The position numbers and the translations under genes are program-made. The notes beneath the pieces are model-generated. The model ran no database searches and was not told the origin of the DNA. It saw only the letters and a list, made by a program, of their open reading frames with translations. A DNA stretch of 64,000 nt from Botryosphaeria dothidea (lineage: Eukaryota > Ascomycota > Dothideomycetes > Botryosphaeriales > Botryosphaeriaceae). The stretch is taken from positions 2,356,001-2,420,000 of the forward strand of contig WWBZ02000016.1 in the NCBI GenBank assembly GCA_011503125.2, read 5' to 3'. Every line of letters begins with the position of its first letter. The stretch's first letter is position 1. Below are positions 1 through 64,000 of the stretch, in pieces.

Positions 1-867
1 GAAAACCAGATCTGAAAGAATGCTACGGTAAGTCTCAGTGTAAAACACCGAGCCATCCCATTACCAACATATAAAAAAAACTGAACCATACCCACCAAGA
101 GTACCGCCGCTTCAAGAACCCGCACCTCCCCGACCCCAACGCCCTCCCCACCTTCGAGCCCCGCCTCCGCCACTTCTACGACCGCTGCCTCTCGCTCGCC
201 GCGTCCGTCCTGCGCGCCCTCGCCCTCAGCATCGGCCTGCCGCCGACCTTCTTCACCGCGCCGCTCGAGCACTCGGACCCGCAGCTGCGCCTGCTGCACT
301 ACATGCCCGTGCCGGCCTCCGCCCTCGACGACGACTACCACGCCCGCATCCACGCCCACACCGACTTCGGCCTGTGCACCATCCTGTGAGCGACCTCTTC
401 CCCAGACGCCATCCATCCCTCACCACACGCCTTCATCACCAGAAAGAAAGAAAGAAAGAAAGAAAGAAAGTTAAAACCCAACCAACTAAACAACAACCAG
501 CTTCCAAGACTCGGTCGGCGGCCTCGAGGTCGACCCCTTCCACACGGGCGCCTTCGTGCCGGCCACGCCCATGCCGGGCACCTGCGTCATCAACGTGGCC
601 GACCTGCTGCAGCGCTGGAGCAACGACCGCCTGCGCAGCACCCGCCACCGCGTCGTCAGCCCTCCCGGTGGCAGCGTTGGCAGCGACGGCATGCTGCCCG
701 CCCGCTACTCGACCGCCTTCTTCGTGCACCCGAGCGCCGACACGACCGTGGCGCCCATCCTCATGCAGGAGGGCGAGACGGCCAAGTACGAGTCCGTCAA
801 CGCCGGCGAGTGGAGGACGAGGATCACGGCGACGAACTACTCGTTGCCTTTGGAGGCTGTGTCATGA
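1..867 (+). CDS. 2-oxoglutarate/Fe(II)-dependent oxygenase, isopenicillin-N-synthase-like (5' truncated by window edge)
   Basis: C-terminal part of a non-haem iron dioxygenase. Exons read as <1..27, 100..385 and 501..867; introns are 28..99 (GTAAGT donor) and 386..500 (GTGAGC donor), and splicing restores one frame. The family core is visible: HTDFGLCTIL (iron-binding H-x-D), then a glycine-rich segment with GGLEV, a distal STRHRV histidine, and RYSTAF, where the R-x-S normally binds the 2-oxoglutarate carboxylate. Upstream, KPDLKECYE resembles the family's conserved LKE-type motif. Such enzymes hydroxylate, desaturate or cyclise small molecules; the substrate cannot be read from the sequence. 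Intron 2 carries an AAAG microsatellite. The stop lies about 160 bp from the convergent valyl-tRNA synthetase stop. Confidence 0.85.
441..470 (+). repeat. (AAAG)n microsatellite inside an oxygenase intron
   Basis: About 30 nt of tandem AAAG lie within the intron 386..500, between the donor and the pyrimidine/A-rich acceptor region. It does not touch coding sequence. Confidence 0.9.
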
Positions 868-1030
868 TGGATGATGTGGCGGTTCGACGGCTTTGCCGTG
901 TCTCAGAGTCACTGTAGTATTTTAACCAAATTGAACATATGGAACAAAGTCAAAACCGTAAAACTTTTTCATTGCAGCTATCACTGTCCCAGGTATATAG
1001 CCTGTATCGATCATGTCTACTCTACCTCTA

Positions 1031-4000
1031 CTACACCTTCGTCTTTTCCAACTTCTTCTCTAGCTCCTGCACCTTCTTCTCCTCGCTAAGCGGCCTGGCG
1101 GGCACCTCAATGAAGACCTTGCTGCCGTTCTCGGTGGTGCTGGACTTCCAACTCTCCGTGGGCTCAGCGTCACCCTCAGCCAGAAGCTTGACCTCACCGA
1201 TGGCCTTGCCCGAAAGCCACTTGACGCTCTCGACGCTACCGGCAGCCTCCTCATCGGCCTTGCCAAGCTTGACCTGCGCCCTGGCGCCCTTCAAGCTGTG
1301 CTGAGCCGCAAGACTACGTGCTGCAGCGGCAGCCTCAAGAACGAGCTCGTAGCTGGCCTCGGACTTCGCGTCATCCCAGTCAACACGGTACTGCGGGTAT
1401 GCTGCACGCATGATCGTCTTGGTCTCATCGCCAGGCCTGCGCACCAGACGCTGCCAGAGCTCCTCGGTCAGGAATGGCATGTACGGGTGCAGCATCGTCA
1501 GACCACCCTCGAGAGCAGTGTACAGCGTGTCGATGGCCGAACGCCGGGCCTCGGGCGTTCCGTCCTGGATAATCGGCTTGGTGTATTCCTGAGAGTGTTA
1601 GCATTGTGGAACGTGCAAGAAATATAATTGTACTTACGATGAAAACATCGCACAGGTCATCATGGAAGTAGTGCCATGCAATCTGAGTCGACTTAGCAAA
1701 CTCCCGCTCCTCCAGGGCCTTGTTGATGTCCCTAGAGGCAATGCTGAGCTTGTGAAGAATCCAGCGCTCAGCAAGAGTCTCCTTGCCCGTCTTTTCAGAC
1801 GACTTCTGCGGCACGTAGTCGGCATCAATCTTTCCAAGCACATACTTAGTAGCCTGGTAGATCTTGTTGCAGAAACGTCTGAAAGCGTGCATGACCTTGA
1901 CGTCGAAGTTGATGTCACCGCCACCAGTTGTGTAGTAGACAAGGGAGTAACGGAGAGCGTCCGCACCGCACTCGGGGATACCCTGAGGGAACGCAGTCTG
2001 CTGGTATTTGGTGGCCGTCTTGAGCTCCTTAGGATCAAGGTTACCGTCCAAGAGCTTGGCGTGAAGCTGATCAAGCTGGATACCCTCCATGATGTCCACA
2101 GGATCAATGACGTTACCAAGAGACTTGGACATCTTGCGTCCTTCCGAGTCACGGATGAGCGAATGGCAGTAGACCTCCCTGAAAGGCACGTTGTCAGTGA
2201 GCTTCAGACCGAACATAATCATACGGGCAACCCAGAAGAACAAAATGTCCCATCCAGTCTCGAGGACCGAGGTGGGGTACAGCTTGGACATGTCCGGCGT
2301 CTCCTTGGGCCAGCCAAGGGTGGAGAATGGCCAAAGACCCGAGGAGAACCAGGTGTCCAGCACGTCCTCGTCGCGCCTCAGGGTGAACTTCTTGCCAGGG
2401 AACTTCTTGGCCGCCTTCTCCTGAGCCTCCTCGTCCGTACGGCCAACAACCCAGTACGCATCATCCGAATCGCTGTTGTTCTCGCCCTCGATCTGAACGA
2501 AGTAGGCCGGAGCCTGGTGACCCCACCACAGCTGTCTCGACAAGCACCAGTCCTGGATGTTCTCGAGCCACCTGAAGTAATCGGCTTCTGCGGTCGCAGG
2601 ACGGATCTTGATGTCTCCTTTACGGACAGCCTCAATAGCGGGCTCAGCCAGGCCCTTCATGCGCATCCACCACTGCGGCTTGATGATGGGCTCAATGACG
2701 TCCTTGGTCCTCTGGCAAAGGGGAATTCTCATGGGGTTGTTCTCCTTCTTAACGAACAGGCCAAGCTTGGTCAGTTCATCAACGACAGTGTAACGAACGT
2801 CGAAACGCTTCTGATCAGCAAACTGTCCACCGTGCTGGTTCAACAAACCATCATCGGTGAGAATGTTGATAAACTCAAGCTTGTGACGCTGACCAAGGGA
2901 GAAATCGTTGGGGTCATGTGCAGGGGTAATCTTGACGGCACCAGTACCGAATTCGGGGTCAACGTAGGTATCGGCAACGATGGGCAGGAGACGGTCGACG
3001 AAGGGATGTTTGGCCTTCTTGCCGACGAGGTGCTTGTAGCGCTTGTCATCGGGATGGACAGCGATACCGGTGTCACCGAGCATCGTCTCAGGACGGGTGG
3101 TGGCAACCTCAATGGTCTCCTCGGAGCCTTCGATGGGGTATTTGAAGTGAGTGATGACACCGAACTCGACCTTGCGCTCATAGCCAGGAACATCGAGGAG
3201 AGTACGACCCTCGATATCCTTGTTGTCGACCTCCAAGTTCGACAGAGCGGTCCTCAGGGTAGTGCACCAGTTGACGAGACGATCCGACCTGTAGATGAGA
3301 CCTTCCTCGTGCAACCTGACAAAAGTCTCGGTAACGGCCTCGGACAGGTTATCATCCATGGTAAAAGCCTCCCTGGTCCAGTCGAAAGAGCCACCCATTC
3401 TCCTCAAGACATTGTTGATACGCTGGTGGTACTCTCCCTTCCACTCCCAAATCCTCTTGACCATATCCTGACGACCAAGGTCATGCCTGGTCTTCTTCTC
3501 TCTCCTCCACAACATCTTTTCGACAACGCTCTGGGTGGAAATACCGGCGTGATCGCAACCAGGCAAGTAGAGGGTAGTCAGACCTCTCATACGGTTCCAT
3601 CTGATCATAGTATCTTGGAGAGCATTTGCCAGAGCGTGACCGCAGTGGAGGGCGCCGGTAACGTTGGGCGGGGGTTCGGAAATGACGAAGTAGCCGGCGG
3701 ACTTGACGTTGCCATCGGAGCCGAACTCAGGCTGGAAGAAGCCTTCCTTCTCCCACCAGTCATACCATGCGGATTCGACGACAGAAGGAATGTAGGCCTT
3801 GTGATACTCATCGTCGAGCGACTTGAGGACTGCGGAACGGGTCAGCTACACTGAGCTACATATGGCAGGGTATATGCCGACGTACTCTTCTTCTCGCCCT
3901 TGGAAGTCTCCTCGACGTAGGGCGGGATTTCTTCCTTGGCTGTAGCCTTCTTCTTAGAAGCATTCTTGGTGGTAGCAGCAGCCAGTGCTTGCTTCTTGGC

Positions 4001-4364
4001 CTCCTTCTCAGCAAACTTCTTTGCCTTCTCGGCTTTCTGGCGCTCCTTCTCAACTACACCCTTCATTAGCCTTTGCACTGCAGTTGTAGAAATTGTTTAA
4101 GCCAGATTGGTGTGCCATACGCTGTTTCGGCGTCTTCTGCTTCACTTCGCCATCCTTTCCAGGCGCTTGTTGACCAACGGGATCCTGCTGGGCTGCATTG
4201 ACGGCAGCAGTGGCGGTTTCGCTCGAGACGGGCGGAGGAGGTCCGGTAGCCGGGCCAGTCTTCTCACCAGCTGTATGAAGACGCATGTCTTAGTCAATGC
4301 TGCACAGTGAAAGATTGCGGGGACAATGCATACTCGGGTTGTGTGAAGCGTGGTTGTGGGCCAT
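1031..4364 (-). CDS. VAS1: Valyl-tRNA synthetase
   Basis: Class I aminoacyl-tRNA synthetase charging tRNA-Val. Exons (reverse strand) are 4364..4334, 4270..4121, 4053..3886, 3829..1638 and 1588..1031, giving 1032 aa. The N-terminal part is Lys/Ala/Glu-rich, as in eukaryotic ValRS. The catalytic HxGH motif is HCGH at about residues 178-181, following PPPNVTGAL. The editing domain contains [12 protein letters not shown], and the second signature KMSKS is at about 682-686. A C-terminal coiled-coil arm ends the protein. Every intron junction restores the conserved reading (for example CDVFI joined to EYTKP). In yeast one VAS1 gene supplies both cytosol and mitochondria. Here the annotated ATG gives the cytosolic form, and an in-frame upstream extension resembles a mitochondrial presequence. 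Confidence 0.95.
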
Positions 4365-4445
4365 TTTGGAGGAAAAGGCGCGTGTATAACGCAAAGGGCG
4401 CGAAATACGTAGGGGAGGGCGCCCGATGAGCGCGCGCGACAGCGT
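4365..4445 (-). promoter_or_regulatory. In-frame upstream extension of ValRS resembling a mitochondrial presequence, possible non-AUG start
   Basis: The frame of the valyl-tRNA synthetase ATG stays open upstream to an ATG at 4712. The 27 codons just before the annotated ATG, starting at an ACG at 4445..4443, encode six arginines, one lysine and no acidic residue. They include the run RISRPLRYTRAFSS, which looks like a matrix-targeting signal with a cleavage region. No ATG occurs between 4706 and 4364 in this frame. The ACG has A at -3, a favourable initiation context. Near-cognate starts for mitochondrial forms are known for yeast GRS1 and ALA1. That this ACG is used is inference. Confidence 0.5.
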
Positions 4446-5026
4446 TTTGAATATTTTGCCCGCGGGCTGCAAGTGGGGGAGGGGCAGAGGGCGGCGGGCA
4501 ATGACTGGAGAGCTGTGACTCCAACTTTCTGCGAGCGCCGCCGCGGGACGATCCAAATCTTGGCGCCTGTTTGCACGGTTTGCTTTCTTAGTCAGCCCAT
4601 TAGCGCCCCACGGTGCCTGGCGCCGTTTGCGGTCCAAACTGACGCAATCCCGCCATTCGTCACCGGCATGAGGCAATGACTCTTTGGGCTCATATCCAAC
4701 TGTCATAAGCATATCGTTGGACTATTGGTATCTACAACTGCAAGAAGAAATCACGTCCTCCCCGTAATAATGCCCCCATCGTTGCCCAAAATCCTCATAC
4801 ATCCCCCCATCCCTCTCCCTCCTGTCGCCATGTCTTCAATCGCCTCGAGAAATACCGAACTGATGCTGTTGAGAGGATCCGTGGAAGGGCCGGAATGTAC
4901 GGACCCTGGGTCTCCTGTTCTTAGTGTACGTAGCTGTCGAGCAATGCCGAGGTGCCGCATCGTCGGCGACTCGAAGCAATCGTAGTTGTAGACGTTGGTG
5001 CGAAGAAAAGAGTCACCCTGTACCAA
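4365..5026. other. Gap between ValRS start and CK2 alpha stop
   Basis: Holds the ValRS promoter and its upstream in-frame extension. A 91-codon open frame on the reverse strand (5026..4751), starting at a TTG, directly follows the CK2 alpha stop and could be an alternative C-terminus. No independent gene is seen. Confidence 0.6.
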
Positions 5027-6346
5027 TCATGAAGAGGTTGCGTTATTCTGCATGCATGCCTGGCGCACAGGGTTGAAGTAAGGGTGGGCCATAGCCTCCT
5101 TGGCGGTAAGACGCTCCTGCACACAGTCAGATATTGCATGCTGCAACTACCACTCGGAAAACTCACCTGGTGGTCGTAGCGGAGGAGCTTGTCGAGAAAG
5201 TCGAGCGCATCGTTGCTGACAAAACGCTGGTTCTCGGCGTTGATGAAACTGTGCCAGCTCTTCTTGGGGAAGCGGCCGAGAATGTCATCATACTGGGCAT
5301 CCAGCTCAATGTCATACTTGTCGAGGTAGTCAAAGAGGTCCTCAGTACCCAGGACCTTGGCGATCTTGACCAGCTGGTCTGAGTTGCTGTTGCCGTGGAA
5401 AAACGGCTCCTTGCGGAAGATCATCGAGGCGAACATGGCACCAAGCGACCACATGTCGAGAGAATAATCGTACTCCTGGAAATCAACGAGTAGCTCCGGT
5501 CCCTTGAAGTAGCGCGACGCGACGCGTACATTGTACTCGGTGCCAGCGTGGTAGAACTCAGCAAGACCCCAGTCAATGAGTCTCAGCTAAAGTAAAGACG
5601 AGTCAGCTCAGAAGCCAAGAGAGGGTTCCTGAAGCGGAACTAACCTTGCGCTTCTCATGGTCAATCATGACATTGTGCGGCTTGACATCTCGGTGCATGA
5701 TGCCTTTGCTGTGGCAGAAGTCGAGAGCCTGGCGTCGTCAGCCTCGCGGTGGACTCAGAGTTCGGTCACTCACCTTCAGCAGCTCGAAAATGTAGTAGCG
5801 CACGTCGTAATCCTGAAACTTGGGGTAAAGGCTTCTAAAGTCGGTATTGTTGACGTATTCGAAGATAAGTGAAGGGGTCTTGCTCTGAGCCTGCGGTTAG
5901 CCACGATCGCGATACTTCGTTCGTACTGCAGCGGAGAAGGAGACACGAACCTGGTTGTCGCGGACAACGTCCAAGAGGGCAACGATGTTGGGCCCGCCGC
6001 TGAGATTCTGCAGAATCTTGATCTCGCGCTTTATCTTCTTCTTCTTGACAGGCTTGAGGACCTTGATGACACATTTCTGGTAGTTGACGACGTTGATGCC
6101 CTCAAAGACCTCGGAGTATTTGCCTCGACCTAGAGCACGGGGCGTTAGCAAGGGCGCGCGGCGCGTAGGGTCATGGACGCACCAATCTTGCGGACGACCT
6201 CGTAGTTCTCCAGGACGCCCCACGAGATATTGACCGAGTCGTAGTCCCAGTAGGACCGCGGCATGTTCGCGTTCACATCTGGCAGCAATCAGCGGAGAGC
6301 CGGAAGAATCGGAGTGAAAGCGCGGACCTGCGTAAACACGCGCCAT
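5027..6346 (-). CDS. CKA1: Casein kinase II catalytic (alpha) subunit
   Basis: Constitutive Ser/Thr kinase, catalytic subunit of the CK2 holoenzyme, active in nucleus and cytosol. Exons (reverse) are 6346..6328, 6278..6183, 6129..5951, 5890..5774, 5728..5645, 5586..5167 and 5116..5027: 334 aa, about the family's usual length. Seen in order: the glycine loop [27 protein letters not shown] (catalytic Lys plus the CK2-specific basic stretch), the catalytic loop MHRDVKPHN, and DWG in place of DFG, which is diagnostic of CK2. These are followed by [10 protein letters not shown] and the C-lobe to HPYFNPVRQ. The first coding exon is only 19 nt (MARVYA plus one base). The end is less certain: read-through gives [10 protein letters not shown] then stop, while a GC-AG intron would give a longer tail. 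The promoter is shared with the divergent RPP1 gene. Confidence 0.95.
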
Positions 6347-6887
6347 GCTGGGCGCTGGTTCCAGGTTTTCCACTCGTATCTCCGACACGCTGGCGGTATT
6401 TTGGGGGACGTTAGTGGAGAGGATGCGGCAGGCGGCAGCGGCGACGAGGGCAACAGCGAGGGCGGGGGCGAAGAAGGCGGTGGTGCTTGTGAAGCGAGAT
6501 CGAGGTGGTTGGTCGGGCGCGGGCGGGCAGCAGTTTGAAGTGGTGGTTGTGCCTCTGCGGCTGTCGTCGAACGCGGGGCGGCCTCGGCGATCGCCGGCAT
6601 CCCGGTCGCTTGCGGCCTTAGGCCAAAACCTCTGGCCCAGCTCAAACCGCCGCATCGCACTTCTGTTGCGGTTTGCTTGCTGCACCACCCAGCGCTCTGC
6701 TCCATCCTCCATGGTGAGCTTGCGCGGCCCTTTAAGGAACCAGTCCGCATGAATTGCGCACGCGACGGACCGTCAATCTCCCGCCCGCATCTAGCAGGGT
6801 CTCAACCAGCCGCATAACCAGACCCGACAATTTTTGCGACAGCGCTGCCCTCCAACACTCGACGATCCTCTACCCGCCTCGCCCACT
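6347..6887. promoter_or_regulatory. Divergent intergenic region between CKA1 and RPP1
   Basis: The 541 bp between two opposed start codons must hold both promoters. No clear TATA box was seen. Open frames here have no recognisable domains and run antisense to one another. Confidence 0.6.
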
Positions 6888-7932
6888 ATGTTCTACGACC
6901 TAAACCTGCCGTGGTCCGCTAAGGATCCGGAATTGCCGCGCGCCATAGCCTTCCTCGCCGATCGTGGGTTCAGCACTGCCCGAGTAGTCAAGTTGAAGCG
7001 TCTGACGTCTCGCAGTGGGCTACAATGTCGTCGCCGTGTCCCATACGCTGTCGGGCAAGCTCCCGGCCGATCTGGTACCTCTTGGACGACTCTGAAACTC
7101 TCTGCCAAGCACTGACCAAAAATAGGCCTGTCCAATCCCCGACCCGCTGCCCTTTCCCATCCCCGAGAACTTGCGAGTCTTGCGCCGTTGTAACCTCGTT
7201 CTCGCCGACACGGCCCAGAACCACCGCATCAATAATCTCGCCCAAGCCTACGACATCCTCGCCGTGAGACCCGTCGACGAGAAGACACTGCAGCAGGCAT
7301 GCCAGTCCCTGGACTGTGATGTGATATCTATCGACATGACCCAGCGTCTTGGATTTTTCTTCAAGTTCAAGATGCTGTCGCAGGCCATCGAGCGCGGCGT
7401 GAAGTTTGAGATATGCTACGCCCCCGGCGTAATGGCGAAGGATAGCTCTGCGCGGAGGAACCTCATAATGAACACGACACAGCTGATTCGCGCCACGAGA
7501 GGTAGGGGTCTGATAATAAGTAGCGAGGCCAAGTCTGGCGTTGGCTGCCGAGCTCCTGCAGATATAATCAACCTTGCCTCTGTTTGGGGCCTGGGGCAAG
7601 AGCGAGGCTATGAGGCTATCTCAAAAGAGGCCCGCGCCGTCGTCGTCAGCGCCCAGATGAAGCGAACAAGCTTCAGGGGCGTTATCGACGTCGTCTACGG
7701 AGGTGAGAAGCCCGAGAAGAAAGAGAACCAGGCCAAGAACAAGCAAGAAAGTCAAAAACGCAAAGCTGAAGGCCAGCTGAAGACCGCTGAGAATGCCGCC
7801 GAGCAGGGTAAGGCACCGTCTAAAAGCCAGCTCAAGAAGCAGGCCAAGAGAGCACGTCTCGAAGGCACCAAGGCTGCCCAGCCTAGCGAAGACAATAAGG
7901 CCGCCGCTTCAGAACCCATGGACACGTCATGA
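6888..7932 (+). CDS. RPP1: RNase P/MRP protein subunit Rpp1 (p30 family)
   Basis: Protein subunit of nuclear RNase P, which matures tRNA 5' ends, and of RNase MRP (rRNA processing). Exons 6888..6963, 7016..7074 and 7126..7932 encode 313 aa. The p30 TIM-barrel-like features are visible: MFYDLNLPW at the N-terminus, LGYNVVAVSHTLSGKLP after the first junction, IPENLRVLRRCNLVL, the LAVRPVDEKTLQQACQSL segment, and IERGVKFEICYAPGV. A conserved ISSEAKSGVGCRAPADI stretch follows. The C-terminal ~90 residues are a Lys/Glu/Ala-rich disordered tail. Junctions were placed with GTGGGT and GTACCT donors so that the conserved frame is continuous; the second (DL joined to ACPIPDP) is the least certain. Confidence 0.93.
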
Positions 7933-8656
7933 ACGTACATACATCTCCTGAAAATCGAACCACACTTGCAGGAGCAGCCAATGCCGCCCTCCCGCTTGGC
8001 CACGCCACACGGCCTCAAGCGCTGTACGCGGCTTAGCCATCACCAGCGCCAGTTTGATAGGCATCTCCAGGAAGGAAGACTTACTGCCCACAAATAGTGA
8101 TCGCGATGCTCAACAAAAAGCGAGTAAGGCAGAAATAGTTGGAAGACGCAGCAAGCTGCTCGAGGCTCATATATAGAATTTGAATACTTCGAAGAGCATA
8201 TTTGTCCGAGACCCTGTCTAAAATCAACCTTCATACAATTATCCAGACTCCGGTCGATCCAGCTACCTCAAGTTTCCAAGCACTCTTCTTCCCCTTCGTA
8301 TCCCAAGCGTTTGCTATTGTCTGCTACGTAGCGGCGTTAGCCTTGAACCAAGGGAAAATGACAGAACATTTCAATTACTTGGATTCCCACACTTGTCACT
8401 ATGCAATTCCGGTATCGGGCCTTAAGGAAGTCTTTGCAAGCCCTTCATCGGCACGCATCTCAGCAATCCGCTCAGTCAAACCCGAACCAAAAAGCCATGC
8501 CGACCGCCTCAAAAGTCTTTGCAATCCTCTTCATGCACAAGTCCTCATTCTAATCGTATCTGTGCTTGACCTGTTTAACATGGACGCGTTTGGGATCTGG
8601 AAGCCTATGTCTATGTTCTCTCGGGCCGGACAGCGAAAAGCTGATATAATGCAAGA
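7933..8656. other. Gap: RPP1 3' region
   Basis: About 720 bp with AT-rich patches. A plus-strand open frame at 8202-8735 begins at a TTG, has no recognisable domain and overlaps the reverse-strand remnant at 8657. I see no supported gene. Confidence 0.5.
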
Positions 8657-9680
8657 TCAGGCCACGCACAGAGTCGCGGATGATCGCACATGTGCAGTGT
8701 CAACTCTTCCAGTGTTTTTGGGAAAATATGTGTAGATAGGCGGCAGGGACAACTCAGCCGGTTCATCTTCAGCCCAAGGTAGGTCCTCGACCGGAAATTC
8801 TCTGAGAAATTCGAGGATGACTTCGAGCTTCTTGAGGTTGGAAGAGCCCACAAAGCCAGTGTCTGAAGCGGGATTCAAATCTCTATTGCCGATCACACTG
8901 TCATTGATGTGGAATCGGAAATCTTGCAGGTTCCCTTGGCACGGCCCTATAACATGTATGACGGCGTTGAAGTCCTGGCGGAAATTGGCACCGAGGGCAA
9001 TATTTCCATGCCCTTCAGGGTCATCCAAATCAAAATGAAGCGCTTGGGGGTCTTTTGGCTAAGCTATAACATGGAAAAGGTCCCCGGTCACCCATCCACA
9101 GCCAACAAATATTAAATGCGTCACAATCGATGTGCTTCAATGATGTAACTCCTCCGGAACAGAAGAATCCGTGCATCTCATCGCCAGTATCCGCAACTTC
9201 CGGAGGGTGGGTATCTGGAAAAGGCGTAAGAGGTGGGCAAAATCAGGCAGGTCCTCCTCCATTCGGAGAGTTATTGGTGTACTCAGGGAAGTCAGGTACG
9301 CTACGGCGGAAGGTACCGTCGAATCTTTGTGGGTAATGCTCAGGTGGATGACCTTGAGCTTCTCGGACTCGGCAAGCAAATAGGTGGTATTTCGCACAAG
9401 ATTGTCCATTCTGCAGTGGTTTTCGGTTCGACACCTTCACTATCTTAGGGGGTTGTCTCTCTGTTCCGCCAACATGTATGCTTCCTGGAGGGTGCCGCGT
9501 CAATATGACGAGGATGAGAGTGTACGACAAAGAGGGGAAGATCAAAGATTGGAGTTCCTTTGTTGTCCCTCTGCTTGCCGGTTTCATTAAAGACGAAAAG
9601 ACTATCTCTAGACACTTTTTAACAAGTTCACGGAAGAGAACCAGCAAAAATGTACCTGATTTCTTGATGTCTTTGTCCAC
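8657..9680 (-). pseudogene. Decayed leucine-rich, F-box/LRR-like gene remnant
   Basis: Three blocks of coding-like, leucine-rich sequence lie in different frames on the reverse strand. 9680..9243 has SLSYTLILVILTRHPPGSIH. 9409..9137 has EKLKVIHLSITH and LRLFQIPTLRKLRILAMRC. 9028..8657 has NLKKLEVILEFLREFP. Between the last two, the frame containing VTSLKHIDCDAFNI is offset from both neighbours and soon stops. The LK-x-L-x-L spacing is what fungal F-box/LRR proteins show after the F-box, but no F-box is visible. No GT-AG intron set was found that would join the blocks, so I read this as a frameshifted remnant. Family assignment is inference. Confidence 0.4.
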
Positions 9681-9925
9681 ACCCGGAATGTATATGAAGA
9701 TAAGCTAGAAGTGGAAATGAAGCGGGGAATCCAAATAAAGTAGTACAAACCAGGTTAAAGTCTTTGTGGAATCTGCTGGCTAATTAGATCGAGTACTATT
9801 TTATTGGAATTGACGCGGAAATACAATGAAGGCTCCAGTGCTTGCCACCGCTCAGTCACCCTGTCAGCTCTGACCATCTTCACAGAAGTACCGAGATTAC
9901 ATGACGACTCTGTTTAACCATCCGA

Positions 9926-10387
9926 GTGACGCCCATCTCCGTCTGGGGCATCTCCTCCGCCACCCAGAATGACGGCGGCAAGCCCAAGCACGAGGAGAAA
10001 GGCTGCGGCACGCTGGTTGGGTGGCAGTACTGGACGTGGTCGAGCGGGACGAGCTACGTGATGTTTAACCTACCGACGCTGATCAAGAGTGGGTGTGTCG
10101 AGCGCGCCATCCGCAGCGTGGGTGGGCCGGGCGGGCTCAAGTGCGAAGGGATGGGCTTCTTCGAAGGGTTCTTGCAGGAGGACGACAACGGCTTGCTCGG
10201 GATGGATCCCACCGTCAAGACTGCTGGCGTGCGTTTGGAGATGAACGTTGTGGACGGGGGTTCGGGAGAAGGAGAGGCAAAGGCGGCGGAGGTGCATCAT
10301 AGTCTGACAGGAATGCTAGCGACAACGGTTGCGACGGCATCGATGTTGCCGCTGGCCGTCCCTACACATGGTGCGTCTCCGCCTTGA
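9926..10387 (+). pseudogene. 5'-truncated unknown ORF with Cys-containing domain
   Basis: An open frame of 153 codons ends at a TGA at 10385-10387. It has coding-like composition with KGCGTLVGWQYWTW, NLPTLIKSGCVERAI and a hydrophobic C-terminus. The frame opens at a GTG shortly after a stop, with no in-frame ATG near the beginning and no clear upstream exon in the AT-rich DNA at 9720-9920. The spaced cysteines suggest a secreted or surface protein, but I do not recognise the family. It may be a partial gene whose first exon I could not identify. Confidence 0.35.
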
Positions 10388-10648
10388 GCCTTCGCTCTAT
10401 TGCTCTATTTTATGTATCCGTATTCTAAAGGCTGAGACTCCATCTTGCCGTCGTTATGCTAGAACCTACTTCTTCTTTATCCATATAATGTGTGTTGAAC
10501 CAGTAACCCCGTCATGATGCCCATACCGTAGTGCATCGATGTCTGCGCCACCGAAACCCGTGCCACGTAGAAGCAAAAGGCCATCCCATGTTCCTGAGCC
10601 ATGCTTATCCATCATCATAATTCCATGCCGCAATGTCATCATCTGCGC

Positions 10649-12901
10649 TCATTTCACGACCACAAAACCCACACCCTCCCTCGCCTTCTTGCACGCCTTC
10701 TTCATCATCTGCTCCTCCGTGTCCGTCCACTTCACGCTGAGGTGGTCCCAATTCTTGATTCTGTATTCACGCTTGAACTGTTGATTCATCTGCTGCAGGC
10801 GAGTGATCTCACGCGGATCGCCGCTGCCGCTATAGATGATGAAAGCGGTGCAAGGTGGGAGCGAGTCATAAATCTCCTTGATGCGATTAGTCGTCTTGCG
10901 GACGGCTTCGGCAAGCTCGGAAGTGGTGGGACCCTCTGCAGTGGCATCCACGGGCTTTTCTGCGGGAATCTCCTTGATGTCCAGACCCTTTGCTTCACCT
11001 CCAGTGGGCACCCCCGTCTTTTTGGTGCGCTCATCCTGAGCAATGGATTCCTCGGTGGTAGCAACGGTGGCCTCTTTCTCGACTGCACTGTCGTCGGTCG
11101 TAACTTCTGCAGCAGGTTTGGCACTGCCGCTGAGCGCATTCGCCAGCAATTGTGCGTTATCCAGCGTCTTCGTCCTCGTCCACCAGCCGCGCACAGCCTC
11201 AAGCTCACGCATACGCGCCCAGACGAAGTCCACGCCCTTTCCTTGAATACCCCGCTCAGACCCGGCCGCCTCGCCGTTGACCGCAGCCTGAATATTCTTG
11301 ACGACATCATCATCGTTTTTGCAACCGAAAGTGGCAGTGGCTGCTGCGCCAAAACCGCGACGTGGATCGCCCCAATCTACCACTGCCCCCGTCCGGAACT
11401 CTTCAGCTGCACTAGTTGATTGGTTCTTGGGCTTGCGGGAGCGACCGAGACGCTTGAAGATGGACTCGCCGTTGGCTTCGCCGGTGCCCCAAAGTTCTCC
11501 CTTCTCGCATTTCTGCTTGACGAGCTCGAGTGTGCTACGGGCGTCTTCAATGGAGTCGTGACCAGAGCTACCGTGACCCGTTTGGATTTCCTTTGAAAGG
11601 TACTTTTGCGACAGCCATTTGAGTGAACATTTCAGCGGGGGACCGCGGGGATGTGGGTAGATGAAGGCGGTGTCGACGATAAAGGGATGTGTCATCTTCA
11701 ACGCGTTGAGATCTGAGTTGATCGAATGGCCGACAAGGATTGTGTGGGGCGTAATGATCTCAAGAAGACGCTTCTGGATGTCGGCGAGAGTGGTGGTGAC
11801 ATCTGCAAGCTTCTCTGGGGTGATGCCGGAGTAGGGAGTAAGGTAATCGGTGATGGGGCGTTCGGGCTTCACGAACTCATCCATAACGACGTCTCCGTTC
11901 CAATCCACAATGCTGATTCGAGTGAGCTCGAAGACGTCTTCGCCCGTCTTGCACATCTCACAATCTATTGCAAGAATTTTCCTGCCGGCCGTCACGCTGC
12001 CATCTTGAATTTGGCGGTCGGGCACATCACCTTCTTTGAGCGACGTCACGGTTGTGTCAACCCAGCCATGCTCGCTGTCCCTCTCCTTAGCTTTCCTACT
12101 GCTGAGACCTTCTGTCTTCTCTTCTTCCGTTGTGTACATGGCGGGATGTATAGTCCAGTCATCACCATCCTCCATTAACTGATCCAACTTTGCGATGAAC
12201 GTGGTGATAGGTGTGCGCCTATTCTTCCAGTCACGGTCCCTCGCAGATTGAGGGCCTTTCTTTTTTTCCTCCTTCGTCTTCGGAATTGGCGCTGTCAAGA
12301 TTGCGTGCAAAGGCGAATGGAGCTTCGAGAACTTGTCGTCACCGGGGCTTTTGATGGGCCAGATGTGCGGGAACATATCTGCAAAGGGCCTCAAAGGATC
12401 AGGTAGCTTCTCCGACACAAGCTGCTTGGGGTAGTAGTCATCAGGCGACACACTGCTGTTGTCCTTGTCCTTGCTGTGCTGGGCGGGCGTAGGCGCAGCC
12501 TCGTCTAGTGGAATGCTTCCATCGAACATGTCGGATTCGAGACCGGGCACCATGACAGTGACTACTCTCCTGATCTGATTGTGGTTCTTGACGGCAACCC
12601 AGCGAGGCGAAGCGGCATCGGACAGGATGTAGAGGATGAGATTCTGGAGGTCGCCGATTTTGACGGTCGACTGCAGACGGGCGGTAGGCGAATGAACGAT
12701 GGAGGGGTAGTTCTTGGACTTCTCGCCAGGGATCTTCTTGAGCTTCTTGGTGCCCTTGCTCTCGTAAGTCTCCCAGCCGTCGTTGGCGCTGCCGGTGCCG
12801 TCGGTGGACGCGTCGCGCGACTGCTGTGGGCGCGACTGCGGCTCGGTCAGAGCGGGGTCGCCCTCGGCGAACTCTTCGTGGCTGCGTTTCTGTCCAGCCA
12901 T
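10649..12901 (-). CDS. REX1: Rex1-type 3'-5' RNA exonuclease (DEDDh)
   Basis: Intronless gene of 750 aa. The exonuclease domain (about 305-465) has the DEDDh set: AIDCEMC (D313, E315), VGHSINSDL (D397) and GHDSIEDA (H448, D453). Yeast Rex1/Rnh70 trims the 3' ends of 5S rRNA and tRNA precursors, and the extended N-terminal region before the domain fits that group rather than the short Rex4 or oligoribonuclease types. The last ~45 residues (NQQFKREYRIKNWDHLSV, then a Lys/Glu helix and GVGFVVVK) look conserved. The start is MAGQKRSHEEF at 12901; the frame stays open for 77 more codons upstream, but that part is Arg/Ser-rich and probably 5' UTR. It is tandem with the NUFIP-domain gene. Confidence 0.92.
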   Translation of the reverse strand: MAGQKRSHEEFAEGDPALTEPQSRPQQSRDASTDGTGSANDGWETYESKGTKKLKKIPGEKSKNYPSIVHSPTARLQSTVKIGDLQNLILYILSDAASPRWVAVKNHNQIRRVVTVMVPGLESDMFDGSIPLDEAAPTPAQHSKDKDNSSVSPDDYYPKQLVSEKLPDPLRPFADMFPHIWPIKSPGDDKFSKLHSPLHAILTAPIPKTKEEKKKGPQSARDRDWKNRRTPITTFIAKLDQLMEDGDDWTIHPAMYTTEEEKTEGLSSRKAKERDSEHGWVDTTVTSLKEGDVPDRQIQDGSVTAGRKILAIDCEMCKTGEDVFELTRISIVDWNGDVVMDEFVKPERPITDYLTPYSGITPEKLADVTTTLADIQKRLLEIITPHTILVGHSINSDLNALKMTHPFIVDTAFIYPHPRGPPLKCSLKWLSQKYLSKEIQTGHGSSGHDSIEDARSTLELVKQKCEKGELWGTGEANGESIFKRLGRSRKPKNQSTSAAEEFRTGAVVDWGDPRRGFGAAATATFGCKNDDDVVKNIQAAVNGEAAGSERGIQGKGVDFVWARMRELEAVRGWWTRTKTLDNAQLLANALSGSAKPAAEVTTDDSAVEKEATVATTEESIAQDERTKKTGVPTGGEAKGLDIKEIPAEKPVDATAEGPTTSELAEAVRKTTNRIKEIYDSLPPCTAFIIYSGSGDPREITRLQQMNQQFKREYRIKNWDHLSVKWTDTEEQMMKKACKKAREGVGFVVVK

Positions 12902-13368
12902 TGCGACGTCTGCGGCGCGGCGGTCTTGGTGGAATGCGATTGAGCAGGGTTGCGGCGTCGCGGAAGTCGAGCGCGAGGCGGTAACGATGAGCAGCTCCGA
13001 AAATCTGGAGGGATGCGGCGATAAGATTGACTCGGCCCGACTTTGTAATGTGGCGTTGTGGCGTAGCTCAGGGTCCAAGGCCGAGTCCAACCTCACTTTT
13101 GTCTGCAGACACCGCCACCGAGACTTTGGCAATACTGCTCTTGGTACGATCTCGTCAATTGACTAAATTTCGTCGTTATCGATGGTTGACGGTCGCGGCC
13201 TGGCCATTCCTATCTATACAAAGTTTGTCCGGCACTTTAGCCTCTATTCTTATTATGCGCCAAGCTGCGGTTGCCTCTCTAGCCGGGGTTTCGATGCCTT
13301 CCTCAGGAACCTCAACTGAAGCAGGGTTTCCTTTCCGCTCCCGCTTCTATGCCTCATACGTGTGCGAT
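12902..13368 (-). promoter_or_regulatory. REX1 upstream region
   Basis: The 467 bp between the NUFIP-domain gene stop and the REX1 start hold the REX1 promoter. A CGATGAGC at 12985-12992 resembles the yeast PAC element of ribosome-biogenesis genes (GCGATGAG core). Function in this fungus is unproven. Confidence 0.3.
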
Positions 13369-14906
13369 TCAGCCCAGAATTCCGTTTTGACCCAGAAATT
13401 TGATCGCCTGTAATACGAGCTCCGCCTCTTGCCGACGCTGCTGTTCAAGCATCTGTTTGTCTGTGTGAGTGTCCACACTGCAATTCTGAGGATAGGAACA
13501 CAACAAACTCACCCTCTCGCGTAGCGTCATTCTTTTTGGCTCCTGTTTATGTCTGTCCGGGCGAGGGCGCGTTGTTTCCACTGGAGGCGCTTTTCGGTTC
13601 GGGAGATGCACCTTCAAGGGTCGCTTTGCCGACGATTCCTCTTCTGGAGGAGCATCATCACCGCTGCCATCACTTGAAGAAGATGAGTCGTCCGAGTCCG
13701 AGTCTATTGAAATTTCAGAAGAGCTTGCCACAAGCGAGCCTGACTCGTCATCGCTGCTTTGCTCCGCAGTTTCATCGCTGTCGTAGTTGATGCCTAGGCT
13801 CTTTTTCGGCGCCGCTTCGCCTATGCTCTGCGAATCTTGCTTTTCCTTTGCTTTGGCTACTGCCTCTTCCGCCATACGCAGTTTCTCGCGCAGCTTCTCT
13901 GCCTTCCGGATAGCTTTGTCCTGCTCGTCGCCATCTTTACGTTTTCTCTTCTTCGTAGACTTCTCCTGCGGTTGAAGCTTCAATTTCTTCTCTGCCTGTG
14001 CCTGCTCTCTTGTACGCTTTCTCTCCTCCTCCTTTTGTCTCTGTGCGATACGTTCCTTCGTGGGAAATCGCTTTTTTCGTTCTTCGATCCAGGCTGCGAT
14101 GTCTTCGACGCTCTTCAACGTCGACGAACGGCCCTTGTACTCAAATTGAATTCTGTGTAGATTAGTCATGACCTAACAGAAGGAAGCAAGGAAGTGAGTT
14201 GAACTAACGCTCCACCCGTTGCTTTGAACCTGGCCTCTTCATCGGCATCATCCTCCTCACTATCTTCATGCATGTCACTCCGTGGTGTGAGTCCGAGCTG
14301 ATTATGCTTTCTCTTTTTACTCTTGCTTCCATTGTTGTTGTCTGCCGTGGGGGCTTGTGGCTTTACAGTTGGTAGAGCGAAGCCGAAACTCGGCACGGGA
14401 GGCGCAGCTTGCACCTTCGGCTTGTTGGGTACCCGTTGACTGGCTGCTGGACGCGGGAGGCTCGTGGCGGTCGAAGTTGCTGATTGATAACCTGCTGTCT
14501 GATTTGATGGTGTTTGTGCAAGCCACGGCTGCGACACGGGAGGAGCTCTGTTCATAGCATTGGCGTATATGGGAGCAAACGCTGGATTGATATATCCACC
14601 AGCCGGAAGCGTTGCCATATGCAAAGACGGGCCATTCGCAGAGGCATACTGCTGCTGAGGTAGAGATTGATTATACGGAAGGGACTGGTTTATCGGAGCA
14701 TGGTAGTTAGTAGCGCCACCTCTGCCAAAGCCACTGCGATTGTTGTTGCCCCGGCCTCTGCCACGGCCGCGCCCTCTGTCTCCTCCGCCTCTGCTCGGGC
14801 GCTGTCCATAGGCACCAGGTTGTGTCTGATTCGTCGCAGAACTTGCATCCTGAGCGTTGGCTTTGGGCGGAGGCGGGGGAGGCGGAGGGAATGAAAACCC
14901 AGCCAT
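13369..14906 (-). CDS. RSA1: NUFIP1/Rsa1-domain snoRNP assembly factor
   Basis: Exons (reverse) are 14906..14209, 14152..13513 and 13452..13369: 473 aa. The N-terminus has a polyproline run after MAGFSF and an RGG-type stretch (RGRGRGRGRG), both common in RNA-binding proteins. The NUFIP1 core spans the first junction: FKATGGA joined to IQFEYKGRSSTL, then VEDIAAWIEERKKRFPT. Next come a basic coiled-coil region and an acidic Ser/Asp tract. The last exon gives MLEQQRRQEAELVLQAI and KFLGQNGILG. NUFIP/Rsa1 proteins recruit R2TP/Hsp90 to assemble box C/D snoRNPs in the nucleus. The symbol follows the yeast functional counterpart and is tentative. It is divergent from RPC25. Confidence 0.85.
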
Positions 14907-15266
14907 CGCGCAAGAGGGTGGATGGGTGCTGATCGCTTTTGGCGCGTAAGAGGTAGGGTTACGGTGTCGCAGCGCGCGTGTGAAGCGGGAGAAGAGAGAA
15001 CAGTCGCGTCGGGGAAAAAACGACCGGGGTGTGATGAAATTTTGCCAAGGCCGAAGGCGGTGACGTTTTCCGGGCCGCTGACCTTTTCCTTCACCACTCA
15101 CTCTTCCAGCCAAATCTGGAATGGAGTTGTTCACGCGCCCCTGCTAATCTTCGCTTAAGCGGTCCTTCTCTCTTCGCCCATTTCTCTTCTACTACCATTT
15201 CTCTTCTACTACTGCCTTCACCGGTTGCATGCAGCACCACTACCACAACACTCTCGACCTGCAGCC
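14907..15266. promoter_or_regulatory. Divergent promoter between RSA1-like gene and RPC25
   Basis: About 360 bp separate the two opposed ATGs. It includes TGATGAAATTTTG at 15032-15044, which resembles a fused PAC (GATGA) and RRPE (AAATTTT) pair as found at yeast ribosome-biogenesis promoters. Regulatory function is inference. Confidence 0.35.
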
Positions 15267-16234
15267 ATGTTCTTGACAGTGGGTCTGCCTAGTCAAATGC
15301 CGTGACCGCTTCTGACCTCTTGCAGACGACCATCTCGGATCTGATCCAGATCAAGCCGGAGGAGTTTGAGAAGTCCAGCATCCAGGCCATCAAGGACGCG
15401 ATCCACGCAAAATACGCCAATAAAGTCAGCTCACCCACGTGGCTATCGCCCCGCAAACCTCACTAATGCAGTGCCGCCACAGGTCATACAGGAAGTTGGC
15501 TTGTGCATCTGCCTCCGCGACATTCTCAAGTCTTCCGAGGGTCTTATTGGTCATGGCACTGGAATTGTAAACGTCAATGGTACTACTCTCATCCAACGCT
15601 AAGTGCAGCGCGCTCTGTATCTTCCGCTCCAGAATTCCGTGGCTAAAATGTGCTCTTCCTTCAGTCGAGTTCAGACTGATAGTATTCCGGCCGTTCAAAG
15701 GTGAGATTATCGAAGGCAAAATTAGCGGCTCTGATCACGAAGGCATAAAGAGTACGACCCCGCAATGTTCCACGCTGGCTTCGCAAGCGTATCTGACAGT
15801 ATGGTAGTTGCGCTAGAATTCTTTGACGACATCTTTGTGCCCGGACCGGTCAACTTGTTCGACGGCGTCAAGTAGTAAGTCATCTATCGCCACCCATGCA
15901 CTGTCGAAGCTCCCAAAGTTTACACCACATCTCACGTCTTTAGCGTTGGCGCCGAGCGTGTGTGGGTCTGGGTCACAGAACAGGGGGATGAACTGTTCTT
16001 TGATCTCGAGGAGACAATCCGCTTCAGAGTCGAGGCCGAAATCTGGACAGACCAATCACCACAGGCGCCCACCACGGACGATACCCAAGTGGAAAGGAAA
16101 TCACCTTATCGGATAATTGTAAGTGGGCGTAACCTGCTACCGCAGGCGATATTTACTGACTTCGCCAGGCCTCGATGGCACAGGCAGGTCTTGGTCCTAC
16201 GCTGTGGTGGGATGAGGGCGATGCCGAGGAATGA
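15267..16234 (+). CDS. RPC25: RNA polymerase III subunit Rpc25 (RPC8/Rpb7-like)
   Basis: Stalk subunit of RNA polymerase III; with Rpc17 it supports initiation at tRNA and 5S genes. Seven exons: 15267..15278, 15326..15424, 15483..15579, 15665..15751, 15808..15874, 15944..16118 and 16169..16234, giving 200 aa, close to the yeast length. The N-terminal half is the Rpb7-like fold (TTISDLIQIKPEEF, VGLCICLRDIL, GTGIVNV). The middle is EFRLIVFRPFKGEIIEGKI, then FFDDIFVPGPVNLFDG. The C-terminal S1-like half has VWVWVTEQGDELFFDL, and the protein ends in the acidic WWDEGDAEE. The first coding exon is only 12 nt (MFLT). All six junctions keep phase. Confidence 0.95.
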
Positions 16235-17162
16235 GCACACAGGCTGTGAGTGCTACGACTACCCGGCTGCTCCACATGTTGCCACCGGACGGATACCGGC
16301 ACATGAGGTAGTCCCTGTCTTTTGTATTGATACCCTTAGTTTCTGGTAAGGTCGAGGCACTGCAGAGGGAAAAAAGAAAGCATGAAAGGCGACGCGAGCG
16401 GCGGCGAAGTGGTAACCCTCGAATCAGAGACAACGCTCTGGATGTTCTACAACCTGCTCTTTATCACGCCCAGAACAAGCTAGAGCGATCCAGAATGACA
16501 CGACTTCCAGGTCGCTGACGACATGCAGCGATCATCACGGAGCTGCACCACCACCGGCAATAATGGTCATTGCGCTAATGTGCCTGCTGCATGACGAGCT
16601 GTATCCGGCGAAGCACGCAGAGCCGAAGGCTGTTTTCCTGCATTCGGGAAGACAATTCACCATATACGCACGCAAAACATGTTCCCTGGAAATTTCACGA
16701 AGTCGCGAACACTGTCACGAAGAGAAATATGGTAGAAGTAGTCGTCGAGTATCCGACGCAATGGCAAGACCGCTCAATTTGTTGGGAATCGTTCTGCATA
16801 ACCTGTTACTCCGATTTTCCCTGACTGAAGTACGCCCGGATCAATCATTCATCAACCTTGATTCGCGCCATTAACCGGGGAGAAAATCAAAATAACTTTT
16901 GGGCGCCGATCCATCAAAGCCCGTCCGGTAACGCTGAGCCTTGCGCCTGGAAATGCCACACGTTGGCACGCTAGAAAGAAAAAAGTCCAGTCTGATGCCG
17001 CTCTCCCGGGCAACCCGTCCAAAAAAACTCCAAATTTCATTGAAGGCAATTTTGAACCAGAACTCCGTCCGTAGAACTCCGAAGTCGCCTGCAGCACGGT
17101 TGATCAGGTTTGGAAATTGCAAGCGCTTGAAAAGGGAGACTTACTGGAAATCAATTGTCAGA
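16235..17162. other. Convergent gap between RPC25 and the small CxxC gene
   Basis: About 930 bp of 3' flanking sequence. Short open frames on both strands show no domain, no splice-consistent model and no repeat. Confidence 0.6.
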
Positions 17163-17459
17163 TTAGTTCACAGGAGTGCCACATGCTGGGCAGCATTTTC
17201 CGGGAATGACCCAAACGGTCTCGCCCTTGGCGAGGCAGGATGGGCATTTCCTGCCAGGGACCTATCTGTCGTCAGCTATGAATTTGGCGTGCTGTCAGAG
17301 AGCACTCACGGGAAGCATGACAAGAGGCACCTCTGGGCGGCGCTCTTCAGGCTCAACGTCGGGGTGTTCCTGGCCGGGCATCAGGGCGGGGAGCTGCTCA
17401 ATTCCCAGACGCTCAAGGATCTCATGGCGGCGGATGTTGGTGAACTGGTTGAAAGACAT
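17163..17459 (-). CDS. Small unnamed protein with a C-terminal CxxC...CCxxC zinc-ribbon-like end
   Basis: Two exons (reverse), 17459..17310 and 17261..17163, encode 82 aa. Exon 1 (MSFNQFTNIRRHEILERL through VPLVMLP) is amphipathic and then proline/glutamate rich. Joining GTGAGT to the ATAG acceptor keeps phase 0 and gives VPGRKCPSCLAKGETVW, then PGKCCPACGTPVN and stop. The pattern C-x2-C-x13-C-C-x2-C could bind one zinc ion. The earlier CAG acceptor gives a frame without this motif, so the ATAG site is preferred. A TATAAATA box lies about 100 bp upstream. No function is known to me. It could act in protein or nucleic-acid binding; nothing in the neighbours decides it. Confidence 0.65.
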
Positions 17460-17560
17460 TGTGTGATACGGTGAGGTTGAGAATTGGTGTTGTAGAGGTG
17501 GGAGGAGCTGAGGGAATGGGGATGGCGATGAGGGAAGGATGGTGAGGAGGCCTGAGAAGG

Positions 17561-17568
17561 TATTTATA
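17561..17568 (-). promoter_or_regulatory. TATA box of the small CxxC gene
   Basis: TATAAATA on the reverse strand, 102 bp upstream of the ATG at 17459, at a typical fungal distance for a 5' UTR of moderate length. Confidence 0.55.
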
Positions 17569-20500
17569 TGCTACCTCGACCGCCAGTTCGTTCTTCCCTC
17601 TCGCGACTTCTCTGAGGAGGTACCACGGCTCTGGCATAGAGAGCCACAGGCGCTAACTCTCTTGACTCTGTGAGAGTCTTTGCTCACATTGAAGCTCCGT
17701 GTTGATGCTGGTTTCCACAGGACAGCATCTGTGATGCATGGAGCGGCCCGTTCGTGGTACAATTGTCCGTTCCGTGTCGAGCCGGCCATCTGGAAACCAA
17801 TTACGATTCCGACGAGGGCTGCGGTGCCTGAGACTAACAGGAGTCTGGGAGGCGCAATTGATCAATTGGAAAGCTCGGAAGCGAAGTCAGGGCCTCTTGG
17901 GACCCCTGCCCCGCCTCTTCTTGGTCATTTTTTCTCTGGGAGCTTGCAACGCTCGCGTGGTCCGTGGCTTCTGGAAAGGCGCGGGCCCACAAAGCAAGCA
18001 AGCCGGGGGGCCAGGGTGGGACCTCTGGGCTTTGAGCCTCCGCCCTGGGCGGGCTTCGGGCAGGCAGATTGGCTGGGTAGAGCGTTCGGGGTGCATGGGG
18101 CCAGGGGAAGCTCATTTGCTATGTTGCTTTTAGCTCGTCACTTGTGATCCCAGAACCTTACGGCTGGGACATGGCGTCGATCGGCATCTCTGGAAGCAAC
18201 GTCGAAGAGCTGAGGCTGGCGACTCAGAGGGGCGTTCGGCGCACGATCAGGTGGTACGGATCCGCGCGCAAGTATGACTCGGAGATTTTAGTGATGCTGG
18301 AGGCCGTGGAGCGCCCTCTCGGGCGTCGAGGACTTACTGGTCACATTATCCTGAGGCAGAGGACGGCGCTAGTGGCAGCAGCGTCTGACCCGCGCGTGTT
18401 TTAGGTTGGAAATGGTCGAATGGAGCAGCGCTGTGTATTCCCACGGCGATTGAGCGGACGCAAATCCGGGCTAGATATGATCTGTCGCATGCTGCAGCCA
18501 AGTGGCCCAAGTGGTGGTGCCGGCGCAGCAGTTACGCAACAAGCAACAACGGCGGCTGGGTTCTGCTACGCTACTCCGGCCGCGGATCAGGAACGGCGCC
18601 GGGAGAGGGCTGATGATGATTCGGGCGGCTGGCAGAGTGCTGGCAGCGCGCCAGCATGGAAGGTAAGCGACCCCTGCCCGCCGACGCGCCTGTGCCTGGC
18701 GTGAGCCTGCCTGAGTGAGCTTGCGGCGCTCAGCCCTATGCCGCCTCAGGCCAGCCAGGCCAGGCACCTCGCGCGCTGGGCCGACTCCGACTGGCAGGCG
18801 TAGCGCACCTCAGCATCCCCGACCCAGCGACCCATGCCGCCGCGCAACCCCACAGCGAGCCCTCCGAGATCCAGTATGCCCGCTATTTGGGTGATACATA
18901 CACCGCGCATCAGCTCAGCGCTGCGGCACTCGATGCGCTTGCTCCACGCCATCCTTGCGCCTGCCGATGCCCCAGCGCGCGGAGCCAGTGCCCAGCGCTG
19001 CAATGCAATGCCCCGGCCCCGCCGCCGGCATCGGCACCGACTGCCGGGAGCGTCGAAACAACCGCCCTCGCTGTTCCACCTTGATCAACGTCGCGGTCAA
19101 ACCGACGATACAGCAACCTTCGCCGCCGACCAGCCCACCCAAGTCGCGCATGCCTCAACAGCGCGCCGCGGAAACCCGCCCGCTCGCCCAAGCGCAGGCG
19201 CCCGCCTCCAGCGTTGCCCGCGAGCATCGCCTCCAGCAGCCGCGCCATTCAGCTTCGTCGGCGCCCTGCGGCACTTCACCGCTTCTTGCGCCTCTGCGGC
19301 CCGGCGTGCCTCTTGTAACTAACCCGTCGTCCTGGCCTAAGTCTCTCTGCGACGCGCGCTGCTCTCTGCGACCTCCGGCCCGCGCCCATGTCGCTGCTCC
19401 GCTGCCACTGCTCGCTCCCGGTCACTTTCCATCTTCCGCGCCTCCACCACAAAGCCGCAGCCCCGGTCGGGATCAGCTCCCGAACCCACTAGCGCTCCAG
19501 CACCCGTTGCCTCGCCACGCGGCAAAGCCACGATCTCGCTGCCCAGCCTGCACGCGCATCTCCCACAAGCGTTGACTTCCTTTGCTTTTTGCCTGCCATG
19601 CCGCCTCCGCGGACGGCTGCTGAAAAGCAACGCCGTTCGCTGTCTTCCAACTCTCCTCCCGGTCGCTTCCCGCCTCAGCTCCATTTTTTGCGGCTCTTCC
19701 TCAGGCCTGTACCTGGAATTGCGAGCAGCTTTACCTCCACCGGTCTGCTTGTGCGCCGCGAGTCAACCCGTCCGGGCTCCTTCGGAGCTATCATTTTTTT
19801 TGAGAGCTCCGCCATTGTTCTCGTCATATCGGCTGACTTCGTTCGATTCAGATCCCCCTCGTCCAACCTGCCGGGTCCAGCAAGATAACGACCAGGGATG
19901 GTAACCCGGAACACGGTGTCGAGAGTGGGACTGCATCCGCAGCCACCGAGCTGCCGCTCGATCGTCTACCTGAAGTCGTTTCGCCATACCTTCCACCAAG
20001 CCTTCGTATCCGACTCGCTCACAATATCATTCCCTCACTTGGGGACTAGCGTGAGCCAATCGGCTCAGGCCGAAGCTCCAGTAGCTTTAACGTTAACCAT
20101 TACTCGGATGAACATGTGCCCTGCGCTACGCACTCTTGTCCTTCGGTCATAGCTTACATTACGTCCTGTAGCGTACCGAGGCCAGTTGATCGTCAACTCT
20201 GGGTCGGCGAGCGCAAGAAGGCGAAGCAAGACGAAACAACGTTGCTCAGACGCGCGGCTGGGTCGATGCATGTTCACGAGTTTCAGAGACAGCGCTGCTC
20301 ACCGACACATCTAGCGGTTCAAGGAACATCCTCTTGGGAACTCTCCTTCACTTTCCATTTGGTGCCTCGCTTTCCCCCTCCGATCACGGATCGCAAGGCC
20401 CTTTGAGGGTTCGACCAGACGATTATCATTACCTGGACCTTATTCGCCTCACGAAGTCAGACTCCGCGGCCCTACAGACCGAGCCGCCTCGGGGGGACCC

Positions 20501-23395
20501 GGGAGCGTGGCTTGGTTCGTCTTCTCGCTTACAGCCGGCAGGTATGGCAAGGCTAGGAACCTTGACCTCTTACCAAAGAAAAGTCTAAATTCTGGAATGG
20601 CACGTCGTTGGCTCCTGGCGGAAGTACGCCCGGTCTCTGACGTTAGATGACAAAGCTGTCCCGGCGGCTAGTCTATAAGTGGAATCGTGAGGCAACAACG
20701 GTGATTATAAGCTAACTTGCTGCTGCACTCATCCGCGCGCGAAAAATGCACGACCCGCGACTGTTAATTGCAACTTGTTATTGCTCGCCAATAGTAAAGG
20801 CCGCCGCCCATCACTGATGCTGAATTTCCTGTCGTACAGCCCCTCCCCCGGCCGATCTTCACGGAAGTCAGTCACGCGACTATCCCGATTGTGGAATATT
20901 GCCCGGAACCGTTTGTACCTTACCGCGCCTCTTGGTTGCCCTTTCTGTAATTTTGCGTTCCCTTCTCGACCGAACATCAGAGCCAGGAAAAGAAATGAGA
21001 TCTCACCATCTCATCAGTGGGGATCGTAAGCCACGTTTCACTCGGGAGATTAACGGCGAATGCAGCCTCGTCAATCGGCCTTGTCGACATGATAGATCTC
21101 AAAGAAAGGCCGCTGACGCTTCTTTCGAAAAGGCGGTATGTGCGAAGATCAGGCCAGGACGGAGGCAGAGAGGGGAAGGCAAAAGAAAAGAAAATGTCTG
21201 CCCGTTTCATGCAGGACGTATGCAGCTCGGCCGTTGTCACGCTTTACCGGTCGGGGCGGGGGTGCCTTTGGTGCTTTCTTGGTTGACGTCGTTGGCTCCA
21301 CACACCTCCCTGTTCCCGCTGCAAGCCAAAATCGGAAGGCCATCGATATCGTCAATCTGGTTGTCCATTTGCAAGCCGACACGCTTTCCTATTCTCCTCG
21401 TTATTATTCCTATCCCTCCGGTTTGGCCCCGGCCTGAGCCGAATCCCGGGCTTCAGCGGGATCTTATTTTGGACGCTGGCTACTGGGGTTGGGACGTTGG
21501 GCTGCTCGGAGACTTTTCGTGGCACTGCCCGCAGATACAGTGCAGACCAACTGCATACATGCACAACTCCAGGATGTTCACCATCAACGCAGAGAAAATT
21601 CCACAGCTCATCCGTTCAGATCTTTCTCAGATGACGCACTCATTCGACTCGAAAGCACTCAGAAACCACGGCTTGCCAATTACGTATGCCTCCACCTACA
21701 TTATGTGCGCCAATGCGTACGCTTCCTCTTTCGACTGACCGGACAGCGACACAACAACTGCACCACCGCACTTACGCATGGGCTCGTTTAGTTTCAACCC
21801 AACTGCGTTCCGTTCCGCTTCACCCGCAGTCGCTGCCCTATTTCTCCATCGTTCTCCCGTGTCCTGTCTCCCTCTCCACCTTCGAGCGGCAAAAAGATTG
21901 CAAGGATCATCAGCCGCGCGTGCGTCAAACCGTTATCAAGTCATCACAGCCCTGTGAACCCGTCCCGCCCCGCGCGCGCCCTTCACCCTGCGCAGGGATA
22001 AAGTTCGGAACCCGCGTTTAGATTCAGTTACACAGCTTCCAGCCACACACACGCCTGACGCATCCAAAGCAACTAGCCGCCTTTTGCCTCCCTCTCAGAG
22101 AGCGAACTCACCGCTCCCTCTTTCCGATTCCTACAGGCGGCAAAACGGGCCAGAGAGCCCATGACACGCGTACACATAAACTGTGTAAGCGTTCAAGAGA
22201 GAGAGAAAGGCGTGGCGCGCGGGTAGATGCAGTAGTTGTCGCAAATGGCCCCCACCGGTACGCCATCACCTCCTTCCATTTTCTAGTGTCATTCGGCAGA
22301 GGGGATCGGATGAGAGGAGAGCAAAGGCTGCAAACCATTGGGAAGAAATGAGCGGTGACGTGGACTTGAAGGAGATGAATCGACGAACGGGATGGATGGA
22401 GCAACCGGAAAAGAGATTTGGAGAGCCCCGAGATGTTAGATCATTGATTGTATACTCACTCACGTCAGAAACACCTTCACTTGTTTTATCTTTCTCCCCG
22501 AGAAACCCTTCAACTCCATTCTCCAGCACAACTCACTTGCCTCTACCACCGCAACCTCAACTCGCACACAACTGCTCCGCCCAACCAATCAGATAGTAAG
22601 TAAAGAAAATCAAAAAGTTAGCGGCGGTAGCACAAGAGGAAAAAGAACTCCGGGAACTAAACTGAAGGGACAAAATGGAGCGCCGGAAACGGCAACCCTA
22701 GGAACGGCCCTTCCCGGGCAGTTGCCGCCGCCATCGTCCAGCGGGCGCTAAAAGCACCCTCCCATTTTCTCGGAGTCGTCTCCTTCTTGTGCAACCATTC
22801 CATCGCTTTTTGTTTTTCGCCACAACCCGTTTTTTCCAACTCACCGCCAAATCCCCCATCTCGTGTGCTCCATTACCTCACTTGAACATAAATAAAAAGG
22901 AATCCCAGGAACTTTCCCATGATGCTTCTTGAGACACGTCATCTTTATCGAATACCCGAAGAAAGGGAACGTTCCGTCGTTCACGACAGGAAGCACCATT
23001 ACCAATATCCTGGAAAGTGAGAAGAGTCCCTGGTCTGCCCAATCGGAATGCGGTTTACTTCTGATATGCTAAGAAACAATCCTTGATAATGTCACAAATT
23101 CAGTTTCCCTTTCCCTCGTACAGATGAGACTTTCTCCTGTCCAATGCCGCGCGCTAACTGATTCGACGAGCAGCAAAGACCAAGCAACCCTCCTCATCCA
23201 CTTTCCCTAACCCCTCCCCTCGTACAATGAATGCCTCGTACAATGTAAATGCAACTCACCGCCCATTCTTTTTGCATCATCCTCTTCCCGATATCGGACA
23301 AAGGACGGTGTTCCAGGTCTACCCATCATCCAAGGACAGACACGCAAGCCGCTCAATCAGCAACTCCCTTGTGCCCATGCCTCCATACGCTAGGT
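17569..23395. other. Gene-poor 5.8 kb block
   Basis: No gene could be supported here. Open frames up to 279 codons (20899-21738, plus strand) have no recognisable domain, and their biased Arg/Pro/Ser/Cys composition is typical of chance frames in GC-rich DNA. Several C/T-rich patches occur (19.4-19.9 kb and 21.8-22.6 kb). No terminal repeats, transposase or RNA gene signals were seen. It may hold long untranslated regions or non-coding transcripts. Confidence 0.5.
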
Positions 23396-26287
23396 CTACG
23401 TCGACAACTTCTTTAACTCCTCTACCAATGCCGCCGGGCCCTTCTCATCTCCCTTTCCCGCCGGCGGAGTCTCAACCACGAAGCTTTTGGTCACACGCAC
23501 CAACAACACGCCATTGCTCTGCACGCCCTCGGCATTGAACAGGTGAATCAGGCGGTAGCCCGACTGCAGACGATCAAGTCGGAAGCACGCCCATGCGGCC
23601 AAGTCATCACGTCCAAATTCGTCGTCCATGACCTTGAACCTACAGGAAGGAAAAAAACTCGTGATTAGCTGTTGGACAATGCTGGCTGCCGAGGAAGAAA
23701 CTTTGGAGGATAACAGACGAAGATGATATTGAAACCTTTGTTGGGGCGGCATGGTGCAGACATCGATTACAAGAATGAAATGGGGAAGGATGTTGAGGGA
23801 AGCTGAAAACAAGTGTACCCGTTCTACCAGCACACGGGATTACTCGTCGGTGTCACCGCCCCGTACTTGACGGCAGTGGCACAAGAGAAAAAAACAGACT
23901 TCCGAGTATGGGAGCACGGGGACGAAGGGCATGCGCCCCGGCAATGCGGCATGCAGCCATCCACCTCGCTTACAACCTCAGATGTGACGACGTCGAAGTG
24001 CAGAAGTCATACATCCGGCGTGGTGTATTGTAGCACAAAGCTTGGTGGTGACATGATGAAGAATGAGGCTGGTGACAAGGCGATGTGGAGTGACTGATGG
24101 GAGAGAAACGGATGAGAAAAGTGTTGAAACTCACCTGACGAAACTTAGCTCCGGCGCGACGCCAGGCACGCCCTCGAAGCGCAATACCTCGCCATCGAAA
24201 TCCGGATCTTGGCCTTTGACAGTTTTCGTGCGTTGCTTGTATTCGCCTTCCTTGCTCTTGCCGCCGCCCGGAATGGGTTCACCCAGACGCTCCTCGGGCT
24301 TCTCAACATGTAACTCACACTTGACATAAGGCTTAAAACCCTTTGCGTGGTTTTCATCTGGGGGAAGCGGCACGTCCTGGCCGCCGAATATCTCGATCGA
24401 CAGGTCGAGAGTTCCATAGGTGAGTGCATGCGGATGTTTGGCTGCCTCCGACGTGTTGCGGTATCCCTCTGGCTTGAGAACCCACCCACCAGTGCCCGCG
24501 AACATACCCTCGTTTAGCATCATTCCTTCATCCCAGCGCTGCCAATTCAGTGCCACGATCTGCACTCCCTGACGCCAAAAAACAGGTGCGTCGAGGTTGG
24601 AGGATGACACGCGCGTGCCCTTGGGGTAAGCGCGCATCATGTATTTCTTTATGCAGCTCGTCAGTCGGCGCTGGTTCATGCAGGGATGCCGGAGTCTAAA
24701 TCGTGTCTTACCTTGTTATGCTGGAAAAGTTCGCTTGGGAAGTGCTGGTGAACCTCCATCAGGCGCCCTTCAGACAGGGAGAATATGTGGGCAGGGTATT
24801 GAGCTTCTGTTGAACATGCTCGTTAGAGGGTCCACCCGAGCAAGACGTCATTAGGGCAGCTCTTACCTGGCTGATGCAAGTTTTGAAAGCGTATAGCCCA
24901 GGCATATACTCCGAGTCGGCTAAGTGATTGACAAACCTTGCTCTTCACAGGTTTAGGCTGGTTGGCCGTTGCCGCAGCTGCGGCAGCATCCTCTTCTGAC
25001 TCGGAAGGCGTGGTAGGTTCCGATTCCTGTGGCGGTGTAGCTTCACCAGGCTTTACCGGAGGCGCATACTTGACCTTGATCAGAATCTTGCGAAGCAACT
25101 TCTGGAGGGGCGGAAGTTCGAGTTTTGCGGGATCCATATGCTCCTCAGACGGGTGGTCCACGAGAAATTCCTTCCACGTCTCGTTCATGATTTCGACCAT
25201 GATCTCTTGCTGTTCCGGGCTCGTGTGCACTTCGAAGCTGATAATGACAGGAAGCTCCCTACAGAAAGTTAAGACTGAGTCGTGCATCCAACACCAGAAT
25301 CAGAGATCGGAACTCACGAGGTCACAAAGGCGTAATCCCGGATGGTCTCACAAACAGAGCGGAAGGAGATATCGGAAGTCGCAGTATAGCCTTGATGAAT
25401 CAAGGATCAGCAATCGAGTCTCGGCACACGCAAGGCGGGGGACCCATACCATGGTAGACTTTTGGCTCCGCGCGGTTCGAATTGGCTCTCCAGGGCTTTG
25501 GAATCTCGCTTGCAGCAGCTCCATCAGTGTTTGCAGGAGGAGCGGGTTCCTTTTCCTTCTTCGGCTCCTTCTTCGGCTCGGGCTTGTGAGAGTTTTTGAC
25601 AGAGCTCTTCCTTCCTAGCTTCGCCTTCAAGCGGTCCTTGAGGCCGGGCTTCTTGACCCCCTTGGCGTCCTTTTCATCCTCGGAGCTGCTGCTGGAGTCC
25701 TCCGAATCCGACGGTGGCTCACCATCCCACACGTCAATTTCTACGCACCGGCAGCCTCTCAACAAGACCTAAGTGGGTTTAGTATGTTCAGAATTCCATA
25801 ATTGCTTTTATATGCTTACATTCTTGTAAGCGTCAGTGCTTGACTCGCCATAAAGTTGGTGGCCGGTCAAGTAGGTATTGTGGCTGGACGAGATGAAGTA
25901 GTTTGAAATGGGCCAGCTGAGGTCCAGGGGCTCTGGGGCACTCAAAGCGTTCACGTGATGAGATTGAAAGTAACCCTTGAGATTCTCGGGGGTCAATTTC
26001 TCCTCTTGGATGGGAAGGGTGTCGGAGGTGTGAGTCTGCTCATTGACGAGGAAATTGTTGAGACCAATCTTGTTGGAGACCTCGTATTCCTTCTGCAATT
26101 GCTTGTATATCTTTTCGATATGGCCAGACAGTGTTGCGTTTAGCTTGTCGACCTTCTGGGCATTTTTGATGGTGTAGCTGGCGGTGCCGCCGCCGGCCTG
26201 AGCCTCAGCATTGGAAACGGCCGCGGGCTTCGGGACGGGATTGTCCTCGGTGGCCTGGGGGACGGTAGTTGCGAGGTCGGTTGCCAT
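23396..26287 (-). CDS. PLC1: Phosphoinositide-specific phospholipase C (delta type)
   Basis: Hydrolyses PIP2 to diacylglycerol and IP3 at the plasma membrane. Exons (reverse) are 26287..25820, 25768..25450, 25390..25318, 25258..24867, 24806..24712, 24646..24135 and 23639..23396: 700 aa. The X domain has [13 protein letters not shown] (catalytic H136), VEIDVWDG (E166/D168, calcium ligands) and SFEVHTS (second catalytic H298). A long acidic/Lys-rich X-Y linker includes [15 protein letters not shown]. The Y domain has [18 protein letters not shown] and [12 protein letters not shown]2 domain follows ([14 protein letters not shown] to [10 protein letters not shown]). An EF-hand-like helical region precedes X; no PH domain is seen. 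Intron 23640..24134 is 495 nt, far longer than the other five (51-65 nt), but conserved C2 sequence is continuous across it. Confidence 0.94.
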
Positions 26288-26861
26288 TGTGGGTGGTGCT
26301 GTTGAGACGCTGGCGTGTGAGAAGAAGGGACCTGGCCTGTCGAGTTAAGGTACCTCTGGGACAGACCGCCAAAAGGGCGTCGCAACGGCTCACGTGTTCT
26401 TGAACAGGGAGAAAGAGCCCGTCTCGGAGCGGGCGAGTCAGAGAAGAGCTCGAAGAGGATAAGACACAGACAGGCGCAAGCGGGCTTTTTTGACCCACGG
26501 GGTTTCACGTCGGAGAGCTGACGATCTCGGCCGCACGAGCGCGCAAGCAGGCTCGCCTCGCTCTTCACAGCCCCGTCTGACGCTGCGGTCTATGCGTGCG
26601 TGCTGCCAGCAGGAGCAGCCACGATGGCTGCGCTCGTGCAAACAGGGCAGGCGCACCAGTCGCGAGGCTGGGCGCAGCAGGCGGGCGTTGTTGGCAGCGG
26701 TGCCGTGGTGCCGTGCAGCTGAGCTCGAGGCAGCGACGTCATCCCAGGGTCTCCAGAAGCTCGCGGAAAGAGCTCTCCGCCCATCGCCCAGAACCCGCCC
26801 GATATACGACACATCCTCCAAACTCTGTGCCCCACAGCTCCAGCACGCACCCGCGCCTACA
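26288..26861. promoter_or_regulatory. Divergent promoter between PLC1 and the cupin gene
   Basis: 574 bp between opposed ATGs. Overlapping open frames on both strands are Arg/Ala-rich and antisense to one another, so they are probably not genes. No TATA box recognised. Confidence 0.5.
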
Positions 26862-27209
26862 ATGCCGTCCAGGTCGCAGCGAGACGCCGAGAAAGAGGTC
26901 CGGGACTGGGGCTTCCGCCACGTGTTCACCTGGTCTGATGGCCCGTAAGTTGCTGAGCTCCTGTCTTTACCACCGGCGGGCCCCATGTGGCTCACGCCCT
27001 AGCCCAGAAACGCCCACTATCCGCCGCACTCGCATAACGGCCTGACTACCCATCTGATAATCGACGGCGAGCTTACCATCACCTACCCGAGCGATCAGAC
27101 TCCTACCAAGGAAACCTTCGGTCCCGGCTCCCGCCTTGACGTCGACGCGAAGCGTGTCCACGAAGTCTGGGTTGGCGATAAGGGCTGCACCTATGTCATT
27201 GGCGAGTGA
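26862..27209 (+). CDS. Small cupin-like protein
   Basis: Exons 26862..26944 and 27008..27209, joined across GTAAGT and CCCAG, give 94 aa. After MPSRSQRDAEKEVRDWGF comes HVFTWSDGPNAHYPPHSHN: an H-x-H pair in the position of cupin motif 1. LTTHLIIDGELTITYPSD and GPGSRLDVDAKRVHEVW follow, the latter with the motif 2 histidine. It ends in the short strand GCTYVIGE. A single-domain cupin barrel of this size usually binds a metal and a small ligand. The substrate is unknown. It is divergent from PLC1, and a functional link is not implied. Confidence 0.75.
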
Positions 27210-29141
27210 AGTTATGAATTATGAATGCTATGCTTTCCTCAGGCGCCAGGGCGGGGAAGCTTCCGGTCCATTCATATCTAATCTCTCTGTTCATTGTTTC
27301 ACCGTGATTGATTGCTCTGTGGCAAACTTTTCGACGTTGTGATGGGCGTTGGCGATCATTTGCACATCCTCCAGGCGGCGGTGCAGGCGGTCTCGCTGTC
27401 ACTGCCACCGGCATGAAGTCGTGCAGAGCCAAAGCAAAGCCGCTGTCTAGGAATAGCAGTGCTGCAGCACCGAGCGGACACCGATATACTCCCACCAGAC
27501 GAATGCGATGCCGCTTTCAGGGGTCTTTTGATTCAAGCACCGCAGATTTGCCTTTCGGCATCCCAATCATGGAGGCCCGCTTCACTCTGAAACGATTGAC
27601 GAGCAGGGCCCGACAGCTTGAGCCCACAAGCCCCATCTCGCACTTCGATCCCCATTGCCTGGCACATCCTGCCGTCGTGCTGCTGGCGCCTTCTGTCACT
27701 GTACCACCTCAACTGTCATCGCTGCTGGCCACGCCAAGGACTGCTGGCCCATAGAAGAGCATTATTCAAGCTCGCATGACGGGCAATCTGAAACGCGTGC
27801 TCAGCTGGAGCGAGCTTGGCTGGGCGCTCAACAATGTCGGAGGCTTTGAGTATGCCGCACACGTTCCAGCGAACGCCCTGGCCCAGCGCCCGCTTGCGCC
27901 TCTGCTGACGCCTGCTGACACTCCACGACCTTCAGCCCATGTCTCGCAGGCCGCAGACGGGGTATATTGCCGCTGGTGACAAGAGCGACAGAACCACGTC
28001 GACTGTTCGCTGGAGGTTGAGCAGCCATCACTGCGGCAACGTCTGGGTACGCTAGGCTGAACGACTGGCTCACTAGAGGCGTGAGCGTGGTGAGAGGATC
28101 ATCCTCGCAGGTGTTTGGTGCGGGAGGTCCGGCAGGCCTCCGCGAGCGCCCCTGGTTCGACAGTTCGGCAAGCCTTGCAGCTTGCGCATGGTTTCAGCCA
28201 GGTCCCGCGTCGTGCCGATCAGCCACTGTAACTTACCGTAACAGGTAATGTAATTGCTGCCGGTCTGCCTTCTACCTCGACGATGCTATACAAGCGCCGC
28301 TATATGCAACGGCTGTCAGGGTCCTAGCTGAAAACATCATGCGGGGCGCTCGATAGAGTTGCAAGCCTCCGACGACGGCGAGCAGCAAAGCGGTCAGGCA
28401 GCCGGGAGGTGTTAAGCGACATCAACCAGTCTCGAGCTAACGTTAGTCTCATCGCTTCAGGGCGCGGCTGCTGGCTATTGGAGAGATTCCCAATTGGGAA
28501 TTTCAATTCGCGAACTGACTTGCTCGGTCCGTCTGGAGGTCGGAACTTGCCTGTTGTGTCGTCAAGATCATCGAATGGGAGATGAAGCGAGGTGCGGAAA
28601 TGATGCACAGCTGTCTGGGAGCTAGGCTGCACTACGGCTCTAGTGGAGTGGCCGTAGCCTGGGTCAGCTTCAGCAGGGCGATGCGGGAGCTCTGAAGACG
28701 AAGAGAGCAATTGCTCTAAAGCAGCAGCGCACAGTGCCCGCGCAATGGTCTAGCTGCAACCTGCTGACTAAGGTGTATAACCCCCCGCTGGACCCCGCTT
28801 ACGTTGGTAACAAAACATGAGGTGAATCTCGATTGCGCGGACCCCTGCCTCTGTCTGGCATTGAGGCGCATTGCGATTGCCGCCCGCCCAATCAGAGATG
28901 ACCTCGTTGCTGCGCATTACGCTCAAGAAGGCCCGCCGCTCGAGCGGTATGTTTATTTCCTTACCCTAGCGTCAACTTGTCAATCTCCCCTTCGTTGTGC
29001 CTGGCATTCCTCCCAAAGCGTGCGCTCCACTTCGCTCTCTGGCTCACGGACCGGCTATCGACTCTAGATGCGGCGCCGCCTCGCTCTCCCCCGACCCTCC
29101 CAGATATCCAGCTTACGCCGACCGATATTTCCCTCGGTGAC
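27210..29141. other. Gene-poor gap upstream of the She3-like gene
   Basis: About 1.9 kb without a supported gene. Open frames at 27308-27754 and 28324-28710 have no domain, and both strands are open over the same DNA, so neither is called. The 3' end contains the She3-like gene's promoter; its frame is open upstream to about 28977 but without an ATG. Confidence 0.5.
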
Positions 29142-30221
29142 ATGAATGGGAAGTTGTGGAAGCCCTCCGAAAACGATGCACCAACTCCCTCGCCCTCTAT
29201 CGTGAACATGCCCTCCTCCAACCGCAATGGCGTCTACGAGCCCGCCGTCACTATCTCTCCGAGCACTCCGCTCTCCGAGCTGCCAAACGGCGTCACCCAC
29301 AACAACACCTCCGTCTCGCCCTTTTCGAACCCCTCCAAGTCCACAACAAAGGTCATCGAGCGCCTTACCGCCTCCAATGACGCCCTGCGGCGCGACCTCA
29401 ATTCCGAGAAGGCCAAGAGCCAGGAGTTGACCGAAAATCTGCGCGCGAAGAACAACGTCATCGAGCGCCTGCAGTCCGACAACAACACTCTCCGCTCCGC
29501 TTCCGAGGCCGCTGAGCGCACCCGCAAAAACCGCAAGGAGTTCGAAGAGACGCTGCGGACACAACTCAAGAATGAGGAGGAGCGCCGGAAACAGGCTGAG
29601 GCGCAAGCCACGGGGCTAGGCATCCAGCTCGGCCAAGTCACATCCAACGCGAAGCAGGAGCTTGCCGCCGCGAAAAAGGAGCATGCGGAGGAAATGGCTC
29701 GCTTGCGCCAGGAGCATACTCGGGAGGCCTCGAACCTCCGAGACGAACTACAGCAGGCTCAGGAACAGCTGCGCCGAATGACGGAGAAGAATAAGGAGCT
29801 TGAAACGCGCTGGAACGCGTCCGACAACATCTTCAAGGCGGAGCTCAAGAAGCGCGACAAAAAGATCGACGCAATCGCGGAGGGCCGGGAGGAGGACCGT
29901 CGGAAGGTTATCAAGCAGGAAAACGCCATCGCCGCTCACGACGTTGTCGTCAACCAGCTCCGTGACGAGTTGGAGAAGAAGGACACCTTGACCCACGAAC
30001 TCAGGACTCTTTTCACCACGTATAAGGAGACTTCCGAATCGGAGGCCAAGGCATACAGGGAAGAGACGGACGAGGACGTGGGAAGGATGCGCAAGGAGGC
30101 CGCTGAGATGAGCAAACAAGTCACCGACTCCATGGCACATGTCGACAAGGTCTTGCCGCAGGCAGAAGATGCCATTGCCTTCCTCCGCTACGTCAAACAG
30201 TACCATATGCCCTCCAAATAA
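29142..30221 (+). CDS. She3-like coiled-coil protein
   Basis: Single exon, 359 aa, starting MNGKLWKPSENDAP at the first in-frame ATG. Residues ~1-60 are Ser/Pro/Thr-rich and probably disordered. From KVIERLTASNDALRRDL onward it is almost continuous Glu/Lys/Arg/Gln heptads (about residues 65-300), followed by YVKQYHMPSK at the end. The N-terminal part of the coil (VIERL-x-ASN-x-AL) matches the pattern of filamentous-fungal proteins annotated as SWI5-dependent HO expression protein 3 (She3). Yeast She3 is the adaptor linking She2-bound mRNA to type V myosin. Long coiled coils resemble each other superficially, so the family name is moderately sure and an mRNA-transport role is inference. Confidence 0.75.
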   Translation: MNGKLWKPSENDAPTPSPSIVNMPSSNRNGVYEPAVTISPSTPLSELPNGVTHNNTSVSPFSNPSKSTTKVIERLTASNDALRRDLNSEKAKSQELTENLRAKNNVIERLQSDNNTLRSASEAAERTRKNRKEFEETLRTQLKNEEERRKQAEAQATGLGIQLGQVTSNAKQELAAAKKEHAEEMARLRQEHTREASNLRDELQQAQEQLRRMTEKNKELETRWNASDNIFKAELKKRDKKIDAIAEGREEDRRKVIKQENAIAAHDVVVNQLRDELEKKDTLTHELRTLFTTYKETSESEAKAYREETDEDVGRMRKEAAEMSKQVTDSMAHVDKVLPQAEDAIAFLRYVKQYHMPSK

Positions 30222-31582
30222 TCCACTTGGCGACTCCCCACGAATGTCTATCTCGACTCTCGCCTCTCATACCCCATCTCACAGACAATTGTCCCGTATC
30301 GTTTGTATCACCTGCATCGGGCTCATGCGCTTCGTACAGCAGCACCAAATCGGCGTCCAGCGTCCTTCTCACCTTTTATTCCCGTAAGTACAGGACTGTG
30401 TTCCTGTATCTATCTTCTCCAACAACGTTTACTTTAGAATTCGTTGAAACTTTTTTGGGTTAATGACGAGACGACGAAACCGCGATAAACAACTCCCCCC
30501 TTTCTTTGAATTCTTTCATGAACCCGCATCTCTGGCGCAAAGAACAAACACAAAGCAAACTCGCACCGAATGTGTCGTAGGAAAGCGTGGGCGCAACATG
30601 GCGTAAAGGGCTTTTGGAATGGTTCGGCGTAATCCAGGGTGCTGGCGGCCATAATTTTAAGGGTCAATTCTTGAGTCGTTCTGCTTCCGCATCCTCACGA
30701 TACCACAAATCGAGTGAGCGTTTGCAAGGGCATTGGGCCAACTTGTATTACCTCCTGGCAACTAAAGATCCGAAACAGGCACGTGTTATTTGGTCCTTGT
30801 CTTCATTGTACAATAGAATGGGAGAAACGACGGCCGCCTTCCCCGCCTGGATTTTTTTTTTTTTTTGGAAATTACTCGTTCTTGCTGCATTGCTTGCTCT
30901 GCGATACCATTGCTCGGTTGATAGAGGGGTTTGGACTGATATTGTGCGTTTCGTTTCTCTAGACATCGTGGCGTTTTACACGTACGTATTTTACTACGGT
31001 TTTAATGCACAATTTACAAGATTCAATCAATTATTCTTTTATAATATAGTGTGAAATAGGGCCGGTGCTTGCAATGCTTGTTGCTGCTCAATTGTACGTT
31101 GGTATTGGTTCTGAATACCCATCAAGCCCGAATAAAAAGATCCACCCACAAACTCAATACCCGCCATCTTCGTGTCACCATCATTGTTTCGACAGCTCTC
31201 TGCACAGGTTTCTAGCTAGCATAGGTGTGAAGACGGTGAAGAAGCACGGATATGGTTGGCGGTGGATGGATGATCGGGCCAACACCGGAAAAGCAACAGG
31301 CCACTGCAGCGGGAACAAGTCGCTCGAATCCTCTGCATGTGGGGCTGCTGCCGCTCGAATGGCTGATCTATGCTCTTCTGAGATGTCCACGTTCTATCCA
31401 ACAAAAGAGCAGTTCATCCTTGTAAAGGTTTACGCCAACATCACACACTTCCATCTGACTCGGGTGCCCCACGCAGCGTGACCACGCGTTGACGAGAAAG
31501 CGAGTCGACGCGCCCCACCTACGTCAGACTCCCCTCTCCGCCAACTATCCAACTGGATCCATCAGCCCAATAGCTGTACGAG
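30222..31582. other. Gap between She3-like and SET/MYND genes
   Basis: About 1.36 kb, AT-richer than the flanking genes, with a T15 run at 30852-30866 and several ATATA-rich patches. A 138-codon frame at 31065-31481 has no recognisable domain and random-like composition. No gene called. Confidence 0.5.
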
Positions 31583-33177
31583 ATGGCCGACATCAAGGTG
31601 CACAAGAAGAGCTCGCCTGTGGCCGGCAACGGTCTCTTCGCCAAGCAGGACATTGCCGCGGGTGATCTCGTCTTCTCTCTCAAGCGGCCCCTCATCTCCG
31701 TCCTCGACAATGTCAGCCTTGACAGCTGCTGCGCCAACTGCTTTACCTCCACTGGCTTTGGCGCAACCAACACCGATATCGAGCTGAAAGCTTGTATGGG
31801 ATGCAAGACCCTCAAGTACTGTGGCAAGGTGAACATCGACCTGAAGAAATTTTCGTTTGATACACAATCATGCTGATGTATATATACCACAGACATGCCA
31901 GAGTCAATCGTGGAAGCGTCACCATAAATATGAATGCCCAGTGCTCAAGACTTTGGGCCCAGAGAGGCAGCTTCCCAATGTCGTGCGGGCTGTGGTGCAG
32001 ACTCTTGTCATGAAGAAGAATGGTCTTATATCAGAGGAAGACTGGAATAGCTTACAGGAGTTGCCCTCCCACCTCGATGAGCTTCATCAGGACCCAGATT
32101 GGGAAAGGCATTCTGTTCTGGCTATGGGCGCGCTTAAGTATTCAAGGGCAGATGATGTTTTCAGCTCAAACATCGCTACGGGAATATATGCGAGGGTAGG
32201 TGGCCATCCTATAGACCTGCAAAAAATCCTCGTCTAATTCCTACCAGATCCTTACGAACAGCCTGACCCTCATCGGCAGCGCCATGGAACCCCTTGGCAT
32301 CTCCTTCGACCCTCTAGCCTGCAGTGCGAACCACTCCTGCGATGCCAACGCCTTCGTAATCATGGACGGCGCCCAGCTCTCCTTCCGCGCCCTCAAGCTC
32401 ATCGCCAAAGACGAAGAAATCTACATCTCCTACATCGACGACACCCTGCCCTTCGAGCGCCGCCAGACCGAGCTCCGGCGACGCTACTACTTCGCCTGCA
32501 ACTGCAGCAAATGCACCGACGGTCCCACCCTCCGCGAAGACCGCTGGCTGACGGGCGAATCCTCCGTGCAGATCGTCAAGCCCGGCGGCGTCGAGGCGAC
32601 CGCCTTCGCCAAGCTGGAGCAGGCGCGCGGCGGCACGCAGTACGTGCAGGACCTGGCGCCGGTCGAGGAGGGCCTGCGCTTCTGCGCGCAGACGGGCGTG
32701 TACCCGGCGGACCGGCAGCCGTACGCGACGCTGCGCGACGAGTACATCGTCGGCTGCCTGTACGCGCAGCACTTCGTCGACGCGTGGATGCACGCCGTGC
32801 GCCGCTACTTCGACGCCGACCCGCTGCTCTACCCGCAGCCGCACCACCCGCTGCGCGTCGTGCACAAGTGGAGCCTGGCCATGCTGACGCTGGTCGTGGC
32901 GCAGGACCACCACGAGACGCTGGCGAAGACGCTGGGCGCGGAGTTTGCGAAGCTGAACTTGGGCGTCGTGCTGTTCGGCGTGCTGGTCGAGACGGTGGCG
33001 AATGTGCCGGCGAGCCATGGCGCGACGAGTGCGTTTGCGAAGATGGTCATGGCGAAGTTCGAGCAGATTCGGGTGGACATGACGAGAGGGGACGACGCCG
33101 CGCTGGCGGGCATGAAGACGCGGATTGAAGAGCAGTGGCCCATCCTGAGGCAAGTTGGAGAGAAATTACCGTTTTAA
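31583..33177 (+). CDS. SET and MYND domain protein (SMYD-like lysine methyltransferase)
   Basis: Exons 31583..31828, 31893..32195 and 32248..33177 give 492 aa. The split SET domain starts with VAGNGLFAKQDIAAGDLVF. The MYND zinc finger is inserted as CCANC, CMGCKTLKYCGK (end of exon 1), then TCQSQSWKRHHKYEC. The SET core resumes with ACSANHSCDANAFV (the N-H-S-C motif), KLIAKDEEIYISYID and the post-SET cysteines CNCSKC. A C-terminal helical region follows. This order is that of the SMYD family, which methylates lysines on histones or other proteins using S-adenosylmethionine. The substrate cannot be deduced. Exon 3 is strikingly GC-rich compared with exons 1-2. Confidence 0.9.
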
Positions 33178-33697
33178 GGTCTGACGTAAATATTTAACCG
33201 GTCTTGGCTCTGGTCTGAATTTTTTTCCCCCTTTTGATATGGACATGGGGATGGGAGTCAGATGTGATCAAGCACAAAGCCATGGAGTTTCACTTCGCCA
33301 AACGATGTAGGCTCCCTTCCGATGATGAGCTTCCAAAGAAATGAGGTTGTCCCATGCTTGTACGGTTTTCGGATGCAAAGGATCGAAGATTCTACGTCCG
33401 ATGTCTCGCTATCCGCACCCGGTTTCAAGGCAGGCAAACCTCAAACTTTAAGCCTCGTGAACGAAGGGAAGAAAGAGGCGTTTGATAAAAGGCCACACGA
33501 GCCAGTCTCGGCCTCGCACGTCGCCTGCCATGCCCTTTACGCTCTTGCCCTGCGTTGCCTCAAACAACACCACTCAACCACCAAGGTGCAGCCGCGTGCA
33601 TCGGAGGACGCGCTTCCTCGCACCTTTTTGCGGCAGCCTCACCACTCTGCCGCGCGACAAGCTCTGACAGCTCCGGCTTTCACTTTCTCTTACTAGC
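33178..33697. other. Gap between SET/MYND gene and proline-rich gene
   Basis: About 520 bp. A 124-codon frame (33322-33696) overlaps antisense frames and has no domain. Probably UTR and promoter. Confidence 0.5.
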
Positions 33698-34420
33698 ATG
33701 ACCACGACCTGCGTTCGCTTGGGCATGACCGACGTTGACGATGACGACGCTGCACCACTCCTGCCACACGAGATAGCCGCGCTCACGCCTCCGGCGCAGA
33801 GACCACAGGTAAAGCGCCTCATACCCACAATCGCACACGAGACACACGTGCGCGCAGCGTTACCGCTCCATCCACGCCCGCTGTCACCTCTCGAGCCCTT
33901 CCCAGCATTCGATCCCAGCATCGAACCGCCACCGCCCTCGCCCTCACCTCCACCGTCACCGAACCGCACGCCGCCTGCGCCATCGCCACCATCGCACCGG
34001 CACCAGCCACGCAACAACCGACCGACGAAGCCCGTTCCGCAGGCGAAACTCGTCCTCACTCCTCACCGCGAAAGCGACACCGACACCAACACGCCCGCCG
34101 CCGCCGTACCGTCCCTCTCGCGCGAAGACTTCCTCCCGTCGATGATCCGCTGCCACACGCTCTTCTCGCTGGCGGAGCGGCTGCCGTCGGGCAAAGCGCT
34201 CGGCCACCTGCGCGAGGCGCGCGGCATCCTGGGCGCGCTGGAGCTGAGCCGCACGCCGGGGCCGCAGATGATCCAGCTGTCCACCGACAGCTTGCGCAAG
34301 CGGTTGCGGGCGCTGGAGACCAGCGTGGCGGCGCGCGCGGAGAAGGAAGAGAGAGAACGAACGGAGAAGGAGCTCGACGAGAGGACAGTGCTGGTGACGG
34401 CGTGGTTGGGGGGGCTGTGA
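33698..34420 (+). CDS. Unknown proline-rich protein with a conserved-looking C-terminal helical region
   Basis: Single exon, 240 aa. MTTTCVRLGMTDVDDDDA is followed by a short hydrophobic segment, PLLPHEIAAL. Residues ~50-140 are a disordered Pro/Ser/Arg tract. The region from LSREDFLPSMIRCHTLFSL through ALGHLREARGILGALEL to DSLRKRLRALETSV is helical and coding-like. The end is a charged Glu/Arg helix. No domain is recognised. The composition suggests a nuclear or scaffold protein, but no function is proposed. A TC microsatellite begins 32 bp after the stop. Confidence 0.55.
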   Translation: MTTTCVRLGMTDVDDDDAAPLLPHEIAALTPPAQRPQVKRLIPTIAHETHVRAALPLHPRPLSPLEPFPAFDPSIEPPPPSPSPPPSPNRTPPAPSPPSHRHQPRNNRPTKPVPQAKLVLTPHRESDTDTNTPAAAVPSLSREDFLPSMIRCHTLFSLAERLPSGKALGHLREARGILGALELSRTPGPQMIQLSTDSLRKRLRALETSVAARAEKEERERTEKELDERTVLVTAWLGGL

Positions 34421-34448
34421 TGAGGCGGATCAGGAGGAATATAGACGG

Positions 34449-34451
<3 letters not shown>

Positions 34452-34494
<43 letters not shown>
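34452..34494 (+). repeat. (TC)n microsatellite
   Basis: 43 nt of uninterrupted TC in the presumed 3' UTR of the proline-rich gene, followed by a T-rich run. Confidence 0.95.
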
Positions 34495-34500
<6 letters not shown>

Positions 34501-36212
34501 TTTTACTTTTTGCTGGACAATACCCGAGTGTTGGAGTGTGGCGGATTTTGGGGGGAGCAAGGGCTGAAACCGAGCGAGGCAAAACAAACTTCTGGGGCTG
34601 GCATTTGGTGGATGACAGGTGGACGACAGAACTTGGGCTACTGCGGCGGTGGCGGCTTCGGAGGGCGATTAAGGTGCGTGTGGATTCTTAGTGGAGAGTC
34701 GAAGCATCCGGCTGGACGAAAGCGTACAGTGGCGTGGCAAGGGTAAGACTAGCTATAGTCCTGCAGCAGATCGAAATACCGAGGATTAACATATGGCAAT
34801 GAGTCTGCATGGCAAGTTGACGCGTTCGTCTGAAGATGTATGTTCAGATATATTGGTGGAGTCTGCGTCTTCAACGCCCTATAAATAGCGATGGGATGGC
34901 CGTGATAATGCTGAAAATGGCCCGCGAGTTTCTATGTTGTTGTGCGACAAGAGCATGGTGGCGACGGTGGCAGGTGGCAGGTGACACGCAGGATAGACAT
35001 ATTGTAGAGGCTGATCAAAAACAAGGAGCGACAAAAGCATGAGGTTGCTGCTCAGCGGATGTTTTAGAGGGAAAGAAGGTGAGGGTCGTGTTTTGCCTAG
35101 ACAGGAAGCGACAGGCACAGCGATGCTGCCTCGCGTGAGGGTTGAGGCAAAAGATCGGCTGGGCTCGTCGATTGGTGTTTGTGTTTTTGGCCCCCCCGGC
35201 CAGCATGCAAGGAACAGCAACGCTATCGAAGCAATCTCCGCGTATGGTCTGCATGATCGGGTCGCACAAGCAGATGGGCGCACGCCTGAGCCGGGAGGCA
35301 ACAAGAGGCCAAGCGGCATGTTCCTCAGCACAGAAGAAAGAAGGAAAGAAAGAAGCGAGCGGGCGATGCGGTGACCTCACGCCATGCCTTGCTGGCCGTC
35401 TCCACAGCTCGTCTTCGCGCCCGAGCGCAAAGGTTCGGCAGTCCGTCCAGCGGCGGCTTGGGCAGGCTCCAGCGCCGCAGGATCGCGACTCGACCGACCG
35501 GCCAAACACGAGGAGGGCGCCAGGGCTGATCCTGACCCCGACGCTGCCGTTATGGGAACCCGCGGAAATTGCGCCCAACTCGACAGCGCCACCGCCGCAA
35601 TGCCTGCGAGCTGCCCGTCATGCCATTGCGGGCGTATAGCGGCGTCGGCAACGCGCATCTTCACGGCGGCTGAGCACCCGCTAGGCGACGGGGCGACAGT
35701 GGAATTGAGGCGGCATCCAGATCAGGACATGGCACATACGCGGCATTGCTACCCAGCAGGGCAGCATTGGCCTTGGTGGCCCCTTTCCCCCGCGGGAGGC
35801 TAAATGCAACCTTAAGTCAGTCAGTCGCGATCCCTGCTAGCCCTCAATGCTGCCAACTGTGCTCCGCCTGGGGGGACGGCTGGCTGGTGATCCTCCAGCG
35901 GCCGCCATTGGATCTAGCCGCCTCCATCCACGCTCTGTTGCGTGCTGTTGGCTGAATCGCCGGTCACGCTCATTAGAAAGAAATTTCCTTGGCCTTGATC
36001 TGTTTCCATTCCGCCCACATTCTTCTACCGCCGCCGCCGCACCATCTCACCATCATCCACCACCTCCGTTCTTTCTTCAGGACAACAACACTGAGTAAAT
36101 ACACCTACTCGTCCTCGCTCGTTGACTTTGTGTCTGCTCCTCACTTCCTCACCACACCACTACTCTTTTAATTCAACCACTCGGTCAACCGCATCCCACC
36201 GCATCATCCACC
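34495..36212. other. Gene-poor gap upstream of first GPI-protein gene
   Basis: About 1.7 kb. Overlapping open frames on both strands at 35.0-35.8 kb have no domain and cancel each other. C/T-rich tracts at 36.00-36.19 kb directly before the ATG at 36213 look like a promoter and 5' UTR of a highly expressed fungal gene. Confidence 0.5.
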
Positions 36213-37035
36213 ATGCGCTTCTTCCACACTGTCGTTGGCGCTTTCGCCCTCATCTCGAGCGTTGTCGCTCAGACCGCTCCGTCGCTCGGTTTTACCAGCG
36301 CCCCTTCCTCTGTCCGCGCCGGCCAGACCTACACAATTGAGTATGCTGCTCCGGCTGGTCAGCCCGTCACCATCACTCTGCGCAAGGGCGCTTCCAACAA
36401 CCTGGATACCATTGGTGCCCTGACCAGTAAGTTTGTTTCCGCCCAAGGCATCCGTTTGGCCTGCTAACACGCGAATTGCAGCTTCTTCGACCGGTGGCTC
36501 CTACCAGTGGACTGTGTCCGAGAGCCTGTCCAACGGTGACGACTATGCTCTTGAGATCAGCCAGGGCAGCTCCGTCAACTACTTTGGTCCCTTTTCTCTC
36601 TCCGGCAGCTCTGCTTCTGCCTCTGGCTCCAGCTCCTCCAGCGCTGCCGCTACTTCTTCTAGCGCCAGCGCCTCTGCTTCTGCCTCTGCCTCGGAGAGCT
36701 CGACCATCACTGCCAGCGCTTCGCTCTCTTCTGCTGCCTCTTCGCTGTCTTCGATCATCTCGGCCGCCAACTCTACCCTGGCTTCCCTTACCAGCCTGAA
36801 CGCCACCATCACCAGCAGCAACGCCACCACTACTGCCTCGTCCAACAGCACCACCACTCTGCGCACCTCGACTGCCACCTCGACTGCCGAGTCTACTGGA
36901 TCCACCTCCACCCGTGGCTCCTCGACCGCCAGCTCCACTGGCAGCGCCCCTACTTCCGGTGCCGCCATGCCCAACATGGCCAGCCCTGTTGCGCTCATTC
37001 TTGGTGCCGTTGCCGCCATCGTCTTCCTCAACTAA
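36213..37035 (+). CDS. Kre9/Knh1-like Ser/Thr-rich GPI-anchored wall protein (paralogue A)
   Basis: Exons 36213..36426 and 36482..37035 give 255 aa. A signal peptide (MRFFHTVVGAFALISSVVA, cut before QT) leads into a Kre9/Knh1-type beta-sandwich. It has FTSAPSSVRAGQTYTIEY, VTITLRKGASNNLDTI, GSYQWTVSESLSNGDDYAL and EISQGSSVNYFGPF. A long Ser/Ala/Thr stalk, probably O-mannosylated, carries several N-x-T/S sites. The end, GSAPTSGAAMPNMA plus a hydrophobic tail finishing in VFLN, is a GPI-attachment signal. Such proteins are cell-surface or wall-linked and related to those acting in beta-1,6-glucan assembly. The 40.4-kb gene is its paralogue. A G21 run follows the stop. Confidence 0.85.
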
Positions 37036-37078
37036 GGGACTGTCCGCTAGTCCTCGTCGCATTCGATGCGCGCATGCA

Positions 37079-37099
37079 GGGGGGGGGGGGGGGGGGGGG
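37079..37099 (+). repeat. G21 homopolymer
   Basis: 21 consecutive G residues 44 bp after a stop codon. Exact length may be affected by sequencing error. Confidence 0.9.
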
Positions 37100-38339
37100 C
37101 AGCATTTGAGCATTTCACGGCGAATGGCTTCACATGGCTCTTAATTTTATGATGTAACTGCGCTTTTCACGATATCTGAACGCTACGGCTCGGTCATTAC
37201 CCTTCAGGGTACAATCACCGGTTAGGGAAAACTGGATGCCGCCATGCCTATTAATTGCTATTCATGTATAATCTCTATTCTTCAAGGCAACGCTACCCGC
37301 GTTCGCCACTTTTACGTCGTTGATAATAATCGAAACGCTTCGAAAAAGGAACTTCTCCCTTGCCTCTTTTTCCTTGTCCCCTCGCCTTGAGAGCGAGGTG
37401 GAAAGGCTCGACGCTCGCCACCTTGTGTGACCATTCCGTTTCGAAACAGACAATGCCGTATGACGTTACATTCATGGAAAACGCCCAGTGATGCTGTTGT
37501 GCGTTTCCAGGTTGGTGGCGGTCGAAGGTATAGAGTCAGGATCGAAGTTCTCTTAACCGGAGGATCGATCGCTTGGAAGAAACGATCCGGACACCTCGTC
37601 GGACAATAATAGACACCAGGCACTAAACCCCGGACGAACGCAAGCACGCCTGAACGGCGTTTGTTCCCTTCCTGGCCATCCTTAACCGTTTTTCTCGATA
37701 ATAAAGGTCTATGTTTACTATCTGGAAGACCGCCGTCTCGACCAGGTCTGCTATTTGCGCAAAGTCTTAGCATACAGTCTTGGTGGAGCCTGGCTGCCTG
37801 GCTGCAGTCAATCCCAACGGCGCTCAAAGCAGGCGATGCATCTGATCCTGCGCTTCCTTCCCCCTTTTTTAACCGGTCTGCGCATCGCACGTCGTACAAG
37901 GCCGCATTTGCTTCCTGCACCCCACTATATTGCTCTCGTGACTTTCAACCGCAAAGACGATTCGGCAATACCGGGCTCTCGCAACGCGTGAGGCCATGAT
38001 GTGATTTGGAGCGAGCAGCGCTCGCCAACTGTACGCGACGTGGGAGCACAAGGAAAAGGACCCCTCTCTCTCTCTCTCTTTCCCGTGGGCGCCCTTACAT
38101 ACTTGCCTCTATGGTCGAGTCTGGCCACCTGCAGTATGGTTTTAGTCTCAAAACAGAGGCAACAGTTGGGGGGCGTAAACATGCATGGGAAAGCTGAAGG
38201 CATGGCTGAAAGTAAGTGTTTAGGGAGAATAAAAAAACATGATCGAGTTGAAACGCCCAGCACGCATATTTTGCCGTCGCGAGGAATTCCTGATGGCCTA
38301 GGCCTCGCATGTACGGTTGCCATACAGCTGCACCGCGCT

Positions 38340-38340
<1 letters not shown>

Positions 38341-38385
<45 letters not shown>
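38341..38385 (+). repeat. (CA)n microsatellite
   Basis: 45 nt of uninterrupted CA dinucleotide repeats in non-coding DNA. Confidence 0.95.
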
Positions 38386-38386
<1 letters not shown>

Positions 38387-40439
38387 ATTTGCCCTGCGTC
38401 GGGCCGGCACCCCCCGCAAGCGTGCAGCAAAAAACCCCAAGATCTTCACCTTCCCGAGCGAGCGCGATCCTCCCCACGCCAATCGCGTGCTCTCCTTCCT
38501 GTAACGTCACGATGATGGAATACCTCGTGCGTGGCATTCGATCGATGACCCTTTTGCCGCCCCTTTACCCCAGGGTGATGTGCGCGGCTGATCTTCCTCT
38601 TCTCCTGCCTTTCTCTTTCCTGATGGGTGCAAAAAAACGGCATGGGGTTCGCAGATTGCGACAGCATTGCGTGCTGCGCGCGCGCGCTCGTTTATCGAGA
38701 GCGATAGGGAGGGAGCGATACGAGGCCCTTTCCGTGTGGAGGATTGACACGAAGCACGGGGTGTGGGCAAATCGAAGAAAACCCTAATAAAAAAGAAACT
38801 GATCGCACGCGGGACACTCGTCAGCAAGGAGGGTACCGATGCGGTGTTGTCGAGAAGAAAGGGTTCATGCTGGAACGTTGGACGGAAGGTCCATCGAAGA
38901 ACGGTACGCCGTTTCGCGCAAAAAAACTCAAGCTAGCGAGCATGAGAGCTTGAGTCTGACTCTTGGGCCCATGTGCCTCTCGGCATCCGTATCGTTTATG
39001 AGCATCGCCAGTAGCGAGACGAGAGAACTGACTCTTCTGTCGCACCATCGTCATCATTCATCTCTGCTCTCTTGCCTGCCGACATCCGGTCACGATGCAC
39101 GGCAGCGCCTCACCATCATCACCAGTTCGTCGCCCCTCAAGAAAATGCCTCTCGCTCTCGCCCTCCTGGCCAGCGCGCGGAGCCATCCCCTTGCCTGAAG
39201 CCCCGTCCCTCCCTCGGCGCCGACGAACGAGCGGAGAGCTGTGGCGCTAAGGCAGGTACCACCGACAACCGACGGGCGGCGGATATAGCCAAGATTAAAA
39301 GCCAAAAAGTCCAGGCACTAAACCACTGGGCGGACGGGCCCTCGTTGGCCCAAGCGAGCCTCAATGACAAAAAATGCCCCGTCGCGTTACTTGCTTACCA
39401 CATGCTGGAACAAAAAGTCCCGCTCGACTGCTGTGCCGCAGCGAATAACACCGATGGTAGTGTCAATTGCCCCTTTAATGATGGGGTGCACAGCAGAAAG
39501 CACACCGCCGCTGTCGATGGTGGGGAAACAAGGTAAGCGCCCAGCGGACGAATGGGGACGAAGGAAAGTGGAATAGGGGAGCGAGAGCGCCACATTGGCT
39601 GTTCGACGACATCTGGGGGCGGCGCATGCCCTGCGCTAGGCAGTGGAGGTGCGATCCTTCACGATAGCCTTAACAGCTGAAGAAAAAAGAGGCGCTGTTC
39701 ACTGTTTAGACCACACTCACGCCCTCTGCGCCTCTGTCGCCTGGATTCGACCCCTTTTATTTGAGCTTCGCGAAACGCCAGCGTGGTACAGTACCTTCGG
39801 TGACTCGGCACCATCGGCTAAGAATGCTTGGTGATGTTGCTCTTTTCCTGAGGGAAATGGAGCGGAGGCGGCGGCGGCGCCCCCATTGATAATATCGCGA
39901 CGCGCTACGCTGAAAGTAGGCCGGCCCGCACGCACCAACCACCCTCCGGACGTTATCTTGACTTGTTAATCCAATTTTAATCCATGAGGACGATCTGGAA
40001 GCCGGGCGGTAATCTAAGCTAGGCTGCTGGGCAGCGGCAGCGTGAGTCTGCCTGCCGCGGCGGGGAAAGTGAATATAGAAAGGCCCCGGTTCGCCCGCTT
40101 TCTCAATTTCTTCTCTTTTCTCTTTTCCCTGGTTGCAATTGCGTCCGCTGTTGGTTGACCGTCCGTACCTAATACACCTGACCTTTCGTCCTTCTTTTAT
40201 TCTCGAACGGCAACCGTCCCATCATTTAGACCCTTGTTGGCCCAGCACGATCCGCTCTTTCGGTACAACCTCCTAGTCGCCTTTCGGTAGTGCGACTGTT
40301 CCCTGGAAAATCGAGCATTCTTTGTGTGCCTTGTCGACATCATAGCAGCGCGTGCCTGTACTCGCCCTACTCTCTTAATTAGTCGAAACCACCTGTCGAA
40401 CCTACCCGTCTCAAACCAAAACTTCTCCACACCGTCAAG

Positions 40440-41377
40440 ATGAAGTACACCGTCACCAGCATCTTCGTTGCCGGCTTCGCCGCCCTGGCCTCCGCTGCCG
40501 AGAACGCCTTCATTGTCCCGACCTCGTGAGTTACCATCCCGTCTCGCCATTGTCCTGTCACCTACCTGGCTGGCCATTGCGCGGAGGCGCACGCGCATAC
40601 CTGCTGCAGTCCTGCTCACATGCCTTCCAGTGGCTTCTCTCCCGTTGCCGGCAAGGACATCGCTCTCAACTGGGATCCCACCGCGGGCAAGACCGTTACC
40701 CTCGTCCTGCGCTCCGGCTCCAGCAACAACCTGAAGGAGGGTTCTCCCATTGCCGGTACGTCCTCGTCCCCTCCAAAGTGGCGCGCAAATCAATCCTCGC
40801 GCACACAAAAATTTTTGCGCCCCCCCCCCATCCATCCCAAGCTCTTATACTAATCCCCCAAATAGAGAAGATCCAGAACTCCGGCAGCTACACCTGGTCC
40901 GTCCCGTCCGACATCGTCCGCGGCTCCGACTACACCGTCGAGATCATCAACGATGACGACCCGTCCGAGACCAACTACTACCCCTACTTCGTCATCGACA
41001 GCACCGTCACCGTCGCCTCAACCACCATGAGCACCTACACCTACGGCGCCGCCACCACCTCCCCGGCCGCCACCAGCGCCAAGCCCGCCTCCTCCACCGG
41101 CAGCGCCTCTGCCTCTGGCTCCTCTGCCTCCGCTTCCGACTCTACTCTGTCCACCTCCACCAAGTCGGCCTCCGCTTCCGCTTCCGCTTCGGTCTCTGCC
41201 AGCGCCTCCGGCAGCAGCAGCGCCTCGCGCACTGCCTCGTCCACCTCGAGCAGCAGCACCAGCGGTTCCTCGACCCAGTCTGCCTCTGGCAACGCCCCGA
41301 CCAGCGGCGCGGCCGCTAACCGCGTTGCTGGTGGTCTGGCCCTCCTAATTGCTGCTGGCGCTTTCTTCGTCTTGTAA
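40440..41377 (+). CDS. Kre9/Knh1-like Ser/Thr-rich GPI-anchored wall protein (paralogue B)
   Basis: Exons 40440..40525, 40631..40755 and 40866..41377 give 240 aa. The signal peptide is MKYTVTSIFVAGFAALASAA. The Kre9/Knh1-like domain has GKDIALNWDPTAGKTVTLVL, RSGSSNNLKEGSPIA, then GSYTWSVPSDIVRGSDYTV and YYPYFVIDSTVTV. A Ser/Ala stalk ends in GNAPTSGAA and a hydrophobic GPI-type tail (ALLIAAGAFFVL). Order, length and the APTSGAA motif match paralogue A 3.4 kb upstream, but there is one more intron. Both introns (105 and 110 nt) are long for this window, and the second contains a C10 run. Confidence 0.85.
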
Positions 41378-42066
41378 ACGAATTGAAGAAAAAAAAAGCG
41401 TCGTAATTGGTCTTTCGGAAGTGTAAGAGTCCGTCAAGGAGGAGAATGTGCTGCATATTGGCAATGAGTTTTCTGTGTTTAATGTGTCCATCGTCTATTC
41501 GATTCTTGGACCGCGGCGCTTTAGCTCCGGGGTTGGTTTATTAATGGTGGCTTGACGGGTTATGCTTTTTATTGGTGGTGGAAGAAGGGAAAGGATTGGT
41601 GTGCGGAAGGGACTTGATACCCCCCGATGCGAAACAACTTTCGTCATTCAATTTTCGACGGATCTGTACGATCATAGGGAAATCCGATTCGGATGAGCAA
41701 GTTTTAGAGAGATTCAACAACTGGCGCCATCTGCCTTGTACGTTTATGCTCCGCGGTGTGGTCCCATGTGACATGCAGGCCCAGTGTTATGATGAATGTG
41801 TGTGAAAGCTGGCTGACAGAAAGCAAAGACGAATCAAACGGAGAAAGGATCAAAAGGCCAGGAAACGCGCTCAATCGCCCGATCTTGCTGGCATGTAGAT
41901 TGCTTGCGCAAAGGTGTTGTCTGACTTGCCTCGCGTAGAGTGGTTGCCTGCATGAAGTGTGCGCAAGGCTAAAAGGTCTTGTTCCTGCATCTCCGCGGAG
42001 CCATGGGAGGGTGTAAGCAGCACCCGAGTGGGTGGTCCGAAAGCGACGTGTGAGGTTCAAGGTGGT
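41378..42066. other. Gap downstream of GPI paralogue B
   Basis: About 690 bp of 3' flanking DNA. Short antisense frames only; nothing recognised. Confidence 0.5.
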
Positions 42067-42738
42067 TCAAATTATGTCAGAAATTGCATCATAACCGGCG
42101 TGGCCAGTCGCTGTTTTTTCATTGGTAAGAAGAATATAGGGATTGAGAAAGGAACACTCCGAGCGGAAGGCTAGCCGACCCGCAACGACGGCGCCGCCCG
42201 ACGTGACAGAGAGGTTCTTGCTTCTCTTCAGAGGGGGGAAGGACCCTCCCTGCGAGGTAGAAACTCTGGGGTAATAGAAATCCGAGGCAAGGTCATGTGT
42301 GCCGCATGGCAGCAGGACGTGGCTGAGGCTGGACTTGTAGTTGGTGCGAAATGAGCTTGGCTTTTTTGGCTCCTTGTGCACATCGTCCACAGCGCCGTTA
42401 ACGCCCATGTCCGGCCTTCGAGAATAAGGCCCGTTTACCGCGTTGAGGGGAAGGACAAAGAAATTGTGGAGCCCATGCGCTGATGAGGCCCCGCCCGGAA
42501 TCACTACGCCGTCATCAATTCCCGGGTCTGTCTCCTCGTTGGGAAACGTAAGCTTCTCGAGGGTCCCTTCCTCTAGGCTATCGTCGTTGCTCAGGACGGA
42601 AATAGCAAAACGGCTCCACTGATGAGACAGACACCTGGCCGGATCCCATTATGGTGGTGACACCGCAATTCTGTGCACGTCTCGGGCTTCGCGGAAAGCC
42701 TCCACACCTCCACTGATGAGACGCCGCTTGGATCTCAT
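42067..42738 (-). CDS. Possible unknown protein-coding ORF
   Basis: The reverse-strand frame is open for about 190 codons down to the stop at 42067, with balanced composition including SVLSNDDSLEEGTLEKLTF, DDGVVIPGGASSAHGLHNFF and CGTHDLASDFYYPRVS. It lacks an ATG near its beginning. An upstream ATG (42738) opens MRSKRRLISGGVEAFREA. A GTGTCA...CATCAG intron of 45 nt would join this exon to the long frame in phase 0. The protein would be about 200 aa with no recognised domain, signal or membrane segment. The model is speculative, and the alternative is a chance frame. Confidence 0.3.
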
Positions 42739-44235
42739 TCGGAGGAGTGCTCAGCGGTCATTTGGCGTTTCGAGAGCGTAGTGGAATCCGGGGAAGGCGT
42801 CATGTGATGCAGCAATGAGCGGTTCCTGGGGGCTGCTCGGCTGAACGTGGTCCTTTCAAATGGCGAACGGACACGCACGCATCACGCACGCATCAGGCGC
42901 GCGCAGCCTCCTCCTTTCTCTTGCCCTTGCATCACTTGACACATACAAACGCCTCCAGACGGCCAGTGCCAGCGCATTCAGGGCGGCGCTGTGCGGGGAA
43001 AGGAGGAAGCTGTTACTCACGATTTTCTCTGGTACCTGACTAGGGCAGGAGGCTAGCGACGGAATCGAGCGTGTTGAGGCTCACGCGGGCGTGGTTGGTG
43101 GCCTCTGGCGGCTCTGGAAAGATGGGCTAGAGCATGATGGTAGTGTTATGCGGGGAAACCTGGGGTGCCGGTGGACGGGAGGGATGATCCGGCACGATTG
43201 CCTGCACGCCAGCGACGGCGGTGAGGCTCGGGCGGCGCGCTGGCCAGCGGGTACGGACGGCTTTGGATTTCTGTTTGCTAAGGGGAAGCAGGTGAGCGGC
43301 ATCGCAGCAGCTCGCGCCAGAGTGAGGTGCGATGGCGGGCGCACAGCACCGCAGCGGTCCGGCGTCGGGCGGCATCGCGGCGAAAAGGGCTGAAAATTTG
43401 GAGCTCGGATGACGCAAAAGCTTGATAGTGAAGGGATTTCAGCTTTGCATCATGGGCGACGCGATCAGAAGAGAGGCGAAGGCCGCAGCGGCGCCGAGCG
43501 GCGGCCGCTGGCTGAGTGCTGAGTCACCGCAGCGGGCAGCGACTGCCTTCGCCGCGATCGCAGCTCTGCCGTCGCTGCCTCTTCAATTGCACGCATCGCC
43601 ATTCGCGGTGCAGGCGCGACTCAGGCGGCCTTACGCAATACTGCAGGCGCACGCTTGGCCCGAGTCTCGCCAGAGCCCCGTTTCCGTACTGTGCAGTTTC
43701 CTGGGGGTAAGCAGAACTCGCTAGCGCCCAGGATCTTTCCCTTTCGGGAATTTAATGGGGGTAAGAGGAATTCGACAGCAAGAGCACCTTTGCACCTTGT
43801 GATCACCCTCTCGTCGACGCTGTGCCCCGCGTGCGCCGACGAGCCATGTTTTCTGGCCGGCGCCGCAGCCCGCCAAGCCTTGCAATGCCTTCCATCGCAC
43901 GAGCGCCAGCTCCGTCCGCGTGGCGCCAGGCTCGTCTGTCCGCTGCACTCCCTCTCCCGGCTGACTCCCAATTCCTGACAATGGGTCCCTGCTGCTGCTC
44001 CAGCTTGACTAACCGCTGCTCAGCGCCCGCCCGTGCGGGAAACCGTTTCACTGTGCCTGAAAGGGTCTTTCGGTGTCGTCCTGGCGGGTGATATAAAGCC
44101 CCCAGAGCCACCCTCCTTGGTCCACCTTGCCACCCTTTGTTTGACGACCCTTCACCCATCTGAAAAAAAAAACATCATCTCCCACCTGCCTGCCTACCGT
44201 GACCACACCACACACCACTTAGACGGACGAATCCA
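42739..44235. other. Gap upstream of the F-box/LRR-like gene
   Basis: About 1.5 kb. Overlapping open frames on both strands at 43.1-44.0 kb lack domains. The 3' end holds the next gene's promoter with a TATA box. Confidence 0.5.
44092..44097 (+). promoter_or_regulatory. TATA box of the F-box/LRR-like gene
   Basis: TATAAA 139 bp upstream of the ATG at 44236, in a C/T-rich leader region. Confidence 0.55.
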
Positions 44236-45756
44236 ATGCAAATCAACGACTTCCCCTACGAGATTCTTTCCTGCATTCTTGAGGAGGCTACCAAGCTCAA
44301 CGAAAGAGATGGCGTTACCTTTACCTTTGGCCTCTCCCAGGCCCCGGGCCTGGTGGCTAAGCCGCCCATGCAGCGCTACGTGAGGGGACCCGTTCCGCCT
44401 GACATGCTGCGATGGGATGCCTCCTCCGCCATCCGCTCCGTGTGCCGCCTGTGGCACACCTGGGCCCTCGAGTATGCCATGCGCGACGTCTACATCCGCA
44501 AGTGGAAGGGAGCCGAGCGTTGGGCCGAGCTCCCGCTCAGTCGAAGTACGTCCTCTGCCTCTCCGGCACGCTAGTCCCCTTGCCAGCCCACTAACACAAG
44601 TCTAGAGTCATACGCTACGTACGAACTCATTGACAAGCCCTCTGGCGCAGCTGTGTACAGAGACCCCTTCTGTGCGCTTGGCCAAATTGTGAAGCTGGTG
44701 AACCAGTACCCTAACATTGCCCAGCAGATCCGCCGCATGTGGTTCAACGGCTTCTATGTGTTTGACACCAATGCGCAGATCTCCGCTGCCCTGAATTGCA
44801 CCACGAACCTCGCCTCGCTGAGCGTTCCATGGACCCTGGTCCGCCATCTCGACGCTCGCCAATGGGCTCAGATCCTGAGGGTTGATCACCCAAAGCCGCT
44901 CGAGTACCTTGAGCTTCAAGCCATCAATCTCAAGCGTCAGCAGAAAGATGAACCTGCCAACAACGTGGACAAGCGCCCCTTCGAATCCGATCTGGTCGAC
45001 TTCAGCCGGCTCAAGAAGTTCAAGCTCATCGGCAACACCAACTTCAAGCCCATCAACGACCAAGACCTCTACGACATCGCACGCACCGCAACGAGCCTCG
45101 AAGAGTTCCACATGACCTGCTTGGACACCGTCAGCATTGATGGTGTCATGGCCATTGTCAAGGCCTCCCAGAACACGCTCCGCGTCCTCGAGCATTCGCC
45201 CCGTAGCAACGCCGGCTTCTTCCACCCGCACCCAGGCACGCCGTCCTCGAACGAGCACCTCTGCGAAGTCTTGGCCAATTGCCCTCGTCTTACCACCCTT
45301 TCCATTTCCATTCCGTCCATGTGCCCGACCCTCTTCGCCAACTCTGAAGTCCGCTGGACCGGTGACTGTCAGGTCCGGGCTCTCCGTCTCTGCGATCACG
45401 ACTACTCCAAGGGCAGCAACACGAACCTGATCGCTGAGCCTCTTGCCGTGCTCCTGGCCCAGGCACGCAAGCTCTCGGAGAAACGCGCCCGCGGAACCCT
45501 CGGCGCTGAGCTTGCGATTGAGCTCTTCTTCGGTGGCTTCATCTTCGAGCCACACATAAAGGCCGTCCATGGTGACTTCCAGATTGCCGAGGTTGAATCT
45601 GAGGGACAGTGGCCTCAGAGCCACGAACCTAGCCGCAAGGGTCCCTACGGAAGCACTGGACTTTACGGAAAGGACGAAGAGGATGTGTTCTCCAAGGTCG
45701 ACGAGGACGAGTTCATCGAAGGCGTGCGCAGGCACTGTGTCTACCTCTCCGGTTGA
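44236..45756 (+). CDS. F-box/leucine-rich-repeat-like protein
   Basis: Exons 44236..44545 and 44606..45756, joined in phase across GTACGT and TCTAG, give 486 aa. The N-terminus INDFPYEILSCILEEATKL and later SAIRSVCRLWHTWALEYAM match an F-box with a long insertion between its halves. The middle contains irregular leucine-rich repeats: NLASLSVPWTLVRHL, PLEYLELQAINL, RLKKFKLIGNTNF, TSLEEFHMTCLD and RLTTLSISIPSM. The C-terminus is Gly/Asp/Glu-rich. F-box proteins recruit substrates to SCF ubiquitin ligases; the target is unknown. Decayed relatives may lie at 8.7-9.7 and 47.7-48.1 kb. Confidence 0.75.
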
Positions 45757-47710
45757 TCTCGGCCTGGTTCCGCAGGACATGAAGCCTATACCAGGGCTGT
45801 CCTTGCGGCATGACGCTTGCGTCGCCGCACCATTTCATTCCCGCTGATCAGTCTCAAGCACGTCTGATCAGCTGTTATTTCGTGGACACGACCTTTTTTA
45901 CTTGCGATGCGATTGTGTTCTACAAATCTCTTCACTGAAAAGTCAATAAGCGTTGGAATTGTTTTGACTTTGCATCGACGGGTTCTATCACGAAAGCAAG
46001 GCGTTGGTCATTTTGGAAAGGCATTTTATCATTGGAGGGAGACAAAAAGCGAAAACATTTGTTCAAAAAATTATTGGGATGAGTTTACGGCCAGGTTGCT
46101 TTTCCACACACACATGTGGTTCATTTGGGAGGCCTGGAAGCATTTTAGGGGTGCGATGATGATACCCCTAACCGATTGAATTGCCGGGAAAGGCTTTTAA
46201 CGGTTGCTATTTCATGTTTGGTTCGAGCGTCTGCTACTTGCTATGGGAATGGCTTTGAGTTACTGCTGGAGAAGCGAAGTTCCCTATCAATGTATTAGCA
46301 TGTGGTCTTTCGAGACTGCCTTACTCGAAATCCCCTGAATCACTTTCTTACCTGCACTTCCTCACATTTGTCTGCTCTTCTCAGCACTGTGATGACTACA
46401 TTGACCACGGCATCAGACCACCTCCCATACTTACATGCTCCAAAGCCACAAAGTCCGGCTTCTCCTTACAGATCAAGGCGCACACCTCTCCTCGTGATCG
46501 GCGGATTAGAAAAGAAAAGCGGAGACGGGAGACGGCCGAGCACCCTTCCCTCTTTCCCCACCTGCCAAGTCCGGGGTGAAGAATGGTGTGGAAGGACGCC
46601 TGGCCTTTGATCATCAGAAACAGGTGGAGTAGCATATCGGAAGAACCGGTCATGGATCGGCAGATTTGTAAAAGGAGCATTCTGACCACTCAGAGAGCAT
46701 CTTTTGACTAATAGTAAATGCTTCTTTGACGGCTATGCTCGTTGTGGTAAAAGTTCCCAGCGGACTGGAAGCTTTTTTCTTGTGTGTGGGCTGGTCCAAT
46801 CAGGTGGTTTGCGGCTATGTTGTGTGTGATGGAGGGAGCATGAGGGAGGATGGGACGGGAATGAGAGGATTGGGGTGACGTGTGACGCGCACACACGTGC
46901 GAAGCGCCGGTCAGCTTTCTTGTCATAGGGTGCGGTCTTTTCGGGGAGCTTGGGAGAGACTGGGGCGATCGGCGTGTCGGCGTGGCTGGTGTTCGTTCTG
47001 TGGCTCTGGATCGGGCCGCGGTTGGTGTGGATGTGGAGGTGCTCCGGGAGTGGGCAGAGGATGGTACGAAGGGAGGGACTTTGCTTCCACGGACCACCGG
47101 AGTTACCTTCGATGCCCAAACAAGGCCGGTATGGAGTATGTGCTGTCTTTCTGGTGCCGGCATTCAATACCATGCGAACGATGGAGTATTTATATGCATT
47201 CATACATGAGATTTGGGGGTTTCTTGGGTGGATAGTTCGCCGAACAGGACTGCAGTGAGAGTCCAGATCAGAATGTGCTTCGCTTGCCTGGAATTTGCAA
47301 GACCCGTAATTATTAGCCTTTTCTTTTGGGGTCTCATTATGAGGGAAATCTCCAGGATGCCTTGGAAAATTATCTTACTGCAGTTTTTCTGATTACAGTC
47401 AGCTTTATCTCTGTATTCACTTACGAGATTAATTCTGAGTGACCATAAGTATGCTGGATGTTACTTTTAAGGTTTTGACTGGTGATGCTGAATCAGTTCT
47501 GTTCTTCTAGACCCGCGGTCAACGGTTCAGCCCCCTTGGCAAAAAGTCCTCTCCACCTTCCTTCTTACTTGCTTCATGCTCCCACCACCCATGGAAAACA
47601 AAATTCTTGTAGAATTTCGTATCATCATGTCATCTGGTCAAGCGCAACGGGTAAGCTGCTGACTTTCACCCTCATGTTCAGCCCGGTATCTAACGTATTT
47701 CACAAGGAAC
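45757..47710. other. Gene-poor gap
   Basis: About 1.95 kb. Frames at 46.3-46.7 and 46.7-47.3 kb are open on both strands without domains. No repeat or gene recognised. Confidence 0.5.
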
Positions 47711-48090
47711 ATGGCTCAACATGCCACCCATGAAGCAGACAGGCCCGCACCTTGATGCGCTTCCTACAGAGGGGATAGATCCCGTTATAGGCCACCTGGA
47801 TCCGTGCGACCTCTTCAGTATGTGCACGTCGTCTAACGGCAGTTGCAGAAGGGCACTGAGACGAAATTTGCAAACTACTTGATCTTCTCCATGGGAAACC
47901 AAGGGTCATACAAACATGAAACAAGGGACATTCTCTTCAAGTTCGAACTATCACGGGCGTCTATCAACAAGTTTGCAAGCCTGACTTCCTTCAAACCTTT
48001 CGCGGAAAAGATTTAGAGAGGATTATATCACCTTCATCTTCCCGCATCACATATGAGAAAAAAATGATAAGAAAAATGGAATAGCCTTTG
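47711..48090 (+). pseudogene. F-box gene remnant broken by frameshifts
   Basis: Coding-like pieces follow one another in different frames. MAQHATHEADRPAP runs into a stop. The next frame carries LDALPTEGIDPVIGHLDP and CDLFSMCTSS, which fits an F-box (L-P-x-E-x-x-x-x-I-x-x-x-L-x-x-x-D-L). The next has ILFKFELSRASINKFASL, and the last has GKDLERIISPSSSRITYEK. At least three shifts are needed to read through, and no GT-AG introns explain them. I read this as a dead F-box gene. It is independent of the intact gene at 44.2 kb. Confidence 0.55.
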
Positions 48091-48455
48091 GCAACCTGCC
48101 TGCAATAGAGGGCTTCTCTGTTAGTGGTGGCTGGCTTCAAATGTGTAGATCACATGGCGGGAATGGCACACTGGACCTCATGAGCGTCGTTTGCGGAACC
48201 ATAATAGTGTCTGAACCACCAGTTGCACGTGTTATCAGTAATTGTCGAACTTTGAGAAAAGTGATTAATTGTGCAGTCGCTGGCTATCTGTAGAGGGTAG
48301 TGGGGGGAGCCCCTCTTATGCTACACTGGCGGCCGGATCCGCCGGAATGTCACATGATTTTCTAGTCTGACAGTAATTCTCATAGATAATTATTGTACCA
48401 TTTCCAAACGTCAAAAAAATGCCTTTCACATTAAAAAAAAGGCCAGATTATACAC

Positions 48456-49471
48456 TTATCCAAGCCAAGCACTCTTCACGAGCTCTAGGCCTTTGGTAAG
48501 CCAAGGATGTCCAAGTGGCAATGGAACATCCATGAGGTGCTCACCGGGCTGGAGCTCTAGATGAACTTGCGCGTGAGGGTTTTGATCTAGCACCTCCTTT
48601 GCAAAACGCTCGCTTTGGATGGGTGGCACAACCGTGTCGTTTAATCCGTGTATGAGGAACAGTGGGGGCACGTGAGTGCCGTTCCTCACCCTATCGATAG
48701 GATGCACCCTTTCAACGTTGGGGAAATAGTCTAAAAGCTTCCCCTTTTGAACTATTTCGTCGATCATGCCGAACCGAGAAAGCGAGGGGTCGGCGATGAC
48801 CGGTGGCCCGGAGCAGTCTTCTCCCTTTTCGGACGTGGTGGCGGATGCATTCTGCTGTGCCCCAGCGGCAACGGCCCGAATATCGAGAGCCGCACACTCT
48901 GCAATGGCAGCACGAACGCCCTCTTGGGCGTGGTCCAACGCAAACTGCATGCTGAGGCAACCGCCTGCCAGATATTGAATTAGCGCAGAAGAAGACATGC
49001 TTTTTCCAAAGCTTACCAGCACTCTCTCCAACCGTCATGATCCGGGTAAGATCTGCCTGGACTCTGGGCCTGGCAGAAGACCCCAGGAGATTGTCCAATC
49101 CAGGAGTCAGCCAATCCCACAGATCATCCATATCTTCCAGGATGTCAATGGCATTTGATTCAGGTAGCAATCGGTAGTTGGGGGTGACGATAATGGCTGC
49201 TAGAGTAATAGATAGCTCGAGAAGCCAACGTGGAAAGAAATCCGGATGAAGGCTCGAACCGCTGGTCTGGATTGAAAGATTAATTTCTCTACGTCGTTTT
49301 TGCGGGTAGAGGGGCGCTACTGACAAAACCACCACCATGAAAACGAACAATTGTAGGATGGATACCGGGTTCAAGCCCCTCTGGAACCAACACGTCGACG
49401 TTAATTGGCGTGGATGCAGTTGTCTTGTAGTTTGCCGACAAAAGCTCAAAACCTTGGTAAATGCCGTCCAT
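48456..49471 (-). CDS. Alpha/beta hydrolase, HSL/alpha-beta hydrolase-3 type
   Basis: Exons (reverse) are 49471..49325, 49266..49017 and 48964..48456: 301 aa. It has the oxyanion motif FHGGGF at the first junction, LAAIIVTPNYRLLPESNAID, then the nucleophile elbow GESAGG, whose glycine is split by the second intron. The catalytic Asp lies in LFLIHGLNDTVVPP and the catalytic His in QPGEHLMDVP. Members hydrolyse short-chain esters or act in secondary metabolism; the substrate is unknown. No signal peptide. The upstream start is uncertain, because the frame is open about 17 codons further without an ATG. It sits between decayed genes and appears intact. Confidence 0.8.
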
Positions 49472-51169
49472 GATTGCGAGTGGGTCGAAGAGCAGATTGA
49501 GTCCTGCTTGAGAATCTTTCAATGCTGAACTTAAATATGTTTAAAGTGTTCTTGCTGAGTTTGCCAGCATCGTCATTGGTGATCTTTCGGAGGACGCGGA
49601 CTGCATAGCCATCTCGGCATGTTCGGCAACTTCGGCAACTTCGGTGATTGCTAATGGGATTGTTCCTTTGAGGAATGGTAGCTCTTTAAAGATTTGGAAT
49701 TCCACCAACTTGTGAAGAACTGGGAATCGTGGCGTAGTAGGCCTACGAGGTTCTTAGCAAAGATGCGGGATCTGAAATGTAGGCTTTGAAGGTATAGCTC
49801 TGGGTGGGAGCTCTGTTAAGGAGTCTCCGTCGTAGGCTAATGAGAAGCTCTAAGTGGAAGGCGGTCCGTCAGACGCAGGCTGTACTGATGAAAATCAAAA
49901 TTGGGAACCCTGAGTCCCTTGGTGGATATATCAGTATGCTTGCACAGCTGGATCTTCGAAGTCGGGAAATAACCGATGAGCTTCCGCTCTCGGACACTGA
50001 AGCGGTATCTGGCATCTGACTCAGAGTTGCGATTGAAGAGTCGAGTCTTTCTATTCCAGGGTTGGCGTGCGGGGAAGAGCTTAACTTTTACTACCTTTAG
50101 TGCAGATCAGGTTGACTGTCTCAGGATGCACAGTTCCTCGGATGTCTGCCGTGCTGCAAAAGATTCAACACGTAATGACGTCAGCACACTTGCAGCGTAG
50201 ACACCGGCTTGGAGAATAGGCCAGACAAATCACTTATGTACGCATCTCGAGCCGCACATTGGAAATTGTGATCATGCGTGGAATGTCGATGCAACCGAAC
50301 ATCTCAGATGTGATACGAACGCAGCTTGGGTGCGTTTCCAAAGGTTCCACCGCCGCTGCGTCGTCGATCAAGTCCAACAACGACCGCAAATTTCCGGATG
50401 TGTAATATGCCACAGCCCCGGGATGTCGATGAAGCGCTATCACAAAGTCCAGCGTGGGTCGAGCAAGGGTTCTGTGAATGGAGTCCTTGAGATCATGCCT
50501 GCAATGGGCCGTGTCATGAGCCACACGACCTGCAAGATTGCCTCAATGAAGCGAGATTTGCGCGGAGCGGCAAGCGGTAGGGAGAATGTGAGGAATCGAG
50601 TGTGAAGTGGGTTCGCGAAAGCCCAAACCGTGTCCGCGCGGGTTCTGATTGGCTTGCACTAACTGTGCCCTGCATAATCGATCAAAATGGATAACGGAGA
50701 GAAATAAAGTGGCAAACGAAGGAAATGACATGTTGGGCCATAATTGATATCCGCTGAAACGAGTGGAAGAACTTTCCTCATTTGCTGCGGCTTCTGAGCG
50801 TGTTCATGAGGAGACGTCAGGCCGGATTTTGAAGGACAAAGCAACTGCCTGACTGACGACGGAGGATCGAAAGAAGATCGGAAGAGCCTCTTAACCAGCA
50901 GTGACTTCCCGGAACACTAATACTTTTGCGAAATTCAAACAGAGGGAAAGTTACAAAAATACAAAGGACTCCAAAAACACAACAGGGCTCGAGTCTCGAA
51001 GCGAATGTCCAGAAACTGGTGTAGGAACAAACAGCAAAAAAGGCCTTTTCCACAGTTGCGCTGGCTTTTCCGATCTCTAAAGCAGTTCCTGGAGTTGTGG
51101 GAAGATTGGGCGTCCCGTCAGCTGTAACAGCGCGAGGGAATTTGCGCTTATGTCACATCTGGTGTAAAC
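49472..51169. other. Accessory gap with coding debris
   Basis: Contains coding-like fragments but no intact gene. Reverse-strand pieces are RFPVLHKLVEFQIFKELPF with TIPLAITEVAEVAEHAE (about 49.55-49.72 kb) and LDFVIALHRHPGAVAYY (within 50234-50524). A plus-strand piece at 49804-50019 has GGYISMLAQLDL. Stops and frame changes separate them. The remainder to 51.17 kb shows nothing. Confidence 0.35.
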
Positions 51170-51646
51170 TCAATGCCTAAGCAGGCTGTGGTAGCTGGGC
51201 TCTTTGCGGGAGAGGATAAGATCGAACGGCGGATCCGGGTGCTTTGTGACCAAGAAGCGGTTTTCGTTAAAACTTGGTGATCCTTCCACCGACCAGCAAA
51301 GGTCGACATAGCCTTGGACTTCGGTCGTGCCGCCGTTCATGAGAGGGGTGCTCAGTGTTTGCTGCCATGGCTGTATGGCCATCCCGAGAACTTCTGTCAC
51401 CAGCCTTGGAGCCACTAGGTTGACATCGTTGTCGTTGTCGAATGACGTGAGGACCCCGAGCTTGGTGATCAAGTAACCATCTTTTGATTTCGTTTGGATT
51501 CGGACGGACACTACGATGTCGGCTCCGGACGGTCTCTGCCGGTGAGATGGCTTCTGGCAGTGATCTTTGTTAGCAATTGGACATTTTCTACAAGAAAAGA
51601 CGGTAAGACTCACCTTGTGGGAACGTCGTCCATGTAAAAGAAACAT
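51170..51646 (-). CDS. Retropepsin-like domain protein, subfamily A (member A1)
   Basis: Exons (reverse) 51646..51614 and 51553..51170 give 138 aa. The intron has GTGAGT, a TTGCTAAC branch and TGCCAG, and its 60 nt read through in frame. The aspartic-protease-like beta pattern is VVSVRIQTKSKDGY, then LGVL, then NDVNLVAPRLVTEVLGM where retropepsins have D-T-G-x-D-x-N-L-I-S. It continues with VQGYVDLCW and ends DPPFDLILSRK, matching the second hydrophobic-hydrophobic-Gly motif. At the catalytic position the residues are D-N-D-N, so the Asp may persist but the T-G is gone, and the second motif Gly is Ser. Probably catalytically dead, though a role in binding is possible. Closely similar to A2 and A3. 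Confidence 0.7.
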   Translation of the reverse strand: MFLLHGRRSHKVSLTVFSCRKCPIANKDHCQKPSHRQRPSGADIVVSVRIQTKSKDGYLITKLGVLTSFDNDNDVNLVAPRLVTEVLGMAIQPWQQTLSTPLMNGGTTEVQGYVDLCWSVEGSPSFNENRFLVTKHPDPPFDLILSRKEPSYHSLLRH

Positions 51647-52560
51647 CGCTCGAAAATCAAAGGAGTGACTAAGCAAGTGGGCGACGAAAATGAAGGTGCG
51701 CAATTGACAAACTTGAAAGTTGCCGAGCGAGGGGCATGTATGTGTAGGGCCCCAAAGCCCTGGAATGCAAGGGGGGCCCATAACAGGGCATGAATATCTT
51801 ATTTGCCGTCCTTGGCTCAGCGCACACCCGTCGTACACTGATAAACCATGAGACTGTGTCTTGTCAACGCCCCTGGCGCCCTTGCACCAATGGCCATCAA
51901 ATTGGCACGAAGCCTGAATGAGACTGAGGCGCGAGACACTTAATTGATACCAATTGGGTTTTCGGCGCGGCTGAGTGACGAGAGCAATGTGGTGGCTGTG
52001 CTGAGTTGAGCCAATCGTAGGCCACCAGCGATGACTTCCCGAGCGCGCACGGGCAGATGGTGTCCGTTTCGTTCCCCTGAACTCAATTGTCGGATGATAG
52101 AATATTATCACTCGCATCTGCTTGCGAGATACTGATTGCGGAGGTGATGCCCAACAGGCCAACGCCCGATCCCTAAGGCCGAAGCTTGCGCACAGATCAG
52201 CCTGAGAGACATTCGAGATTTAATCTACACCATTTCACCATTCGTTCTGACAGTGAAGTTCTGCCTGCAGTCCGTGTTCTTCTGATCTGGCGATTTGTTA
52301 CTGGTCCTGCTGCGCATCATGGACAACGCATCAACAGAAACGCATATATCTGCACGAGGCGATTGGACGACCACCAAGAGCCTTGCCACAGCCTTATAGA
52401 GCTGGTCATGCATCTCGAAACCGCGCCACGCAAAAGAATTTAAAACGTCCTGTGACGGCCAACTGGACCGTGACCATACCTTCGAAGACAGTTTCATTCT
52501 CACTCAACTTTGGAAGCAGCCGGCAGATTACCCGGGGTTCCGATACAAGTTTTCTCGAAA
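51647..52560. other. Gap between A1 and the DUF6594 gene
   Basis: About 910 bp between divergent genes, presumably both promoters. The A1 frame is open far upstream on the reverse strand, but its composition (many Cys, Ser, His, Arg) is not coding-like. Nothing else recognised. Confidence 0.5.
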
Positions 52561-53592
52561 ATGTCCAACTATGCGTCGCCTATTCTTCCATCGTACCACC
52601 CTCCAGCAACTGGGGGCTCTGCGCCGCGTCTAATTCCACCCGCAGGCGCCGGAGCTTCCGGAAACCCATCCCCTGGTGATGATCTTCCTGCGGGCTACCC
52701 GAAATTTGCAGAAAAGATGTGCCACATTCCCGAAACAGCAATTTTCCGGCGCTTCGGCACGCTAAACGCACAGAACCTCTTGTATCTACAGGCCGAACTT
52801 GTGAGCATGGAAGAGAGGCTGCGCAAGCTTCAGAGGGTAGATGCAACGAGCAGTGTTGGCAAGAAAAGCAAGTACGCGAGGAATTGGTTTTATCTCAGCC
52901 AGTCCAGAAAAGATGGGGATGAGAAGCAGTGGAGATTGGTGCGAAGAATACGGCAGACGTTGAAAGAATACAGTGAGCTCCTCCTGTCTCTAGAAGAATT
53001 GGTTTGACTGGAAGCAGACTCGACGATCATCGAACAGGCAAAGATCCTCCGTATGCAAACCCCTGGCAGATATGACTTGGACCATGTGCAGCGTTTTCTG
53101 GAGACCGACGTCATGGGGCCACTGGCCTTGACCGGTAGAGATTCGGGAACTTGGGGAAGCATGAAGGAGCCGGAGAGCCATGCGAAAGATCTCGTTGCCC
53201 TGCTATCCAGACATGACGAAGATTCTTTCTCGAAATGGGTTACCGAGAGGGCGAGCCTCAAACTGTTCAAGCTCCCCCCTTGCTGGCGTCGAGCCTGGAC
53301 CTCGCAGAAAACGCACGATCTTGACTGCCTCGAGGATCGCATTCTGCTTCGTTGGACTCACCATTTGACTAGCATTTTGGCCTCTGCTCTCCCAATCCTG
53401 TCAATCGCAATCCTGTACCGTGTGAGGTCTCTCGAGATCAGGCTTGGAATCATTGCCATTTTCAACCTCATCCTCTCACTCTGTCTCACGATCTTCACGA
53501 CGGCCAAGAGAACTGATATCTTCGCCGTCACTGCGGCTTTCTCAGCGGTTCAAGTTGTTTTCGTTCAGGTTGGAACTGAGACTTCTCTTTGA
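52561..53592 (+). CDS. DUF6594-type membrane protein
   Basis: Exons 52561..52972 and 53018..53592 give 328 aa. The intron (GTGAGC, TTTGAC branch, AGCAG) is only 45 nt, and removing it eliminates an otherwise in-frame TGA. The N-terminus is a disordered Pro/Ser/Gly stretch. The DUF6594 core follows: GYPKFAEKM, AIFRRFGTLNAQNLLYLQAE, LVSMEERLRKLQ, LKEY joined to NSTIIEQAKILRM, and RYDLDHVQRFL. Three hydrophobic segments close the protein: LTSILASALPILSIAILY, GIIAIFNLILSLCLTIF and IFAVTAAFSAVQVVFVQ. The function of the family is unknown to me; the architecture suggests a membrane-anchored cytosolic helical domain. It lies inside the retropepsin-like cluster. Confidence 0.8.
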
Positions 53593-54026
53593 GGCAACAC
53601 AATATAGTAAATTAATGAAACCCCCAGAGTGCGCGTCTATAGAAATTCTTTCCAAGTCCGTTCTGTTTCTTTCTGCCTGGGGGGAAATGCTTCAGATGTG
53701 GGTTTGTAATGTGATAAGCTCGTATAAAAAGAATGAAACGTGTGTGGAAGCGCACCTAGACATCTTTCGTAGGGAATTAAATGTGCCATCTCCCAAGAGA
53801 ATCTTAGAAACCGAAATGTTTTGCAGCGATGAGACTGCCTCTTTTTCTTTTTCTTTCTTTCTTTCCCCGCCTTGTCGGAAGAAGAATGGGTGTGGTAGGA
53901 AATATAGGCTTGTTGGCTGGTAGGTGGACAGTCCTGTTCAGTGTTGAGCATGCTGACAGAAGCACCCGAAATACGCATTTCTGGAGCATTTAATCGGCGC
54001 CATGTCGATATGTCGAAGGTACTTTG
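53593..54026. other. Convergent gap between DUF6594 gene and member B1
   Basis: 434 bp of 3' flanking sequence with a pyrimidine-rich CTTT-type tract at about 53840-53870. No gene. Confidence 0.6.
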
Positions 54027-54823
54027 TCAATTCGCCTGCTTCTTTTTTTTCAGCCGCTGTTCTTGTAATTTGTCGTCCTCAGACTCGGCCGCCGCTTCAT
54101 CCACTTCTTGTGCTCGTCTTTCGACTTGTTGTCTTTGACGTTCACCATCTATCACACGCTCTTATGTCAAAGTAAGCATCTGCATAGAATTCATGCTCGC
54201 GGATTGGCATACATACCTGTGGACACCTGTGGACGGTTTGGTCTGTTCCCACCCAGATTCTCATTGTACCAGCATGTAGGATGTTCTTCATTGAGACGTT
54301 CATCCTGGAATGTTTGGAGTCCAATGACAACATCCGCGGATTGACGGGACGGGACGACGAGGAATTTGGTGGTGAAATATTTCGGGTGCATGAAAACGGC
54401 CTTGTTGCGACATCTTTTATCTTCACCTTTCCAGCGCAAAGTGACCTCCCCCAGAATCTCCAGCTCGCTTCCATCAAGAACTCGTACCGAGACTCGGGAC
54501 AATGGAGATGTTGAGGTCTCGTTATATCGGATGAAGCCGTGGAAGTCGTGGACCAAGTGCTCACTGATGAAGCTGTAGCTGTCGGAGCCAGTGTCGATTA
54601 TCGCGACCGCCCATTCTTTCCTATCATCACTTCCTCGTGCACTTGGTAGAATGAGACAGACGTCTCTTCGAAAGTCTTCCTGTCGCTGATATGGTTCAGC
54701 CTTGATAACATGTGTATTAGGTAATGTTCTCGCCTTACGGGTGTGTTGTTCCGGCGTGCGGATCTGCGCACCCCCGAAAGGTGAGCCTTCAAGAAAGCCA
54801 CCCATGTTGGTGGAAAAAGGCAT
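54027..54823 (-). CDS. Retropepsin-like protein with intact DTG (member B1)
   Basis: Exons (reverse) 54823..54217 and 54124..54027 give 234 aa. An N-terminal ~55 residues of basic, probably disordered sequence lead to RRDVCLILPS and WAVAIIDTGSDSYSFISEHL, a canonical retropepsin active-site triplet. LEILGEVTLRWKG is the paired strand, and ADVVIGLQTFQ is the second hydrophobic-Gly motif. The spliced last exon adds a charged tail (EAAAESEDDKLQEQRLKKK). The intron (92 nt) ends in an unusual AACAAG acceptor; unspliced, the protein ends at ...TGMYANPRA. A single retropepsin domain would have to dimerise to be active. No RT, integrase or Gag-like sequence adjoins it. Confidence 0.7.
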
Positions 54824-57398
54824 CCCCCGAAGCCGACCGATCCGGAAACTCTCGAATATGCATAGGTACTGGGATGATTCTCGGTCGGGTACGAGGTGTA
54901 TGCGCTCTCCCTTGTTGTTTCGTCCATGTTCAAGCCGGAAGCGCTTCTTTGTGCAACGTGCTCATCCATGCCGCTTGAATAGAGGGGAATTCTGGTGCCG
55001 CTGAGTCCAGTCTGTGTTACACACCTGAGAAACGGATTGGAATGGAGACCGAGATGTATACCGGAATGACAGCGAGCGTCGCAGCGATTGACCGAATGCC
55101 CCCAACACTTTCTGAACCGCAACGAAAAGCGCAGGTGAAAAAGAAAGACGGAGAGCTGATCTACTTGGACCGATGGCCAAACGAACCACCTTTTAGCTTG
55201 TACTTCAACGGTCGGACGGTGCGTGTCCCAAGCAGCGGGAAAGGTAGTACCGACTGCATGCAGGGAGTCACGACGTTCCCCGCCTCTTAACACTCACACC
55301 TCACTGTAGCGGCCACAGACCCCCAACCCTCATGTTATCAATTCTGGGAAAGAAACAGATCATTCTGCTGGAAAAATTCTTCGTGACTTTGACATCGAGC
55401 CTGGGACTGGGTATTAACAGCTTCGGACTCGAGGTCTCTGATACCCTTGGCATCGAGCCACCGCATTAGCGTTGTGACCGCCCTAATGAGCGGCACGGGA
55501 CGATGAAACGAGTACCGTGCGCGAAGATGGAGTCAAAGTACTTTAGACTCCTCTCGACCATCCCGTCAAAAAGGGTTGATGCGTACACAGCCCAAGGCTC
55601 CCGGCGTGGCCCGCGCTGAAGGCAAGGGGTAACGGTAGCAATTTCTTGTCGGGGACCAGTTGGTGCTTTGATCAGTCCTGTATGAAAGCCGCTGGCCAAT
55701 GCTTTCGATTGTCTCGTATTTCGCAGAGAGGTCCTTCAAGGTTTGACAGGGTTGTACAAGTGATTCCGACAGGATTATGTCCCATTCGGAGAGCTCTGAA
55801 AGCCGGTGTTCTGGTCTCAATAGTCAATTGATGCACACCGGCATTCTCCACCGCATTTAATGCCTCCTGTAGAGATTCCGTCCGGGGAACGTGAACCACG
55901 CCAGTAACCACTTGGTGCGCGATTCTGATATAAAATCAGCCATTGATACCGTGGAGTTGTTTACAGTGAACGACGGCAGCAGGAGAAACGAACGGCAAGA
56001 GAGTTCTACAAGAGGGAAAAAACGCAGAGCCAGAAGCTTCTTTCTGTCCGTGCAGGTACAATGGGATGAGCTTTTCGTCACGGAGGAGACAGAGCGGGGC
56101 AGCTGTGGGGTCAGCGAATTTTTTCGACTCAAAAATCGACGCAAGGGGCAGGACAGGCCGCAACAGGCTGCTTCATGAATGATAATGAGAAGAGGGACTG
56201 AGGCTTGTTTATGCATGAGTAGTTGTCGAAGTGGCACTGCTACAGCCTGAAATGGCGTTACAGGCTACTGTGTTATCGCTTCTGCACCCAGATACTCATT
56301 ATTGATAGATTTCGCGACACCGCCTCGTGTATTGTTGTTTTGTTGTTGAGGAATGTGCGATGGAGCGCACGTGTGGCTTCCCCGCTCTTGACTAAGCAGA
56401 GGTGAATCAGGCTCTTCCCACAACCCCACTACCACTCGTCGGCTGAACGAAGCAATCCGTGGTCGACGGGATTTGCGAGACCGTCTTTCCCTACATACTG
56501 CTGAATAAAACAAAGCCTCTGTTCTTTCCTCCCCTCAGAAAGCTTGACTGCCCACCGCTCAGCCCTCCTGCGCCGTCCCCGAGAGTCGATTGTCATGTCC
56601 TGCTTTACGAGAGACTTCGAACAGCGCACTATACAATCAGAGCCTAAGCTGTTCTGATAATACAAGTAAAGACTTGCGGGGGTGCTGCGCTATAGTGTCG
56701 AGGGTTGGCTGTCCGGTATACGCCTGGTGCATAGCTTGCATCAGGCTGGGTACATCGTGAAGGATAGCCAACGGGATAACTGCTGCGATTGCAGCTAAGG
56801 CCATTACATGCAGAATCCATACGACGGAATCAGCCTTGCAATGAGTTACAGCCGCCGGCAATCAACACTTGCCATGACGTGAGCCAGTCAGCCTTTTCCA
56901 TGTGGCCGGCAACAGGCCGTTTACTGTGATCTTGGTAGTACGGCAGCTAAAGTTCAGCCTCCACGTGCCCCCAGAAAGTAGGTTCGTGGCGCTCACTATC
57001 GGCTCTTGTTGTGCGGTAAGGCGTTTTTTCATGCCGAAGGCAGATTTCGAGAGGCTTGGCCGATGGTTGCCTGCTCGCAAGCTACCTACATATGCACCTC
57101 CACACCTTCACCGCCCTTCACGCAATTTGGGCGCAGCAAATCATAGGACCTCTCAACTTGTTTTTCAATCATCGATGCACAGCCAGCCTCATCTACTTTG
57201 CCTTGCCTTCCCAATTTTTTCCTGTTCTATCGGCACAGCCACCCATGCTGTGCACCGATCGGTCAAGCATGGTCCGAAGGACTTAAAGCCAGCTTTTTCC
57301 CTGTCCAAAATCCTATCGAGTGATTTTTCAATCAGACGTCCCGCAATCATTCTGTCTTTTCCGTGTTGCTTGCAGGTATATTTTGTGCCTACAAAACC
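54824..57398. other. 2.6 kb gap with coding-like fragments
   Basis: Reverse-strand fragments at 55.47-55.93 kb lie in different frames: VVTGVVHVPRTESLQEALNA, LSELSEWDIILSESLVQPC and TLFDGMVERSLKYFDSIFA. These look like a decayed or unrecognised spliced gene. A plus-strand 82-codon ORF at 55042-55290 (KKKDGELIYLDRWPNEPPF) is possible but unsupported. The remainder is AT/CT-rich with nothing recognised. Confidence 0.35.
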
Positions 57399-57935
57399 AT
57401 GAGCTCCATAGAGGAGGTATCGCCGGGCCGCAATTGCGATGGCTCCTCTCATGTACGTTCTGTTATTCGTTGCCCGCTTTCGACACTCCTAACTGAAAGG
57501 CTATAGAACATGAGCGAAGCATATGTGAGAGATGTTAAATTCGTCCGCATCCACGATGATGGTTCAGAGAAGTTATCAGAGCCGGCAACCGCTTTCTTCG
57601 ACATGGAAAACACCGAGACAGACATGATCACTACGACTTTCGTTACGAATGAACGCCTTGAACCGGTTAAGAAGTATGAGGAGAGAGATGTTCGAACCAT
57701 TACATCGCCACTGAGCACCAATCCCGTTCGAATAGTGGGCGAAGTCGAAGCCCGTTGGCGTGGGTTCAACGCTCTTCGTGAAGGCCAGGCGCTCTTCCTG
57801 GGCCGCAAGTTCTACCAGTGCCGTCTTCTCATCATCGAAGTTGAAGGAGAGGCGCTTTTTGATGCCTGTTTCTGTTCGAAAACAATACAAAAGCTCGGAC
57901 TCGGCGAGAAACCATCACTCTCATCACTGATATGA
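57399..57935 (+). CDS. Retropepsin-like protein lacking the catalytic triplet (member B3)
   Basis: Exons 57399..57452 and 57507..57935, joined in phase 0 across GTACGT and CTATAG with a CTAACTGA branch, give 160 aa. After SEAYVRDVKFVRIHDD the active-site loop reads AFFDMENTETDMITTTF where B1 and B2 have D-T-G. RIVGEVEARWRG aligns with B1 LEILGEVTLRWKG and B2 KIIGVVKNQRWRG. FDACFCSKTIQKLGL aligns with B2 YDAIFSSKTM and with A3 FDVLLGRKT. The fold pattern is kept while catalytic residues are lost, so this is probably a non-enzymatic paralogue. Membership rests on motif alignment by eye and needs profile confirmation. Confidence 0.6.
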
Positions 57936-59163
57936 GATCCCCAAAGCTGCTCAGTCGTTCAAGAGAGACACTTTGACGGCATCTCACACCACCGGTAACC
58001 TTTGTCCCGTTTATCTCTATGTTGCCAACTCTTCAATTTTTTTTTTGACTGTACCTCGTGTCCTCCATTGATGTCTCTTTCTTCCGTAGCTTTGTTCCAT
58101 AGTTTTTATCTACATACGGCCAAGTCTGTTGGGAGGTCATTACAGTAACAATGACCTACCTTCTAAATCTGCACTGCGTGCTGGTATTGGGAAAGTGATG
58201 TGGTGAAATTCTTGCCGGTGCCGGATGTTGATGCAGACTTAGAAGCTATTGAGCGTGTTTTGATGCACTGGATGGGAAATATGCATTTGAAAGAAATATA
58301 ACAGATACCGCGTTGTTGCCATGAGAGATAAATGTTAACAATGATGTCTCGAAGTGAAGAAAGAGACCAAGGGTTTTATCCGTATTTTCGTGGTGTGGTA
58401 GGTGATATGGCATTTGTGCAGGGAAGAGGAGCATTGTCGGAGGAAAGCGGGAGCCCCGTGGGCCACCCAGCCGTGCGTATCGTGTCGTGGTACCGGTCCC
58501 AATATATAAGAAAGACTCGCAAGTCCATAGTCCCGCCTTAATCACGACTCGTGAGCCTCACTCATAAATTTCGAATACTTAGAGGCGTCCCTATCCATTT
58601 GCTAGTACACACAACGCAGGCACGCGTCGGCCACTCTAGCCACACGCTCGAGCGCACGCCACAGCATCCAGGGACTGTCATTAGGCCGACGCGTGCCGAG
58701 AAACGCTGCCGCATTATTGGTCCGTCTATTTTTTGACCGCCTTCTGACGTCGAGCTCCGGCCCAACGCTGGATAAGGATAAACAGCTCGAGCTTCACACG
58801 GCCTCCACGCTCTGCATTCACGCCCCACTGATCCGCCCTTTCGCGGGGGATCCCTCGCCGACGCAATCCTCGAGCTCTATCGCTTCCTCAGACCCGTCAT
58901 CACACGCTTTTCGATTCGGAGCATCGGCTGCTCTCGTCTGCCGCACGCGCTGTTCTTCACCGCCGCTCCGGCCTCCGTCTTTCTCCCGCCCACGCTGCCA
59001 CCTCCCGCCCGACTGCCGCAAATCCTCCACAATCGCGCCGCAAGCTTGCTGTCGCAGACCGACCGACAGCCCGAGCCACGGCAGCTACCCACAACGCCCT
59101 TGGTGGCGCACAACTACGCCATCGTGTCGCGCTTAGTGGTCGTTCGCCCGCATTGCTGCACGC
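57936..59163. other. Gap between members B3 and B2
   Basis: About 1.2 kb. A TATATAAG at about 58502-58509 could serve a transcript reaching the B2 gene. GC-rich frames at 58.7-59.2 kb are open on both strands without domains and are probably the B2 leader. Confidence 0.5.
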
Positions 59164-60085
59164 ATGGCCCACAGGGAGCCAACAAACCGGAGCGATGGCG
59201 CTTTAGACGATATTCAAGCTGGCTTGTCGGCGAATGATGTCGTCTCTCCTCAAGAGGATGCCCCTCGCGCTTCAGAGACCGACCATCTCCTCGCCGGCGA
59301 TCCGTCTAATCTGCAGCTCGCTGACGAGCAGATCGCCGCTTCACACTTTGTCCGGAATCCATGCCCTCGCTGCAATCATCCACAAGTGCGCCTACCTCGC
59401 GAGCGGACCCGAGACCACACTGCTAACTATGTACTTTGTAGGAGGACTGGCAAAGAGATGTCCACTTCGCCGTTAAAGACGACCACAACGCCGAGCATAA
59501 AGTACTCGCTGGAGCACTATTCGACACCGGCACCGAAGTCGACAACTTCCTATCGGCCGATTTTGTCAGAGAAGCCGGTATACAGTTCCAGCGCTGCACA
59601 GACGTCAAGGAGACACAATCATGGTGGAAGCGGCTTCTCTCAAAGCTGCGCGGGAAGCATTCTCGGCTTACACATCGTACCGTCGACAGACGCCCGATCA
59701 AGATCATCGGCGTGGTCAAGAATCAGCGTTGGCGCGGCCTGGAGGAAGCACGCTGTACCAAGGGGGTAAGCTTCACGCCGCAGTACTTGACGAGCGACTT
59801 CTTCGTCGCTGAGAATTTGGCGTACGATGCCATATTCAGTTCAAAGACCATGAATCATCATCGCCTAAGGGGTAATTGTACACAAGTGGCGGCTTTCTAT
59901 GGCCAGATGCCAGATCCCACTAAGGGTAAGTCCTCCTCTCCGACTTACTTCAAGTGGTTTCCCTGACGCCAACGCCCGTAGACCCCGAGGCCTACAAGAG
60001 GTGGAAAGAGGAAAAGAAGAAACAGGAACGTATTCAGCGGGAACAGGAGCAAGACAAACAGCGCAAGAACTCCTCGAATAAATGA
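59164..60085 (+). CDS. Retropepsin-like protein with intact DTG (member B2)
   Basis: Exons 59164..59385, 59442..59925 and 59982..60085, joined by two 56-nt introns in phase, give 269 aa. The N-terminal ~75 residues are acidic and disordered, ending HFVRNPCPRCNHPQ with a CxxC pair. The domain begins DWQRDVHFAVKDD and LAGALFDTGTEVDNFLSADF (canonical D-T-G-T). IKIIGVVKNQRWRG follows a ~30-residue basic insertion. ENLAYDAIFSSKTMNHH is the second motif, with the usual Gly replaced by Ser. The last exon encodes a highly charged tail (AYKRWKEEKKKQERIQREQ), like the tail proposed for B1. No signal peptide, membrane segment or retroelement domain. Activity is plausible but unproven. Confidence 0.75.
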
Positions 60086-60969
60086 TGCGCCGCCGATCAA
60101 CTCACAACAAAACTGTCTGGCAGGAGATGACAAGGAGCTCACCCTGAATTTTTTCTTCAATGCAGCCTCCAAGAACTCGCTTTCCCGAGCGACAAAGTAC
60201 CTCGGTCTCTCTCAAAGTCTCTTGAATTTCTTCATAAATCTACCCCCACCCAACCACCATACACATACACATATATCTTTTGTACAGATGCGGTAAATTT
60301 TTGGCGCATATCGCGGTGGAGTTTCACGAGAACGAAGTCACGGGAAAATTGTTACGATCACGCATTGTATTGCATTTCATGGAGTTTCGAGGTTGGTTTT
60401 CGTCTCCTTTTTCTTTACGCCCTTTTCGGTCTATCTGCTTTATCTGGTTTCCAGCTTGGTGTTTGATCACGCATTTGCAGGATGGTGCCGATTTCCTTGG
60501 TTTATGAAGAGCGAGATACCAGTCATGATTTCGAAGGACTTGTAGGTCAAGGTATTTGGAAATATGAGAAAAATCAGCGGGGGATTTCCACACCATATTC
60601 CAATTTTGCACTCATGTTTGAATCATTCGCAGAGGAGCTATACAGGCATTCATAGACGGGAACGGAGAAAGCTTTTAACCGTTAGTACCATGGGAGGTAA
60701 CCTAGACGTGGACTTTGTCAAAACCTCCATACGATGATGTATAGACTTGTGCTTCAATTCCCTCCAAAGGCAGTGGGGAGTACCTGATGTTACGGACGCA
60801 ACGCTAAGGTTTTGCTTGAGAACAAGCAAGTGGAGGATAAACCAGATACACTTTCAAGTTCAGTGAGGCACTCAAATTTCCCATCTGGTAAGATTTTCCT
60901 CTGGCGGAAGACGGCCCCATTTTCTCCAGCTCGTGAACACAGCCGCCCGCCACGGACCTCTTGTGTCTC
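60086..60969. other. Convergent gap between members B2 and A2
   Basis: About 880 bp, AT-rich, no supported gene. Small antisense frames at 60.3-60.6 kb lack domains. Confidence 0.55.
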
Positions 60970-61374
60970 TCAGTGCCCATCCAACCCACTTTCCCTCGCT
61001 AGCTTCCTCCCAACGAGTAGGTCAAACGGTGGATCCTCCTGCGCCGTGACCCCGAAGCGCCCTGAATGCAGTGCGGCACCGCCGATCCGCTTCCTCCTGC
61101 TCTGCTCGCACACGCTCCACTCGATGTCCACGAACCCTTGCACCTCGACGTCGTTTCCGTGCAACCGTAGCGTCGAGGGCCCCCGCTGGACGTCCATGCC
61201 GAGCACCTCCGTGATGAGCTTGGCAGATGCGAGATTCACGTCCTCGTTGTCGCTCCTGGCGGGATGCCACATGACGGCGAGTTTCTGGATGGTCTTGCCG
61301 GAGGGCTGGCGGACGCGGATGGCCACGTTCGCGGTGCGGTCCTGTCCTTCCTGGCGAGGTGTCTGTTGCGCCAT
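60970..61374 (-). CDS. Retropepsin-like domain protein, subfamily A (member A2)
   Basis: Single exon, 134 aa from MAQQTPRQEG; an upstream in-frame start at 61431 would add 19 residues. Shared subfamily pattern: ANVAIRVRQPSGKTIQKL, then NEDVNLASAKLITEVLGMD, VEVQGFVDIEW, and QEDPPFDLLVGRK. Where retropepsins carry D-T-G-S before D-x-N-L, this protein has S-D-N-E, so the catalytic Asp is absent from the expected position. LLVGRK keeps the second-motif glycine. There is no targeting signal. Same strand and nearly the same length as A1 and A3, which supports descent by local duplication followed by divergence. Confidence 0.7.
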   Translation of the reverse strand: MAQQTPRQEGQDRTANVAIRVRQPSGKTIQKLAVMWHPARSDNEDVNLASAKLITEVLGMDVQRGPSTLRLHGNDVEVQGFVDIEWSVCEQSRRKRIGGAALHSGRFGVTAQEDPPFDLLVGRKLARESGLDGH

Positions 61375-63083
61375 AGCCGTGTTCTCAGTGTCTCGCTTCT
61401 TTATCACTTTCCTTCCCTTCAACACACACACGTACGTTCTTCGCGCGGCAGGGCTTCTTTCCGAAGCACATCGTTGTCTTTCTCAAGGACCGGGCCCTCG
61501 AACAATAGACAAAGTATGGGCGCGACGCCTACTCTGCACTTTAAATCTCGTGGCGGATAGGGCCGCCGAAGAGCGGTGTATGCGCTGTCCGTCAAATCAT
61601 ACAAGCAATCAGAGAGACCAGTCCCTCAATTCCTCCTTTCAAACAATCTGAACGAATGGCTGTGGACGAGGGAAAACAAAACGACGTTCGGGGCGTACCG
61701 AGGAAGAGCAAATTGACGGAAAATGTGGGAGCCTGCCTGTTTGTAGCTGGTGCCTCGGAGCGGGATCTACGTCAGGTTTGCGGGTACAAGCGCTTTCGAA
61801 GTAGTTAAACTTTTGTTCTTCCCAGCGCTTTGGGTCCTCTGGCGGGGGTTTAGGACAAGGTCTGTTTCGATCAGACGAGAAGAGCAGATTGCACAGTCCT
61901 TCCATCTCTTTTCTTTGCCATCTTATATTGCCTTTTTTCTTTTGCTTGTTGAATCTCTGTTCCAGGTTCGGCGAATACCTGCAAGGTCGAATTTTGATGC
62001 CCTGGGCATCACCTCAATGTAACACAATGGAAAGCGTTTCTGCCCAGGGTCTTAAAAGGGCATTTATCCTATTTTTATTTACCAGCCAAATAAAACGTTC
62101 ATCGGCAGATTGGATCGACATCGCGAACATTCCACCTGCAAGTGAGCCTGAGGAGCCAGAAAACTCACCGGTCAGCCTTGCTTGGGCGCGAAGCCGGTAC
62201 GGCCCGAGCCACGTTTTTGTATTCGTGTCCGCCGTGAGCGTTCACTCTGCACCCGGCCGTTTTCTGAGTCTCTCTTGGCTCCACGGAGTCCCTTCCACGT
62301 ACTTCTCGTGCCACGACGCCCAGCGGGTGAGGGGACGTCGGGTGCGCATGCGGTGGATGGTTGGAGTTGTGGCGATTCGCGATTAGTCAATGACTCGGTC
62401 TTGCATCAGATTAGTGCCAGCCCCCGCAGCTGTGGCATCTACCCAAACCCGTGCGTCATGGTGTTCACGCCAGCCCGAAGCACTGAAGATAATGGGGGAA
62501 GAATCTTGAGCTGTTCCGGTCAACGTTTCTGCTTGTGTCGAGGTTACATTAAATGATGTGTTACTTTTTTTTTCCTGATGGAAATAATTCGAGGCGTAGG
62601 TGAAACTGTACTCCACTTCAGGTTCAGAGATACCTGTAAGAGCAGAGTATCACGGGTTTGAAGCAGATTGCTGGATCAGTAAGGTTTGTGAGAGAAAAGC
62701 AGGGAAAAACGGATCCGTGTGCAATTTGTGAAAGTCCTGTCAAACCCCCGCATTTCATAGGTGATTATGTAGTCAATGTAGAGTAACGTATTGGATGCAC
62801 TTGATACCACTGCCTCCCAATGTAGCCCTCTCCAACGTAATCCTTCGTGTTAAGAAATAAACGCCTCGGGTCGAATTGCCCCGCGGTGGTGTGACAGCCT
62901 CAGTGCCCGTCGGCCAAGAGAGAATCCGGGTGCAGAGGGATGGTGTGAATGGCGCAGTGTGCTGCTGCAAATGATCGTAATCGATAGGCCGAGGTAGTTG
63001 CGGGTATTGTGTGCTGTAATCAAAGACAGTCCTCGCAGTCGTGAGATCGTTATTCGTATAAGCTGGAATCCTTGTGTCGTGTC
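61375..63083. other. 1.7 kb gap between A2 and A3
   Basis: No supported gene. Reverse-strand DNA near 62.17-62.62 kb contains coding-like stretches (a frame with RWASWHEKYVEGTPWSQ) interrupted by a stop. Plus-strand frames over the same DNA are equally open, so nothing is called. Confidence 0.4.
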
Positions 63084-63503
63084 CTACGCAAGACCGCATT
63101 CGATGGCAGTCTTTCGACCCAGCAGGACATCGAAAGGTGGGTCGTATTGGGAGATGACGACAAAGCGCGTGGTTCGTCTTTTGCTGGATCTTTCGAATCC
63201 CCATTCCAGATCCACGTGACCCTGCGTGTCAAGCATTCTACCTTGGAAGGGTATTTTCCGGCCGGACTGAGTCTTCTCATCTGTCTGTATGTCCAGATGT
63301 AGAACCTCTCGTACGAGCTTCGGAGAGATGAGATTTGCGTCATCATTGCCACCGGGGTACCAGAGGACGGCAAGCTTTGGGATTTTCTTCCCAGCATGGT
63401 TGAATATGTAGATGCATATCGTCTCGACGACCTCCTCGTTTGACTTCGACTGCAGGCGACAGATGTCAGCAGCTGCACACGCCGGAGCAAAGAGATATGT
63501 CAT
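63084..63503 (-). CDS. Retropepsin-like domain protein, subfamily A (member A3)
   Basis: Single exon, 139 aa from the ATG at 63503 (MTYLFAPACAAADI); the frame is open a little further to a GTG, and an upstream exon is possible. The domain has ETICIYIFNHAGKKIPKL, AVLWYPGGNDDANLISPKL, VREVLHLDIQ, then DTQGHVDLEWGFE and DPPFDVLLGRKTAIECGLA. The position of the catalytic D-T-G is G-G-N. The N-L-I-S loop, the Q-G-H-V-D-L-x-W strand and the L-L-G-R-K motif match real retropepsins closely, so loss of activity with fold retention is the simplest reading. Closest relatives in the window are A2, then A1. Confidence 0.7.
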   Translation of the reverse strand: MTYLFAPACAAADICRLQSKSNEEVVETICIYIFNHAGKKIPKLAVLWYPGGNDDANLISPKLVREVLHLDIQTDEKTQSGRKIPFQGRMLDTQGHVDLEWGFERSSKRRTTRFVVISQYDPPFDVLLGRKTAIECGLA

Positions 63504-64000
63504 CGGACTTGAAAGTTGCACAGAAACGTCTCCTCAGCGCCCTGTGCGCGACCGCTGAAAATCATCCTCAGCACCTACCAAATGACCGTGTCTTTGCGGA
63601 CGAAGCAAGCCCAAGCACATTTGTAACCTCTTGATGGGCAGTGGCCGATAAGACGGATGTTGGGCGCTAGGTGGTGTGGAAGCTTTCGCACGGACGAGTG
63701 AAGAAACGAGGCTGAAAGGCAAGTGCAGAGGGGTGGACCGGTGTAGGTATTTGACGCATACCTAGCCGAGAGTGGCTGGTGATTATCTGTTCCATCTTCG
63801 GTACCCCACCAAAGCTACGCACACCAGCCTTCCCGCAAGCCTGTTCATGCATGCTAGCCACCTCTCCGGCCTTTTCAACAACGAACGCCTCACAGGCCTC
63901 GACTATGGACGACGAACACCACATTGCGCCAATTCATCAGACCTTCCGTGATACCCTGCTGCCTTAGCAGATACTGCATCCGTGCTCGCCAAGCTTACTC
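63504..64000. other. Window end, upstream of A3
   Basis: A reverse-strand frame at 63924-63667 (start SSSIVEACEAFVVEKAGEV) has a GTATGC donor-like site after SHSRLG. It could be a 5' exon of A3, but no acceptor giving a continuous frame was found. Otherwise nothing seen. Confidence 0.3.

Follow-up and report, generated by a model that had tools for sequence, protein, structure and literature searches.

Retropepsin-like genes of two families recur beside DUF6594 genes in the genome of Botryosphaeria dothidea

Nonviral retropepsins of clan AA include the Ddi1 family, in which ubiquitin-like or UBA domains accompany the protease domain (excerpts of PMC2642776), and fungal retropepsins may plausibly be domesticated (excerpts of PMC8778642). 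A precedent for proteases encoded beside membrane proteins comes from the fungal gasdermins, about 80% of which adjoin genes for activating proteases (excerpts of PMC10197012 and PMC12881547); gene pairs of this kind wire gasdermin cell death in fungi and bacteria (excerpts of PMC10197012). Here we analyse a window of 64,000 nucleotides, the whole stretch of B. dothidea DNA under study, in which six retropepsin-like genes of two families, A and B, accompany a gene for DUF6594 (PF20237). The Pfam entry for this domain gives no function, and our literature search found no paper naming it.

The locus differs from each of these systems. Compared with Ddi1, the window genes lack a ubiquitin-type domain (no ubiquitin-like or UBA Pfam domain occurs in the six proteins or in the six frames of 49–64 kb), the A genes lack the D-T/S-G motif, and the genes are tied to DUF6594. 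Unlike the Pol of LTR retroelements, they have no reverse transcriptase, integrase or RNase H beside them in a six-frame Pfam scan of 49.0–64.0 kb at E 0.1, in agreement with the preliminary description. Fungal genes of the Asp_protease_2/gag-asp_proteas type (PF13650, PF13975) are related by profile to both A (97.3%) and B (98.2%); two scanned proteins of this type reach the Pfam cut-offs, whereas the window A and B proteins reach none. As far as the excerpts describe them, fungal gasdermin–protease two-gene clusters of the HET-Q1/HET-Q2 type likewise place a membrane protein beside a protease-type gene, in many copies per genome, but their proteases are mostly serine S8 or CHAT, whereas those here are aspartic-type. 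Because DUF6594 is no gasdermin by Pfam and the proteases differ, the likeness is one of layout and not of membership. Excerpts of PMC8454179, PMC10993733 and PMC5987419 hold nothing on an A–DUF6594–B module.

GT..AG introns are possible in all six A and B frames, at the positions previously assigned to them (Table 1), although the first intron of B1 is one pick among several possible. The spliced B3 model is identical to a deposited B. dothidea hypothetical protein, GTA08_BOTSDO02502, at 269 of 269 residues. These models bear out the earlier view of single-domain, spliced, host-type genes. Each A gene has a short first exon and a single domain exon, and A2 and A3 share an MCFG-type start (MCFG, MCLG) that is present too in the deposited Diplodia intermedia protein P0010. 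B1 and B3 are both built of three exons, the last of them charged, and in each a junction falls at the same place, before E-D-F/W-x-R-D-V. The preliminary description is confirmed for all six frames, but it overlooked two DUF6594 genes: an intact one that separates A1 from B1, and another just past the window end; the latter starts at about window position 64,497 (L018:494-1646), some 0.9 kb upstream of A3 and head-to-head with it. An alpha/beta hydrolase-type gene lies ahead of the cluster (window 48456-49540, minus strand).

Table 1 Gene models of the window cluster and a DnaJ-fused retropepsin-like gene elsewhere in the genome
Feature	Position	Strand	Exons and remarks
A1, retropepsin-like gene without D-T/S-G	51170..51646	-	51614-51646, 51170-51553; first exon tentative
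DUF6594 gene	52561..53592	+	52561-52972, 53018-53592; head-to-head with A1
B1, DTG-bearing retropepsin-like gene	54027..54969	-	54739-54969, 54217-54679, 54027-54148; tail-to-tail with DUF6594
B2, B family, D-M-E in place of DTG	57399..57935	+	57399-57452, 57507-57935
B3, DTG-bearing retropepsin-like gene	59164..60085	+	59164-59385, 59442-59925, 59982-60085
A2, A family, without D-T/S-G	60970..61471	-	61436-61471, 60970-61362; acceptor one of several possible
A3, A family, without D-T/S-G	63084..63620	-	63579-63620, 63084-63449
DnaJ-retropepsin-retropepsin gene, 666 aa	L034:904-2901 (C78:3234.4-3236.4 kb)	-	DSG and DTG domains; head-to-head with DUF6594

The DUF6594 gene of the window scores 174 bits against a PF20237 cut-off of 30. 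A reading of it as a broken gene was ruled out, since its sole in-frame TGA falls inside a 45-base intron; a frame break occurs at about the same place in five of seven other copies. Three hydrophobic segments, counted after merging overlapping windows by eye, end the protein in the window copy and in the seven others examined, and are predicted to form three C-terminal membrane helices. No other Pfam family exceeds its cut-off in the four DUF6594 copies scanned.

The retropepsin-like fold previously proposed for the six proteins is supported by a model for A3, whose predicted structure is a retropepsin fold, and by profile for the rest, tentatively so for the B proteins, although none of the six reaches a Pfam cut-off (best E 0.11). 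The A and B profiles match each other at 96.9% in hhalign. With a profile made from other retropepsin-like genes alone, A3 (7e-7), B1 (3e-6) and B3 (0.005) are recovered, A1 (0.36) and A2 (4.3) score weakly, and B2 is not recovered. Judged from these comparisons and from the A3 matches in the genome (below), the resemblance is more than chance. The predicted B1 structure was set aside as evidence on the fold, being too poor (pLDDT 64); no retropepsin was among the 50 Foldseek matches listed for it. Elsewhere, A3 has eight homologues at 46–67% identity, one of them in Diplodia intermedia.

Members with and without the DTG motif coexist in the cluster, as the preliminary description had noted. 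The loop reads IDTGSDS in B1 and FDTGTEV in B3. None of the 17 A rows has D-T/S-G, and in the rows compared the A loop exceeds that of DTG proteins by two to three residues. An aspartate at the catalytic spacing, six residues before the Asn of the N-L-[IV]-[SA] segment, occurs in only two A rows, A1 (D-N-D) and the C1:1977k copy (D-P-N), where other residues follow it; loss is therefore not certain for these two. All ten aligned B genes keep the aspartate, although for C58 this requires a seven-residue insertion in the alignment. The full DTG is found in four of them (B1, B3, C29 and C47:1003k) and the loop is altered in the other six, so many B proteins may not cut. Among retropepsin-like domains that occupy the A position without belonging to the A family, the aspartate is present in all seven aligned and D-T/S-G in six.

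Searches of the B. dothidea genome place both families beside DUF6594. Manual merging reduced its 71 DUF6594 matches to 36 places, or 33 once near-identical pairs (C21/C29, C36/C78) and a short fragment (C1:1984.5k) are set aside. An A3 search, blind to DUF6594, returned 11 matches; eight of the ten non-self matches have E-values of 0.0011 or better and the remaining two 0.58 and 1.26. For ten of the 11, a DUF6594 place is no more than 3.4 kb away and the two are always head-to-head, with A3 standing between A2 and the DUF6594 gene. These ten include the match at E 0.58 (C1:350k), for which the A profile gives 5e-7. Only C12:1119k, the match at E 1.26, is far from DUF6594, at 0.9 Mb. By locus, counting the window as one and C21/C29 as one, seven of eight A loci adjoin DUF6594, and because stretches no more than 5 kb from DUF6594 make up about 0.75% of the genome, the chance of such an outcome is about 1e-14. 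A B3 search gave six matches, all in A/DUF6594 clusters, four less than 5 kb from DUF6594 and the other two 5.5 and 9.6 kb away. A tail-to-tail arrangement of B and DUF6594 is seen for B1 in the window and at C1:1982k, C58, C29 and C47:1003k; other orientations of B occur elsewhere. In all, A has a DUF6594 neighbour at six independent loci besides the window, five with a clear B and one (C1:353k) with only a marginal B-like frame (E 0.12) in the B place, from which we take the unit to be A, DUF6594 and B. Expansion in place, as first proposed, is therefore an incomplete account, and we read the module as dispersed, recurring across the one genome searched.

When all frames of the window and of loci L018–L031 were compared (E 1e-3, leaving out same-locus pairs and C21 versus C29), A, B and DUF6594 were nearly all that the loci have in common, apart from one gene shared by C12:4951k and C1:346k and one repeat shared by L025 and L027. 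Identity between loci is 34–53% for DUF6594, 16–45% for A and 16–32% for B. The protease-like parts thus change faster than the membrane part, as would be expected of recognition or of relaxed constraint. Several places on C36/C78 and C21/C29 are identical or 99.9% alike, which points to recent segmental duplication or assembly redundancy. HET domains were rejected as the main partner: among the 150 of 251 HET candidates scored, inspection by eye found only C12:4954 kb and C78:1174 kb near modules, each within about 3 kb.

At five more distinct DUF6594 loci, the place of A is taken by a retropepsin-like gene with an intact aspartate, in one case fused to DnaJ. Among six DUF6594 loci without a known A gene, three (L033, L034 and L037) have a retropepsin-like neighbour and three have none. 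L033 carries a B gene tail-to-tail with DUF6594 (E 2.4e-17), and this gene as query found one further B, at C58 (E 1.7e-5). The DnaJ-retropepsin-retropepsin gene of L034 occupies the same head-to-head place as A, and an identical copy lies at C36:4120-4122 kb; our literature search found nothing on fungal retropepsin-like proteins with DnaJ. At L037, a long low-complexity protein ends in a retropepsin-like domain, which is 4 kb from DUF6594 and head-to-head with it. Three further retropepsin-like genes, at C7, C69 and C78:1178k, are head-to-head with DUF6594. We compared 11 PF13650/PF13975 places, hand-picked as non-repeat, and then checked all 120 PF13650 rows for distance: eight, representing six gene copies (two identical), are within 5 kb of DUF6594, and all six copies are head-to-head.

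Overall, 14 of the 33 DUF6594 places have a retropepsin-like neighbour. None was found at the other 19, of which ten were covered by genome-wide queries only; in local scans of the other nine, the A, B and retropepsin profiles gave nothing below E 0.5. In a tree of the 16 DUF6594 copies with enough sequence, the linked genes, except C78:3237k, stand apart from the three unlinked ones. Good support is confined to two of its 13 inner branches, and the tree excludes seven short rows, of which six are unlinked. Conversely, DUF6594 is absent near C47:939k and C12:1119k, retropepsin-like places assigned neither to retroelements nor to Ddi1 (a set from which C78:74k was left out). The former (L053, C47:939.3-940.2 kb) is a relative of the DnaJ-retropepsin protein, and the latter (L031:3612-4583, plus strand; C12:1118.6-1119.6 kb) encodes a DUF6590 protein with a C-terminal retropepsin-like stretch.

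The repeated siting of A and B beside DUF6594 suggests that they work jointly as one system. Our preferred reading, held tentatively and at somewhat short of even probability, is that the six window genes belong to two copies of one module, with B as a protease or former protease, A as a regulator and DUF6594 as the target. The DUF6594 protein would be anchored by its three C-terminal helices. The A gene, reading away from an upstream region common with DUF6594, would supply a retropepsin fold without D-T/S-G. Retropepsin-like domains that keep the aspartate would come from B, present as a single gene or several, close to the other DUF6594 end or past it. We propose a B homodimer as the protease or former protease, with A perhaps as a dead dimer partner. 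Retropepsins need one aspartate from each of two subunits, so A paired with B would not be expected to cut and might hold B in check. By binding B or the DUF6594 protein through its retained fold, A would act as a non-cutting regulator, and the co-encoded DUF6594 membrane protein would be the target. The earlier idea of active and inactive partners fits these residues. The most likely outcome would be a membrane response that can be switched, for instance cell death or self-recognition. This reading draws its support from the modelled A3 fold, the profile relation of A to B, the pattern of motif loss and retention, and the observed linkage and orientation; from these we infer dimer choice, cleavage, target and outcome, and the function may be cell death, allorecognition or quality control. 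Several results weigh against it: the altered loops of six of ten B genes, the aspartate that two A rows may keep, the poor B1 model, the weak correlation of the A, B and DUF6594 distances, the 19 of 33 DUF6594 places at which no retropepsin-like neighbour was found, and the restriction of the data to a single genome.

The same genes might instead form a non-proteolytic module, in which A and B are pseudo-retropepsin binding domains that hold, fold or deliver the DUF6594 protein as part of a chaperone or quality-control system. The complete lack of D-T/S-G in A, the altered loops in most B genes and the DnaJ fused to one A-position gene all speak for this view. A pure binding domain would not need the aspartate, yet every aligned B gene and every aligned A-position domain outside the A family has it, and we place this explanation on the unlikely side. 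The genes could also lack a common function and be linked by descent only, an ancestral A–DUF6594–B block having been copied around the genome. Block copies do exist (C21 and C29 are 99.9% alike over 8.1 kb), and block copying accounts for part of the linkage; retropepsin-linked DUF6594 genes fall mostly together in the tree; and the A, B and DUF6594 distance matrices give three positive correlations, which are weak and not significant as evidence of co-evolution (788 of 10000, 589 of 5040 and 359 of 5040 permutations were as high). Against descent alone, the head-to-head layout of A persists although A and B have diverged widely between loci, which share few other genes. We consider it rather improbable as the whole explanation.

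That the six genes are remnants of retroelement proteases, spuriously called as genes, seems very improbable. Although the profile of related retropepsin-like genes scores 33.0 bits with the LTR Pol protease of this genome, the frames are open and have splice sites, no reverse transcriptase, integrase or RNase H was found in the six frames of 49–64 kb, A3 has homologues elsewhere, and the place beside DUF6594 is fixed. With the same profile, the unclassified gene at C47:939k scores 33.9 bits, two retroelement-like genes 27.1 and 25.0, a gene taken for Ddi1 21.7, and two other repeats 19.0 and 17.1; the best PDB matches of the profile are Ddi1, and a PF00077 search of the genome gave no match. 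These scores point to neither a retroelement (domestication) nor a host (Ddi1) origin alone, and either would be compatible with them. The simplest history would begin with DUF6594 beside a divergently transcribed active retropepsin, one lineage of which lost the motif (A) while a second retropepsin that kept the aspartate (B) settled nearby.

More speculatively, and in our view unlikely as a whole, the loci could represent a third, aspartic-type class of fungal protease-switched membrane modules, in which a retropepsin encoded alongside DUF6594, together with a motif-less sister, checks or triggers DUF6594 as a membrane executioner or receptor in self/non-self recognition or regulated cell death. 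At ancestral loci DUF6594 would then be head-to-head with one active retropepsin, tandem in some cases, and the derived window lineage would have a pseudoprotease A, with B taking over the catalytic aspartate. Such a module would extend gasdermin-like wiring to aspartic proteases, and A and B, if the reading is true, would show a protease and a dead copy of it paired in nature. The orientation-conserved pairing with retropepsin-like genes would also give DUF6594 its first functional handle. In base composition, the part of the window from 46000 to 64000 has a G+C content of 0.49–0.54 in 2-kb bins, compared with mostly 0.53–0.60 before it, where two bins are equally low.
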